From contig JAJYMI010000092.1 in the NCBI GenBank assembly GCA_021787125.1, positions 1 through 40,952 on the forward strand: DNA of 40,952 nt. The letters are read 5' to 3'. Both the position numbers and the translations under genes were made by a program. This document shows positions 1 through 40,952 of this stretch, one piece after another. This stretch comes from Thermoplasmata archaeon (GTDB lineage Archaea > Thermoplasmatota > Thermoplasmata > Thermoplasmatales > GCA-001856825). The notes below the pieces were generated by a model. That model was not told the DNA's origin and searched no databases. It saw nothing but the letters and a program-made list of their open reading frames with translations. Each line of letters begins with the position of its first letter. Position 1 is the first letter of the stretch.

Positions 1-1
1 T

Positions 2-382
2 GATCTCTCCGTAGAGGTTTACATTTCAGAATTCCTCAAGATCAGGAGATCGGTGCACTTCGTCCACGACATGTCTGAAGGAGGGCTCTCGAGGGCCCTC
101 AGCGAGATCTCCGAGATGTCGCAGTCTGGGTTCAATGTAAAGTCTGTGGATATGGAAACAGTGACATCAAGGAGTGTCAGAGAATATGGACCGAGAATAT
201 TCTCGTCCAGTTCTTCCGGTTCTCTAGTTGTATCAGTCGATCACGAGAGAAAGAAACAGTTCGAGAAAATTGCCAAGGACAATTCTTGGCCCATCTTCGA
301 AATTGAAAAGAGAGCCAGGGGCGTGACTCTCGATGGCAAGAGATACGATTCAGAGGACAGCATTTTGGATTTCCTGCAGTAA
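2..382 (+). CDS. purL: Phosphoribosylformylglycinamidine synthase II (PurL), C-terminal part; gene runs off the left edge
   Basis: Frame stays open to the window edge (DLSVEVYISEFLKIRRSVHFVHDMSEGGLSRALSEI); HDMSEGGL motif of the PurL C-terminal domain. Confidence 0.85.
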   Translation, partial: DLSVEVYISEFLKIRRSVHFVHDMSEGGLSRALSEISEMSQSGFNVKSVDMETVTSRSVREYGPRIFSSSSSGSLVVSVDHERKKQFEKIAKDNSWPIFEIEKRARGVTLDGKRYDSEDSILDFLQ

Positions 383-470
383 CTGTCTTTTGTCAGCGGC
401 GCCAAGCACTATACTGTATTCTAAATGATAGACGCTAACTAATTTATACAAACGTTCAATTAACAGAGCT

Positions 471-1298
471 GTGAAGATAGACGGATTTGAACTGTTTCTT
501 GCTAGCGATGGCACATTCAAACTTGATGGAGGTGCCATGTTTGGCATAGTTCCAAAGCCCGTGTGGGAAAAGTACTTTAAATCTGACGAAAAAAACAAGA
601 TCACGCTGGGAACAAACGTCCTTGTGATAAGAAACGGCAAGAATGTGGCGCTTGTCGATCTGGGGATGGGAAACAAGTTCGATAAACGACTAGAGGAAAT
701 TTACGAGATAAAACGATCAAAGAACCTCCTGCAGGACCTGAGTGACAAAGGAGTAGAACGGAGTGACGTGACTCACGTCTTCATCACCCACGGTCACCTA
801 GATCACACCGGATGGGCGACGTCCTACAACCACGAAAAAATCGAGCCATCTTTTCCAAACGCGAAATACTACATGCAAGCCGATACCTGGAAGGAAATAA
901 AGGAACCAAACCAGAAAACTAAACCAAATTACAACTACTTGAATTTTGAAAATCTAGAAGATCGACTGGAGCTTCTAAACGGAGACGAGGAGATTTTACC
1001 AGGAATTCAACTGATAAAATCAGGAGGACACACCAAGGGGCATCAAATGGTGTTGCTGAGAGTAGGTAACAAGACCTTCATCTATTTCGGGGACCTTATA
1101 CCAACATCTGCACACATCAAGCCGGCCTACGTAATGGCTTATGACCTTTATCCGATGGACACATTCACCAAGAAGATCGAGATTCTTGAAAAAGCGTTCG
1201 AGGAGCAGTGGACTCTCTTCTTTGAACACGATCCAGTGACTCCCACTGCACAGCTAACGGACGTCGAAAGCTACAGTCTGAAGAGAGTTACCATCTAG
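471..1298 (+). CDS. MBL-fold metallo-hydrolase, lactonase/YtnP-like
   Basis: HGHLDHTG (HxHxDH) motif, SGGHTKGH, FGDL; GTG start; TATA-like aatttatac about 30 nt upstream. Confidence 0.85.
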   Translation: MKIDGFELFLASDGTFKLDGGAMFGIVPKPVWEKYFKSDEKNKITLGTNVLVIRNGKNVALVDLGMGNKFDKRLEEIYEIKRSKNLLQDLSDKGVERSDVTHVFITHGHLDHTGWATSYNHEKIEPSFPNAKYYMQADTWKEIKEPNQKTKPNYNYLNFENLEDRLELLNGDEEILPGIQLIKSGGHTKGHQMVLLRVGNKTFIYFGDLIPTSAHIKPAYVMAYDLYPMDTFTKKIEILEKAFEEQWTLFFEHDPVTPTAQLTDVESYSLKRVTI

Positions 1299-2428
1299 AA
1301 CTTCGGGCCGCCGATCTTGAGTATCTCACGGGCGATAATCAGTCTCTGTATCTCGTTAGTGCCCTCATAGATCTGAGTTATCTTTGCTTCCCTGTATCTC
1401 CTCTCTGTGGGATACTCTTGTGACATGGCCCGATGGCCCAGGATCTCCACGGCATCGGACGTTATCTTCACTGCAGAATCACCTGCCTGAAGCTTAGATA
1501 GGGAGCTCAACAGAGTTGTGTCCCTTCCGGCCTCTACAAGTCCTATAGATTCGTTGTATTTTGATACAGAAGAATGAAGCATGTTGATCATGTCTGCAAG
1601 CTTGAACATCGCCCCTTCCTTTCGGTTGATCTTGAAATCATTGCCGTAATTAATGACGTCCCTGATTGCTCCTTCGGAAATTCCTATTGCCTGAGAGGCT
1701 ATACCTATCCTCCCAACGTTCAGGGTATCCATCTCAATCTTGAATCCTTCGTTGAGTTCTCCGACCATCTGTTCTTCTCCAACTTCCACGTCATCCATCA
1801 GGACTTCGGTAGTACTGGTTCCCCGTATTCCCATCTTCTTGAACTCATTGCCTACGGAAAGTCCGCTCATCTCTTTGTCCAGCGCGAATAGCGTTATACC
1901 GTGATGTTTCTTTTCCGGAGAGGTCACTGCAGATGCGAGGAAGAATTTGGCCTCTCCTCCATTGGTGATGAACGTTTTCCCCCCATTTATTATGTATCCG
2001 TCTCCCTTCCTGATAGCTGTCGTCTTTATACCCGCAGCATCAGAACCTGCTCCTGGTTCTGTTATCGCTAGCGCCCCAATTGTGCCTCTGGCGATTCTCG
2101 AGAGATATTTCTTCTTGAGCGGCTCAGAACCGTACTTGAGGATCGGCTCGCCAAACAGCGAGACGGTCACATCCGGAATGAGCGAAGTAGAAGCGCACTC
2201 TCTTGAGATTATCCTGATGCTCTCCATCAGGGCAGAGAGCGAGAATCCAAGGCCACCATATTCCTTTGGGATGTACGTTGAGAAGACTCCAATCCGTCCC
2301 ATCTCGTCTATGAGGTCGGTAGGAAAAGAGGAGCTTTCATCAATTTCCGAGGCTCGATCCCTGACCTTTGAAGAAGCAAAATTTTCAACCCGTTTCAATA
2401 TTTCTTGCTCAGGAATTCCTAGGTTCAT
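1295..2428 (-). CDS. Acyl-CoA dehydrogenase
   Basis: ALAITEPGAGSDAAGIKTTA, IYEGTNEIQRLIIAREIL signatures; 377 aa full length. Confidence 0.93.
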   Translation of the reverse strand: MNLGIPEQEILKRVENFASSKVRDRASEIDESSSFPTDLIDEMGRIGVFSTYIPKEYGGLGFSLSALMESIRIISRECASTSLIPDVTVSLFGEPILKYGSEPLKKKYLSRIARGTIGALAITEPGAGSDAAGIKTTAIRKGDGYIINGGKTFITNGGEAKFFLASAVTSPEKKHHGITLFALDKEMSGLSVGNEFKKMGIRGTSTTEVLMDDVEVGEEQMVGELNEGFKIEMDTLNVGRIGIASQAIGISEGAIRDVINYGNDFKINRKEGAMFKLADMINMLHSSVSKYNESIGLVEAGRDTTLLSSLSKLQAGDSAVKITSDAVEILGHRAMSQEYPTERRYREAKITQIYEGTNEIQRLIIAREILKIGGPKF

Positions 2429-2518
2429 TCATTTCTGTATTAGGCTAAGAAAATTAAATTTCGCTATTCTGCGAAATCTGACAAAAGTCTTATATTTGTC
2501 TTATGTATATATTCAAAA

Positions 2519-3382
2519 ATGAGCGAAATGATCTCTGAACAATTGGACAACGGAGTGACAGACAACTTTCGGAATAGGTTATATGCTAATGGGAAGAGCA
2601 GGAACACGGTCAAAATGTATGGATACATTGTTGATCAGTTCTTGGAGTTTGTTAAATTTGATAAGAGCTCCATTACTGCAGATAATATCGAGGCTTTCAA
2701 AGAGTATCTATCTATCGAGAAAGGGTACTCCAAATCAACAATATACCTCTATATAAGAGCACTTCAATCATTTCTCTTGTACCTGGGTCTTGAAAATCTT
2801 GGTCATCTTAAGGCCCCAAAGCGACCCCAAAAGGTTCCTAACTACCTAATGAATGACGAGGTCACTGCAATAATAACGAACTGCAGGAACTTGAAGGAAC
2901 GCCTGGTAGTGAAGCTCCTAGTGTATACGGGAATCAGAGTATCTGAACTGTGCTCCATAAGAGTACAGGACATAGACATCAATAGCAAGACTCTGAAGAT
3001 ACGAAATGGGAAGGGTGACAAGGACAGGCTGGTGGTTTTCAGCGACAAAGTAGTTTCAGATTTAAGGCTGTACATCATGGAGATGAAAGATAGTAAGGGA
3101 AGGACCGACTTTCTCTTCCCGACATCCAAGAGTAAGAGGGTCTCACCAGTAACGATAGAACGCGTCGTTAGAAACATCGTTAAGAGATCAGGCATACCAA
3201 AGAAAGTCACTCCGCACACTTTCAGGCACACCTTTGCCACATCGCTACTCAGGAATGGCGCAGATCTGAGAATCATACAGCTTCTGCTAGGTCACTCGAG
3301 TATCAGTACTACTCAGATTTACACGCATATGGATGACAGAGCACTCAAAATGGGTTATGAAAAATTCATTCCTAGCTACTGA
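2519..3382 (+). CDS. xerA: Archaeal XerA-type tyrosine recombinase
   Basis: Catalytic motifs TGIRVSEL (R), HTFRHTFAT (HxxR), LLGHSSISTTQIYTH (H, nucleophilic Y). Confidence 0.9.
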   Translation: MSEMISEQLDNGVTDNFRNRLYANGKSRNTVKMYGYIVDQFLEFVKFDKSSITADNIEAFKEYLSIEKGYSKSTIYLYIRALQSFLLYLGLENLGHLKAPKRPQKVPNYLMNDEVTAIITNCRNLKERLVVKLLVYTGIRVSELCSIRVQDIDINSKTLKIRNGKGDKDRLVVFSDKVVSDLRLYIMEMKDSKGRTDFLFPTSKSKRVSPVTIERVVRNIVKRSGIPKKVTPHTFRHTFATSLLRNGADLRIIQLLLGHSSISTTQIYTHMDDRALKMGYEKFIPSY

Positions 3383-3542
3383 TGTGAACTTTACGGATTG
3401 CGAGAATTGCGAAGACTCTTAGACCTAATCAACAGCTCACTTGCCGTTTCATTTCAAATAGGTATAGAGCAGACATCTCATTTAAACTGAGGATAAAAAC
3501 ATAATAATACCTTTACAACATCCAAAAACAGAGGATCTCATT

Positions 3543-4193
3543 ATGGACAAGAAGGAACAGGTCGCAAGGGAAGCACTTAACTACATATCTGTGGGGAACG
3601 TTGTTGGGCTAGGCTCAGGTACGACTGCTTCCCAATTCATCAAGATACTTGGAACAAGTCCTATCAAGAATAAGATCGTTGGAGTGGCAACATCACTCTC
3701 ATCTGATAAACTGGCAAGAGAGGCGGGGATAAAGACCGTCGATATTGACTCCGTCGACTGGATAGACGTCACGGTGGACGGTGCTGACGAAGTAGATAGT
3801 AATCTCAACATCCTGAAGGGAGGAGGAGGTCAACTCACCAGGGAAAAGAAGGTCAGAAACAAATCGAAGAACTACATTGTGATAATCTCCGACGAAAAGT
3901 TGGTGTCCACGATTCCTGAGAAATTTCCAATTCCGGTGGAGGTACTCCCATTTGGTCACAGGACGACGATGAAGGAAATGGAATCGCTGGGAATGAAGTG
4001 TAAGTTCAGGGGAGATTTTGTGACGGACAATGGAAACCTTATCTGTGACTGTAAACTTCTAGAAAGCTGTGACCTTCAGACACTCGATCAGCAGATTAAA
4101 TCAATTACGGGAGTAGTCGAAACGGGTCTATTCCTTGGAGGAAACAAGACAGTGTTAGTTTCTGACGGCGTGGAAGTCAAAGCAATGAAATAG
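3543..4193 (+). CDS. rpiA: Ribose-5-phosphate isomerase A
   Basis: GLGSGTTASQFI, DVTVDGADEVDSNLNILKGGGGQLTREK motifs. Confidence 0.95.
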   Translation: MDKKEQVAREALNYISVGNVVGLGSGTTASQFIKILGTSPIKNKIVGVATSLSSDKLAREAGIKTVDIDSVDWIDVTVDGADEVDSNLNILKGGGGQLTREKKVRNKSKNYIVIISDEKLVSTIPEKFPIPVEVLPFGHRTTMKEMESLGMKCKFRGDFVTDNGNLICDCKLLESCDLQTLDQQIKSITGVVETGLFLGGNKTVLVSDGVEVKAMK

Positions 4194-4204
4194 ATCTCGT
4201 GGAA

Positions 4205-4567
4205 TTAGAGTACCAAGTTCTGAATCTGACCGAGCACATTTTGCATATCAGAAATCTTTCTTCTCTGCTCTTCTTCAAGTTCCTTCACGATCTCATTAAA
4301 CGGTTTAGCTAGTCTGTACCCATGTACTGGTCTTCCCTTGCCCTCTTTCTTGATATCTCTCTTCATAATCCAGCTGTGTTCCTTTAGAATTCTCATTGCG
4401 ATAGAAACTTCTGGTTGTCTAAGGTTGGCATTCTTCTCGATCTCTACTGAGGTGGTTTCCTGTCGTCCCTTCATATATACTAGTGCCTTGGAGACATTCC
4501 TGGGAACGCCCATCTGGATCAACAATCCAGCAAGCTTCTCATCCTCAGCAGTAAAACCATCTATCAT
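4205..4567 (-). CDS. Predicted winged-helix transcriptional regulator (COG3355-like)
   Basis: ORF track start is 4606, but the internal ATG at 4567 has a TATA-like element (tataaatata) about 26 nt upstream; wHTH-like LRQPEVSIAMRILKEHSW. Confidence 0.7.
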   Translation of the reverse strand: MIDGFTAEDEKLAGLLIQMGVPRNVSKALVYMKGRQETTSVEIEKNANLRQPEVSIAMRILKEHSWIMKRDIKKEGKGRPVHGYRLAKPFNEIVKELEEEQRRKISDMQNVLGQIQNLVL

Positions 4568-4833
4568 ACAACTCACAATAAAAATTCTATATTTATATTT
4601 TATCAAATTTATTTAGCTTATTTTTTATGATTTTCCTCTTTTTTATTTTTCCCAATCAATTTCAATAATCCGTAGAGAACTACCGACGGAAACTGATATC
4701 ATGGAATTACTTAGGTCATTTAGGGAGTAATGTATTAATTCCATCAGGTAATTAAGTCAGGGGATTTGATAAAGACGTATTCACAAAAACCTTTTAGTAC
4801 GTCTATCGTTAGCTACGAAATACAGTGATCTGA

Positions 4834-7155
4834 ATGACCGTTGAGGGTGACGAAGTTTTAAAAGATATTTCTGCTGAAGTTCCTGCCGAGACGCTCGTAA
4901 GGTTCAATAACGATGAACTTAGGGCTAGAGTATTCATTGACAAATACGCAATAAGAGACAACGAGGGCGTTCTGCTCGAGAAAGTACCGGAAGAGATGTG
5001 GAGAAGAGTTGCCAGGGAAATCTCGTCCGTTGAGAGCGAGCCACTTATGGCGGAATGGGAGAACAAATTCTATTGGCTGCTCGAAAATTTCCGAATGGTT
5101 CCGGGAGGAAGAATTCTGTTCGGTGCAGGGCAGGAGAAATTCAAGAGGAGAGCCACTCTGAACAACTGTTACGTTATTCCGATAAAGGAAGACTCTCTCG
5201 AATCGATCTTCGAGTGGACGAAAGAGGCTGCAAGGACTTATTCCCTTGGTGGTGGGGTCGGCACTGACATAAGCGTACTGAGACCGAGGGGGGCGCCCGT
5301 TAACAACGCTGCACTGAAATCCACAGGCAGTGTTTCGTTCATGAACATCATGTCTGAGACCACTGGCACAATCGGTCAGTCGGGCAGACGCGGTGCACTG
5401 ATGATAACTATCAGGGTGGATCATCCGGACGTAATGGACTTCATAAAGGTAAAGAGAGACCTCAATCACGTCAGACACGCAAATATTTCTGTGAAAATTA
5501 CAGACGAATTCATGAAGAAGGTAGAAGATGATGAGGATTTCACACTCCACTATGAGAGCAGTAAAGTGAAGAAAATGGAAAAGGTTGTAAGGGCTAGGGA
5601 GCTCTGGAACGAGCTTATAGACTCTGCAAGGAATTGGGCGGAGCCTGGCCTGATTTTCTGGGATACGATGAGAAAAGAAAGTACATCGGAATACAACGGA
5701 ATGGAAATACTGACTACAAATCCTTGCTCTGAGATTCCTCTGGAAGCCTATGGAGCATGCAATCTGGGGAATGTCAACCTTGCAGTATTTGTAAAGAACC
5801 CATTCGAAAATGCAGAAGTGAATTGGGAGGAGCTTGACAAGGCCGTCAGGTATACCGTACGTTTCCTAGACGACGTGGTGGACTACAACCTGTACAAGCA
5901 TCCGCTAAAGGGTCAGACTGACGAAGCTGGAAAGAGCAGGAGAATTGGAGTTGGCTTCACGGGTCTCGGAGACATGCTCATAAAACTAAAGATAAAGTAC
6001 GATACCCCAGACTCGATAAAATTCGTAGACTCTCTCTTCAAGAGGATAATGGAAGCGATATATGACGAGAGTACAAACATAGCAGCAGAGAAGGGAACTT
6101 TCCCAGCGTTCGATTTGGACAAGCACCTAAAGTCTCCGTTCATTGGCAGACTTAAACCAGAACTCCAGGAGAAGATAAAGAAGAACGGACTCAGGAATGT
6201 CGCACTGATCACGGTACCTCCTGTAGGAAGCGGTTCAGCCCTTGCTGGTACGTCGAGCGGAATAGAACCGGTATTCGCCTTTTCCTATACGAGGAGGAGT
6301 GAGTCGCTTTCAAAACAAACGTTCAAGGTATATCACCCGCTCATACGCGAATACATGGAGCTTTATGGGATAAAGGACGAGAAGGATCTCCCAGAATACT
6401 TTGTGGAGGCACACAAGATCGATCCGATGTTCAGAATCAAGCTACAGGCAGCCATACAGAGGTATGTCGACCACTCCATCTCTTCTACGGTCAACCTCGA
6501 CTCCTCGGTAACGACAGATGAAGTTGGAAAGATATATTTCGAAGCATGGAAGGCCGGGTGTAAGGGTGTGACGGTCTACAGAGAGGGTTCCAGGGAAGGT
6601 ATACTCCTCACCAACGAGGCGGCAAAGAAAAAGGAACACAGGGAATTCGAGAGATCTACAATACTCACCGGAAGGACCATAGTCTTCCCTCTCCTAGAAA
6701 CGGGCAAACTCTACACAACCATAAACTTCGACGAATCTGGAAATCCGGTAGAGATTTTCGTCAATGTCGGCAAGTCAGGATCAGAGGAGAAGGCATATTC
6801 CGAAGCGATCGGTAGACTACTCTCGCTCTATCTCCAGCAGGGAGGAGACATATCCAAGGTCGTCAGAGCGCTCACGGGTATAAAGGGAAAGACGACAACG
6901 TTTGTCGGAGGTGCAAAAATCACATCCGTTCCAGACGGAGTCGCTAAGGCAATCGATATTGCAATGAAGGGTGAGCCCCCGCAGTCCACTCTGGTGGGAC
7001 AAGGAGACTTCCTGGTAACGGCGATTAAGACTGACGAAAAGAAGGAGAAGAAGGAAAAGACGTTCTCTACCTGCCCGAAGTGCAGCAACGATACTCTCGC
7101 GATGGAGAATGGTTGTCTCACCTGCAAGACGTGCGGCTATTCGAAGTGTGAATAG
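4834..7155 (+). CDS. nrdJ: Adenosylcobalamin-dependent (class II) ribonucleoside-diphosphate reductase
   Basis: NNCYVIP, GGGVGTDISVLRPRGA, NPCSEIPLEAYGACNLGNVNL, and a C-terminal zinc-ribbon CPKCSNDTLAMENGCLTCKTCGYSKC. Confidence 0.93.
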   Translation: MTVEGDEVLKDISAEVPAETLVRFNNDELRARVFIDKYAIRDNEGVLLEKVPEEMWRRVAREISSVESEPLMAEWENKFYWLLENFRMVPGGRILFGAGQEKFKRRATLNNCYVIPIKEDSLESIFEWTKEAARTYSLGGGVGTDISVLRPRGAPVNNAALKSTGSVSFMNIMSETTGTIGQSGRRGALMITIRVDHPDVMDFIKVKRDLNHVRHANISVKITDEFMKKVEDDEDFTLHYESSKVKKMEKVVRARELWNELIDSARNWAEPGLIFWDTMRKESTSEYNGMEILTTNPCSEIPLEAYGACNLGNVNLAVFVKNPFENAEVNWEELDKAVRYTVRFLDDVVDYNLYKHPLKGQTDEAGKSRRIGVGFTGLGDMLIKLKIKYDTPDSIKFVDSLFKRIMEAIYDESTNIAAEKGTFPAFDLDKHLKSPFIGRLKPELQEKIKKNGLRNVALITVPPVGSGSALAGTSSGIEPVFAFSYTRRSESLSKQTFKVYHPLIREYMELYGIKDEKDLPEYFVEAHKIDPMFRIKLQAAIQRYVDHSISSTVNLDSSVTTDEVGKIYFEAWKAGCKGVTVYREGSREGILLTNEAAKKKEHREFERSTILTGRTIVFPLLETGKLYTTINFDESGNPVEIFVNVGKSGSEEKAYSEAIGRLLSLYLQQGGDISKVVRALTGIKGKTTTFVGGAKITSVPDGVAKAIDIAMKGEPPQSTLVGQGDFLVTAIKTDEKKEKKEKTFSTCPKCSNDTLAMENGCLTCKTCGYSKCE

Positions 7156-7248
7156 TCTCAAGAGCTCGAGTGATCTCGTAGTTTCTTTCTCCCTATCGGT
7201 AGGAGAGAAATGCCATCGGAAGTAGTGGAATACTGAAAAGCTAATAGT

Positions 7249-7809
7249 TTGGCGGGCATCTGGAACGCGATGGCGATGGGGGAAGGGTCACGCCCTCTAA
7301 ACAGGACGCTGATGAATGCGATCATTTCATCTGTCATGGCAGTAGCATCCGTGATACTTCTGATACTGTTCTCCTTCACACTCTTCCTTCTTGTGTACAG
7401 CTCTTTCTTTAAGGATCTTCCAGTCAGACCTTACTCCTACTACCTCATAGGTGCAATTGCCGCATCGGCAGCACTCCTCATAATCTCGCTAGTTTTCCTT
7501 TTCAGAAACGTTCAGTCAATATCATTTGAAACCAAGGAGAGATACCTGATACAGCAGGCGGGAGATCGCTCCGAGAAGGTACGCTCGGATGAAGACATAA
7601 TGAAATATCTGGATGACGGTGAAAGGGAGATATATTCCATACTCGTGGACGCGGGAGGAACCGTTCTGCAGAGGGACATCACGAGCATCAAGGGGTATTC
7701 CAAAGCGACCATAACAAGAATACTCAGCAGACTGGAGACGAAGGGGATCGTGGAGAAAATGAGACACGGAACCACAAATCAGATAGTCCTGAAAAGAGTT
7801 TCAAAATAG
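7249..7809 (+). CDS. Membrane protein with two N-terminal TM segments and C-terminal winged helix (COG2512-like membrane-associated regulator)
   Basis: Two hydrophobic stretches, then EREIYSILVDAGGTVLQRDITSIKGYSKATITRILSRLETKGIVEK; start TTG 7249 or ATG 7270. Confidence 0.7.
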   Translation: MAGIWNAMAMGEGSRPLNRTLMNAIISSVMAVASVILLILFSFTLFLLVYSSFFKDLPVRPYSYYLIGAIAASAALLIISLVFLFRNVQSISFETKERYLIQQAGDRSEKVRSDEDIMKYLDDGEREIYSILVDAGGTVLQRDITSIKGYSKATITRILSRLETKGIVEKMRHGTTNQIVLKRVSK

Positions 7810-7883
7810 ATTTCACAGAAATGAAACACGTTTCAGCATACATTTAAGAGTTCTTTCAGTCTTGAAGATAGTAGGGTGAAATA

Positions 7884-8261
7884 GTGAGAAATCACATAAT
7901 GAGATTCTTTTGGATCTTCATAGGAATAATAGCCGCCGTAGTGGTGGTCTCGGTAGTGCTCAATGCGCTATTCGTTCACAGCTACTACCCCACAGGAAGC
8001 TATCCCTACTATGGTATGATGGGATACTGGGGAAGCTACGGCCCGTTCTGGGGGTTCGGGGCGCTAATGATGCTCATACCGTTAGCCCTCCTGGTATTGT
8101 TCATACGGTGGATGGTTGGAATCCCGGGAAATCACCACGGTCATGACCACTTTGGCTGGCACGACGGTGATGCGCTGGAAATTCTCAACAGACGCTACGC
8201 CAACGGTTCCATAACGCAAGAAGAATATAACAGAATGAAGGAAGAGATTACCAAAAAGTGA
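7884..8261 (+). CDS. SHOCT-domain membrane protein with His-rich linker
   Basis: Two TM segments, GNHHGHDHFGWHDGD, C-terminal ALEILNRRYANGSITQEEYNRMKEEI (SHOCT). Confidence 0.75.
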   Translation: MRNHIMRFFWIFIGIIAAVVVVSVVLNALFVHSYYPTGSYPYYGMMGYWGSYGPFWGFGALMMLIPLALLVLFIRWMVGIPGNHHGHDHFGWHDGDALEILNRRYANGSITQEEYNRMKEEITKK

Positions 8262-8264
8262 CCG

Positions 8265-8302
8265 GCTACACTCCCTCTCTCTCTTCCACTTTTTCTTTTT
8301 AT
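8265..8302 (+). terminator. Pyrimidine/T-rich putative terminator after SHOCT gene
   Basis: ctacactccctctctctcttccactttttctttttatc directly after the stop codon. Confidence 0.4.
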
Positions 8303-8382
8303 CAAGCGCATTGTTGAGAATACAAATCGCAAACATCAGTGAAACATTTAAGAAAGCACTCCGGTTGGCGCATTGAAGAGAT

Positions 8383-8604
8383 ATGACAGCAATGGAGATA
8401 GAGATGTGTCATTCGTCGTTTCCCGCTACGACACGCTATGCAACATACAAGTCAAATCCACCCGAGGAGGGCTTCAGACATGTGGACGAGGTCGCGGTGG
8501 TACAGATATTTGTCAAGGAACTGGAGAAATATTTCAACGGAATTCCAGGAAGAATCAAGGTCACGATCGAGAGCGAAGATGTTGTGAAGGGAACCCCCGT
8601 ATGA
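8383..8604 (+). CDS. Small hypothetical protein (73 aa)
   Basis: ATG start with TATA-like acatttaag about 33 nt upstream; protein-like composition. Confidence 0.5.
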   Translation: MTAMEIEMCHSSFPATTRYATYKSNPPEEGFRHVDEVAVVQIFVKELEKYFNGIPGRIKVTIESEDVVKGTPV

Positions 8605-8693
8605 CTGTCTCGATATTTCTTCTCGATCAATCTCACTCCACTCTAGGAAGGCTGCACGCCAATCGCAGCAACAATCCTAAATACCAATTGCGA

Positions 8694-8707
8694 TCGGTTT
8701 AAATACA
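8694..8707 (+). promoter_or_regulatory. BRE/TATA-like promoter of the ribosomal superoperon
   Basis: cggtttaaatacaa about 110 nt upstream of rpl3. Confidence 0.6.
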
Positions 8708-8759
8708 AACAAGTTCTGTCGAAAGAGCATTAGCCACACGTCTCTGGCGATAGTGCCAA

Positions 8760-8786
8760 TGGTGGTTCTGAATTGAGAACGCACCA
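8760..8786 (+). promoter_or_regulatory. 10-bp RNA hairpin in the leader of the rpl3 operon
   Basis: TGGTGGTTCT-GAATTG-AGAAC(g)CACCA: perfect pairing with one bulged G, 6-nt loop. Confidence 0.6.
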
Positions 8787-8816
8787 AGACGCAACGGCTG
8801 TGCAGCAGTGATAAGA

Positions 8817-9806
8817 ATGGCAACACCAAATCATTCGAGACATGGGTCTATGGGATACTATCCCAGGAAGAGGGCAAGGTCAATAATACCGCACATCAGA
8901 TCCTGGCCAGAAATCGACACCGGTCCAAAGCTTCAGGGATTTGTCGGATTCAAGGCAGGAATGACTCACGCGCTGTTCGTTGATTACAGGAAGAGCAGCA
9001 CCACAGCGGGTTCCGAAGTAGCGTCGTCCGTAACGGTGATCGAGGTTCCACCGCTCAAGGTGGTAGGAATAAGGCTCTACGGAAGGGATACCTACGGAGA
9101 GCACACGATCGGAGATGTCTATGACGGCGGCTCAATAAACGAGTTGAAGAAGGTACTTCCAATCTCAAAGGAGTACAAGCCGAAGGAACTTGACGGTAAT
9201 GATGCCACCGATGTGAACGTCCTGGTCCTGATCCAGAATGAAAGGGTGAAGGCAATTTCAAAGAAGGTCCCGGACATAACAGAGATAAGGATTGGCGGAG
9301 GTACGATAAAGGAGAGGATCGATTATGCCAAATCGATACTGGGGAAGGAAGTGAGTTTTGACTCTTTTTCAAAGTCTGGAAAGTTCGTCGACATCATAGC
9401 GGTAACAAAGGGCAAGGGATTTCAGGGACACGTGAAGAGGTGGGGCGTAAAGCTCCTGCCATACAAGAACAGGAAGCACAGGAGAATGATAGGTACACTG
9501 GGTCCATGGCACCCCGACTGGGTCAGGAACACTGTACCGCAGGCTGGTCAGATGGGATTCCACCAGAGGACAGAGTTCAACAAGAGGGTTCTGTTCTACG
9601 GAAAACCGGAAGAGAAGGCGATCACTCCGAAGGGAGGGTTCCTGAACTACGGTGAGGTAGTGAACAGCTACATCCTCGTGCACGGCTCAGTTCCGGGTTC
9701 TACCAAGAGAGTCATAAAGTTGAGAGATCCAGCAAGACAGTTCGTTCCCGATGTTGAAAAGGTGGGAATGACTTATGTGTCAGTAGAGAGCAAACAGGGG
9801 GCGTAA
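8817..9806 (+). CDS. rpl3: 50S ribosomal protein L3
   Basis: HSRHGSMGYYPRKRARSIIPHIRSWP, GFVGFKAGMTH; start ATG 8817 (ORF track GTG 8808). Confidence 0.97.
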   Translation: MATPNHSRHGSMGYYPRKRARSIIPHIRSWPEIDTGPKLQGFVGFKAGMTHALFVDYRKSSTTAGSEVASSVTVIEVPPLKVVGIRLYGRDTYGEHTIGDVYDGGSINELKKVLPISKEYKPKELDGNDATDVNVLVLIQNERVKAISKKVPDITEIRIGGGTIKERIDYAKSILGKEVSFDSFSKSGKFVDIIAVTKGKGFQGHVKRWGVKLLPYKNRKHRRMIGTLGPWHPDWVRNTVPQAGQMGFHQRTEFNKRVLFYGKPEEKAITPKGGFLNYGEVVNSYILVHGSVPGSTKRVIKLRDPARQFVPDVEKVGMTYVSVESKQGA

Positions 9807-9807
9807 T

Positions 9808-10566
9808 ATGACAAATTTATTTTCATTAGATGGAAAGGTTGTGAAGAGCATTAAGCTGCCTGAAGCATTCAAGTTTCCGATCAGGAATGATCTGATAGTC
9901 AGGTTCACAAATGCCTATCAGTCAAACGGGAGAACACCATACGGGAGCTACTGGTTCGCTGGCAACAGAAGGGTCGGCCACAACATGGGACCCAATCACG
10001 GTATCTCCAGATATCCAAGGGTTGCTGGAAGCTCAAGGGGAGTCATGCTGAGCAACGCCAGGGGCGGAAGGTCTGCTCATCACCCCGTGACAGCAAAGAA
10101 CTGGGACCTCAAGGTGAACAGGAAGGAGAGAATATATGCAAAGCTATCAGCACTGTCCTCCACGGTTTCTCCAGAACTAGTCAAGCAGAGAGGACACAAG
10201 TTCACAGTCGAGTCTCTTCCAGTGATTCTTGAGGACAGGTTCGAACAGATAGAGAGAACGAGCGAAGCGACAGAAGTCCTAGAGAATGTCGGAGTTCTGA
10301 GCGATATCATAAGGTCGAAGGAAGGTACAAAGATCAGGGCGGGCAGAGGAAAGAGCAGGGGAAGGAAGTACGTCACGCCAAAGAGCATCCTCTTCGTGGT
10401 CAAGGACAAGTCCCGCATATCGAAGGCACTGAAGAATCTTCCAGGGGTGGACATAGTGAAACCAGAGGAGCTGAACGCATACGTACTCGCACCGGGCGGA
10501 CACCCTGGCCGGCTGCTCGTCATGACTGAGGGAGCGCTCAACGACGTTCGGGGGTGGAAGATATGA
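9808..10566 (+). CDS. rpl4: 50S ribosomal protein L4
   Basis: Archaeal L4 motifs RTPYGSYWFAGNRRVGHNMGP; synteny. Confidence 0.96.
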   Translation: MTNLFSLDGKVVKSIKLPEAFKFPIRNDLIVRFTNAYQSNGRTPYGSYWFAGNRRVGHNMGPNHGISRYPRVAGSSRGVMLSNARGGRSAHHPVTAKNWDLKVNRKERIYAKLSALSSTVSPELVKQRGHKFTVESLPVILEDRFEQIERTSEATEVLENVGVLSDIIRSKEGTKIRAGRGKSRGRKYVTPKSILFVVKDKSRISKALKNLPGVDIVKPEELNAYVLAPGGHPGRLLVMTEGALNDVRGWKI

Positions 10567-10823
10567 AGAGTCCGTACGACATTTTACTCAAACCGTTCGT
10601 CACAGAGAAGTCCATGCTTCAGATCGAGAGGGACAACAAGATATGGTTCATCGTCAACGAGAAGGCGACGAGGGATCAGGTAAAGAGGGCAGTCGAGGAG
10701 ATATCAGAAATGAAAGTGAGCAATGTCAATATTTTGAGGGACAAGGAAGGGAAGAAGGCTGTTGTAAAGATATCAAAGGATTTTTCTGCGGAGGAGCTGG
10801 CTACCAAGCTGGGAATATTCTGA
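10563..10823 (+). CDS. rpl23: 50S ribosomal protein L23
   Basis: LLKPFVTEKSM; synteny; ATG 10563 overlaps the L4 stop. Confidence 0.95.
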   Translation: MKSPYDILLKPFVTEKSMLQIERDNKIWFIVNEKATRDQVKRAVEEISEMKVSNVNILRDKEGKKAVVKISKDFSAEELATKLGIF

Positions 10824-10832
10824 GGTGAAATC

Positions 10833-11540
10833 ATGGGAAAGCGAATAGTTGTTCAGAGGAGAGGAAAGGGCGGGCTTATGTACAAGAGCCCCAGCCACAG
10901 GCACTACGGTCAGATAAGATATCCATCGGAAAAGAACTGGGAGGGAAGGGTCGAGAGGCTCGTCAGAGACCCAGGTCACTACGCTCCGGTTGCCGTCGTG
11001 AGGATGAACGACCAGAGCAACAGGAATTTCATTGCCCACAGCGGCATGTTTGAGGGTCAGAAGGTAAGGGGCGGTCTCGAGGTACCGTCCATTATCGGGA
11101 ACACGCTCCCGCTTGGTCTCATCCCGGACGGGGCAGTGGTCTACAACGTGGAACTGAAACCCGGATCCGGAGGAAACATAGCTAGGACTCCAGGGTCATT
11201 CTGCACGGTTGTCGCCCACGGCGAGAACGTCACGCTCAAGCTTCCGTCTGGTAAGATGAGAGACATAAAGCCGTCCTGTCTGGCCACAATTGGAGTGACC
11301 GGCGGTGGCGGGAGAAACACGAAGCCATTCCTGAAGGCGGGAAAGAGAATCCATGCTTACCAGAGCAGGGCAAAGAGGCCCTACACGGTCAGGGGAATTG
11401 CGATGAATGCCGTCAACCACCCGCACGGAGGTGGAAACCACCAGCACGTGGGTAGACCATCCACCGTTGGAAGGAATACGCCACCCGGAAGGAAGGTTGG
11501 AAGACTATCTCCTAGAAAGAAGGTGAAGATAAATGCCTGA
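10833..11540 (+). CDS. rpl2: 50S ribosomal protein L2
   Basis: MNAVNHPHGGGNHQHVGRPSTVGRNTPPGRKVG signature. Confidence 0.98.
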   Translation: MGKRIVVQRRGKGGLMYKSPSHRHYGQIRYPSEKNWEGRVERLVRDPGHYAPVAVVRMNDQSNRNFIAHSGMFEGQKVRGGLEVPSIIGNTLPLGLIPDGAVVYNVELKPGSGGNIARTPGSFCTVVAHGENVTLKLPSGKMRDIKPSCLATIGVTGGGGRNTKPFLKAGKRIHAYQSRAKRPYTVRGIAMNAVNHPHGGGNHQHVGRPSTVGRNTPPGRKVGRLSPRKKVKINA

Positions 11541-11988
11541 GGATAGGAGACTGAGATCGCAGAAGGCAATAAAGAGGTCGAAGAGGAAGGCGACGAAGGC
11601 AATAGCCGAGAGAGGGAAGGAGATCCTCTACAGGGGGAAGACGATGCAGCAACTGCTTGCACTGGATCTCCCTGAACTGATGAAGCTCATACCCGCAAGG
11701 GCGAGGAGATCGCTGAAGAGAGGTTACAACATAGAGCAGCAGAGGCTTCACGACAGGCTGCTCGAAGAGGATTCCGTAAAGACGAGAGTGAGGGACCTCA
11801 TAATCATCCCTCAGTACGTCGGAAAGACTATTTCGGTGTACAACGGCCACCTCTATCAGACGTTCACGATCAAGGAAGAGATGATTGGACACTACATTGG
11901 TGAGTACTCCCAGACGAGGAAGGAAGTCAAACACTCCGGACCCGGAGTCGGTGCAACGAGGGGATCGAAATTCCTGCCGCTGAAGTGA
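11533..11988 (+). CDS. rps19: 30S ribosomal protein S19
   Basis: YVGKTISVYNGHLYQTFTIKEEMIGHYIGEYSQTRKEVKHSGPGVGATRGSKFLPLK. Confidence 0.97.
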   Translation: MPEDRRLRSQKAIKRSKRKATKAIAERGKEILYRGKTMQQLLALDLPELMKLIPARARRSLKRGYNIEQQRLHDRLLEEDSVKTRVRDLIIIPQYVGKTISVYNGHLYQTFTIKEEMIGHYIGEYSQTRKEVKHSGPGVGATRGSKFLPLK

Positions 11989-11997
11989 GGTCTTGAT

Positions 11998-12456
11998 ATG
12001 AAGTATGTTATGGAAACCGACAAGAAAAAAACCGCAAGGGCAACATCGGTGAACACGCCGATCTCACCCAGAGACGCACTAGAAATAGTCAGGACCGTCA
12101 AGGGGATGAAACTCGACAATGCGAAGGACTATCTCGAGAGCGTCATAAACAAGAAGAGTGCAGTCCCGTACAGGAAATTCCTTGACTCCGTATCCCACAA
12201 GAGGGGAGTTGGACCAGGAAGGTATCCAGTGAGAGCAGCGAAATTCATTCTCGAGACGCTGACGAACGCAGAGAACAACGCAGAATTCAAACAGCTGGAT
12301 TCTGAAAAGCTGGTCATAAAGAGCGCAGTCGCCCAGCCCGCACCGCCAATAAAGTACTACACTTACAAGGCGTTCGGATCGAGCGGCAAATTCTACAGGG
12401 AGAGGGTACACATCCAGATAATTCTGGAAGAGCTTGAGGCGGAGGAATCGCAATGA
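11998..12456 (+). CDS. rpl22: 50S ribosomal protein L22
   Basis: Archaeal L22 features, synteny. Confidence 0.95.
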   Translation: MKYVMETDKKKTARATSVNTPISPRDALEIVRTVKGMKLDNAKDYLESVINKKSAVPYRKFLDSVSHKRGVGPGRYPVRAAKFILETLTNAENNAEFKQLDSEKLVIKSAVAQPAPPIKYYTYKAFGSSGKFYRERVHIQIILEELEAEESQ

Positions 12457-13103
12457 AAGAACTGAAGTTTCTCAAGGAGAACATCAGAAGACAGCTGATC
12501 AAAGAATATCTGATACACGAAATAGGGGACGCGGGGTTCGGTGGAGTCGATATCCAGAGGACACCGCAGAACACGATAGTGATGCTGAGGGTCGAGCGCC
12601 CGGGACTCGTCATTGGACGAAGAGGCTCGAAGATAAAGAACATGGAAGTGACGCTTGAGAAGAAGTTCAACCTGACCAGTCCACTCATAAAGGTGGAGGG
12701 GACGGAAGAACCAGGACTGAATGCGCAGATAATGGCCCAGAAGCTTGCCAGATCCATAGAGAAGGGATGGCACTTCAGGAGGGCAGGACACAGCATTCTC
12801 AAGAGGATAATGGACTCCGGGGCCAGGGGCGGTCAGGTGAGGATGGGCGGAAAGCTCACCGGCGAGAGATCCAGGAGCGTAAAGTACACCTCAGGAAAGG
12901 TCATCTCATCGGGTTTCCCCTCGGAATCAATAGAGAAGGGTTTCGCGGTCGCAATGACGAAACCGGGGATCATAGGAGTCTCGGTCAAGATCCTCAGAAA
13001 GAACGTGAAGCTGCCAGACGACATTCAGGTCGGAAAGGTAAAGTTCGAGGAGGTGACGGCTAGTGGAGGAAATGAAGGCAAAATTGATACGCAAAATGAG
13101 TAG
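12453..13103 (+). CDS. rps3: 30S ribosomal protein S3
   Basis: KH domain VIGRRGSKIKNME; GARGGQVRMGGKLTGERSRSVKYTSGKV. Confidence 0.96.
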   Translation: MKELKFLKENIRRQLIKEYLIHEIGDAGFGGVDIQRTPQNTIVMLRVERPGLVIGRRGSKIKNMEVTLEKKFNLTSPLIKVEGTEEPGLNAQIMAQKLARSIEKGWHFRRAGHSILKRIMDSGARGGQVRMGGKLTGERSRSVKYTSGKVISSGFPSESIEKGFAVAMTKPGIIGVSVKILRKNVKLPDDIQVGKVKFEEVTASGGNEGKIDTQNE

Positions 13104-13263
13104 CGAAGAGATCAGGAAGAAGTACTCAGACCTGCGAGAGGAACTGATGAGGGAGAGAGGGATATCCGCAATGGGTGGAGCTCCTCCAAGCCCGGGCAAG
13201 ATAGAGTCGCTCAGGAGACAGCTGGCGAGAATGGAGACCGTAATGAGGGAGTCTGAGAAATGA
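13063..13263 (+). CDS. rpl29: 50S ribosomal protein L29
   Basis: Size and synteny; SPGKIESLRRQLARMETV; GTG start 41 nt inside rps3. Confidence 0.9.
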   Translation: MEEMKAKLIRKMSSEEIRKKYSDLREELMRERGISAMGGAPPSPGKIESLRRQLARMETVMRESEK

Positions 13264-13550
13264 AGGACGACAAGATTTTCAGGGAACTGACGCCGCTGGA
13301 CGAGATAGCCAGGGAGTCTCAGGTCATAACGATAGAGACTGACAAGAGAAGGTACGGCAAGTGGGTGACGATAGTCTCAGGGTTCGATCCGCACTCGGAA
13401 GACATCAAGGAACTGGCGAAGTCGCTCAAGAAGAAGACAGCGACCGGCGGAACAGTGAAGGGAGAGAAGATCGAGCTTCAGGGGGACCAGAGGGACAGAG
13501 TGAAGAAGGTCCTCGAGGAAATGGGATTCAAGGTCGAGGTCTCAGAATGA
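13260..13550 (+). CDS. Translation initiation factor SUI1/aIF1-like protein
   Basis: RRYGKWVTIVSGFD, ATGGTVKGEKIELQGDQRDRVKKVLEEMGF. Confidence 0.93.
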   Translation: MKDDKIFRELTPLDEIARESQVITIETDKRRYGKWVTIVSGFDPHSEDIKELAKSLKKKTATGGTVKGEKIELQGDQRDRVKKVLEEMGFKVEVSE

Positions 13551-13804
13551 ACCCCACTCTGACCGATGTCATAGGTTCGAAGGTCGTAGTGGTCAGGCAC
13601 TCGGATCCATCTCTGGTGGGACTTGAGGGAAGGGTTGTGGACGAGAGAAAGAACGTCCTGACTCTCGAAACAGGCAGGGGGGAAAAGATGCTGCCGAAGA
13701 CTAGTGGAATTTTATTGATTGATGATCAAGAGGCCGACCTCAATAGGATGAGGTTCAGGCCAGAAGACAAGATGAAGAAAATAAGGAGGAAAGGAAGGCA
13801 ATGA
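13547..13804 (+). CDS. rnp1: Ribonuclease P protein component 1 (Rpp29)
   Basis: LVGLEGRVVDERKNVLTLETGRGEKMLPKTSGILLI; ATGA overlap with SUI1 gene. Confidence 0.9.
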   Translation: MNPTLTDVIGSKVVVVRHSDPSLVGLEGRVVDERKNVLTLETGRGEKMLPKTSGILLIDDQEADLNRMRFRPEDKMKKIRRKGRQ

Positions 13805-14127
13805 GGAACATAGGCATAGAGGTCAACGAGCCAAAGGAAGAGTGCACCGATTCAAAGTGCCCATTCCATGGAGAGCTTGGAGTGAAGTCGCCCATCATTC
13901 AGGGCAAGGTCACTTCTGTAGCTATGAAGGGCACAGTGACGGTCGTAAGAGAGTATCTGAAGAAGAACGAGAAGTACGAGAGGTATGAGAAGAGGAGAAA
14001 GAGGTACCATGCACACCTGCCGGGGTGCATTCACGTGAAACTTGGAGACACCGTGAAGATAGCGTACGCGAGGCCTCTCGCAAAGTCGGTCTCGTTCGTC
14101 GTCATAGAGAAGGAGGGAGAAGAATGA
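13801..14127 (+). CDS. rps17: 30S ribosomal protein S17
   Basis: CPFHGELGVKSPIIQGKV; synteny. Confidence 0.95.
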   Translation: MRNIGIEVNEPKEECTDSKCPFHGELGVKSPIIQGKVTSVAMKGTVTVVREYLKKNEKYERYEKRRKRYHAHLPGCIHVKLGDTVKIAYARPLAKSVSFVVIEKEGEE

Positions 14128-14522
14128 AGGGACTTGCTGGCACGCAGATAAGGGGCCTCCCCCTGGGGGCAAAACTGGAGTGCGCAGACAACTCTGGCGC
14201 CAAGATAATCTCACTGATAAATGTCAAGGCATATCACAACACGAAGAGCAGAATACCTGCAGCGTCCGTCGGCGATATGATAATAGCGTCAGTCAAGAAG
14301 GGATCTCCCGAGATGAGGAGGAAGGTCGTCTACGCGGTCGTCATCAGGCAGAGGAAGACGTTCAGGAGACAGGACGGTCTGATGGTCGAGTTCGAGGACA
14401 ACGCAGCCGTTCTGGTTCAGGACAACGGAGAGACGAGGGGAACGGAGATAAAGGGTCCAGTGGCGAAGGAGGCCGCTGAGAGATGGCCGAGGGTTGCAGC
14501 CCTAGCCAGCACGATCGTTTGA
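14124..14522 (+). CDS. rpl14: 50S ribosomal protein L14
   Basis: AKLECADNSGAKIISLINV; KGPVAKEAAERWPRVAALASTIV. Confidence 0.97.
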   Translation: MKGLAGTQIRGLPLGAKLECADNSGAKIISLINVKAYHNTKSRIPAASVGDMIIASVKKGSPEMRRKVVYAVVIRQRKTFRRQDGLMVEFEDNAAVLVQDNGETRGTEIKGPVAKEAAERWPRVAALASTIV

Positions 14523-14528
14523 GGTGAA

Positions 14529-15008
14529 ATGATGAAGAACATTAACGTCCATCTGTCGAAAGATCTGATCTCGAAATACGGGATAAAGAACTTCCCGGTT
14601 AGGAAGGGAGACATCGCAAGGATAGTCAGGGGAGACGCAGAGAAGGACGAAAAACTGAACATCGTTGGCAAGGAAGGAAAGGTCATCAAGATCATCACGG
14701 ACGAAGGCAAGGTCGTCATCGAGAACGTAAACATAGCCAAGTCGGACGGCAAGATGAAACCGAGGAAGCTGGATCCGAACGCCATCGTTCTCACAAAGAT
14801 AATACTGGAAGACAAGAAGAGAAAGGAGAGGCTGACGAGGCTCGCATCACTAAGGAACAAGATAGTGGAGGATGAGCCCGAACCTGTTCCAGAGCCCGCA
14901 GTACCAGAGAAGAAAGAGGAGAAGGAACCAGAAAAACAAGAAGCTCCGCCCGAGAAGGAAGATGGAGCGGATGAGGGAGAAGAAGAGGAGGAAGAGAAGG
15001 ATGAGTAA
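14529..15008 (+). CDS. rpl24: 50S ribosomal protein L24 with acidic C-terminal tail
   Basis: KGDIARIVRGD...KEGKVIKI KOW-like region; synteny. Confidence 0.93.
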   Translation: MMKNINVHLSKDLISKYGIKNFPVRKGDIARIVRGDAEKDEKLNIVGKEGKVIKIITDEGKVVIENVNIAKSDGKMKPRKLDPNAIVLTKIILEDKKRKERLTRLASLRNKIVEDEPEPVPEPAVPEKKEEKEPEKQEAPPEKEDGADEGEEEEEEKDE

Positions 15009-15705
15009 ACACATCAAGAGATTGGCTTCACCCGTCACTTGGAAGCAACCAAGAAAGAAGTTCACGTGGTCCGTACGCTCTAGAGCAGGACCGCACTCTC
15101 TGAGGACGAGTGTACCGCTGATGGTAGTCGTGAGGGACGTGCTGAAGTTCGCAGACACATCAAAGGAGGCCAGGAACATCATTTCTAAGGGAAAGGTGGA
15201 AGTGGATGGAAAGGTCGTCAAGGACTACCAGAGACCCGTCGGTTTCATGGACATCCTGTCCGTGAAGGAAGCGGGAGTCGCAAAGAGGGTTCTGATGGAC
15301 AAGAAGGGAATCCTGGTCCTGGCAGACCTGGGTCCACAGGAAGTCGGGTGGAAGCTCGTCAAGGTCACCGGGAAGTCCATCGCGAAGGGCGGCAAGATAC
15401 AGATATCAACTCACGACGGGAGAGTAATACTCACGAGTGAGAAGGGAGTGAAGAGGGGAGATACGCTAAAGATAGGCATACCCGACCAGAAGATTCTGGA
15501 AGTGTACCCAATGGCAAAGGAGACGTCCGTCTATGTCACCGGCGGAGCCCACAAGGGGACAATAACCACGATAAAGGAGATCAACGTCTCGAGGAGCTAC
15601 CAGGAGAACACCGTCGAGAGCAACGACAACTTCACGACAACGATGTCAAACGTCTTCGTCCTGGGAAAATCGAAGGGCGAGATATCGATACCGGGAGGCG
15701 TCTGA
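15001..15705 (+). CDS. rps4e: 30S ribosomal protein S4e
   Basis: MSKHIKRLASPVTWKQPRKKFTW, S4-type RNA-binding region; ATG 15001. Confidence 0.95.
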   Translation: MSKHIKRLASPVTWKQPRKKFTWSVRSRAGPHSLRTSVPLMVVVRDVLKFADTSKEARNIISKGKVEVDGKVVKDYQRPVGFMDILSVKEAGVAKRVLMDKKGILVLADLGPQEVGWKLVKVTGKSIAKGGKIQISTHDGRVILTSEKGVKRGDTLKIGIPDQKILEVYPMAKETSVYVTGGAHKGTITTIKEINVSRSYQENTVESNDNFTTTMSNVFVLGKSKGEISIPGGV

Positions 15706-15706
15706 A

Positions 15707-16225
15707 ATGCCTGAAATGACTGACGTCGTCATAGACAAGGTAACTATAAACATAGGCGTCGGAGAGGCAGGGGAGAAGCTCGAGAAGGCGAAGAGCGTGA
15801 TCAAGCTGCTCACCACTGGAAAACCGACTATCACAAAGGCAAAGAGGACTAGCAGGGAGTTCGGCATAAGACAGGACCAGCCCATCGGGGTCAAGGTCAC
15901 TCTTACTGGCGAAGAGATGGACAGGTTCCTGAAGGCGGCACTCTGGGTCAAGAACAACAAGTGCCTCAGCTATTCATTCTCGGAGCAGGGGAGCTACAGC
16001 TTCGGCATAGCCGACTACACAGATTTCAAGGGAATGAAGTACAACCCTGAGATTGGAATATTCGGCATGGACGTGGTTGTCACCTTCAAGAGAAGAGGTG
16101 GCTACCGGGTTGCTCGGAGATGGATATCGCCAAGGCCAGTCCCGAAGAAGATCAGGATCAAAAGGGAAGAAATGATGAAATTCATGAAGGAAAACTACGG
16201 TGTTGACATACTGGAGGTGGGGTGA
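15707..16225 (+). CDS. rpl5: 50S ribosomal protein L5
   Basis: KVTINIGVGEAGEKLEKA; GIFGMDVVVTFKRRGGYRVARR. Confidence 0.96.
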   Translation: MPEMTDVVIDKVTINIGVGEAGEKLEKAKSVIKLLTTGKPTITKAKRTSREFGIRQDQPIGVKVTLTGEEMDRFLKAALWVKNNKCLSYSFSEQGSYSFGIADYTDFKGMKYNPEIGIFGMDVVVTFKRRGGYRVARRWISPRPVPKKIRIKREEMMKFMKENYGVDILEVG

Positions 16226-16387
16226 TTGGCACAGACCAAACTAGCCCCTAAGAAGAAGTACGGAAGGAAGGAGGGCTGTGAGAGGTGCGGCAGGAAGAGA
16301 GGTCTCGTGAGAAGGTACAACCTGCATCTCTGCAGACAGTGCTTCAGGGAAATCGCTCCCGATCTGGGGTTCGAGAAGTATTCGTGA
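16226..16387 (+). CDS. rps14: 30S ribosomal protein S14 (53 aa, zinc-binding; absent from the supplied ORF track)
   Basis: TTG start; [53 protein letters not shown] with CxxC...CxxC. Confidence 0.96.
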
Positions 16388-16396
16388 GGTGAAAGA

Positions 16397-16780
16397 ATGG
16401 GAGATACGTTAAATGATGCATTGATTTCCATAAAGAACGCTTCCAGACTAGGAAGACAGGAACTCGATGTGAGGGCATCCAACCTCGTCGGGAGGGTGCT
16501 CAGGGTGTTCCAGAAGTATGGCTATATAGAGGAATACGAGTACGTTGAGAACGGAAAGGGCGGACTGTTCAAGGTGAAGGTCGCAAAGACCGTAAACAAC
16601 TGCGGCGTCATCAAGCCAAGATTCTCGATCACGAGGGACGAACTCGAGAGGTGGGAGTCCAGGTACCTGCCAGCGCAGGATATCGGAATACTGGTCATAT
16701 CGACCACTTCCGGAGTGATGAGCAACGCAGAAGCGAAGAAGAAGGGAACGGGAGGAAAGGCACTTGCCTTCATCTATTGA
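16397..16780 (+). CDS. rps8: 30S ribosomal protein S8
   Basis: DTLNDALISIKNASRLG...ISTTSGVMSNAEAKKKGTGGKALAFIY. Confidence 0.96.
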   Translation: MGDTLNDALISIKNASRLGRQELDVRASNLVGRVLRVFQKYGYIEEYEYVENGKGGLFKVKVAKTVNNCGVIKPRFSITRDELERWESRYLPAQDIGILVISTTSGVMSNAEAKKKGTGGKALAFIY

Positions 16781-16790
16781 GGTGATATGA

Positions 16791-17324
16791 GTGGAGAGAA
16801 TTGTTGAGATACCCCAAGGGGTCAGAGTGAAAATGGAAGGCTTCGATTTCGAAGCACAGGGGTCCAAGGGGAAGGTGAACAAGACGTTCAAGAACGAATA
16901 CGTGGCGATGGAGATGAAGGACAAGAAGATCAGGATATTCACGAAGAGGGAGAAGAAGACGGATCTTGCGGTCGTGGGGACGTGGGAGAGCATAGTCAAC
17001 AGCGCATTCGTCGGAGTGACGAAGGGGTTCATCTACACCATGAAGATAGTCTATGCACACTTTCCGGTAAAGGTCACGGTGAAGGGAAACGAGGTGCACC
17101 TGGACAACTTCCTGGGAGAGAAGAGCGCTAGAAAGATAACGCTCGGACCAGAAACGAAGGTCACAGTGAAGGGCGATATGGTGACGGTCGAGGGGAGCGA
17201 CCTGGAAATTACGGGAAATGCTGCAGCGAGGATAGAGAGGATGAGCAAGATAAAGGGGTTCGATCCTAGGGTATTCCAGGATGGGATCTACATTGTGAGG
17301 AAGGGTGATGTCGTTGAAGGCTGA
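16791..17324 (+). CDS. rpl6: 50S ribosomal protein L6
   Basis: Archaeal L6 features (GVTKGFIYTMKIVYAHFPVKV), GTG start. Confidence 0.95.
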   Translation: MERIVEIPQGVRVKMEGFDFEAQGSKGKVNKTFKNEYVAMEMKDKKIRIFTKREKKTDLAVVGTWESIVNSAFVGVTKGFIYTMKIVYAHFPVKVTVKGNEVHLDNFLGEKSARKITLGPETKVTVKGDMVTVEGSDLEITGNAAARIERMSKIKGFDPRVFQDGIYIVRKGDVVEG

Positions 17325-17709
17325 ACTGGATCGCGAGGGAAAGAGGCTGCTGGGAATCAGGAACAGGATGAACAGGAGGAGACCCGAGTTCCACAGGCAG
17401 GAATGGTTCAGGTACGTGAGGCTGGGAACGGCGTGGAGAAAACCCAGGGGTAAACACTCGAAGCTGAGGGAGAAGAAGGGGTACAGGCACGCGTGGGTAG
17501 AATCAGGTTACAGGGGACCGGCGAGGGTAAGGAACCTTCACCCGTCCGGGTTCCAGGAGGTCTACGTTTCAAGCATAGGAGACCTCGAGGGTATCAACCC
17601 CAAGACCCAGGCAGCGAGGATAAGCTCTACGATAGGAATGAAGAAGAGGAGGATAATCCAGGAAAAGGCGAAGTCCTCCGGCATCAGGATACTGAACGAG
17701 GTGAAATGA
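17308..17709 (+). CDS. rpl32e: 50S ribosomal protein L32e
   Basis: FHRQEWFRYVRLGTAWRKPRGKHSKLREKKGY. Confidence 0.96.
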   Translation: MSLKAELDREGKRLLGIRNRMNRRRPEFHRQEWFRYVRLGTAWRKPRGKHSKLREKKGYRHAWVESGYRGPARVRNLHPSGFQEVYVSSIGDLEGINPKTQAARISSTIGMKKRRIIQEKAKSSGIRILNEVK

Positions 17710-18164
17710 TGGCAACACTGAGTCCGCAGAAGAGAATGGCTGCATCCATACTCAAGTCAGGAAAGTCGAGGGTGTGGATGGACACGAAGAGCGTTGATGA
17801 CATAGCCGAAGCTGTAACGAGGGACGATATCAGGAAGCTGATCAAGAGGAACGTCATCCAGAAGAGATCCGAGAAGGGAAATTCGAGGGGCAGATTCAAG
17901 GTAGCAAAGGCACAGAGGAACAAGGGAAGAAGGAAGGGACAGGGATCCAGGAAAGGGACCAAGAATGCCAGAGATCCCAGGAAGAGGAAGTGGATCAGGG
18001 GCATAAGGGCGATGAGGAATGCACTGAAAGAAATGAAGGAATCAGGTAAGATAACAAGGTCCGACTACAGGGTCTTCTACAAGAAGATCAAGGGAGGGGC
18101 ATTCAGGAGCAAGAATGCGCTGCTCCTCCACATGAGGGAACAGGGAGTCCTCAAGGGTGAGTGA
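17706..18164 (+). CDS. rpl19e: 50S ribosomal protein L19e
   Basis: RMAASILKSGKSRVWMD; KGRRKGQGSRKGTKNARDPRKRKWIRGIR. Confidence 0.96.
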   Translation: MMATLSPQKRMAASILKSGKSRVWMDTKSVDDIAEAVTRDDIRKLIKRNVIQKRSEKGNSRGRFKVAKAQRNKGRRKGQGSRKGTKNARDPRKRKWIRGIRAMRNALKEMKESGKITRSDYRVFYKKIKGGAFRSKNALLLHMREQGVLKGE

Positions 18165-18165
18165 G

Positions 18166-18663
18166 ATGAAGTCCAGATACATAATGCCGCTGAAGAGGAG
18201 AAGGCTCAAGAAGACGGATTACAGGAAGAGACTGGCGCTCATCAAGGGAGGAGTCCCGAGGGCAGTCATAAGGAAATCGATCAAGAACATCAGGGTGGAC
18301 ATTGCGGAGTATGCCGTGAACGGCGACAAGATCGTTGCACACGGATCCACCATAGAGCTGAAGAAGTTCGGGTGGACCAGCCCGACCGGAAACACTCCGT
18401 CTTCGTACCTCGCAGGGTACCTGGTTGGCCTAAGGGCCAAGAAGAAGGGGATAAAGAAGGTCATAGTTGACCTCGGCAGGCAGAAGGTCATAAAGGGAGG
18501 GAAACTGATGGCTTGCGTCCAGGGTCTGGTAGATTCTGGAGTCAAGGTGCCAGTGGACAAGAAGTTCCTGCCACACAAGGACAGGCTGGCAGGGAAACAC
18601 CTGAAGACGATCAAGGAAAATGCGATAGATGAGGTCAAGAAAGCTATGGAGGAATCACTGTGA
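18166..18663 (+). CDS. rpl18: 50S ribosomal protein L18
   Basis: [34 protein letters not shown]; synteny; start ATG 18166 (ORF track GTG 18157). Confidence 0.94.
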
Positions 18664-19346
18664 CAAAGGAAGCAATAGAATGGATACCCAAGACCAGACT
18701 CGGAAAGATGGTCAAGGAAGGGAAGATCAAGTCGATTTCAGAGGTGCTCGGAACCCACATGCCGATAAGAGAACCCGGTATAGTTGACACCCTCGTCCCG
18801 AACATAGAGGACGAGGTCATAGAGATAAAGATGGTACAGAAGATGTCAGATTCGGGAAGGAAGGTCAAGTTTGCGGCGACCGTAGTCATCGGCAACAAGG
18901 ATGGATACGTCGGTATGGGCCACGGCAAGGCCAGGGAAACGGGAGATGCAATAGAGAAAGCGATAGAGAATGCCAAGATAAACCTGATCGAAATCAAGAG
19001 AGGGTGCGGATCCTGGGAGTGCGGATGCGGCAGGAGTCACACCGTTCCGTTCCAGGTAATGGGCAAGTCCGGATCGGTCCGGGTCTACCTGAAACCTGCG
19101 CCACAGGGGGTCGGACTGGCGATCGGGGACATACCGAAGAAGGTACTTTCGATAGCGGGGATACAGGACACCTGGGGGTTTTCAGAGGGGCACACCAAGA
19201 GCACGGTGAATTTTGCATACGCAACGTTCAACGCACTCAAGGAGACGGCCAAGTTCAAGATAAACGATAAACTGACCCTCAGTACCCCGATATACAAGGG
19301 AGGTGTGATGAATGTTAGCAGTGATAAAAGTCAGGGGAAGCAATAA
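18660..19346 (+). CDS. rps5: 30S ribosomal protein S5
   Basis: [28 protein letters not shown]. Confidence 0.97.
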
Positions 19347-19794
19347 GACGGAACCAGGAATAAGGCGGGCCTTTCAGGAACTCAGGCTGAACAAGAACAA
19401 CCACCTCGTACTGGTGGATGAATCGCAGGTCGGACAGGTGAAGAAGGCGAAGGACTACGTGACCTGGGGAGAGATAGACGAAGAGCATCTGGTCAGACTG
19501 CTCCAGGAGAGGGGGAGAATGACTGGTAACAAGCCCCTGGACGAAACCGTTTTAAAGGAACTTGGTTTTGGAACGTTCAAGGACGTGGCATCCAAGCTGC
19601 TTGACGGGAGCCTGAAGGTCAAGGACATCGATAGCATGAAACCGATTTTCAGGATGAACCCACCTAAGAGGGGATATCACTCCACGAAGAGGACTTTCAA
19701 TCTCAAGGGTGCACTCGGATACAGGGGAAAGGACATAAACAAACTGATAGACGCAATGCTGGAAGGTGGTAAGAGTGGTCAAGGAGAAAACTAA
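19312..19794 (+). CDS. rpl30: 50S ribosomal protein L30
   Basis: [63 protein letters not shown]. Confidence 0.96.
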
Positions 19795-20215
19795 GAAGCT
19801 GAGAGGCGGGTCGTATGGCAGGGGACACAAGGCCGGAAGAGGAAAGGGAAAGAGAGGGGGAAAGGGAATGGCCGGCCTCGGAAAGCACAGGTGGATCTGG
19901 ATGCAGGTCAACATGCCGGACCACTACGGAGGACACGGGTTCGTCAGGCATGCTCAGAGCGTCGATGTGAGGGCAATAAACATAGGAGACATCGACAGGA
20001 CTTCCGACAGGCTCATAGAGAAAGGAGTGGCCAAGGTCGATGAAGACAAGGTGAGAGTCGACCTCGGCAAGATGGGGTACGGCGTCCTCCTCGGAGGGGG
20101 ACAGGTCGGGAGACCGTTCATCATAAAGGTAGGAAGGGCAACTGAGAAGGCAATAGAAAAGGTAAAGAGCGCAGGGGGAGAGGTAGAAACTGATGGCGGA
20201 GATAAAGAGGAATAG
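19766..20215 (+). CDS. rpl15: 50S ribosomal protein L15
   Basis: [34 protein letters not shown]; start GTG 19766 or 19775. Confidence 0.95.
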   Translation: MVRVVKEKTKKLRGGSYGRGHKAGRGKGKRGGKGMAGLGKHRWIWMQVNMPDHYGGHGFVRHAQSVDVRAINIGDIDRTSDRLIEKGVAKVDEDKVRVDLGKMGYGVLLGGGQVGRPFIIKVGRATEKAIEKVKSAGGEVETDGGDKEE

Positions 20216-21950
20216 ATTAGTTTCCATACCTCTGATTCTCGTATTCGCTCTCAACGTATACATCGACTACAGGTACACACACTACAGCATAGTCTACACA
20301 GTGATTCTGTCGCTGTTCCTGTCGCCGCTATACTACCTGGCATACCTCCTGCTGTCGTACACCGGAGAGGGATCGAGATTATATGGCTGGAAGAACCTCG
20401 TCGAGAGGCTCCCTGCCGTAAAGAAGCCAGGTAGACACGTACGTTTCAAGGAGAAGTTCCTCTGGACCGCGCTGGTCCTCATCATATACTTCGCTCTCTC
20501 GAACATATTCGTTTTCGGGCTGGAGAAGTCCCAGATTATTGATGTATTCGCTCAGTTCCGTACGATCTTCGCAGGCCAGGCTGGTTCGATTATGGACCTC
20601 GGAATAGGTCCCATAGTCACGGCGAGCATCATAATGCAGCTGTTTGCGGGTGCAAAGATAATCAACATAGATCTGACGAAGGGCGAGGATAAGGCTCTCT
20701 ACCAGGGGGCGCAGAAGCTCCTGGTCATAATCATGATATTCGTGGAGGCGATACCGCAGGTCTTCGGGTATCTGCCACCAGATTCTGCATTTATAAGTGC
20801 ACTGAATGGAACCGTCCCGGGCTATGGACTGTTGCTCGCCAGGATGGCGATCATACTCCAGATATTCATGGGTTCGTACCTGCTGTTCTTCATGGATGAA
20901 CTCGTATCAAAGTGGGGTATAGGTTCGGGTGTGTCGCTGTTCATCGCTGCAGGCGTCTCGCAGGCACTGATTCTCGGTACTCTCAACTGGGTGCCATCGA
21001 GCACGACGACTGCTCTATCGATACTCAACCCTCCCAGCGGTGCTCTTCCAAAGACATTCTACCTGCTGGGACACTTCAGCTCTGCCCAGCTCTTCTCAGG
21101 GGGACTGGAGAGGATAGTGTTCGCACCTCCAAATCCGCTGATAGCCCTGGCAGGAACGATTTTCATCTTCTTCCTCGTGGTCTGGGCACAGACCGTCAAG
21201 GTTGAACTTCCGCTCGCTCACGAGAGGGCAAGGGGCGCAAGAGGAAGGTATCCGATACAGCTGATGTATGCTTCAAACATACCTGTCATACTTGCGGCCG
21301 CGGTTCTTGCGAACTTATCAATGTGGTCGCTGGTGTTCTGGACCAATCCATCACTGGCCCACGTGCCGATACTCGGACACGATTTCTTCCTGGGGGCTTA
21401 TCCAACTTCATCTCTCGCATCACAGCTCAACATCCAGCAGACCACACCCATAGGGGGACTCGCGTGGTACCTTGCAAATCCGAACGGGATAGCCAACTGG
21501 CTCTTCCCGATGCTCCAACCCTCGGTCTATCAGACACAGCTCATCGGGCACCCGCCCTGGGAGATGGGTATTCACGTCCTGGCATACGTCACGTTCATGG
21601 TCGGTGCATCGATTATGTTTGCAAGGTTCTGGATCGAGACGACCAACATGAACTCCGAGGGTGTAGCCAGACAGATACAGAGTTCGGGGATGCAGATACC
21701 AGGATTCAGGAGGGATCCTAGGGTCCTGAAACGCGTCCTGGACAAGTACATTCCAGCGATCACGGTCTTCAGCGGTGCTGCCGTTGGAGCGCTGGCAGCT
21801 GGAGCCGACCTCATAGGCACGGTCGGTAATGCATCTGGAACGGGAGTACTGCTGACCGTCGGTATAGTCATACAGCTGTACCAGGCGATGGGCAAGGAAC
21901 AGCTGACCGAGATGTATCCCTTCATGAGAGACTTCTTTGGAGGGCTGTAA
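20193..21950 (+). CDS. secY: Preprotein translocase subunit SecY with N-terminal extension
   Basis: KEKFLWTALVLIIYFALSNIFVFGL, DLGIGPIVTASIIMQLFAGAKII, ELPLAHERARGARGRYPIQLMYASNIPVIL. Confidence 0.96.
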   Translation: MAEIKRNRLVSIPLILVFALNVYIDYRYTHYSIVYTVILSLFLSPLYYLAYLLLSYTGEGSRLYGWKNLVERLPAVKKPGRHVRFKEKFLWTALVLIIYFALSNIFVFGLEKSQIIDVFAQFRTIFAGQAGSIMDLGIGPIVTASIIMQLFAGAKIINIDLTKGEDKALYQGAQKLLVIIMIFVEAIPQVFGYLPPDSAFISALNGTVPGYGLLLARMAIILQIFMGSYLLFFMDELVSKWGIGSGVSLFIAAGVSQALILGTLNWVPSSTTTALSILNPPSGALPKTFYLLGHFSSAQLFSGGLERIVFAPPNPLIALAGTIFIFFLVVWAQTVKVELPLAHERARGARGRYPIQLMYASNIPVILAAAVLANLSMWSLVFWTNPSLAHVPILGHDFFLGAYPTSSLASQLNIQQTTPIGGLAWYLANPNGIANWLFPMLQPSVYQTQLIGHPPWEMGIHVLAYVTFMVGASIMFARFWIETTNMNSEGVARQIQSSGMQIPGFRRDPRVLKRVLDKYIPAITVFSGAAVGALAAGADLIGTVGNASGTGVLLTVGIVIQLYQAMGKEQLTEMYPFMRDFFGGL

Positions 21951-22514
21951 GTGAGGGTCATAATAGGTGGCATACCTGGCGTTGGAAAGACCACAGTCCT
22001 GGATGAGATCGTAAAGGAAGGGTTCAGAGTGGAGAACTATGGAGACGCGATGCTGAAGGAGGCTATCTCGATGGACTATGCAAAGAACAGGGACGAGCTG
22101 AGAAAGCTCCCGGTCGAGAGACAGAAGGAGATCCAGATGCTGGCAGCCGAGAAGCTGGCACGCTTCAAGGACGTCATTATCGATACTCACTTCTCGATCA
22201 ACACGCATGGCGGTTATCTGCCCGGTCTTCCGGTAGCCGTGCTCAACGTACTTCAACCCGATCTGTTCGTTTCGGTAGAGGCTGATCCACTCGAGGTGTT
22301 CGAGAGGAGGAAGAACGACCCGAGGAGGAACAGGGACAGGGATTCACTGGAAAGGATAAGGGCACACTTGGAAGCAAACAGGAGCTATGGCATAACTTAT
22401 TCAGCAATGACAGGCTCTCCACTTCTGGTTGTCATGAACGAGAACGGCAAGGTCAAGGAGGCATCTGTTAAGATAATCCAGGCCATAAAGCCGCACGATG
22501 GAGGAGTGAAATGA
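21951..22514 (+). CDS. adkA: Adenylate kinase, archaeal type
   Basis: VIIGGIPGVGKTTV P-loop; DVIIDTHFSINTHGGYLPGLP. Confidence 0.93.
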   Translation: MRVIIGGIPGVGKTTVLDEIVKEGFRVENYGDAMLKEAISMDYAKNRDELRKLPVERQKEIQMLAAEKLARFKDVIIDTHFSINTHGGYLPGLPVAVLNVLQPDLFVSVEADPLEVFERRKNDPRRNRDRDSLERIRAHLEANRSYGITYSAMTGSPLLVVMNENGKVKEASVKIIQAIKPHDGGVK

Positions 22515-23239
22515 GTCAGAGACCAGGGGCAGTGCCCCAGACCAGGGAACAGCAACAGGCCATGTCGGCCGGCATGAGGACGCAGATGCTCTACATGTTG
22601 CTCATGTTCCTCGTGATATTCGTCTACAGCATCCCTACAATAAGGAATGCATTTGCAATTCCCATGACCTACATTCTTCAGCCGGTCATTGGGTTCGGTT
22701 TCAAATACCCGCTGTTCACAATACTGGGAGCGGCCCTGGTGACGGGTTTCGTCAACACCATAGCCAGGCACTTCTTCACAGATTACTTCGGAATGGCAGA
22801 GATGCAACACAAGAGCAGGAAGCTCCAGCAGAGATACAGAGAGGCAATAAGGAGCAGGGACAAAACGGAAATGGACACGGTGAGGGCGGAACAATCCAAG
22901 TCGATGCAGGACTCGATGAAGCTCACCCAGCAGCAGATGAAGCCCACCATAGTGACGATGCTCCTGTCCGTCTTGATCTATGCGTGGCTGATCAAGTTCA
23001 TGTATTACATCAAGGGAAGCGTCACGCTTAGCACCTATCTTCTCATCTCATATCCGTTCGGGGCTGTACAGGGGAACCTTATGCACCCCATCTATGGCGG
23101 ATTCCCAGTATGGATGCTGCTCTATCTCACGTTTTCAGTGACTTTCCTATATCCGCTGCAGTATGGACTGAAGCTGTGGTACATGACGCGGAAGGTAAAG
23201 AATGAGGGTAACTATATCCGGCCCGCCGGGCAGCGGTAA
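22511..23239 (+). CDS. DUF106/EMC3-TMCO1 (Oxa1-superfamily) membrane protein
   Basis: Three TM regions with a coiled-coil after TM1; location between adk and cmk as in other archaea. Confidence 0.8.
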   Translation: MSQRPGAVPQTREQQQAMSAGMRTQMLYMLLMFLVIFVYSIPTIRNAFAIPMTYILQPVIGFGFKYPLFTILGAALVTGFVNTIARHFFTDYFGMAEMQHKSRKLQQRYREAIRSRDKTEMDTVRAEQSKSMQDSMKLTQQQMKPTIVTMLLSVLIYAWLIKFMYYIKGSVTLSTYLLISYPFGAVQGNLMHPIYGGFPVWMLLYLTFSVTFLYPLQYGLKLWYMTRKVKNEGNYIRPAGQR

Positions 23240-23756
23240 GACAACGGTTGCAGAGATAGTCAGCAACAGGTTGTCTTACGAGCTAGTGACCGGCGGAAAG
23301 ATATTCCGCGAGCGAGCCAACGATATGAAGATCTCCCTGGCAGAACTGGGCACGGAAGCGGAGAAGGACGGCAGGTACGACAGGATGCTGGACGGATTTC
23401 TGCTTGACGTCCTCAGGTCCAGACAGGACGTGATCGTCGAGTCAAGGCTCTCAGGGTGGCTCTGCCATCTCAACGGAATTACCGCTTTCAAGGTGTTCGT
23501 GGATGCTAGAGAGGAGGTCAGGCTCGAAAGGATCAGGAATTCCATCCAACACAGAGCTGAGGAGAAGGGGGACAACATCCTGTTTCAGATGAGAGAGAGG
23601 GAGGAAAGCGAGTGGGAGCGTTACAAGAAATACTACGGCATAGACTACAGGGACACATCAATATACGATCTGGTAGTTGACGCAAGCGATGATAGTGCAG
23701 ATGAGGTTGCGGGGGTGATAATCGGTGGGCTCAATCTTCGGAAAGGAACCAGCTGA
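23202..23756 (+). CDS. cmk: Cytidylate kinase
   Basis: ISGPPGSGKTTVAEIVSNRLSYELVTGGKIFRERA; VIVESRLSGWL. Confidence 0.9.
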   Translation: MRVTISGPPGSGKTTVAEIVSNRLSYELVTGGKIFRERANDMKISLAELGTEAEKDGRYDRMLDGFLLDVLRSRQDVIVESRLSGWLCHLNGITAFKVFVDAREEVRLERIRNSIQHRAEEKGDNILFQMREREESEWERYKKYYGIDYRDTSIYDLVVDASDDSADEVAGVIIGGLNLRKGTS

Positions 23757-24624
23757 AAGGACGATCGAGGAGCGCATCAACTTTGGTTTTGTCGTGATAG
23801 ACAAGCCGCGTGGCCCAACTTCACACCAGGTCTCGGCATGGGTGAAAGAAATTCTCGGAATATCGAAGGCCGGACACGTTGGCACGCTTGATCCCAACGT
23901 CACCGGAGTGCTGCCTGTGGGATTGGAAAAGGCCACCAGGCTTGCCGATTTCCTGCACGAGCAGGGGAAGGAGTACGTATCACTAATGCTTCTTCACAAA
24001 CCGGTCGACAGGACGAGAGTCGAGGACGTCATGAAGGAATTTACGGGACAGATATTCCAGTTCCCTCCTCTGAGATCTGCCGTCGCAAGGAATCTCAGGA
24101 AGAGGGAGATATATTCACTCAAGCTCATGGAAATGAAGGACAGGCACGTCCTGTTCAGGGCAAACGTTGAGTCCGGCGTCTACATCAGAACGCTCTGCAG
24201 AGACATGGGAGATGCGATGCTGGTGGGTGCCAATATGGTTGAGCTCAGGAGAACCAGGAGCGGCCCGCTGGACGAATCAAACCTCTCCACTCTTCAAAAA
24301 CTGAAGGATGCATTCACTCTATACAAGGAGGGTGACGACAAGTTGCTTTCCAGTCTGTTACTGGACCCGGAACAAGTGACAAGGGACTATCCCAAGGTGA
24401 CCATAAAGGAGAGCGCTATCGATGCCATAGCCCACGGAGCGAGCGTCTTCAGGAAGGGAATCATAGAGGACTATGGCGAGGGAAAGACGGTCAGGATAAT
24501 GAGCCCAAAGGGCGAACTTCTGGCGATGGGAGAAAGGGATGGAGAGAACATCAAACCTGCAGTGGTACTCATAGACAGGGGTGTGTACCCCAAAGGCTGG
24601 AAGAGCCCCAGTCAGCCCATATAA
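23725..24624 (+). CDS. cbf5: H/ACA RNP pseudouridine synthase Cbf5/TruB family with PUA domain
   Basis: VIDKPRGPTSHQVSAWVK, KAGHVGTLDPNVTGVLPVGLEKATRL, GVYIRTLCRDMG. Confidence 0.95.
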   Translation: MGSIFGKEPAERTIEERINFGFVVIDKPRGPTSHQVSAWVKEILGISKAGHVGTLDPNVTGVLPVGLEKATRLADFLHEQGKEYVSLMLLHKPVDRTRVEDVMKEFTGQIFQFPPLRSAVARNLRKREIYSLKLMEMKDRHVLFRANVESGVYIRTLCRDMGDAMLVGANMVELRRTRSGPLDESNLSTLQKLKDAFTLYKEGDDKLLSSLLLDPEQVTRDYPKVTIKESAIDAIAHGASVFRKGIIEDYGEGKTVRIMSPKGELLAMGERDGENIKPAVVLIDRGVYPKGWKSPSQPI

Positions 24625-24654
24625 AATATTTTAATCATTAGCTTATATACATAA

Positions 24655-25890
24655 GTGTACAGCAGTTTCCTTGCACCCATTCTGATTGCGCTGACGCTGG
24701 GTTACCTGGCTACGCTTATTGCAAGACTGACTGGAACTGTGTACATCCCTTATCTGCTCGTGCTGGGAATAATAGTGGGTCCCGTGCTGGCCCTGATAAA
24801 GCCGAGTGAGGCGTATCTTCTCTTCTACAATTACGTCGGTCCCATCGGTGCAGCATTTGTGATACTCGCAGAATCTGCAAAGATTCCCAGGTACTTGCTG
24901 CGGAGAATAGTCAAGCCTCTTTCTATGATGTTGACGTTCGTGCTGTTCGTCACGGGAATCACAACCGGAGTGATACTGGTCTTCCTTCTGAGGGCACCAG
25001 TGTGGGTAGGCTTCATGGTGGGAGCGATCATTTCATCCACTGACCCTGCATCAGTCATCACATCACTGAAGAAGACCAAGGTGTCGGAAGTCCCTTCCAC
25101 CCTGCTGGTCACCGAGTCAGTGTTCAATGACCCATTCTCATACCTGTTCCTTGTGCTGGTCGTACTGATATTCTTGCCGGGTAACATGTCGTACGTGCAG
25201 GCATCTCCGTTCTCCTTCAACAACATCTTCCTCTACGTGTTCTTCACTCAGGGTCTGTTTCCCGTACTGATTGCAGGCGCCCTTTTTGGACTGCTCTACC
25301 TGCTGAGGATAAAACTTCCCAAGGACTTCAAGGAGTACTACACAGCAATGTTTCTCCTGTTTGGTCTATCGGCATACTCCATCACGGTTGTAGCGGGAGG
25401 CTCAGGGTATATGGCTGCTGCAATATTCGGTGTGCTTTCAGGAAACTTCATGCCGAGAGATACGGAGTTCGAAAGCTACAAATCGTTCATGGACAACATC
25501 TCGACGTTCGCTGCAATACTGATATTTGTGTTTCTGGGCGCGTCCATCAATCTCTCGATCCTCATCTCTTTTGTTATACCCGGAGTCTTGATCGCACTGA
25601 TACTGATATTTGTCGTCAGACCCTTCTCAGTTGTTTTGGCCGGATCGATAGACCTGGACATGAAATACGGTGATCTGCTGTTCGTTGGGCTCGAAGGTAC
25701 CAGGGGTGTCTTTCCAGCCATTCTGGCTCCGACGGTGCTCATCATAGGAACCGATACGAACAATGTCCTGCTGCAGTACTGGGGGCAGGCCATAGAGGCA
25801 ATCGTGCTGGTGGTCATATTCACCTCACTCACCATCCAACCCCTTCTGATGGGGCGAATATACAAGGCGCTCCACAAGGACGAGACGTAG
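24655..25890 (+). CDS. Cation:proton antiporter, CPA1/NhaP type
   Basis: GAIISSTDPASVITSLKK, VTESVFNDPFSYL, EGTRGVFPAILAP. Confidence 0.88.
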   Translation: MYSSFLAPILIALTLGYLATLIARLTGTVYIPYLLVLGIIVGPVLALIKPSEAYLLFYNYVGPIGAAFVILAESAKIPRYLLRRIVKPLSMMLTFVLFVTGITTGVILVFLLRAPVWVGFMVGAIISSTDPASVITSLKKTKVSEVPSTLLVTESVFNDPFSYLFLVLVVLIFLPGNMSYVQASPFSFNNIFLYVFFTQGLFPVLIAGALFGLLYLLRIKLPKDFKEYYTAMFLLFGLSAYSITVVAGGSGYMAAAIFGVLSGNFMPRDTEFESYKSFMDNISTFAAILIFVFLGASINLSILISFVIPGVLIALILIFVVRPFSVVLAGSIDLDMKYGDLLFVGLEGTRGVFPAILAPTVLIIGTDTNNVLLQYWGQAIEAIVLVVIFTSLTIQPLLMGRIYKALHKDET

Positions 25891-25948
25891 ACAGAGGAAA
25901 ATCTCTGTTGAAGAAATCTGGCCCACTGAAGAAGAAATTTCGTTATCT

Positions 25949-26113
25949 CTAAATGTTCTCAAATTCCTCGCTGACGTCTATTATGACTTGTTCCATCAGC
26001 TTATCGATGTTTCTTGCGGAGAACTCTCTCAGACCGCCCATTTCACTCTTAACCTTGGCAACGAATTTTGAATTTTCCGTAAAAATGTCGAAGTGAACAA
26101 GAAGCTCTTCCAT
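25949..26113 (-). CDS. Small hypothetical protein (54 aa; absent from ORF track)
   Basis: Translates as MEELLVHFDIFTENSKFVAKVKSEMGGLREFSARNIDKLMEQVIIDVSEEFENI; TATA-like tttatac about 26-30 nt upstream on the minus strand. Confidence 0.6.
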   Translation of the reverse strand: MEELLVHFDIFTENSKFVAKVKSEMGGLREFSARNIDKLMEQVIIDVSEEFENI

Positions 26114-26278
26114 AGGTGCTAATGGGCATGCTGTATAAATTCTTAACTCATTTCTGGAGCTAAATCTGCAGCTCTCTTTGATGAAAATGAGGGGACCATG
26201 GGAGTATCACATCATAAAAAACTAATATGACAATATGATTATGGACTGGGAAGTGAAAGGAACTGTGATGTCACATTG

Positions 26279-27325
26279 ATGAGACTCGGCAAAGCTCTCC
26301 CTCTGAGAACTATCCTATTTCCAGTATTTGTAATGATTTCCATGATACTGGGAGTAGAACTCAGTTTCAGAGCTAGTAATTATATCGCGGGTGTGTCCAC
26401 GTTCGGAATTCCGATCGGGCTTTTCTTTATGATCTATCCCGCTATGACGAAGGTTCATCTGAAAGAGATTCTGGGTGGAATGAAAGACATCAGGAAACTT
26501 GGCCTTATGGTATTCTTGAATTATGCAATTGCACCTTTTCTTGTCGCCGGTCTGGGCTATTTTTTCTTTTTCGAGATCTTTGAAAGATTCGGACTTATAA
26601 GTTCGCAGATTGGTTCCCAAGTGCTGGTAGGAATAATCCTACTCGGGGTTGCACCGTGCATTGCAATGGTGATGGTCTGGACGGACTTGGCCAAGGGGAA
26701 TCTCGCAGCCGGAGTGTCATTCGTAGCCTGGAATTCTATAATTCAGGTCCTGACAACTCCATTTCTCGTGTACCTGCTCGCAAGGACAACTCTGATCATT
26801 GATCCATTGGTCATTCTCAAGAGCGTGCTCCTGTACCTGGTAAGTCCATTGGTTGCTGGCTCACTGACCCGCTACCTGCTGAGCAGAAAAAAGTATTTCA
26901 CCGGACTTCTAAACCTGCTCGGAGGTGTCCAGATTCTGGCCCTCATGTTCACAATAGTGAGTATTTTCTGGAGCACGGGATCGGGTATACTGGATCACGC
27001 ATCACTCATCTGGATGGTCGGTGTCGTGATGCTGTCATTCTACTTTGTTCTGTTCCACCTCGGATACTTTGCCGCGAGAAAAGCAAAATTTGACTATCCA
27101 GACTCAACAGCAATTGGGTTCACCGTTTCTGCAAGAGACTTTGAGATCAGTATAGCCATCGCGATCGTTGCCTTTGCGGCCTATCCATATGTCATACTGA
27201 CCACTGCAATAGGACCTCTGTTGGAGATACCGCTGATGCTGATGATCGTGTGGTTGCAGCTCTCCAGGAGAAATGCTATTCTTAATTCAAATGCCATAAA
27301 GGAGGTGAGTGTGGCTGAAAAATGA
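26279..27325 (+). CDS. acr3: ACR3-family arsenite efflux transporter
   Basis: GVAPCIAMVMVWTDLAKGN motif with conserved Cys; about 10 TMs; followed by arsR-like gene; start ATG 26279 or TTG 26276. Confidence 0.8.
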   Translation: MRLGKALPLRTILFPVFVMISMILGVELSFRASNYIAGVSTFGIPIGLFFMIYPAMTKVHLKEILGGMKDIRKLGLMVFLNYAIAPFLVAGLGYFFFFEIFERFGLISSQIGSQVLVGIILLGVAPCIAMVMVWTDLAKGNLAAGVSFVAWNSIIQVLTTPFLVYLLARTTLIIDPLVILKSVLLYLVSPLVAGSLTRYLLSRKKYFTGLLNLLGGVQILALMFTIVSIFWSTGSGILDHASLIWMVGVVMLSFYFVLFHLGYFAARKAKFDYPDSTAIGFTVSARDFEISIAIAIVAFAAYPYVILTTAIGPLLEIPLMLMIVWLQLSRRNAILNSNAIKEVSVAEK

Positions 27326-27344
27326 AGTTGTCAGAGCGTGTACG

Positions 27345-27641
27345 ATGAGGAACATCGAGAAGGTCGACGTAACGGAGTATCAGAAACTGTCGGAGCTAGT
27401 CTCTGCGCTTGGGAATGGAACTAGAATTGCAATCCTCAAGATAATAGGGAAGTACGGAGAGGTGTGTACGTGTGAGCTGGAGACAGCGCTTGGTATTCCC
27501 CAATCAACTGTATCAGTACATCTTCACAGATTGTACGAAAATGGTCTGCTTGAAAAGAGGGAAGAATGGAAATACACCTACTACTCCGTGAATCCAAGAT
27601 TTAAGGAACTGATCAAGGTGGTCCTGGAATCCAAAGAGTAG
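27345..27641 (+). CDS. ArsR-family winged-helix metalloregulator
   Basis: CTCELETALGIPQSTVSVHLHRLYENGLLEKREEWKYTYYSV; CxC metal-site motif; adjacent to acr3. Confidence 0.85.
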   Translation: MRNIEKVDVTEYQKLSELVSALGNGTRIAILKIIGKYGEVCTCELETALGIPQSTVSVHLHRLYENGLLEKREEWKYTYYSVNPRFKELIKVVLESKE

Positions 27642-27684
27642 GGCGTTTGTCACTCACGAGTTTCAACAAAAATCTGAGAGGATC

Positions 27685-28455
27685 TCACCCGAAGTATCCC
27701 AGGTCCTCTTTTCTCTCCTCTGACGGGGCGTTCTCGATCATTCTGTTGGTGATGTCCTCTATTTCTTTGATCCTCTCGTCAAGGCTAGAGGTGTCTGTGC
27801 CGAGTTTCAGGTAATCTACGAGTATCTTTGCGACCTGTTTTGCTGATTTTGGATCTGTAAAGTAACCGGAAGTTTCGCCCATCAGGCAAACTCCAGGGAG
27901 TTCAAATAGTTCCAGGCCCATCCCAAGAAACAGTCCTGCCCCTCCGACTATCCCTCCGCCCGGTTCATTCTTTGAAAAAATGACTCCAAGTTTTTCGACT
28001 TCGTCCCTCACCTCTTTCGAGGTGTACGCTCCCAGAACCCTTGGGATCTCCATCAATTTCCCTATCTGGTATCCTCCAAGAGTGATTATCCGTTTCACAT
28101 CAAACTTTGTTCCGAGTTCCAGAACTTTGTAACATATCTCATACTGTCCCTGAGATGTAAGTCCCTGGAAATCTCCTGTAAAGAATACCAGGTCGCCTTC
28201 CTTCCTTTTCTTGTAGTAGAGTTCGTTTCTGACCAATCTTGCCAGAGCGTTCTCATTCATAAGGACCTGTGGAGGAAGATGGTGTGAAAAAACGTCCGCC
28301 AGCTTCTTCGCCTTGAGTGTCTCAATCATGAAGTCTGCGGTTATCTTTCCAACATTGCCAATTCCCGGCAGCCCCACTATCAGTACGGAATTCTTTAACT
28401 TCACATTGTCTACCATTCTAATTATTACGCTTTCCATTTTCTCACTCCTTCCCAT
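27685..28455 (-). CDS. Proteasome assembly chaperone (PAC2) family protein
   Basis: VLIVGLPGIGNVGKITADFMIETLKAKKLADVFSHHLPPQVL; downstream of nop10. Confidence 0.88.
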   Translation of the reverse strand: MGRSEKMESVIIRMVDNVKLKNSVLIVGLPGIGNVGKITADFMIETLKAKKLADVFSHHLPPQVLMNENALARLVRNELYYKKRKEGDLVFFTGDFQGLTSQGQYEICYKVLELGTKFDVKRIITLGGYQIGKLMEIPRVLGAYTSKEVRDEVEKLGVIFSKNEPGGGIVGGAGLFLGMGLELFELPGVCLMGETSGYFTDPKSAKQVAKILVDYLKLGTDTSSLDERIKEIEDITNRMIENAPSEERKEDLGYFG

Positions 28456-28603
28456 ACAGCATCTTCATCCTGTATTTTCCATATTTGTCTTGCGGCGAGA
28501 ATCTCGGAGGGATGGTTGAGATGGTGGGTGAACCACACTTTGGACACACGTTTTCCATGCTGTATGTGCTGCACGCAGTGCACTTGAAAATGAGGCTCTT
28601 CAC
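28442..28603 (-). CDS. nop10: H/ACA RNP protein Nop10 (53 aa; absent from ORF track)
   Basis: GTG start overlapping aIF2alpha stop; MKSLIFKCTACSTYSMENVCPKCGSPTISTIPPRFSPQDKYGKYRMKMLYGKE, two CxxC and PPRFSPQDKYGKYR signature. Confidence 0.96.
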   Translation of the reverse strand: MKSLIFKCTACSTYSMENVCPKCGSPTISTIPPRFSPQDKYGKYRMKMLYGKE

Positions 28604-29358
28604 TCTTTCACTGGTCCCTCGCCTATCCCACCGTGCTTCTTTAGATAGGCTATGATATCCTCTCCACTCTTCTCCATATTTTCTTCTGCAATCTTCGCGT
28701 CCTCAGCATGAGAGACGATCCTGTACTGTGGGGCTCCAAGATAGGTGATCTCGATGCCCTCCCTCTCTCCTGCCTGAAGCGCTTTCTTGATAATCTCTAT
28801 CCCGTTTCCTGAGTTGTCCTTTAGTCTTATAATGCCCCTTACCTCAGCCACTGGAGGTTTCAGGTTTTCTCTTGCGTAACTCACTATAACTGTGGCCCAC
28901 TCCTTGTTCTTCAGATCGGACGAAAACTGTTCTGGCTCCACCGCTGCTACATCTAGCGCATAAGCTAGAGACCCGAACTTCTCCTCCATCTCTTCTGCTG
29001 CTGCCACTTTGTCTAACTTTCCCGGGAACTGAGTCGATAGGTTCGCAATGATCTTCTCTGCCCTTTGCTCATTCTTCCATTCCTTGAGCTTCTCCCTCTT
29101 CTGATGATCGTTCACCCTTCTCAGTGAGAGATCAAATCTTCCCCTGGAGGGGTTGGCATCCAGGACCTTGCAGACTATCCTCTTACCTTCCCTGACGTAG
29201 TCCCTGATGTACTTTATCCACCCTGATGACACCTCGGTGATGTGTATAAAACCCTCCTTGCCAGTATACTCATCAAGGCTGCAAACTACACCGAAATCTC
29301 GGACATCTTTAACCGTGCAAACGACGAGATCTCCAATCTCAGGGTCCCTCTTCTTCAT
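28600..29358 (-). CDS. Translation initiation factor aIF2 subunit alpha
   Basis: GDLVVCTVKDVRDFGVVCSLDEYTGKEGFIHITEVSSGWIKYIRDYVREG S1 domain. Confidence 0.95.
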   Translation of the reverse strand: MKKRDPEIGDLVVCTVKDVRDFGVVCSLDEYTGKEGFIHITEVSSGWIKYIRDYVREGKRIVCKVLDANPSRGRFDLSLRRVNDHQKREKLKEWKNEQRAEKIIANLSTQFPGKLDKVAAAEEMEEKFGSLAYALDVAAVEPEQFSSDLKNKEWATVIVSYARENLKPPVAEVRGIIRLKDNSGNGIEIIKKALQAGEREGIEITYLGAPQYRIVSHAEDAKIAEENMEKSGEDIIAYLKKHGGIGEGPVKE

Positions 29359-29543
29359 TTGAATTCTCCGGTTATCTGTCCATTTACCTCGAACTTGCCG
29401 CCGGTAGGCTTAGCCAAGACCGTGTTGCATACGGAACACTTTACCTCCGTAGAACCTCTCGCGTACGTCAGAGTCTCCGTTCCGCAGTCAGGGCATTTTA
29501 TCTTTATGAATGACTTATCCATTCCCTTGATCCTAGCTGACAT
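29355..29543 (-). CDS. rps27e: 30S ribosomal protein S27e
   Basis: IKCPDCGTETLTYARGSTEVKCSVCNTVLAKPTGGK. Confidence 0.96.
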   Translation of the reverse strand: MSARIKGMDKSFIKIKCPDCGTETLTYARGSTEVKCSVCNTVLAKPTGGKFEVNGQITGEFK

Positions 29544-29831
29544 TTACGCCTCCACCTCTGCGAGCTCGAATTTCTTGGCTCTCCAGGTTGGAGTGTGATA
29601 AGCCTTCTTGCATTCCAGGCACCTGTATCTTATGTTGATTCTCTTGGTTGGTTTCTCTCTACCTTCGTAAACTGGTCTCGGGAATCCTCCATAACCAGAA
29701 GTAACTCTCCTAAATCGTCTCTGTCCTTTTCTCAGTTCGCTGGCCTTCTTCTTCTTAACCCTCTCGATTTCCTGTAGAGTATGTTTCTTACAGTGAGGAC
29801 AGTATCTCATAACCTTTCTAGGTAACTTCAA
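29544..29831 (-). CDS. rpl44e: 50S ribosomal protein L44e
   Basis: MRYCPHCKKHTLQEIERVKKKKASELRKGQRRF; IRYRCLECKKAYHT; TTG start. Confidence 0.95.
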   Translation of the reverse strand: MKLPRKVMRYCPHCKKHTLQEIERVKKKKASELRKGQRRFRRVTSGYGGFPRPVYEGREKPTKRINIRYRCLECKKAYHTPTWRAKKFELAEVEA

Positions 29832-30277
29832 TCATATCACCGGTGTTGCAAGCTGAATTTGAACTGTATATTTAAGCGTTTATTCATGTATGTGCAAAAG
29901 CACGTCATAATGCCCCCAATAGTGGTTTCAGCAACACAGGGGCGGACAACCCCAAAAGTCAAATTTCAGGAGCTATGAGAATCTACTTCTCGCAGTGTGT
30001 CGACTTTGAAAGATCTAGGGTCGCCCGCGTGACCTGGAGCCACTCTATAGACAATGAGAATGGAGTCACCATCGATTGTTTGATCCATTTGAGGCTCCTC
30101 TTGCCCACTGCATTGCAAGTCTGAACCAATTTTCATCGTTCGGTGGATTCTCTGCTTCCTGCTCCTCAAATTCTCAAATGTCCTTATTTAGCGGACGTAG
30201 AATTTTGCCAGAGACGTGTTATAACGGAACACAAAACCTGGACAAAAATTATCAATCTGATGCACATAAAGTTGCTT

Positions 30278-33200
30278 ATGCTGGACGAAGTTCCTCAATC
30301 CTTCGACTCGCTGCAGATTGAAAAAGAGGTTTCTGAATACTGGGAAACAGAGGACATTATGCAGCAATCCTTCGCTGTAAACAGAGGAAAGCGAAGGTTC
30401 TCTTTCGTCGAAGGACCCCCTACTGCAAACGGTCCGCCCCACATAGGACACGCAGAGACTAGAGCCATGAAGGACCTGTTCCTACGTTACAAGACGATGA
30501 AGGGGTTCGACATCTATCCCAGAATTGCGGGCTGGGACTGCCACGGACTTCCGGTTGAAATTGAAGTGGAGAAGAAGCTCGGCATAAAGAACAAGACGGA
30601 GATAGAGAAACTCGGTCTTTCAAAATTCAACCAGCTATGCAAGGATAGTGTGTTTGAGTACGTGAAGGTGTGGGAGGACGTGTCCAAGAGACTCGGATTC
30701 TGGGTCGATTATGACAATGCATACATCACCATGAGGGACGAGTACATAGAGAGCGAATGGTGGGCCCTAAAGGAACTCTACAAAAAGGGACTGCTCTTCA
30801 AAGATTTCAGGATATCACCGTACTGTCCGAGGTGCGGTACAACTCTGAGCGCTCACGAAGTCTCCCAAGGATACAGAGAGGTGGAAGATTTTTCGATATA
30901 CGTGAAGTTCAAGATAGCTGGAAAGGACGAATACTTTCTGGTCTGGACCACTACTCCGTGGACACTACCAGCGAACGAGTACCTTGCCATCAATCCGAAC
31001 TTCACCTACGTGCTAGTAAACTATAGGGGGGAGAAGATATGGATCGTAGAAGATAGGGCGAAGGTCGTACTCAAGAAGTACGAGATTCTCGAAAGTAGGC
31101 AAGGCTCCTCGTTCGTCGGCACTAGATACGAACAGCTGATACCTTTCCTGAAGGTCAAAACCGGGCTCTACGTAGTCGCGGGAGACTTTGTAACAAAGGA
31201 AGATGGTTCAGGAATAGTGCACGCTGCGCCCGCTTTCGGTGCAGACGATTATGTGGTCTTGAAGAAGGAGAAAGGAGAGCTCTATGTGACGGTAGATGAA
31301 GGGGGAAAGGTATCTCTCGAGTCGCCCTGGAAAGGGATGGACGTCCAAATTGCAAGCGACAGGATCATCGAATATCTCAGAGAATCTGGTCAACTGCTCA
31401 AGACTGAGAAGGCCGAACACACTTATCCGTTCTGCTGGAGGTGCGACACAAGGCTGATCTTCTATCCAGTGGAATCTTGGTACATCGGAGTGTCAAAGGC
31501 GAAGGATAAAGTCGTGAGTTACAACCAGAGAGTCAACTGGAAACCTGAGCACATAAGAGACGGAAGGTTTGGCAACTTCTTGGAGGAGGGAAAAGACTGG
31601 GCGCTATCGAGGAACAGATTCTGGGGCACTCCACTTCCCGTGTGGATCTGTAAGAACAACCACGTGTTCGTCCCGGGGAGCAAGAAGGAACTGCTTGATA
31701 ATGCAACCAATGTACCAAACAACTTTGAACTGCATCGACCGATGGTGGATGAAGTGAGGGTAAAGTGCAGCGAATGCGGACTGGGAATGGAGAGGGAGCC
31801 TTATCCCATAGATACGTGGTTCGATTCCGGCTCGGCGTTCTTTGCACAGTTCCATTATCCGTTCGAAAATCAAGACCTATTCAAAGAGAACAACCCGGTC
31901 GATTTCATAAGTGAAGCGATAGATCAGACCAGGGGATGGTTCTATTCCCTTCACGTCATCTCGTCACTCCTCTTTGAAAGGAACGCATACAACAACGTCG
32001 TCGTCATGGAGTTCGTACTGAACTCAAAGGGCGAGAAGATGAGCAAGTCGAGAGGGGATAAGGTCGATCCCCTAGAGATCCTGAACAAGATAGGTACAGA
32101 TTCTCTCAGACTGTTCTTTTTCCAGGGTCCCCCATGGAAGCCGAAGAGATTCTCCGAAGAGGTAGCTACTGAATTCTCAAGGAAACTCCTGGGAACACTC
32201 TACAACTCCTACCTCCTCTTTTCAACAAATGCACGACTGGATGGATGGACGCCACGGAAAGAGGCAATAGTATCAGACCTCGATAAGTGGCTATCCAGCA
32301 GAACGAAGGAATGCATAGATTCAGTTACGAAGCACATGGATGACTACGATCCTCACCTTGCACTCGACGACGTGAAGGACCTAGTCATGGATCTCAGCCA
32401 ATGGTACCTGAGGCTTTCGAGGGATACTTTCTGGAGCGGTGAGATGACGAGGGAGAAGAGGTCATCGTACTACGTGACCTATGATGCACTGGTCAGTATA
32501 GCAAAGATGCTAGGACCATTTACACCCTATTTTTCAGACTATCTATTTAGAAAGCTCACGGGTGAAAAATCTGTACACCTGTCAGAGTTCCCGGGGACAG
32601 CGGAGTTTGACAACACTTTGATAGATGAGATGAAGTATGTAACGGAGATAGTCGAAACGGGAAGGAGAATAAGGCAGAAGAATGGATTGGTCCTCAGGAG
32701 GCCCGTCAAGGAGATCGTAGTGACGGAGCAGAAATACAAGGACGTAGTAGAGAAATATGGGGAGCTAATAAAGAAAGAATTGAACTCCAAGACTGTTTCA
32801 ATGGGTGATCTGAAATCATACCTGAGACAGGACTTTTTCCTGGACAGGAAGTCAACCGGCAAGATATTCGGCAGGGATCTGAGCAAGGCGGAAGACGAAT
32901 TTGGGAAGAATGAAAGTCAGGAGTCGTTCCTGAAGTCTGGAAGCGTAAATATAATGGGAAAAATCATCACCAGAGAGAACGTTGCAACGAGAGAACACCT
33001 GGACGAGAGGTTCGTATCAGACGATATTTCGGCTAACAGGATAATAATCAACAAGGAATTTGATAAAGACCTATACCTGGAGGGACTTGCAAGGGAAATA
33101 GTGAGACGGGTGCAGAGCATGAGAAAAGACGCGAGTCTGGAGTACACTGACAGGATCTATCTGCACATAGAGGGAGACGAAGCCTTGTTGGAAGCATTAT

Positions 33201-33328
33201 CTTCTTTTAGAGACTACATACTCTCCAGCACGCAGGCAGAAGAAAAGGCAGTGGTGAACGGTTCAGACAAAATATGGGACGTCTCGGGTCTTGAGTTGAA
33301 AGTGAGCATAGAAAGGATTACTCCGTAG
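30278..33328 (+). CDS. ileS: Isoleucyl-tRNA synthetase
   Basis: EGPPTANGPPHIGHAETR (HIGH), SKGEKMSKSRGD (KMSKS); internal ATG 30278 preferred over the ORF track start 30143. Confidence 0.95.
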   Translation: MLDEVPQSFDSLQIEKEVSEYWETEDIMQQSFAVNRGKRRFSFVEGPPTANGPPHIGHAETRAMKDLFLRYKTMKGFDIYPRIAGWDCHGLPVEIEVEKKLGIKNKTEIEKLGLSKFNQLCKDSVFEYVKVWEDVSKRLGFWVDYDNAYITMRDEYIESEWWALKELYKKGLLFKDFRISPYCPRCGTTLSAHEVSQGYREVEDFSIYVKFKIAGKDEYFLVWTTTPWTLPANEYLAINPNFTYVLVNYRGEKIWIVEDRAKVVLKKYEILESRQGSSFVGTRYEQLIPFLKVKTGLYVVAGDFVTKEDGSGIVHAAPAFGADDYVVLKKEKGELYVTVDEGGKVSLESPWKGMDVQIASDRIIEYLRESGQLLKTEKAEHTYPFCWRCDTRLIFYPVESWYIGVSKAKDKVVSYNQRVNWKPEHIRDGRFGNFLEEGKDWALSRNRFWGTPLPVWICKNNHVFVPGSKKELLDNATNVPNNFELHRPMVDEVRVKCSECGLGMEREPYPIDTWFDSGSAFFAQFHYPFENQDLFKENNPVDFISEAIDQTRGWFYSLHVISSLLFERNAYNNVVVMEFVLNSKGEKMSKSRGDKVDPLEILNKIGTDSLRLFFFQGPPWKPKRFSEEVATEFSRKLLGTLYNSYLLFSTNARLDGWTPRKEAIVSDLDKWLSSRTKECIDSVTKHMDDYDPHLALDDVKDLVMDLSQWYLRLSRDTFWSGEMTREKRSSYYVTYDALVSIAKMLGPFTPYFSDYLFRKLTGEKSVHLSEFPGTAEFDNTLIDEMKYVTEIVETGRRIRQKNGLVLRRPVKEIVVTEQKYKDVVEKYGELIKKELNSKTVSMGDLKSYLRQDFFLDRKSTGKIFGRDLSKAEDEFGKNESQESFLKSGSVNIMGKIITRENVATREHLDERFVSDDISANRIIINKEFDKDLYLEGLAREIVRRVQSMRKDASLEYTDRIYLHIEGDEALLEALSSFRDYILSSTQAEEKAVVNGSDKIWDVSGLELKVSIERITP

Positions 33329-33362
33329 ATTCATTTTTGAGGTGTTTTCCAGCCCATCTAGG

Positions 33363-33734
33363 TCAGAAAAGGATCAGATGGATAGCAATTCCCAGGATGG
33401 CCAAAAGAAGTGATAACAACAGAAAGACCACGAAAGTCAGAACCGCCAGAAGAAAGGCCCTAGCTGCTCCAATTGTGTAAGTGGCCATTAGTACGAGTAG
33501 TATCAGCACGAATCCAATTATTCCAGAAAACAGAGGAATCAGTGGCGGAAACAGAATAAAGAAGAGGACAAAAATTACTGCGGTCACAAGGGTTGACAGA
33601 AGAGCTCTGCCAAACTCTGATCTATCGTGGACAAGGAATTTGGATGCCAGGTAGAGGGGAAGTGAAGTCACGATCCAGAGCACAATCAACGCAATTGCTG
33701 TTGCTAGTGCTTGCGAGATGTTCCCTATTACCAT
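33363..33734 (-). CDS. Hypothetical membrane protein (123 aa)
   Basis: Three to four TM segments; TATA-like element about 26 nt upstream of ATG. Confidence 0.6.
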   Translation of the reverse strand: MVIGNISQALATAIALIVLWIVTSLPLYLASKFLVHDRSEFGRALLSTLVTAVIFVLFFILFPPLIPLFSGIIGFVLILLVLMATYTIGAARAFLLAVLTFVVFLLLSLLLAILGIAIHLILF

Positions 33735-33827
33735 CAGCGGTAGAGACAGAATTTAGACATAAAATTATTCATAGGTGTCAGAGAAAACCTGACCGACAAA
33801 ACCTGAACTCATACAAGCAAAACGCAA

Positions 33828-34809
33828 TCAATTTTGTGGGACAACGAAGATCTCTTCTTCGACTCTTATCACTCTCAACCTTTCCCTTCCTTCTGAGTCA
33901 ATCACTGCCTTCTCTTTGAAATCAAATGGATCGAGTATGTAAGCCGTATCTCCCTGCCTGTAAAGTACATCAGCTTCCTTTATGCTCTCACCAGTCTTGT
34001 AGACGGAATAACCCTCCAAGTCCTGCAGCTTTTTCTTCTCTCTGGATTTCGTTTTGAAGCTGATTAGCGTGACTATGTCAGACTTGATGGAAACGACCAG
34101 GTATAGTTCCTTATCGACGCTTATCACATCCAACTTCTGGAAATTTGGGATCCTGATCGATACCGTAATCCTGTAGAGCTCGCTGCCCTTCTTCATTCCA
34201 ACGAGATGCGAGGTCTCCTTGTAGGTCCCTCCGAAATGTTCTAGGGCCTTCCTCGCTATTGCCCTTGCATACTGCTTATCCGACAGGAGTAGATCGTATC
34301 CTTCCTTGATTCTGTCCATCTTCGTGAGAAACACTTCTTTGGATGGAGCCTCCTCAATTGCTTGCAGGAGATGTTTCAGGACAAAATCCAGTCGTTCTCC
34401 CTTCTCCCCTCTCAGCTGAATAATCGCCTCGTAGTAATTTCCCAGTCTCTTGGCACAGACGGGACAGGTAGAAAGAGAAGTGTGAAGGAAAAATTGGCCC
34501 TTCCGTTCTTCACCGTTCTTTTCGGATATTCCCTCGAATGAAATCTTTCTGTTGTATTCGTCTCCGCTCACTTCGAATGAAGGCTCACGAACTCCGAACA
34601 CCGTCTCTATGACAGAGCTTATCACGTCCTCTTCCTTCATTGCCTTATCCGACCACCCTCCCAAGAATACGGAACCGCACTGGGGGCACCTTTTTACTTT
34701 GATTGACTTGACATAGTCCTCGGTTCCACTCCCCTTCTTGCATTCATCACAAATGATCGTCGACCGATCGACTTCCTTACCGCAGACTATGCACTTCGTG
34801 TCGGTCCAT
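33828..34809 (-). CDS. NMD3-like zinc-finger protein; N-terminus out of frame with the only nearby ATG
   Basis: Frame upstream of the called start encodes TKCIVCGKEVDRSTIICDECKKGSGTEDYVKSIKVKRCPQCGSVFLGGWSDKA (three CxxC), but no ATG/GTG/TTG in frame before the TAA at 34812-34814; ATG at 34807-34809 is in another frame. Confidence 0.7.
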
Positions 34810-34825
34810 GCTTATATGACTAAAA

Positions 34826-35074
34826 TTATTTTGTCTTCTCAACGGCCTTGGGGATCTCCATTGGTGTTTCAAAATATTCTCTGAAGAAAACGCAGTTGTC
34901 CTTTCCCTTGCAAGCAAGGAGGTTCAGCTTAGAGCATCCATGCACATCCAGATATACGCACTCATTTTCGAGCGCATTGAAGTGTCCCCAGACGTCGCAC
35001 TCCTCTTGAATGCATTTGTAGCCAGGATATTTATAATGGCACACGTCTTTTAGGTCAGAGAAAATGCACCTCAC
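34826..35074 (-). CDS. Small Cys-rich protein (82 aa, 8 Cys)
   Basis: GTG start with TATA-like ctatttattc about 26 nt upstream; cysteines at residues 3,12,21,26,39,47,55,61. Confidence 0.65.
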   Translation of the reverse strand: MRCIFSDLKDVCHYKYPGYKCIQEECDVWGHFNALENECVYLDVHGCSKLNLLACKGKDNCVFFREYFETPMEIPKAVEKTK

Positions 35075-35202
35075 GGAAGTTGATAAGTCGGTTGAATAAA
35101 TAGTATCTTAGAAAATCTCAACTAATTCGTAACGGCATTTCCAGGAAACCAGATTACTCCTGATGGAAGATTCAGGAACGGCTGATATGTCCAGATGTCA
35201 GT

Positions 35203-36489
35203 CTAGGGCCTTAACCTGCGCATGCTCCTTGGGAATGGTACTACCTTGTTTATGTGATCCAGTCCTGCTAGCCACGTGAGGACGCGATCGACTCCTAGTC
35301 CAAATCCAGAGTGCGGCACACTGCCATAGCTCCTCAGATCGACGTACCACTGGTAGTCCTCAGGGTTGAGGTTTTCACTCCTCATTCTCGCAATCAGTTC
35401 GTCCTTATTCCAGATCCTCTCTCCTCCCCCAATCACTTCACCGTACCCCTCCGGTGCCAGGACATCGTGGTTCAGGACGTGGAGGGGATCTTCTGGATCC
35501 GGTCTGTGATAGAACGGCTTGAGCTGAGTCGGGAAGTTGTACACAAAGATCGGTTTGTCGAAGTCCTCCGTGATAGCTCTCTCTTCCTTCTCTCCTAGGT
35601 CGGATACATCATCCAGCTGAAGTCCCTTCTGTCTTCCTATCTCGATGACCTTTTCATAGCGATACCGGTAGAATGGTTTTTCAATCGCCCTAATCTTGTT
35701 CACATCTCTCTTGACAATTTCCAGCTCTTCTCTGTTGGAGTCCAGCAGGTGTTGAGCAATGTAAACAATCATATCCTCTTCCATGTCCATCATCTGCTGG
35801 TTGCTGACCCACGCCGCCTCAGCCTCGTAGTGAGAGTACTCAGTCAGATGTCTCCTTGTCCTTGATTTCTCGGCTCGGAACGATGGAGAGATAGTGTAGA
35901 CATTTTCCAGAGAGAACATAAATGCTTCAAGATAGAACTGGGAAGATTGAGTGAGATAGGCCTTCTCGCCGAAGTATGGTACTTCAAAGAGGGTAGAGCC
36001 ACCCTCGACCATGCCGCCAACAAACATTGGAGGCTGCACCTCGTGGTAACCATTCTCTTTCATGAAGCTTCTGATGGAGTCAAGTAGGGTCTCTCTCATC
36101 TTCATTATTGCAGTCATTTCCCTGCTTCTGAGCCAGAGGTGTCTTATGTCAAGCAGAAACTCGTCACTCTTGTCTTTCGTAATTGGAAAATTTTCAGCGA
36201 ACTGGTATACCTTTATCTTTGTGGCGTGTAGCTCGTATCCTGTGACCGCCTTCTGTTCCTTGGAGCACTTTCCCTCAACTTCTATGGACGTTTCAATTGT
36301 TGATCTCTTAGCGGCCTCGAACTCTTCTGGAGTAACGACTCCCTTCTCTACAACGACCTGAACGATGCCAGTGGAATCTCTGATAACAAGGAAAACCAGT
36401 CGCCCGGACTCCCTGGATCTGTAGACCCATCCTCTCACGGTCACCACTGAATCTACGTGACTATCGTTCAGAATTTCGCCGATGTGCAT
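35203..36489 (-). CDS. asnS: Asparaginyl-tRNA synthetase (class II, AspRS/AsnRS family)
   Basis: VTVRGWVYRSRESGRLVFLVIRD OB-fold; FRAEKSRTRRHLTEY; GFGLGVDRVLTWLAGLDHI. Confidence 0.9.
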   Translation of the reverse strand: MHIGEILNDSHVDSVVTVRGWVYRSRESGRLVFLVIRDSTGIVQVVVEKGVVTPEEFEAAKRSTIETSIEVEGKCSKEQKAVTGYELHATKIKVYQFAENFPITKDKSDEFLLDIRHLWLRSREMTAIMKMRETLLDSIRSFMKENGYHEVQPPMFVGGMVEGGSTLFEVPYFGEKAYLTQSSQFYLEAFMFSLENVYTISPSFRAEKSRTRRHLTEYSHYEAEAAWVSNQQMMDMEEDMIVYIAQHLLDSNREELEIVKRDVNKIRAIEKPFYRYRYEKVIEIGRQKGLQLDDVSDLGEKEERAITEDFDKPIFVYNFPTQLKPFYHRPDPEDPLHVLNHDVLAPEGYGEVIGGGERIWNKDELIARMRSENLNPEDYQWYVDLRSYGSVPHSGFGLGVDRVLTWLAGLDHINKVVPFPRSMRRLRP

Positions 36490-36570
36490 ATTGACCTTAA
36501 TTTATTGCCGTATAAATACTGTGTTTCAGCGGTTATTACTCTACCAGGTCAGTGGTGAATGGTCTACAGT

Positions 36571-37371
36571 CTATTCCTTCTTTAATGTGGATGACACCAA
36601 CTTCTCGAAAGTCTCTTTGAATTTTGGAACGGTGCTATAGCTATGCAGTTTCTCAGGTTCAACCCATGAATAACTAGAATTTTCTTCGTTCAATCTGACC
36701 TCTGCGGACTTTGATTCCATGAGCATAGGTGTGATTTCGTAGAGTATACTCTTGTTTCTGACGTAGATCTCACTTCCAACTTTCTTGAGAGAAGAATCCG
36801 TTATCCCACACTCCTCTTCCATTTCTCTTCTTCCCGTCTCTTCTGGTTTCTCGCCTTTCTCTACGTAACCAGAAATTCCACTCAGTTGCCCAGGATACGA
36901 GGTCGCGGACTCGGCCCTCTTAAGCAGAAGCAATTTTCCTTTGTGGACTAGGTACACGGTTGCAACTCTCTTTTTTTCGACATCAGCTATATAGACTTCT
37001 CCGGTGGAGCCGTTGATCGAGATCTTATCTCCTCTCGAAAATATGTCCAGCGGTATTCGATCGACCATGGGTATGTCCGATATTATTGCCCCAGTCACAA
37101 CCATCTGTTCTGCCGATTCGTTTATCAATCCTACGGGTCCGATGTTCTTGGTCTTCAGTTCAAGGAATGTGTATGACCCTACTGTCGATCCCCTTCCGCC
37201 TATGAACGCTAGGATTTTGCCCGTTATACTTGTGTTCTCACAAGGTCCGCTAGTCACGAAACCATCCCTGCTGATCTCACCAAGGGGAGAGATGAGCTGG
37301 TTGCAGATTATCACCTCAGAAGTAGCCTCTCCTGGAGATAGACCACGACCTCTTATCAAGCGATCACCCAC
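36571..37371 (-). CDS. Aconitase-X / phosphomevalonate dehydratase small subunit (DUF126 swivel domain) fused to C-terminal Nudix hydrolase domain
   Basis: Residues 1-~125: RGRGLSPGEATSEV...FIGGRGSTVGSYTFLEL; residues ~133-266 contain the exact Nudix box GYVEKGEKPEETGRREMEEECGI. Confidence 0.88.
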   Translation of the reverse strand: MGDRLIRGRGLSPGEATSEVIICNQLISPLGEISRDGFVTSGPCENTSITGKILAFIGGRGSTVGSYTFLELKTKNIGPVGLINESAEQMVVTGAIISDIPMVDRIPLDIFSRGDKISINGSTGEVYIADVEKKRVATVYLVHKGKLLLLKRAESATSYPGQLSGISGYVEKGEKPEETGRREMEEECGITDSSLKKVGSEIYVRNKSILYEITPMLMESKSAEVRLNEENSSYSWVEPEKLHSYSTVPKFKETFEKLVSSTLKKE

Positions 37372-38528
37372 CTAAGAAGGTCCATTATACCCATAAAGGC
37401 GACTCTCTGATTTCCATATCCCTTCAACGGAAGATAAAACGTCGCTTTGCCCGAGTTGGTACCAGTGCTCCTGTAGCTGTTGCTCAGAGGTGAGACAACC
37501 ATACAGGTGTCCGAGAACACCTTCCCTCCAAAATTCTCTATGGTCTTCACAGCATCACTCGCTTTCGCCTTCACTTCGCGTGAAGTGAAGAGGAAAAGGT
37601 CTGGACCGACCTTCTTCTTTCCCTTCACAAGACCAGCTATGTAGTCCAACTCTTCGGAAGAAAGGTGCGGACAGCCTATTGCAATCAGTTCAGGTTCTTG
37701 CTGAGTTGAATTCTTACCTATGGTCTCTTCTATCTCTTCCTTTCCGACATAGATCACTTCTGGAGATTCTGAGACCAGACTGGATTCCTTGGTGACTCCG
37801 TCTACATGAAACATCGGGATAGAAGATGTAGCGGAGAGGGCTGCGGAGAATGCCTTAAGTTCTACTCCTTTTGCTCCTCTCTGTCCCCTGACTACGGGTA
37901 TATTCCTGTTGAGTTTGGGTCCCAGAAAAAGTCCAAGTGCTGCGAATCTAGTATAATCGAGTTGTTGTTCCACATTCACAACCACCGAAGCCTTTCTGCC
38001 TTCGTCCCTGTGCAGACCGTGATCAGGTGTCTTTCCGATGACTGCAGCTGCCAGGGCGGACGGGCCGCTCTCACGGTTCGTTCTTGCCCCGATAATGGAG
38101 TTGACGTAGATTATTGCAGAGCTCTCTGCCCACGAAATGTGATCCCCAAAACTTGGCTCGTTGTAATAGTAGTAGGGGGTGCACGTAAAACTATCCATAA
38201 CTCCCATTTTCTGGTATATCTCGATTATCTCCATCTGCTTTCTTCTGAAGATCTCGTCGATCTCCACCGGTCCACCATTATTAATATCAAATCCAAGCGG
38301 ATTGAGAGAAGTGGGTACAGATACCGGGTGTGATATTTTCTTTAGAAATTGAATACCTCCCTCACCCACGTTCTTGTACGATACTCCGGAGATGTGGGCA
38401 GACTTGACCGGTATCAGTTTCTCTGCTTCTCCCAGCTCGCCGAGCGAGTAGAGTAATCTTATCGCGATCTTGGGTGCTTCTCCTCTCTCCCCATCGAATA
38501 TCCTCTCTTCCTCTCTGGTGAGCTGCAA
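37356..38528 (-). CDS. Aconitase-X catalytic (DUF521) / phosphomevalonate dehydratase large subunit
   Basis: TCTPYYYYNEPSFGDHISWAESSAIIYVNSIIGARTNRESGPSALAAAVIGKTPDHGLH; candidate cluster cysteines TCTPY, IGCPH, DTCMVV. Confidence 0.9.
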   Translation of the reverse strand: MQLTREEERIFDGERGEAPKIAIRLLYSLGELGEAEKLIPVKSAHISGVSYKNVGEGGIQFLKKISHPVSVPTSLNPLGFDINNGGPVEIDEIFRRKQMEIIEIYQKMGVMDSFTCTPYYYYNEPSFGDHISWAESSAIIYVNSIIGARTNRESGPSALAAAVIGKTPDHGLHRDEGRKASVVVNVEQQLDYTRFAALGLFLGPKLNRNIPVVRGQRGAKGVELKAFSAALSATSSIPMFHVDGVTKESSLVSESPEVIYVGKEEIEETIGKNSTQQEPELIAIGCPHLSSEELDYIAGLVKGKKKVGPDLFLFTSREVKAKASDAVKTIENFGGKVFSDTCMVVSPLSNSYRSTGTNSGKATFYLPLKGYGNQRVAFMGIMDLLRWVIA

Positions 38529-38533
38529 CTAAA

Positions 38534-39151
38534 TCACCTCTGTGACAATAATTCTTTAATCTTTTGTTTGGGGTCAGGAGACATGAAGATGCTTCTCCCG
38601 ATGATTAGGTAGTCAGCACCGCTCTCTACCGCTTCCCTGTAGCTTCCGCCCTGGGTCCCTACTCCGGGCGAAAGTACCTTTAGACCAGATACTCGCTTTA
38701 GGGCCTTTATCCTCTCCGGATGAGTCGCAGGGGCCACTATACCATCTGCGCCTTCTTCCTTTGCCATGACAGCAATTCTTTCAGATAATCCAGATAAGTA
38801 GTCGGCGTTGCCGGGATGAGACATTTCTGCAACGACGTAGAGATTCTTTGCCTCTTTCCTGGCTTCCCTTACGACGTCCCTTCCTACAAAACCATGAACT
38901 ATCACACCAGCCGCGCCATTTGCTGTCACTACCTTGGCGATGTTTCTGGAGACTTCAGGTATGTCGGCAATCTTGATGTCGACTATGACCTCTCCGAACC
39001 TAGTCACATCCCTTATAACGCTCACTCCGTTGTTGAGTATCAACGGATATCCAACCTTGAATGCCTTTACATAGCCAGAAACGTCCTCTGCAACTCTTAG
39101 AGCCTTTTCCTTCTCTTCGATGTCCAGGGCCAGTATTATGTTGCTCTCCAT
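38534..39151 (-). CDS. pyrF: Orotidine 5'-phosphate decarboxylase
   Basis: ILALDIEEKEKAL, VIVDIKIADIPEVSRNIAK, LSPGVGTQGGSYREAVESGADYLIIGRSI; start ATG 39151 favoured by a TATA-like element, TTG 39172 also possible. Confidence 0.93.
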   Translation of the reverse strand: MESNIILALDIEEKEKALRVAEDVSGYVKAFKVGYPLILNNGVSVIRDVTRFGEVIVDIKIADIPEVSRNIAKVVTANGAAGVIVHGFVGRDVVREARKEAKNLYVVAEMSHPGNADYLSGLSERIAVMAKEEGADGIVAPATHPERIKALKRVSGLKVLSPGVGTQGGSYREAVESGADYLIIGRSIFMSPDPKQKIKELLSQR

Positions 39152-39275
39152 CCGCTCGTTATTCTGACTCAAAATAAAATGTTGTCCTATCTCTTTTAGT
39201 CACAGGTATTCAGGTGAACATTAGAGAGGCGATAACTATTTTAGTTGCTTTAAATGTCCTTCTGAGAAGTAAAGA

Positions 39276-40106
39276 ATGAGTCAGGACACTGGAATGCTAG
39301 GGGGAAAACTCTTCGAGTACATAGACGAACTCTTGGGAAAAATGCGGACAACTATAATCGCGTTCATAGTGGTCTTCTTTGGTCTCTTTATTATTGGACC
39401 CGTACCCTTTAAGCTGGATGGTATCACCCTGTACTACCCCTTTCCATCTTTCTATGGCAGCTTTTCCGTCCATATTCTTGAACTTATGAAAACGTATCTT
39501 GTTCCTCACAGGATGACGCTGATCCAAGTGGCACCGTTTGATGTAGTGATAAGTGTGGTGTACGTATCCCTTGCGATTTCAATTTCCTTCATAATTCCCA
39601 TCCTCGCATTCCAATTCATAAATTTCTCCAAGACTGCCCTCTATCCCAAGGAGAGAAGAATTGTCACGCTATCCATATTTCCAATTCTGGTCCTGTTCGT
39701 TGTTGGAGTTCTGTTCGCGCTCAAGCTGATCTTGCCTCTCCTCTTCCATTTCATATACATATTCACTACCGTCGTCGGAGTAGCGCCATTCCTTGGAGTT
39801 GCGCAGTTCGTTTCAATAGTCGTTCTGATCACCGCAGGAATGGGTGCAGTATTTGAAACTCCGGTGATCGTATTTTCGCTATCATACATAGGGCTGGTCC
39901 CGCCATCTACTTGGTTCAAGAACTGGAGATATGCGATAATAGGTGCGTTCTTCATAGCGCTACTGATCTCACCAGGTGCGACTGGCGGCATAATGGAGAC
40001 CACCATTGCAGTCATAATTATTGGTCTATACTTCTCGGGGGCCCTTCTGGCCAGGTGGGTATTGAGCAAGAAAATTCAGGTTGAACAGAAACCTACGATT
40101 TCGTGA
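39276..40106 (+). CDS. tatC: Twin-arginine translocase subunit TatC
   Basis: Six-TM architecture, LYPKERRIVTLSIFP, GMGAVFETPVIVFSLSYIGLVPPSTW, ALLISPGA. Confidence 0.88.
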   Translation: MSQDTGMLGGKLFEYIDELLGKMRTTIIAFIVVFFGLFIIGPVPFKLDGITLYYPFPSFYGSFSVHILELMKTYLVPHRMTLIQVAPFDVVISVVYVSLAISISFIIPILAFQFINFSKTALYPKERRIVTLSIFPILVLFVVGVLFALKLILPLLFHFIYIFTTVVGVAPFLGVAQFVSIVVLITAGMGAVFETPVIVFSLSYIGLVPPSTWFKNWRYAIIGAFFIALLISPGATGGIMETTIAVIIIGLYFSGALLARWVLSKKIQVEQKPTIS

Positions 40107-40173
40107 AGACGATGTGCACAAAGTATTAGTTGTTAAAAATATGTGTTGAAAAGCAACTCGGGAGGATCAAAGA

Positions 40174-40842
40174 ATGACTCACAAATCATCCGCGCCAACC
40201 GTCGAAGGATTTAGTAAGATATCGTTCTGGAGAGAGGAATCTGTAGGCGTTATCACTCTTCTTGCTCCTGGGCAGATAGACAATGCCCTGCTGGAAGAAA
40301 TGATCCGTGTGCTCTCGATCGCAGCTGTAGACGACAAGGTTTCATCGGTCCTAGTTACGGGTTCCAATTACGTATTCTCAAGAGGACTCAGTTTGCCGGA
40401 CAACAGGATCTATGCGGAACTCAGAGAGTACTACAAGCGGATACAGAGTTTCGTCCTGTTCTGGATGGCTCTAGAGAAACCGATATTCTCTGCAATTAAT
40501 GGAACATCAACGAACAACGGTCTGTCCCTGGCTCTACTTGCTGACGAAGTTTTTTACTCGGACAACAGTAAGATCGTTCTAGATAAAGAAGAGCCGACAG
40601 TTTTGCTCGGAACAACGTCCATTCCAGATAGAATATCGATAGGGGATGGGAAGTTGAAAATAAATGGAATAGAGACTGGAAAAGACTCAATGATGGAGGA
40701 AGTGTTTGAGAGAACAAAGCGCCTTCAAAATGTCAGTTATCACAGGGTCAGGAGAAAGAAGTTTCCAGACCTAGAAAAAGTGCTTCTGCAGGAAGAGATA
40801 GATTTCCTGGATTTCTATCTCTGGTGCGAAGGATGCAAGTGA
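40174..40842 (+). CDS. Divergent crotonase-fold (enoyl-CoA hydratase/isomerase-like) protein
   Basis: VFSRGLSL and AINGTSTNNGLSLALLADEVFYSD match the two crotonase oxyanion-hole blocks; shortened and atypical C-terminus. Confidence 0.65.
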   Translation: MTHKSSAPTVEGFSKISFWREESVGVITLLAPGQIDNALLEEMIRVLSIAAVDDKVSSVLVTGSNYVFSRGLSLPDNRIYAELREYYKRIQSFVLFWMALEKPIFSAINGTSTNNGLSLALLADEVFYSDNSKIVLDKEEPTVLLGTTSIPDRISIGDGKLKINGIETGKDSMMEEVFERTKRLQNVSYHRVRRKKFPDLEKVLLQEEIDFLDFYLWCEGCK

Positions 40843-40952
40843 CAGAAAAGTACCCAAAATAAATTTACTTCTACTATTCAGTCTCGAGATTATTCCTTCG
40901 TGAGGCTTAGTAATTTACTTCTGCACTGCTGTGGAAGCAGGCTCAGTCAGAT

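Follow-up and report, generated by a model that had tools for sequence, protein, structure and literature searches.

Among the key enzymes of archaeal lipid biosynthesis is the recently discovered phosphomevalonate dehydratase (PMDh); the reaction of Nudix enzymes is the trimming of a diphosphate. The locus described here joins the two in a single gene. Unlike known PMDh small subunits, each a lone swivel of about 130 aa, the protein encoded in our window (the whole stretch of DNA analysed, 40,952 nt of contig JAJYMI010000092.1 from a Thermoplasmata archaeon) has a Nudix domain appended to its swivel. Is this fusion genuine, how widespread is it, and what might the Nudix half do in or beside the dehydratase?

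The fusion gene and its locus

The features of the window that bear on these questions are the following:

36571..37371, minus strand: fusion gene, AcnX/PMDh small subunit (swivel) and Nudix hydrolase domain, 266 aa (ORF, Pfam, relatives, AlphaFold2)
36985..37371, minus strand: swivel part, residues ~1-129, with Ser62 and Thr63 in GGRGSTVGSY (PF01989, phmmer)
36574..36984, minus strand: Nudix domain, residues ~130-266 (PF00293, AlphaFold2)
36802..36870, minus strand: Nudix box GYVEKGEKPEETGRREMEEECGI, G168-I190, with metal-binding E183, E186 and E187 (sequence)
36757..36759, minus strand: codon of Arg205, candidate specificity residue (conservation)
37356..38528, minus strand: AcnX/PMDh large subunit, 390 aa (PF04412, 5e-132; 7cnr_A, 5e-91)
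37356..37371, minus strand: 16-nt overlap of the large- and small-subunit genes (ORF coordinates)
38534..39172, minus strand: orotidine-5'-phosphate decarboxylase (pyrF), 5 nt upstream of the large-subunit gene

The fusion gene is a single ORF with a GTG start and no internal stops; the opposite-strand frame across the same interval is riddled with stops. Pfam places the AcnX swivel PF01989 at residues 28-103 (5e-21) and the NUDIX domain PF00293 at residues 136-247 (9e-12) of the 266-aa protein, both above the curated cut-offs. The first-pass annotation had described one unbroken frame holding both domains, strand unspecified; the ORF and the two domains bear this out and assign it to the minus strand. 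Its Nudix box, given at nt 36870-36802, fits GX5EX7REUXEEXGU exactly. The proposed 16-nt overlap also holds, as the large-subunit ORF ends at 37356, which supports operon coupling. AlphaFold2 models the full chain with a pLDDT of 92.3 and a pTM of 0.82. Between the last swivel strand, predicted to end at residue 128, and the first Nudix strand, which starts at 132, lie about 3 residues, a junction predicted to be short and rigid.

The gene block at 33828-40842, composed of enoyl-CoA hydratase-like, tatC, pyrF, acnX large-subunit, fusion, asnS and NMD3-like genes, is kept inside the host family (L058-L060; partly L061-L062) and not further out, and pyrF is a conserved upstream neighbour within this family only. 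In the same-genus genome G007 (L013, C4:280663-281444) the fusion gene is frameshifted, either by a sequencing error or as a real pseudogene.

Distribution of the fusion

Within the host genus, family and order, full-length fusions recur at 32-77% identity; they belong to families f1, f2 and f3. The swivel stands alone in family f4, and neither swivel nor fusion was found in family f6, whose members we suspect to be Thermoplasma relatives and which also lacks the AcnX large subunit. A search of 400 genomes of the class gave a two-domain match in at least 147 Thermoplasmata genomes from 21 families among the matches listed; the named fused loci (L058-L090) belong to Methanomassiliicoccales and to 'Thermoplasmata archaeon' MAGs. 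A further 47 loci (L091-L137) are lone swivels of 125-205 aa, mostly from other archaea, plus small numbers of Chloroflexi-type bacteria and additional Thermoplasmatota. Outside Thermoplasmata, all relatives retrieved are lone swivels. Wherever the contig extends far enough, the large-subunit gene lies directly upstream of the fusion, barring a few loci with failed ORF calling. Due to this class-wide recurrence and the conserved large-subunit neighbour, the architecture is ancient and class-wide rather than a local accident.

An assembly or frameshift artefact is ruled out as the origin of the fusion, since the identical fusion occurs in many independent genomes. The domain-architecture check across archaea suggested in the first-pass annotation hence returns a true fusion that is not unique to this window; the possibility raised there, that relatives would encode two separate proteins, does not fit the recurrence of the fusion across the class. 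Apparent triple fusions (ORFs of 500+ aa at L075, L081, L084 and L086) were rejected: Pfam recognises nothing in their N-terminal parts, which are GC-rich stretches of the large-subunit gene read out of frame. A plasmid search using the Nudix domain gave zero matches. That AcnX subunits enter fusions is also seen in the bacterial AcnX type I, in which the swivel is fused to the large subunit; it differs in its fusion partner and its substrate, cis-3-hydroxy-L-proline.

The dehydratase half and the mevalonate pathway of the host

As in archaeal PMDh of AcnX type IIb (T. kodakarensis TK1248 and its large subunit, 7cnr/7cns; A. pernix ApPMDh), the two subunits are laid out as two genes. The swivel matches the T. 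kodakarensis TK1248 small subunit, 7cnr_B, with 9e-22 (phmmer), and Ser62 and Thr63, the catalytic and the substrate-binding residue of the PMDh swivel, respectively (PMC8184944), are invariant among the aligned small subunits. The alignment of the large subunit with T. kodakarensis 7cnr_A (5e-91) spans the proteins from end to end. Residues binding the cluster and mevalonate 5-phosphate were mapped from PMC8184944: the [4Fe-4S] ligands are present as C116, C286 and C342 (Tk C110, C283 and C342), and the mevalonate 5-phosphate-binding residues Tk G48, V49, S50, N53, N79, E129, S130, K361 and Y365, as well as T63 of the small subunit, are conserved. The sole change noted is a serine at the position of Tk A47. 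All cluster and substrate residues tested are thus shared with T. kodakarensis PMDh. Together with PF01989 and the TK1248 match, they uphold the annotated identity as a PMDh small subunit, and we are confident from these sequence comparisons that the N-terminal half is a PMDh swivel of the usual archaeal kind, which would work in mevalonate 5-phosphate dehydration.

The presence of AcnX had been called noteworthy if the host were of Thermoplasma type, i.e., with mevalonate-3-kinase (M3K) and MBD homologues and without AcnX. The host genome does not fit this description. Besides AcnX, it encodes mevalonate kinase (MVK; C37), a UbiD-family decarboxylase of the ~425-aa type (C4), and isopentenyl phosphate kinase (IPK) adjacent to a type-2 IPP isomerase (IDI2; C7), while this assembly (G000, 83% complete) gave no mevalonate-3-kinase or decarboxylase-like (TIGR01240) hit at 1e-5. 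The companion genes which the first-pass annotation proposed to look for are therefore there as regards the UbiD-type decarboxylase and IPK, and mevalonate-3-kinase was not found in G000. By gene content the host is one with the archaea-type modified mevalonate pathway, so that AcnX is expected in it. With these four companion genes present, the Nudix domain is left without a pathway gap to fill.

Conservation and fold of the Nudix half

Conservation was counted over 66 non-identical Thermoplasmata Nudix domains. The metal-binding residues E183 and E187 are present in 66/66 and E186 in 63/66, and R205 is an arginine in all 66. The expected conservation of the catalytic glutamates hence stands for the window protein and, as regards E183 and E187, for the whole set, and breaks down in one halophile clade with residue loss. 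In this Saliniplasma-type clade, E186 is changed to Q or K, and the Nudix domain of L089 is broadly degenerate and gives no Pfam Nudix hit. Three loci of the halophilic/haloalkaliphilic Thermoplasmata (L066:335-1093, L076:3834-4589 and L089:7995-8768) carry the altered Nudix domain, with E186 replaced by Q or with the broad degeneration of L089, still attached to an intact swivel.

Most genus-range pairs were saturated and a close trio alone was usable for dN/dS; its pairs give ratios of 0.10-0.31 over the Nudix part and of 0-0.12 over the swivel, with dN far below dS. Modelled in isolation, the Nudix domain reaches a pLDDT of 94.6, and the best folds found by Foldseek are NudI and M. mazei MutT (3grn), with TM up to 0.87; the comparison ties many Nudix folds, and the resemblance does not fix the substrate. 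With canonical Nudix hydrolases (NudI, MutT, 3grn) the domain shares fold, exact box and metal-binding glutamates. Unlike NudI and MutT, its subfamily shows SG before the box, R205, a WEN/WEH motif, TVPxF/L near the C-terminus and the attachment to PMDh. Taken together, the C-terminal half is, with high probability, a catalytically competent, Mg-dependent Nudix pyrophosphohydrolase.

Retention of the Nudix domain after loss of PMDh

In two lineages, f14 (G048, G059, G069) and f15 g41/g90 (G049, G106, G207, G244), neither the AcnX large subunit nor the PF01989 swivel was found. These genomes carry a homologue of mevalonate-(di)phosphate decarboxylase (TIGR01240), which is consistent with the haloarchaea-type mevalonate route previously reported in some Thermoplasmata (PMC11052028). 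Their Nudix domain keeps the catalytic residues and R205. It is preceded by a decayed remnant of about swivel length without GSTVGSY. The homology of remnant and swivel is clear in G050/L182 (8e-14); the other remnants show weak, often colinear similarity to the swivel, starting like GxGLxPGxxxG and ending like GDxVxVDGxxG. Genomes of f29 and f10 (G118, G124, G044) have an intact separate swivel beside the AcnX large subunit, and the Nudix domain with its remnant in a gene of its own; in f20 (G054) the Nudix domain is bare.

In the Nudix tree, f14, f15 and f29 form three well-supported separate clades. Therefore, decay of the swivel with retention of the Nudix domain probably occurred more than once. 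Because the domain is intact where PMDh is gone and the swivel decayed, its activity is very likely separable from the dehydratase and selected in its own right. The same persistence argues against an integral part in the dehydratase reaction as well as against a mere PMDh regulator; the literature consulted on PMDh yielded no regulator of this enzyme. IPK was found in all Nudix-carrying genomes tested for it, with PMDh present or not. Conversely, the AcnX/IPK pathway is present in f4, f17 and f21 in the absence of this Nudix domain, whose activity would thus be dispensable.

In f14, the decayed-swivel genes have by eye ribosomal S24e-like and IleRS-like neighbours, which are uninformative. 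One genome of f15 g89 (G200, 89% completeness) has a full-length fusion without an AcnX large-subunit hit, possibly a transitional state or a gap. G268 encodes a 497-aa AcnX of another type (L217:6080-7573), a single protein of swivel and large subunit next to a UbiD-like gene, in a genome otherwise on the decarboxylase route.

Relatives associated with IF-2B domains

The same Nudix subfamily is found in haloarchaea, N-terminal to a PF01008 IF-2B domain. The haloarchaeal Nudix-IF-2B proteins score E 1e-32 to 1e-37 against the profile, other Nudix proteins about 1e-17 or weaker, and in the tree they form one clade with the Thermoplasmata domains. They are unlike the window protein in that Nudix comes first, IF-2B is C-terminal and R205 is replaced, whereas a swivel forms the N-terminal part of the window protein. 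In the tree, the haloarchaeal clade branches inside Thermoplasmata, beside the halophilic Thermoplasmata (86/76, moderate support); the IF-2B link therefore looks derived. R205 is replaced in 16/16 haloarchaeal IF-2B-fused domains, and also in L145/L150 and the G437 relative, while it is universal in Thermoplasmata, which suggests that the substrates of the two groups differ. IF-2B domains also occur in a fungal NUDIX subfamily, for which the published description relies on docking only (PMC12210691).

The G437 relative (L212:3126-4420) is a stand-alone member that overlaps an IF-2B-family gene, whose top family is ribose-1,5-bisphosphate isomerase, below the family cut-off. By eye, the operon also contains a phosphoribosyltransferase-like ORF, and it looks like one of phosphoribosyl metabolism. 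Within the halophilic Thermoplasmata, an IF-2B-family gene follows the fusion gene at L063, L064, L076 and L089. It is a confident mtnA (methylthioribose-1-phosphate isomerase) in 3/3 cases examined (L063, L076, L089), and there mtnA overlaps the 3' end of the fusion gene (L063:1982-3734, L076:3834-5575, L089:7995-9753).

Proposed function and alternative explanations

On balance, we lean towards a two-function small subunit, a PMDh swivel joined to a separable Nudix enzyme that may act on a diphosphate of the same pathway. The swivel would dock on the AcnX large subunit and close over mevalonate 5-phosphate, supplying Ser62 and Thr63 for dehydration to trans-anhydromevalonate phosphate. The Nudix half, carried on the dehydratase via its short rigid junction, would hydrolyse independently. 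It might trim IPP/DMAPP to the monophosphate, opposite isopentenyl phosphate kinase, and thereby serve as a flux or overflow valve.

IPP/DMAPP is the most likely candidate substrate, a tentative choice made by analogy, because the domain stays on PMDh class-wide, co-occurs with IPK and has a precedent in plants, where AtNUDX1 opposes IPK (PMC7194074). The Nudix fold is shared with AtNUDX1, rose NUDX1 and TcNudix1, and their diphosphate-to-monophosphate chemistry is what the analogy proposes; the plant enzymes are, however, stand-alone and not nearest by sequence or fold, 6fl4 ranking far below 3grn and NudI. Also weighing against IPP/DMAPP, the fusion partners or neighbours of its relatives from outside the class are IF-2B-type sugar-phosphate isomerases, not isoprenoid genes. 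That the dehydratase carries its own antagonist across Thermoplasmata, the Nudix domain returning IPP/DMAPP to monophosphates as a valve retained after PMDh replacement, is a speculative extension which we consider rather unlikely.

Those same IF-2B associations, taken with the conversion of PRPP to ribose 1,5-bisphosphate by some Nudix enzymes (Fisher et al. 2002, as cited in PMC5389931), make a nucleotide or phosphoribosyl diphosphate nearly as likely a substrate, be it PRPP, ADP-ribose or dinucleotides, with the fusion to PMDh being historical or a matter of expression level. The position N-terminal to IF-2B in haloarchaea, the G437 copy overlapping a gene nearest to ribose-1,5-bisphosphate isomerase, mtnA 3' of the fusion gene in halophilic Thermoplasmata, pyrF upstream in the host family, the nucleotide-type top folds NudI and MutT and the survival of the Nudix domain after PMDh loss all agree with it. 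On the other hand, all IF-2B-linked relatives have replaced R205, which Thermoplasmata keep without exception, as if the substrate were a different one; the nesting of the haloarchaeal clade, at moderate support, makes the IF-2B link look derived; and, if there were no link to the pathway, it would be difficult to see why at least 21 families have kept the domain attached to the swivel.

Alternatively, the domain might mainly tune PMDh, as a sensor of ligands or as a structural clamp, its hydrolysis being vestigial. The predicted rigid junction would suit such a part, the Saliniplasma-type clade stays fused despite E186 Q/K and the heavy degeneration of L089, and non-catalytic Nudix domains in multidomain proteins are already known (PMC5389931). 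We nevertheless regard it as improbable, given universal E183 and E187, E186 kept in 63/66, and catalytic residues that persist where PMDh is gone and the swivel decayed. Hardly credible at all is a type-1 IPP isomerase, or an enzyme for another missing step: IDI1 has a Nudix fold and weak NCBIfam hits to IDI models were obtained, but the window protein has the canonical hydrolase box and not the altered motif of that isomerase (PMC5389931). Moreover, type-2 IDI and IPK are present in 29/29 genomes tested, the host included, which rules out the domain as the missing IPP isomerase or kinase.

Significance of the fusion

The open-licence literature yielded no description of the swivel-Nudix architecture, which domain databases may list, and no co-mention of phosphomevalonate dehydratase and Nudix; DUF126 and Nudix occurred together only in an unrelated Arabidopsis study. 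The fusion of two known enzyme kinds is real, well conserved and apparently undescribed. Newly seen is the Nudix domain kept with a decayed swivel in two PMDh-less lineages carrying a decarboxylase homologue. These lineages separate the two activities by natural experiment and open the function to direct tests, for which the invariant R205 offers a concrete residue for mutation. A catalytic domain is borne by PMDh through most of the class, with relatives of cultured Methanomassiliicoccales among the methanogens that carry it, which suggests that an activity not yet recognised operates within or alongside isoprenoid metabolism.
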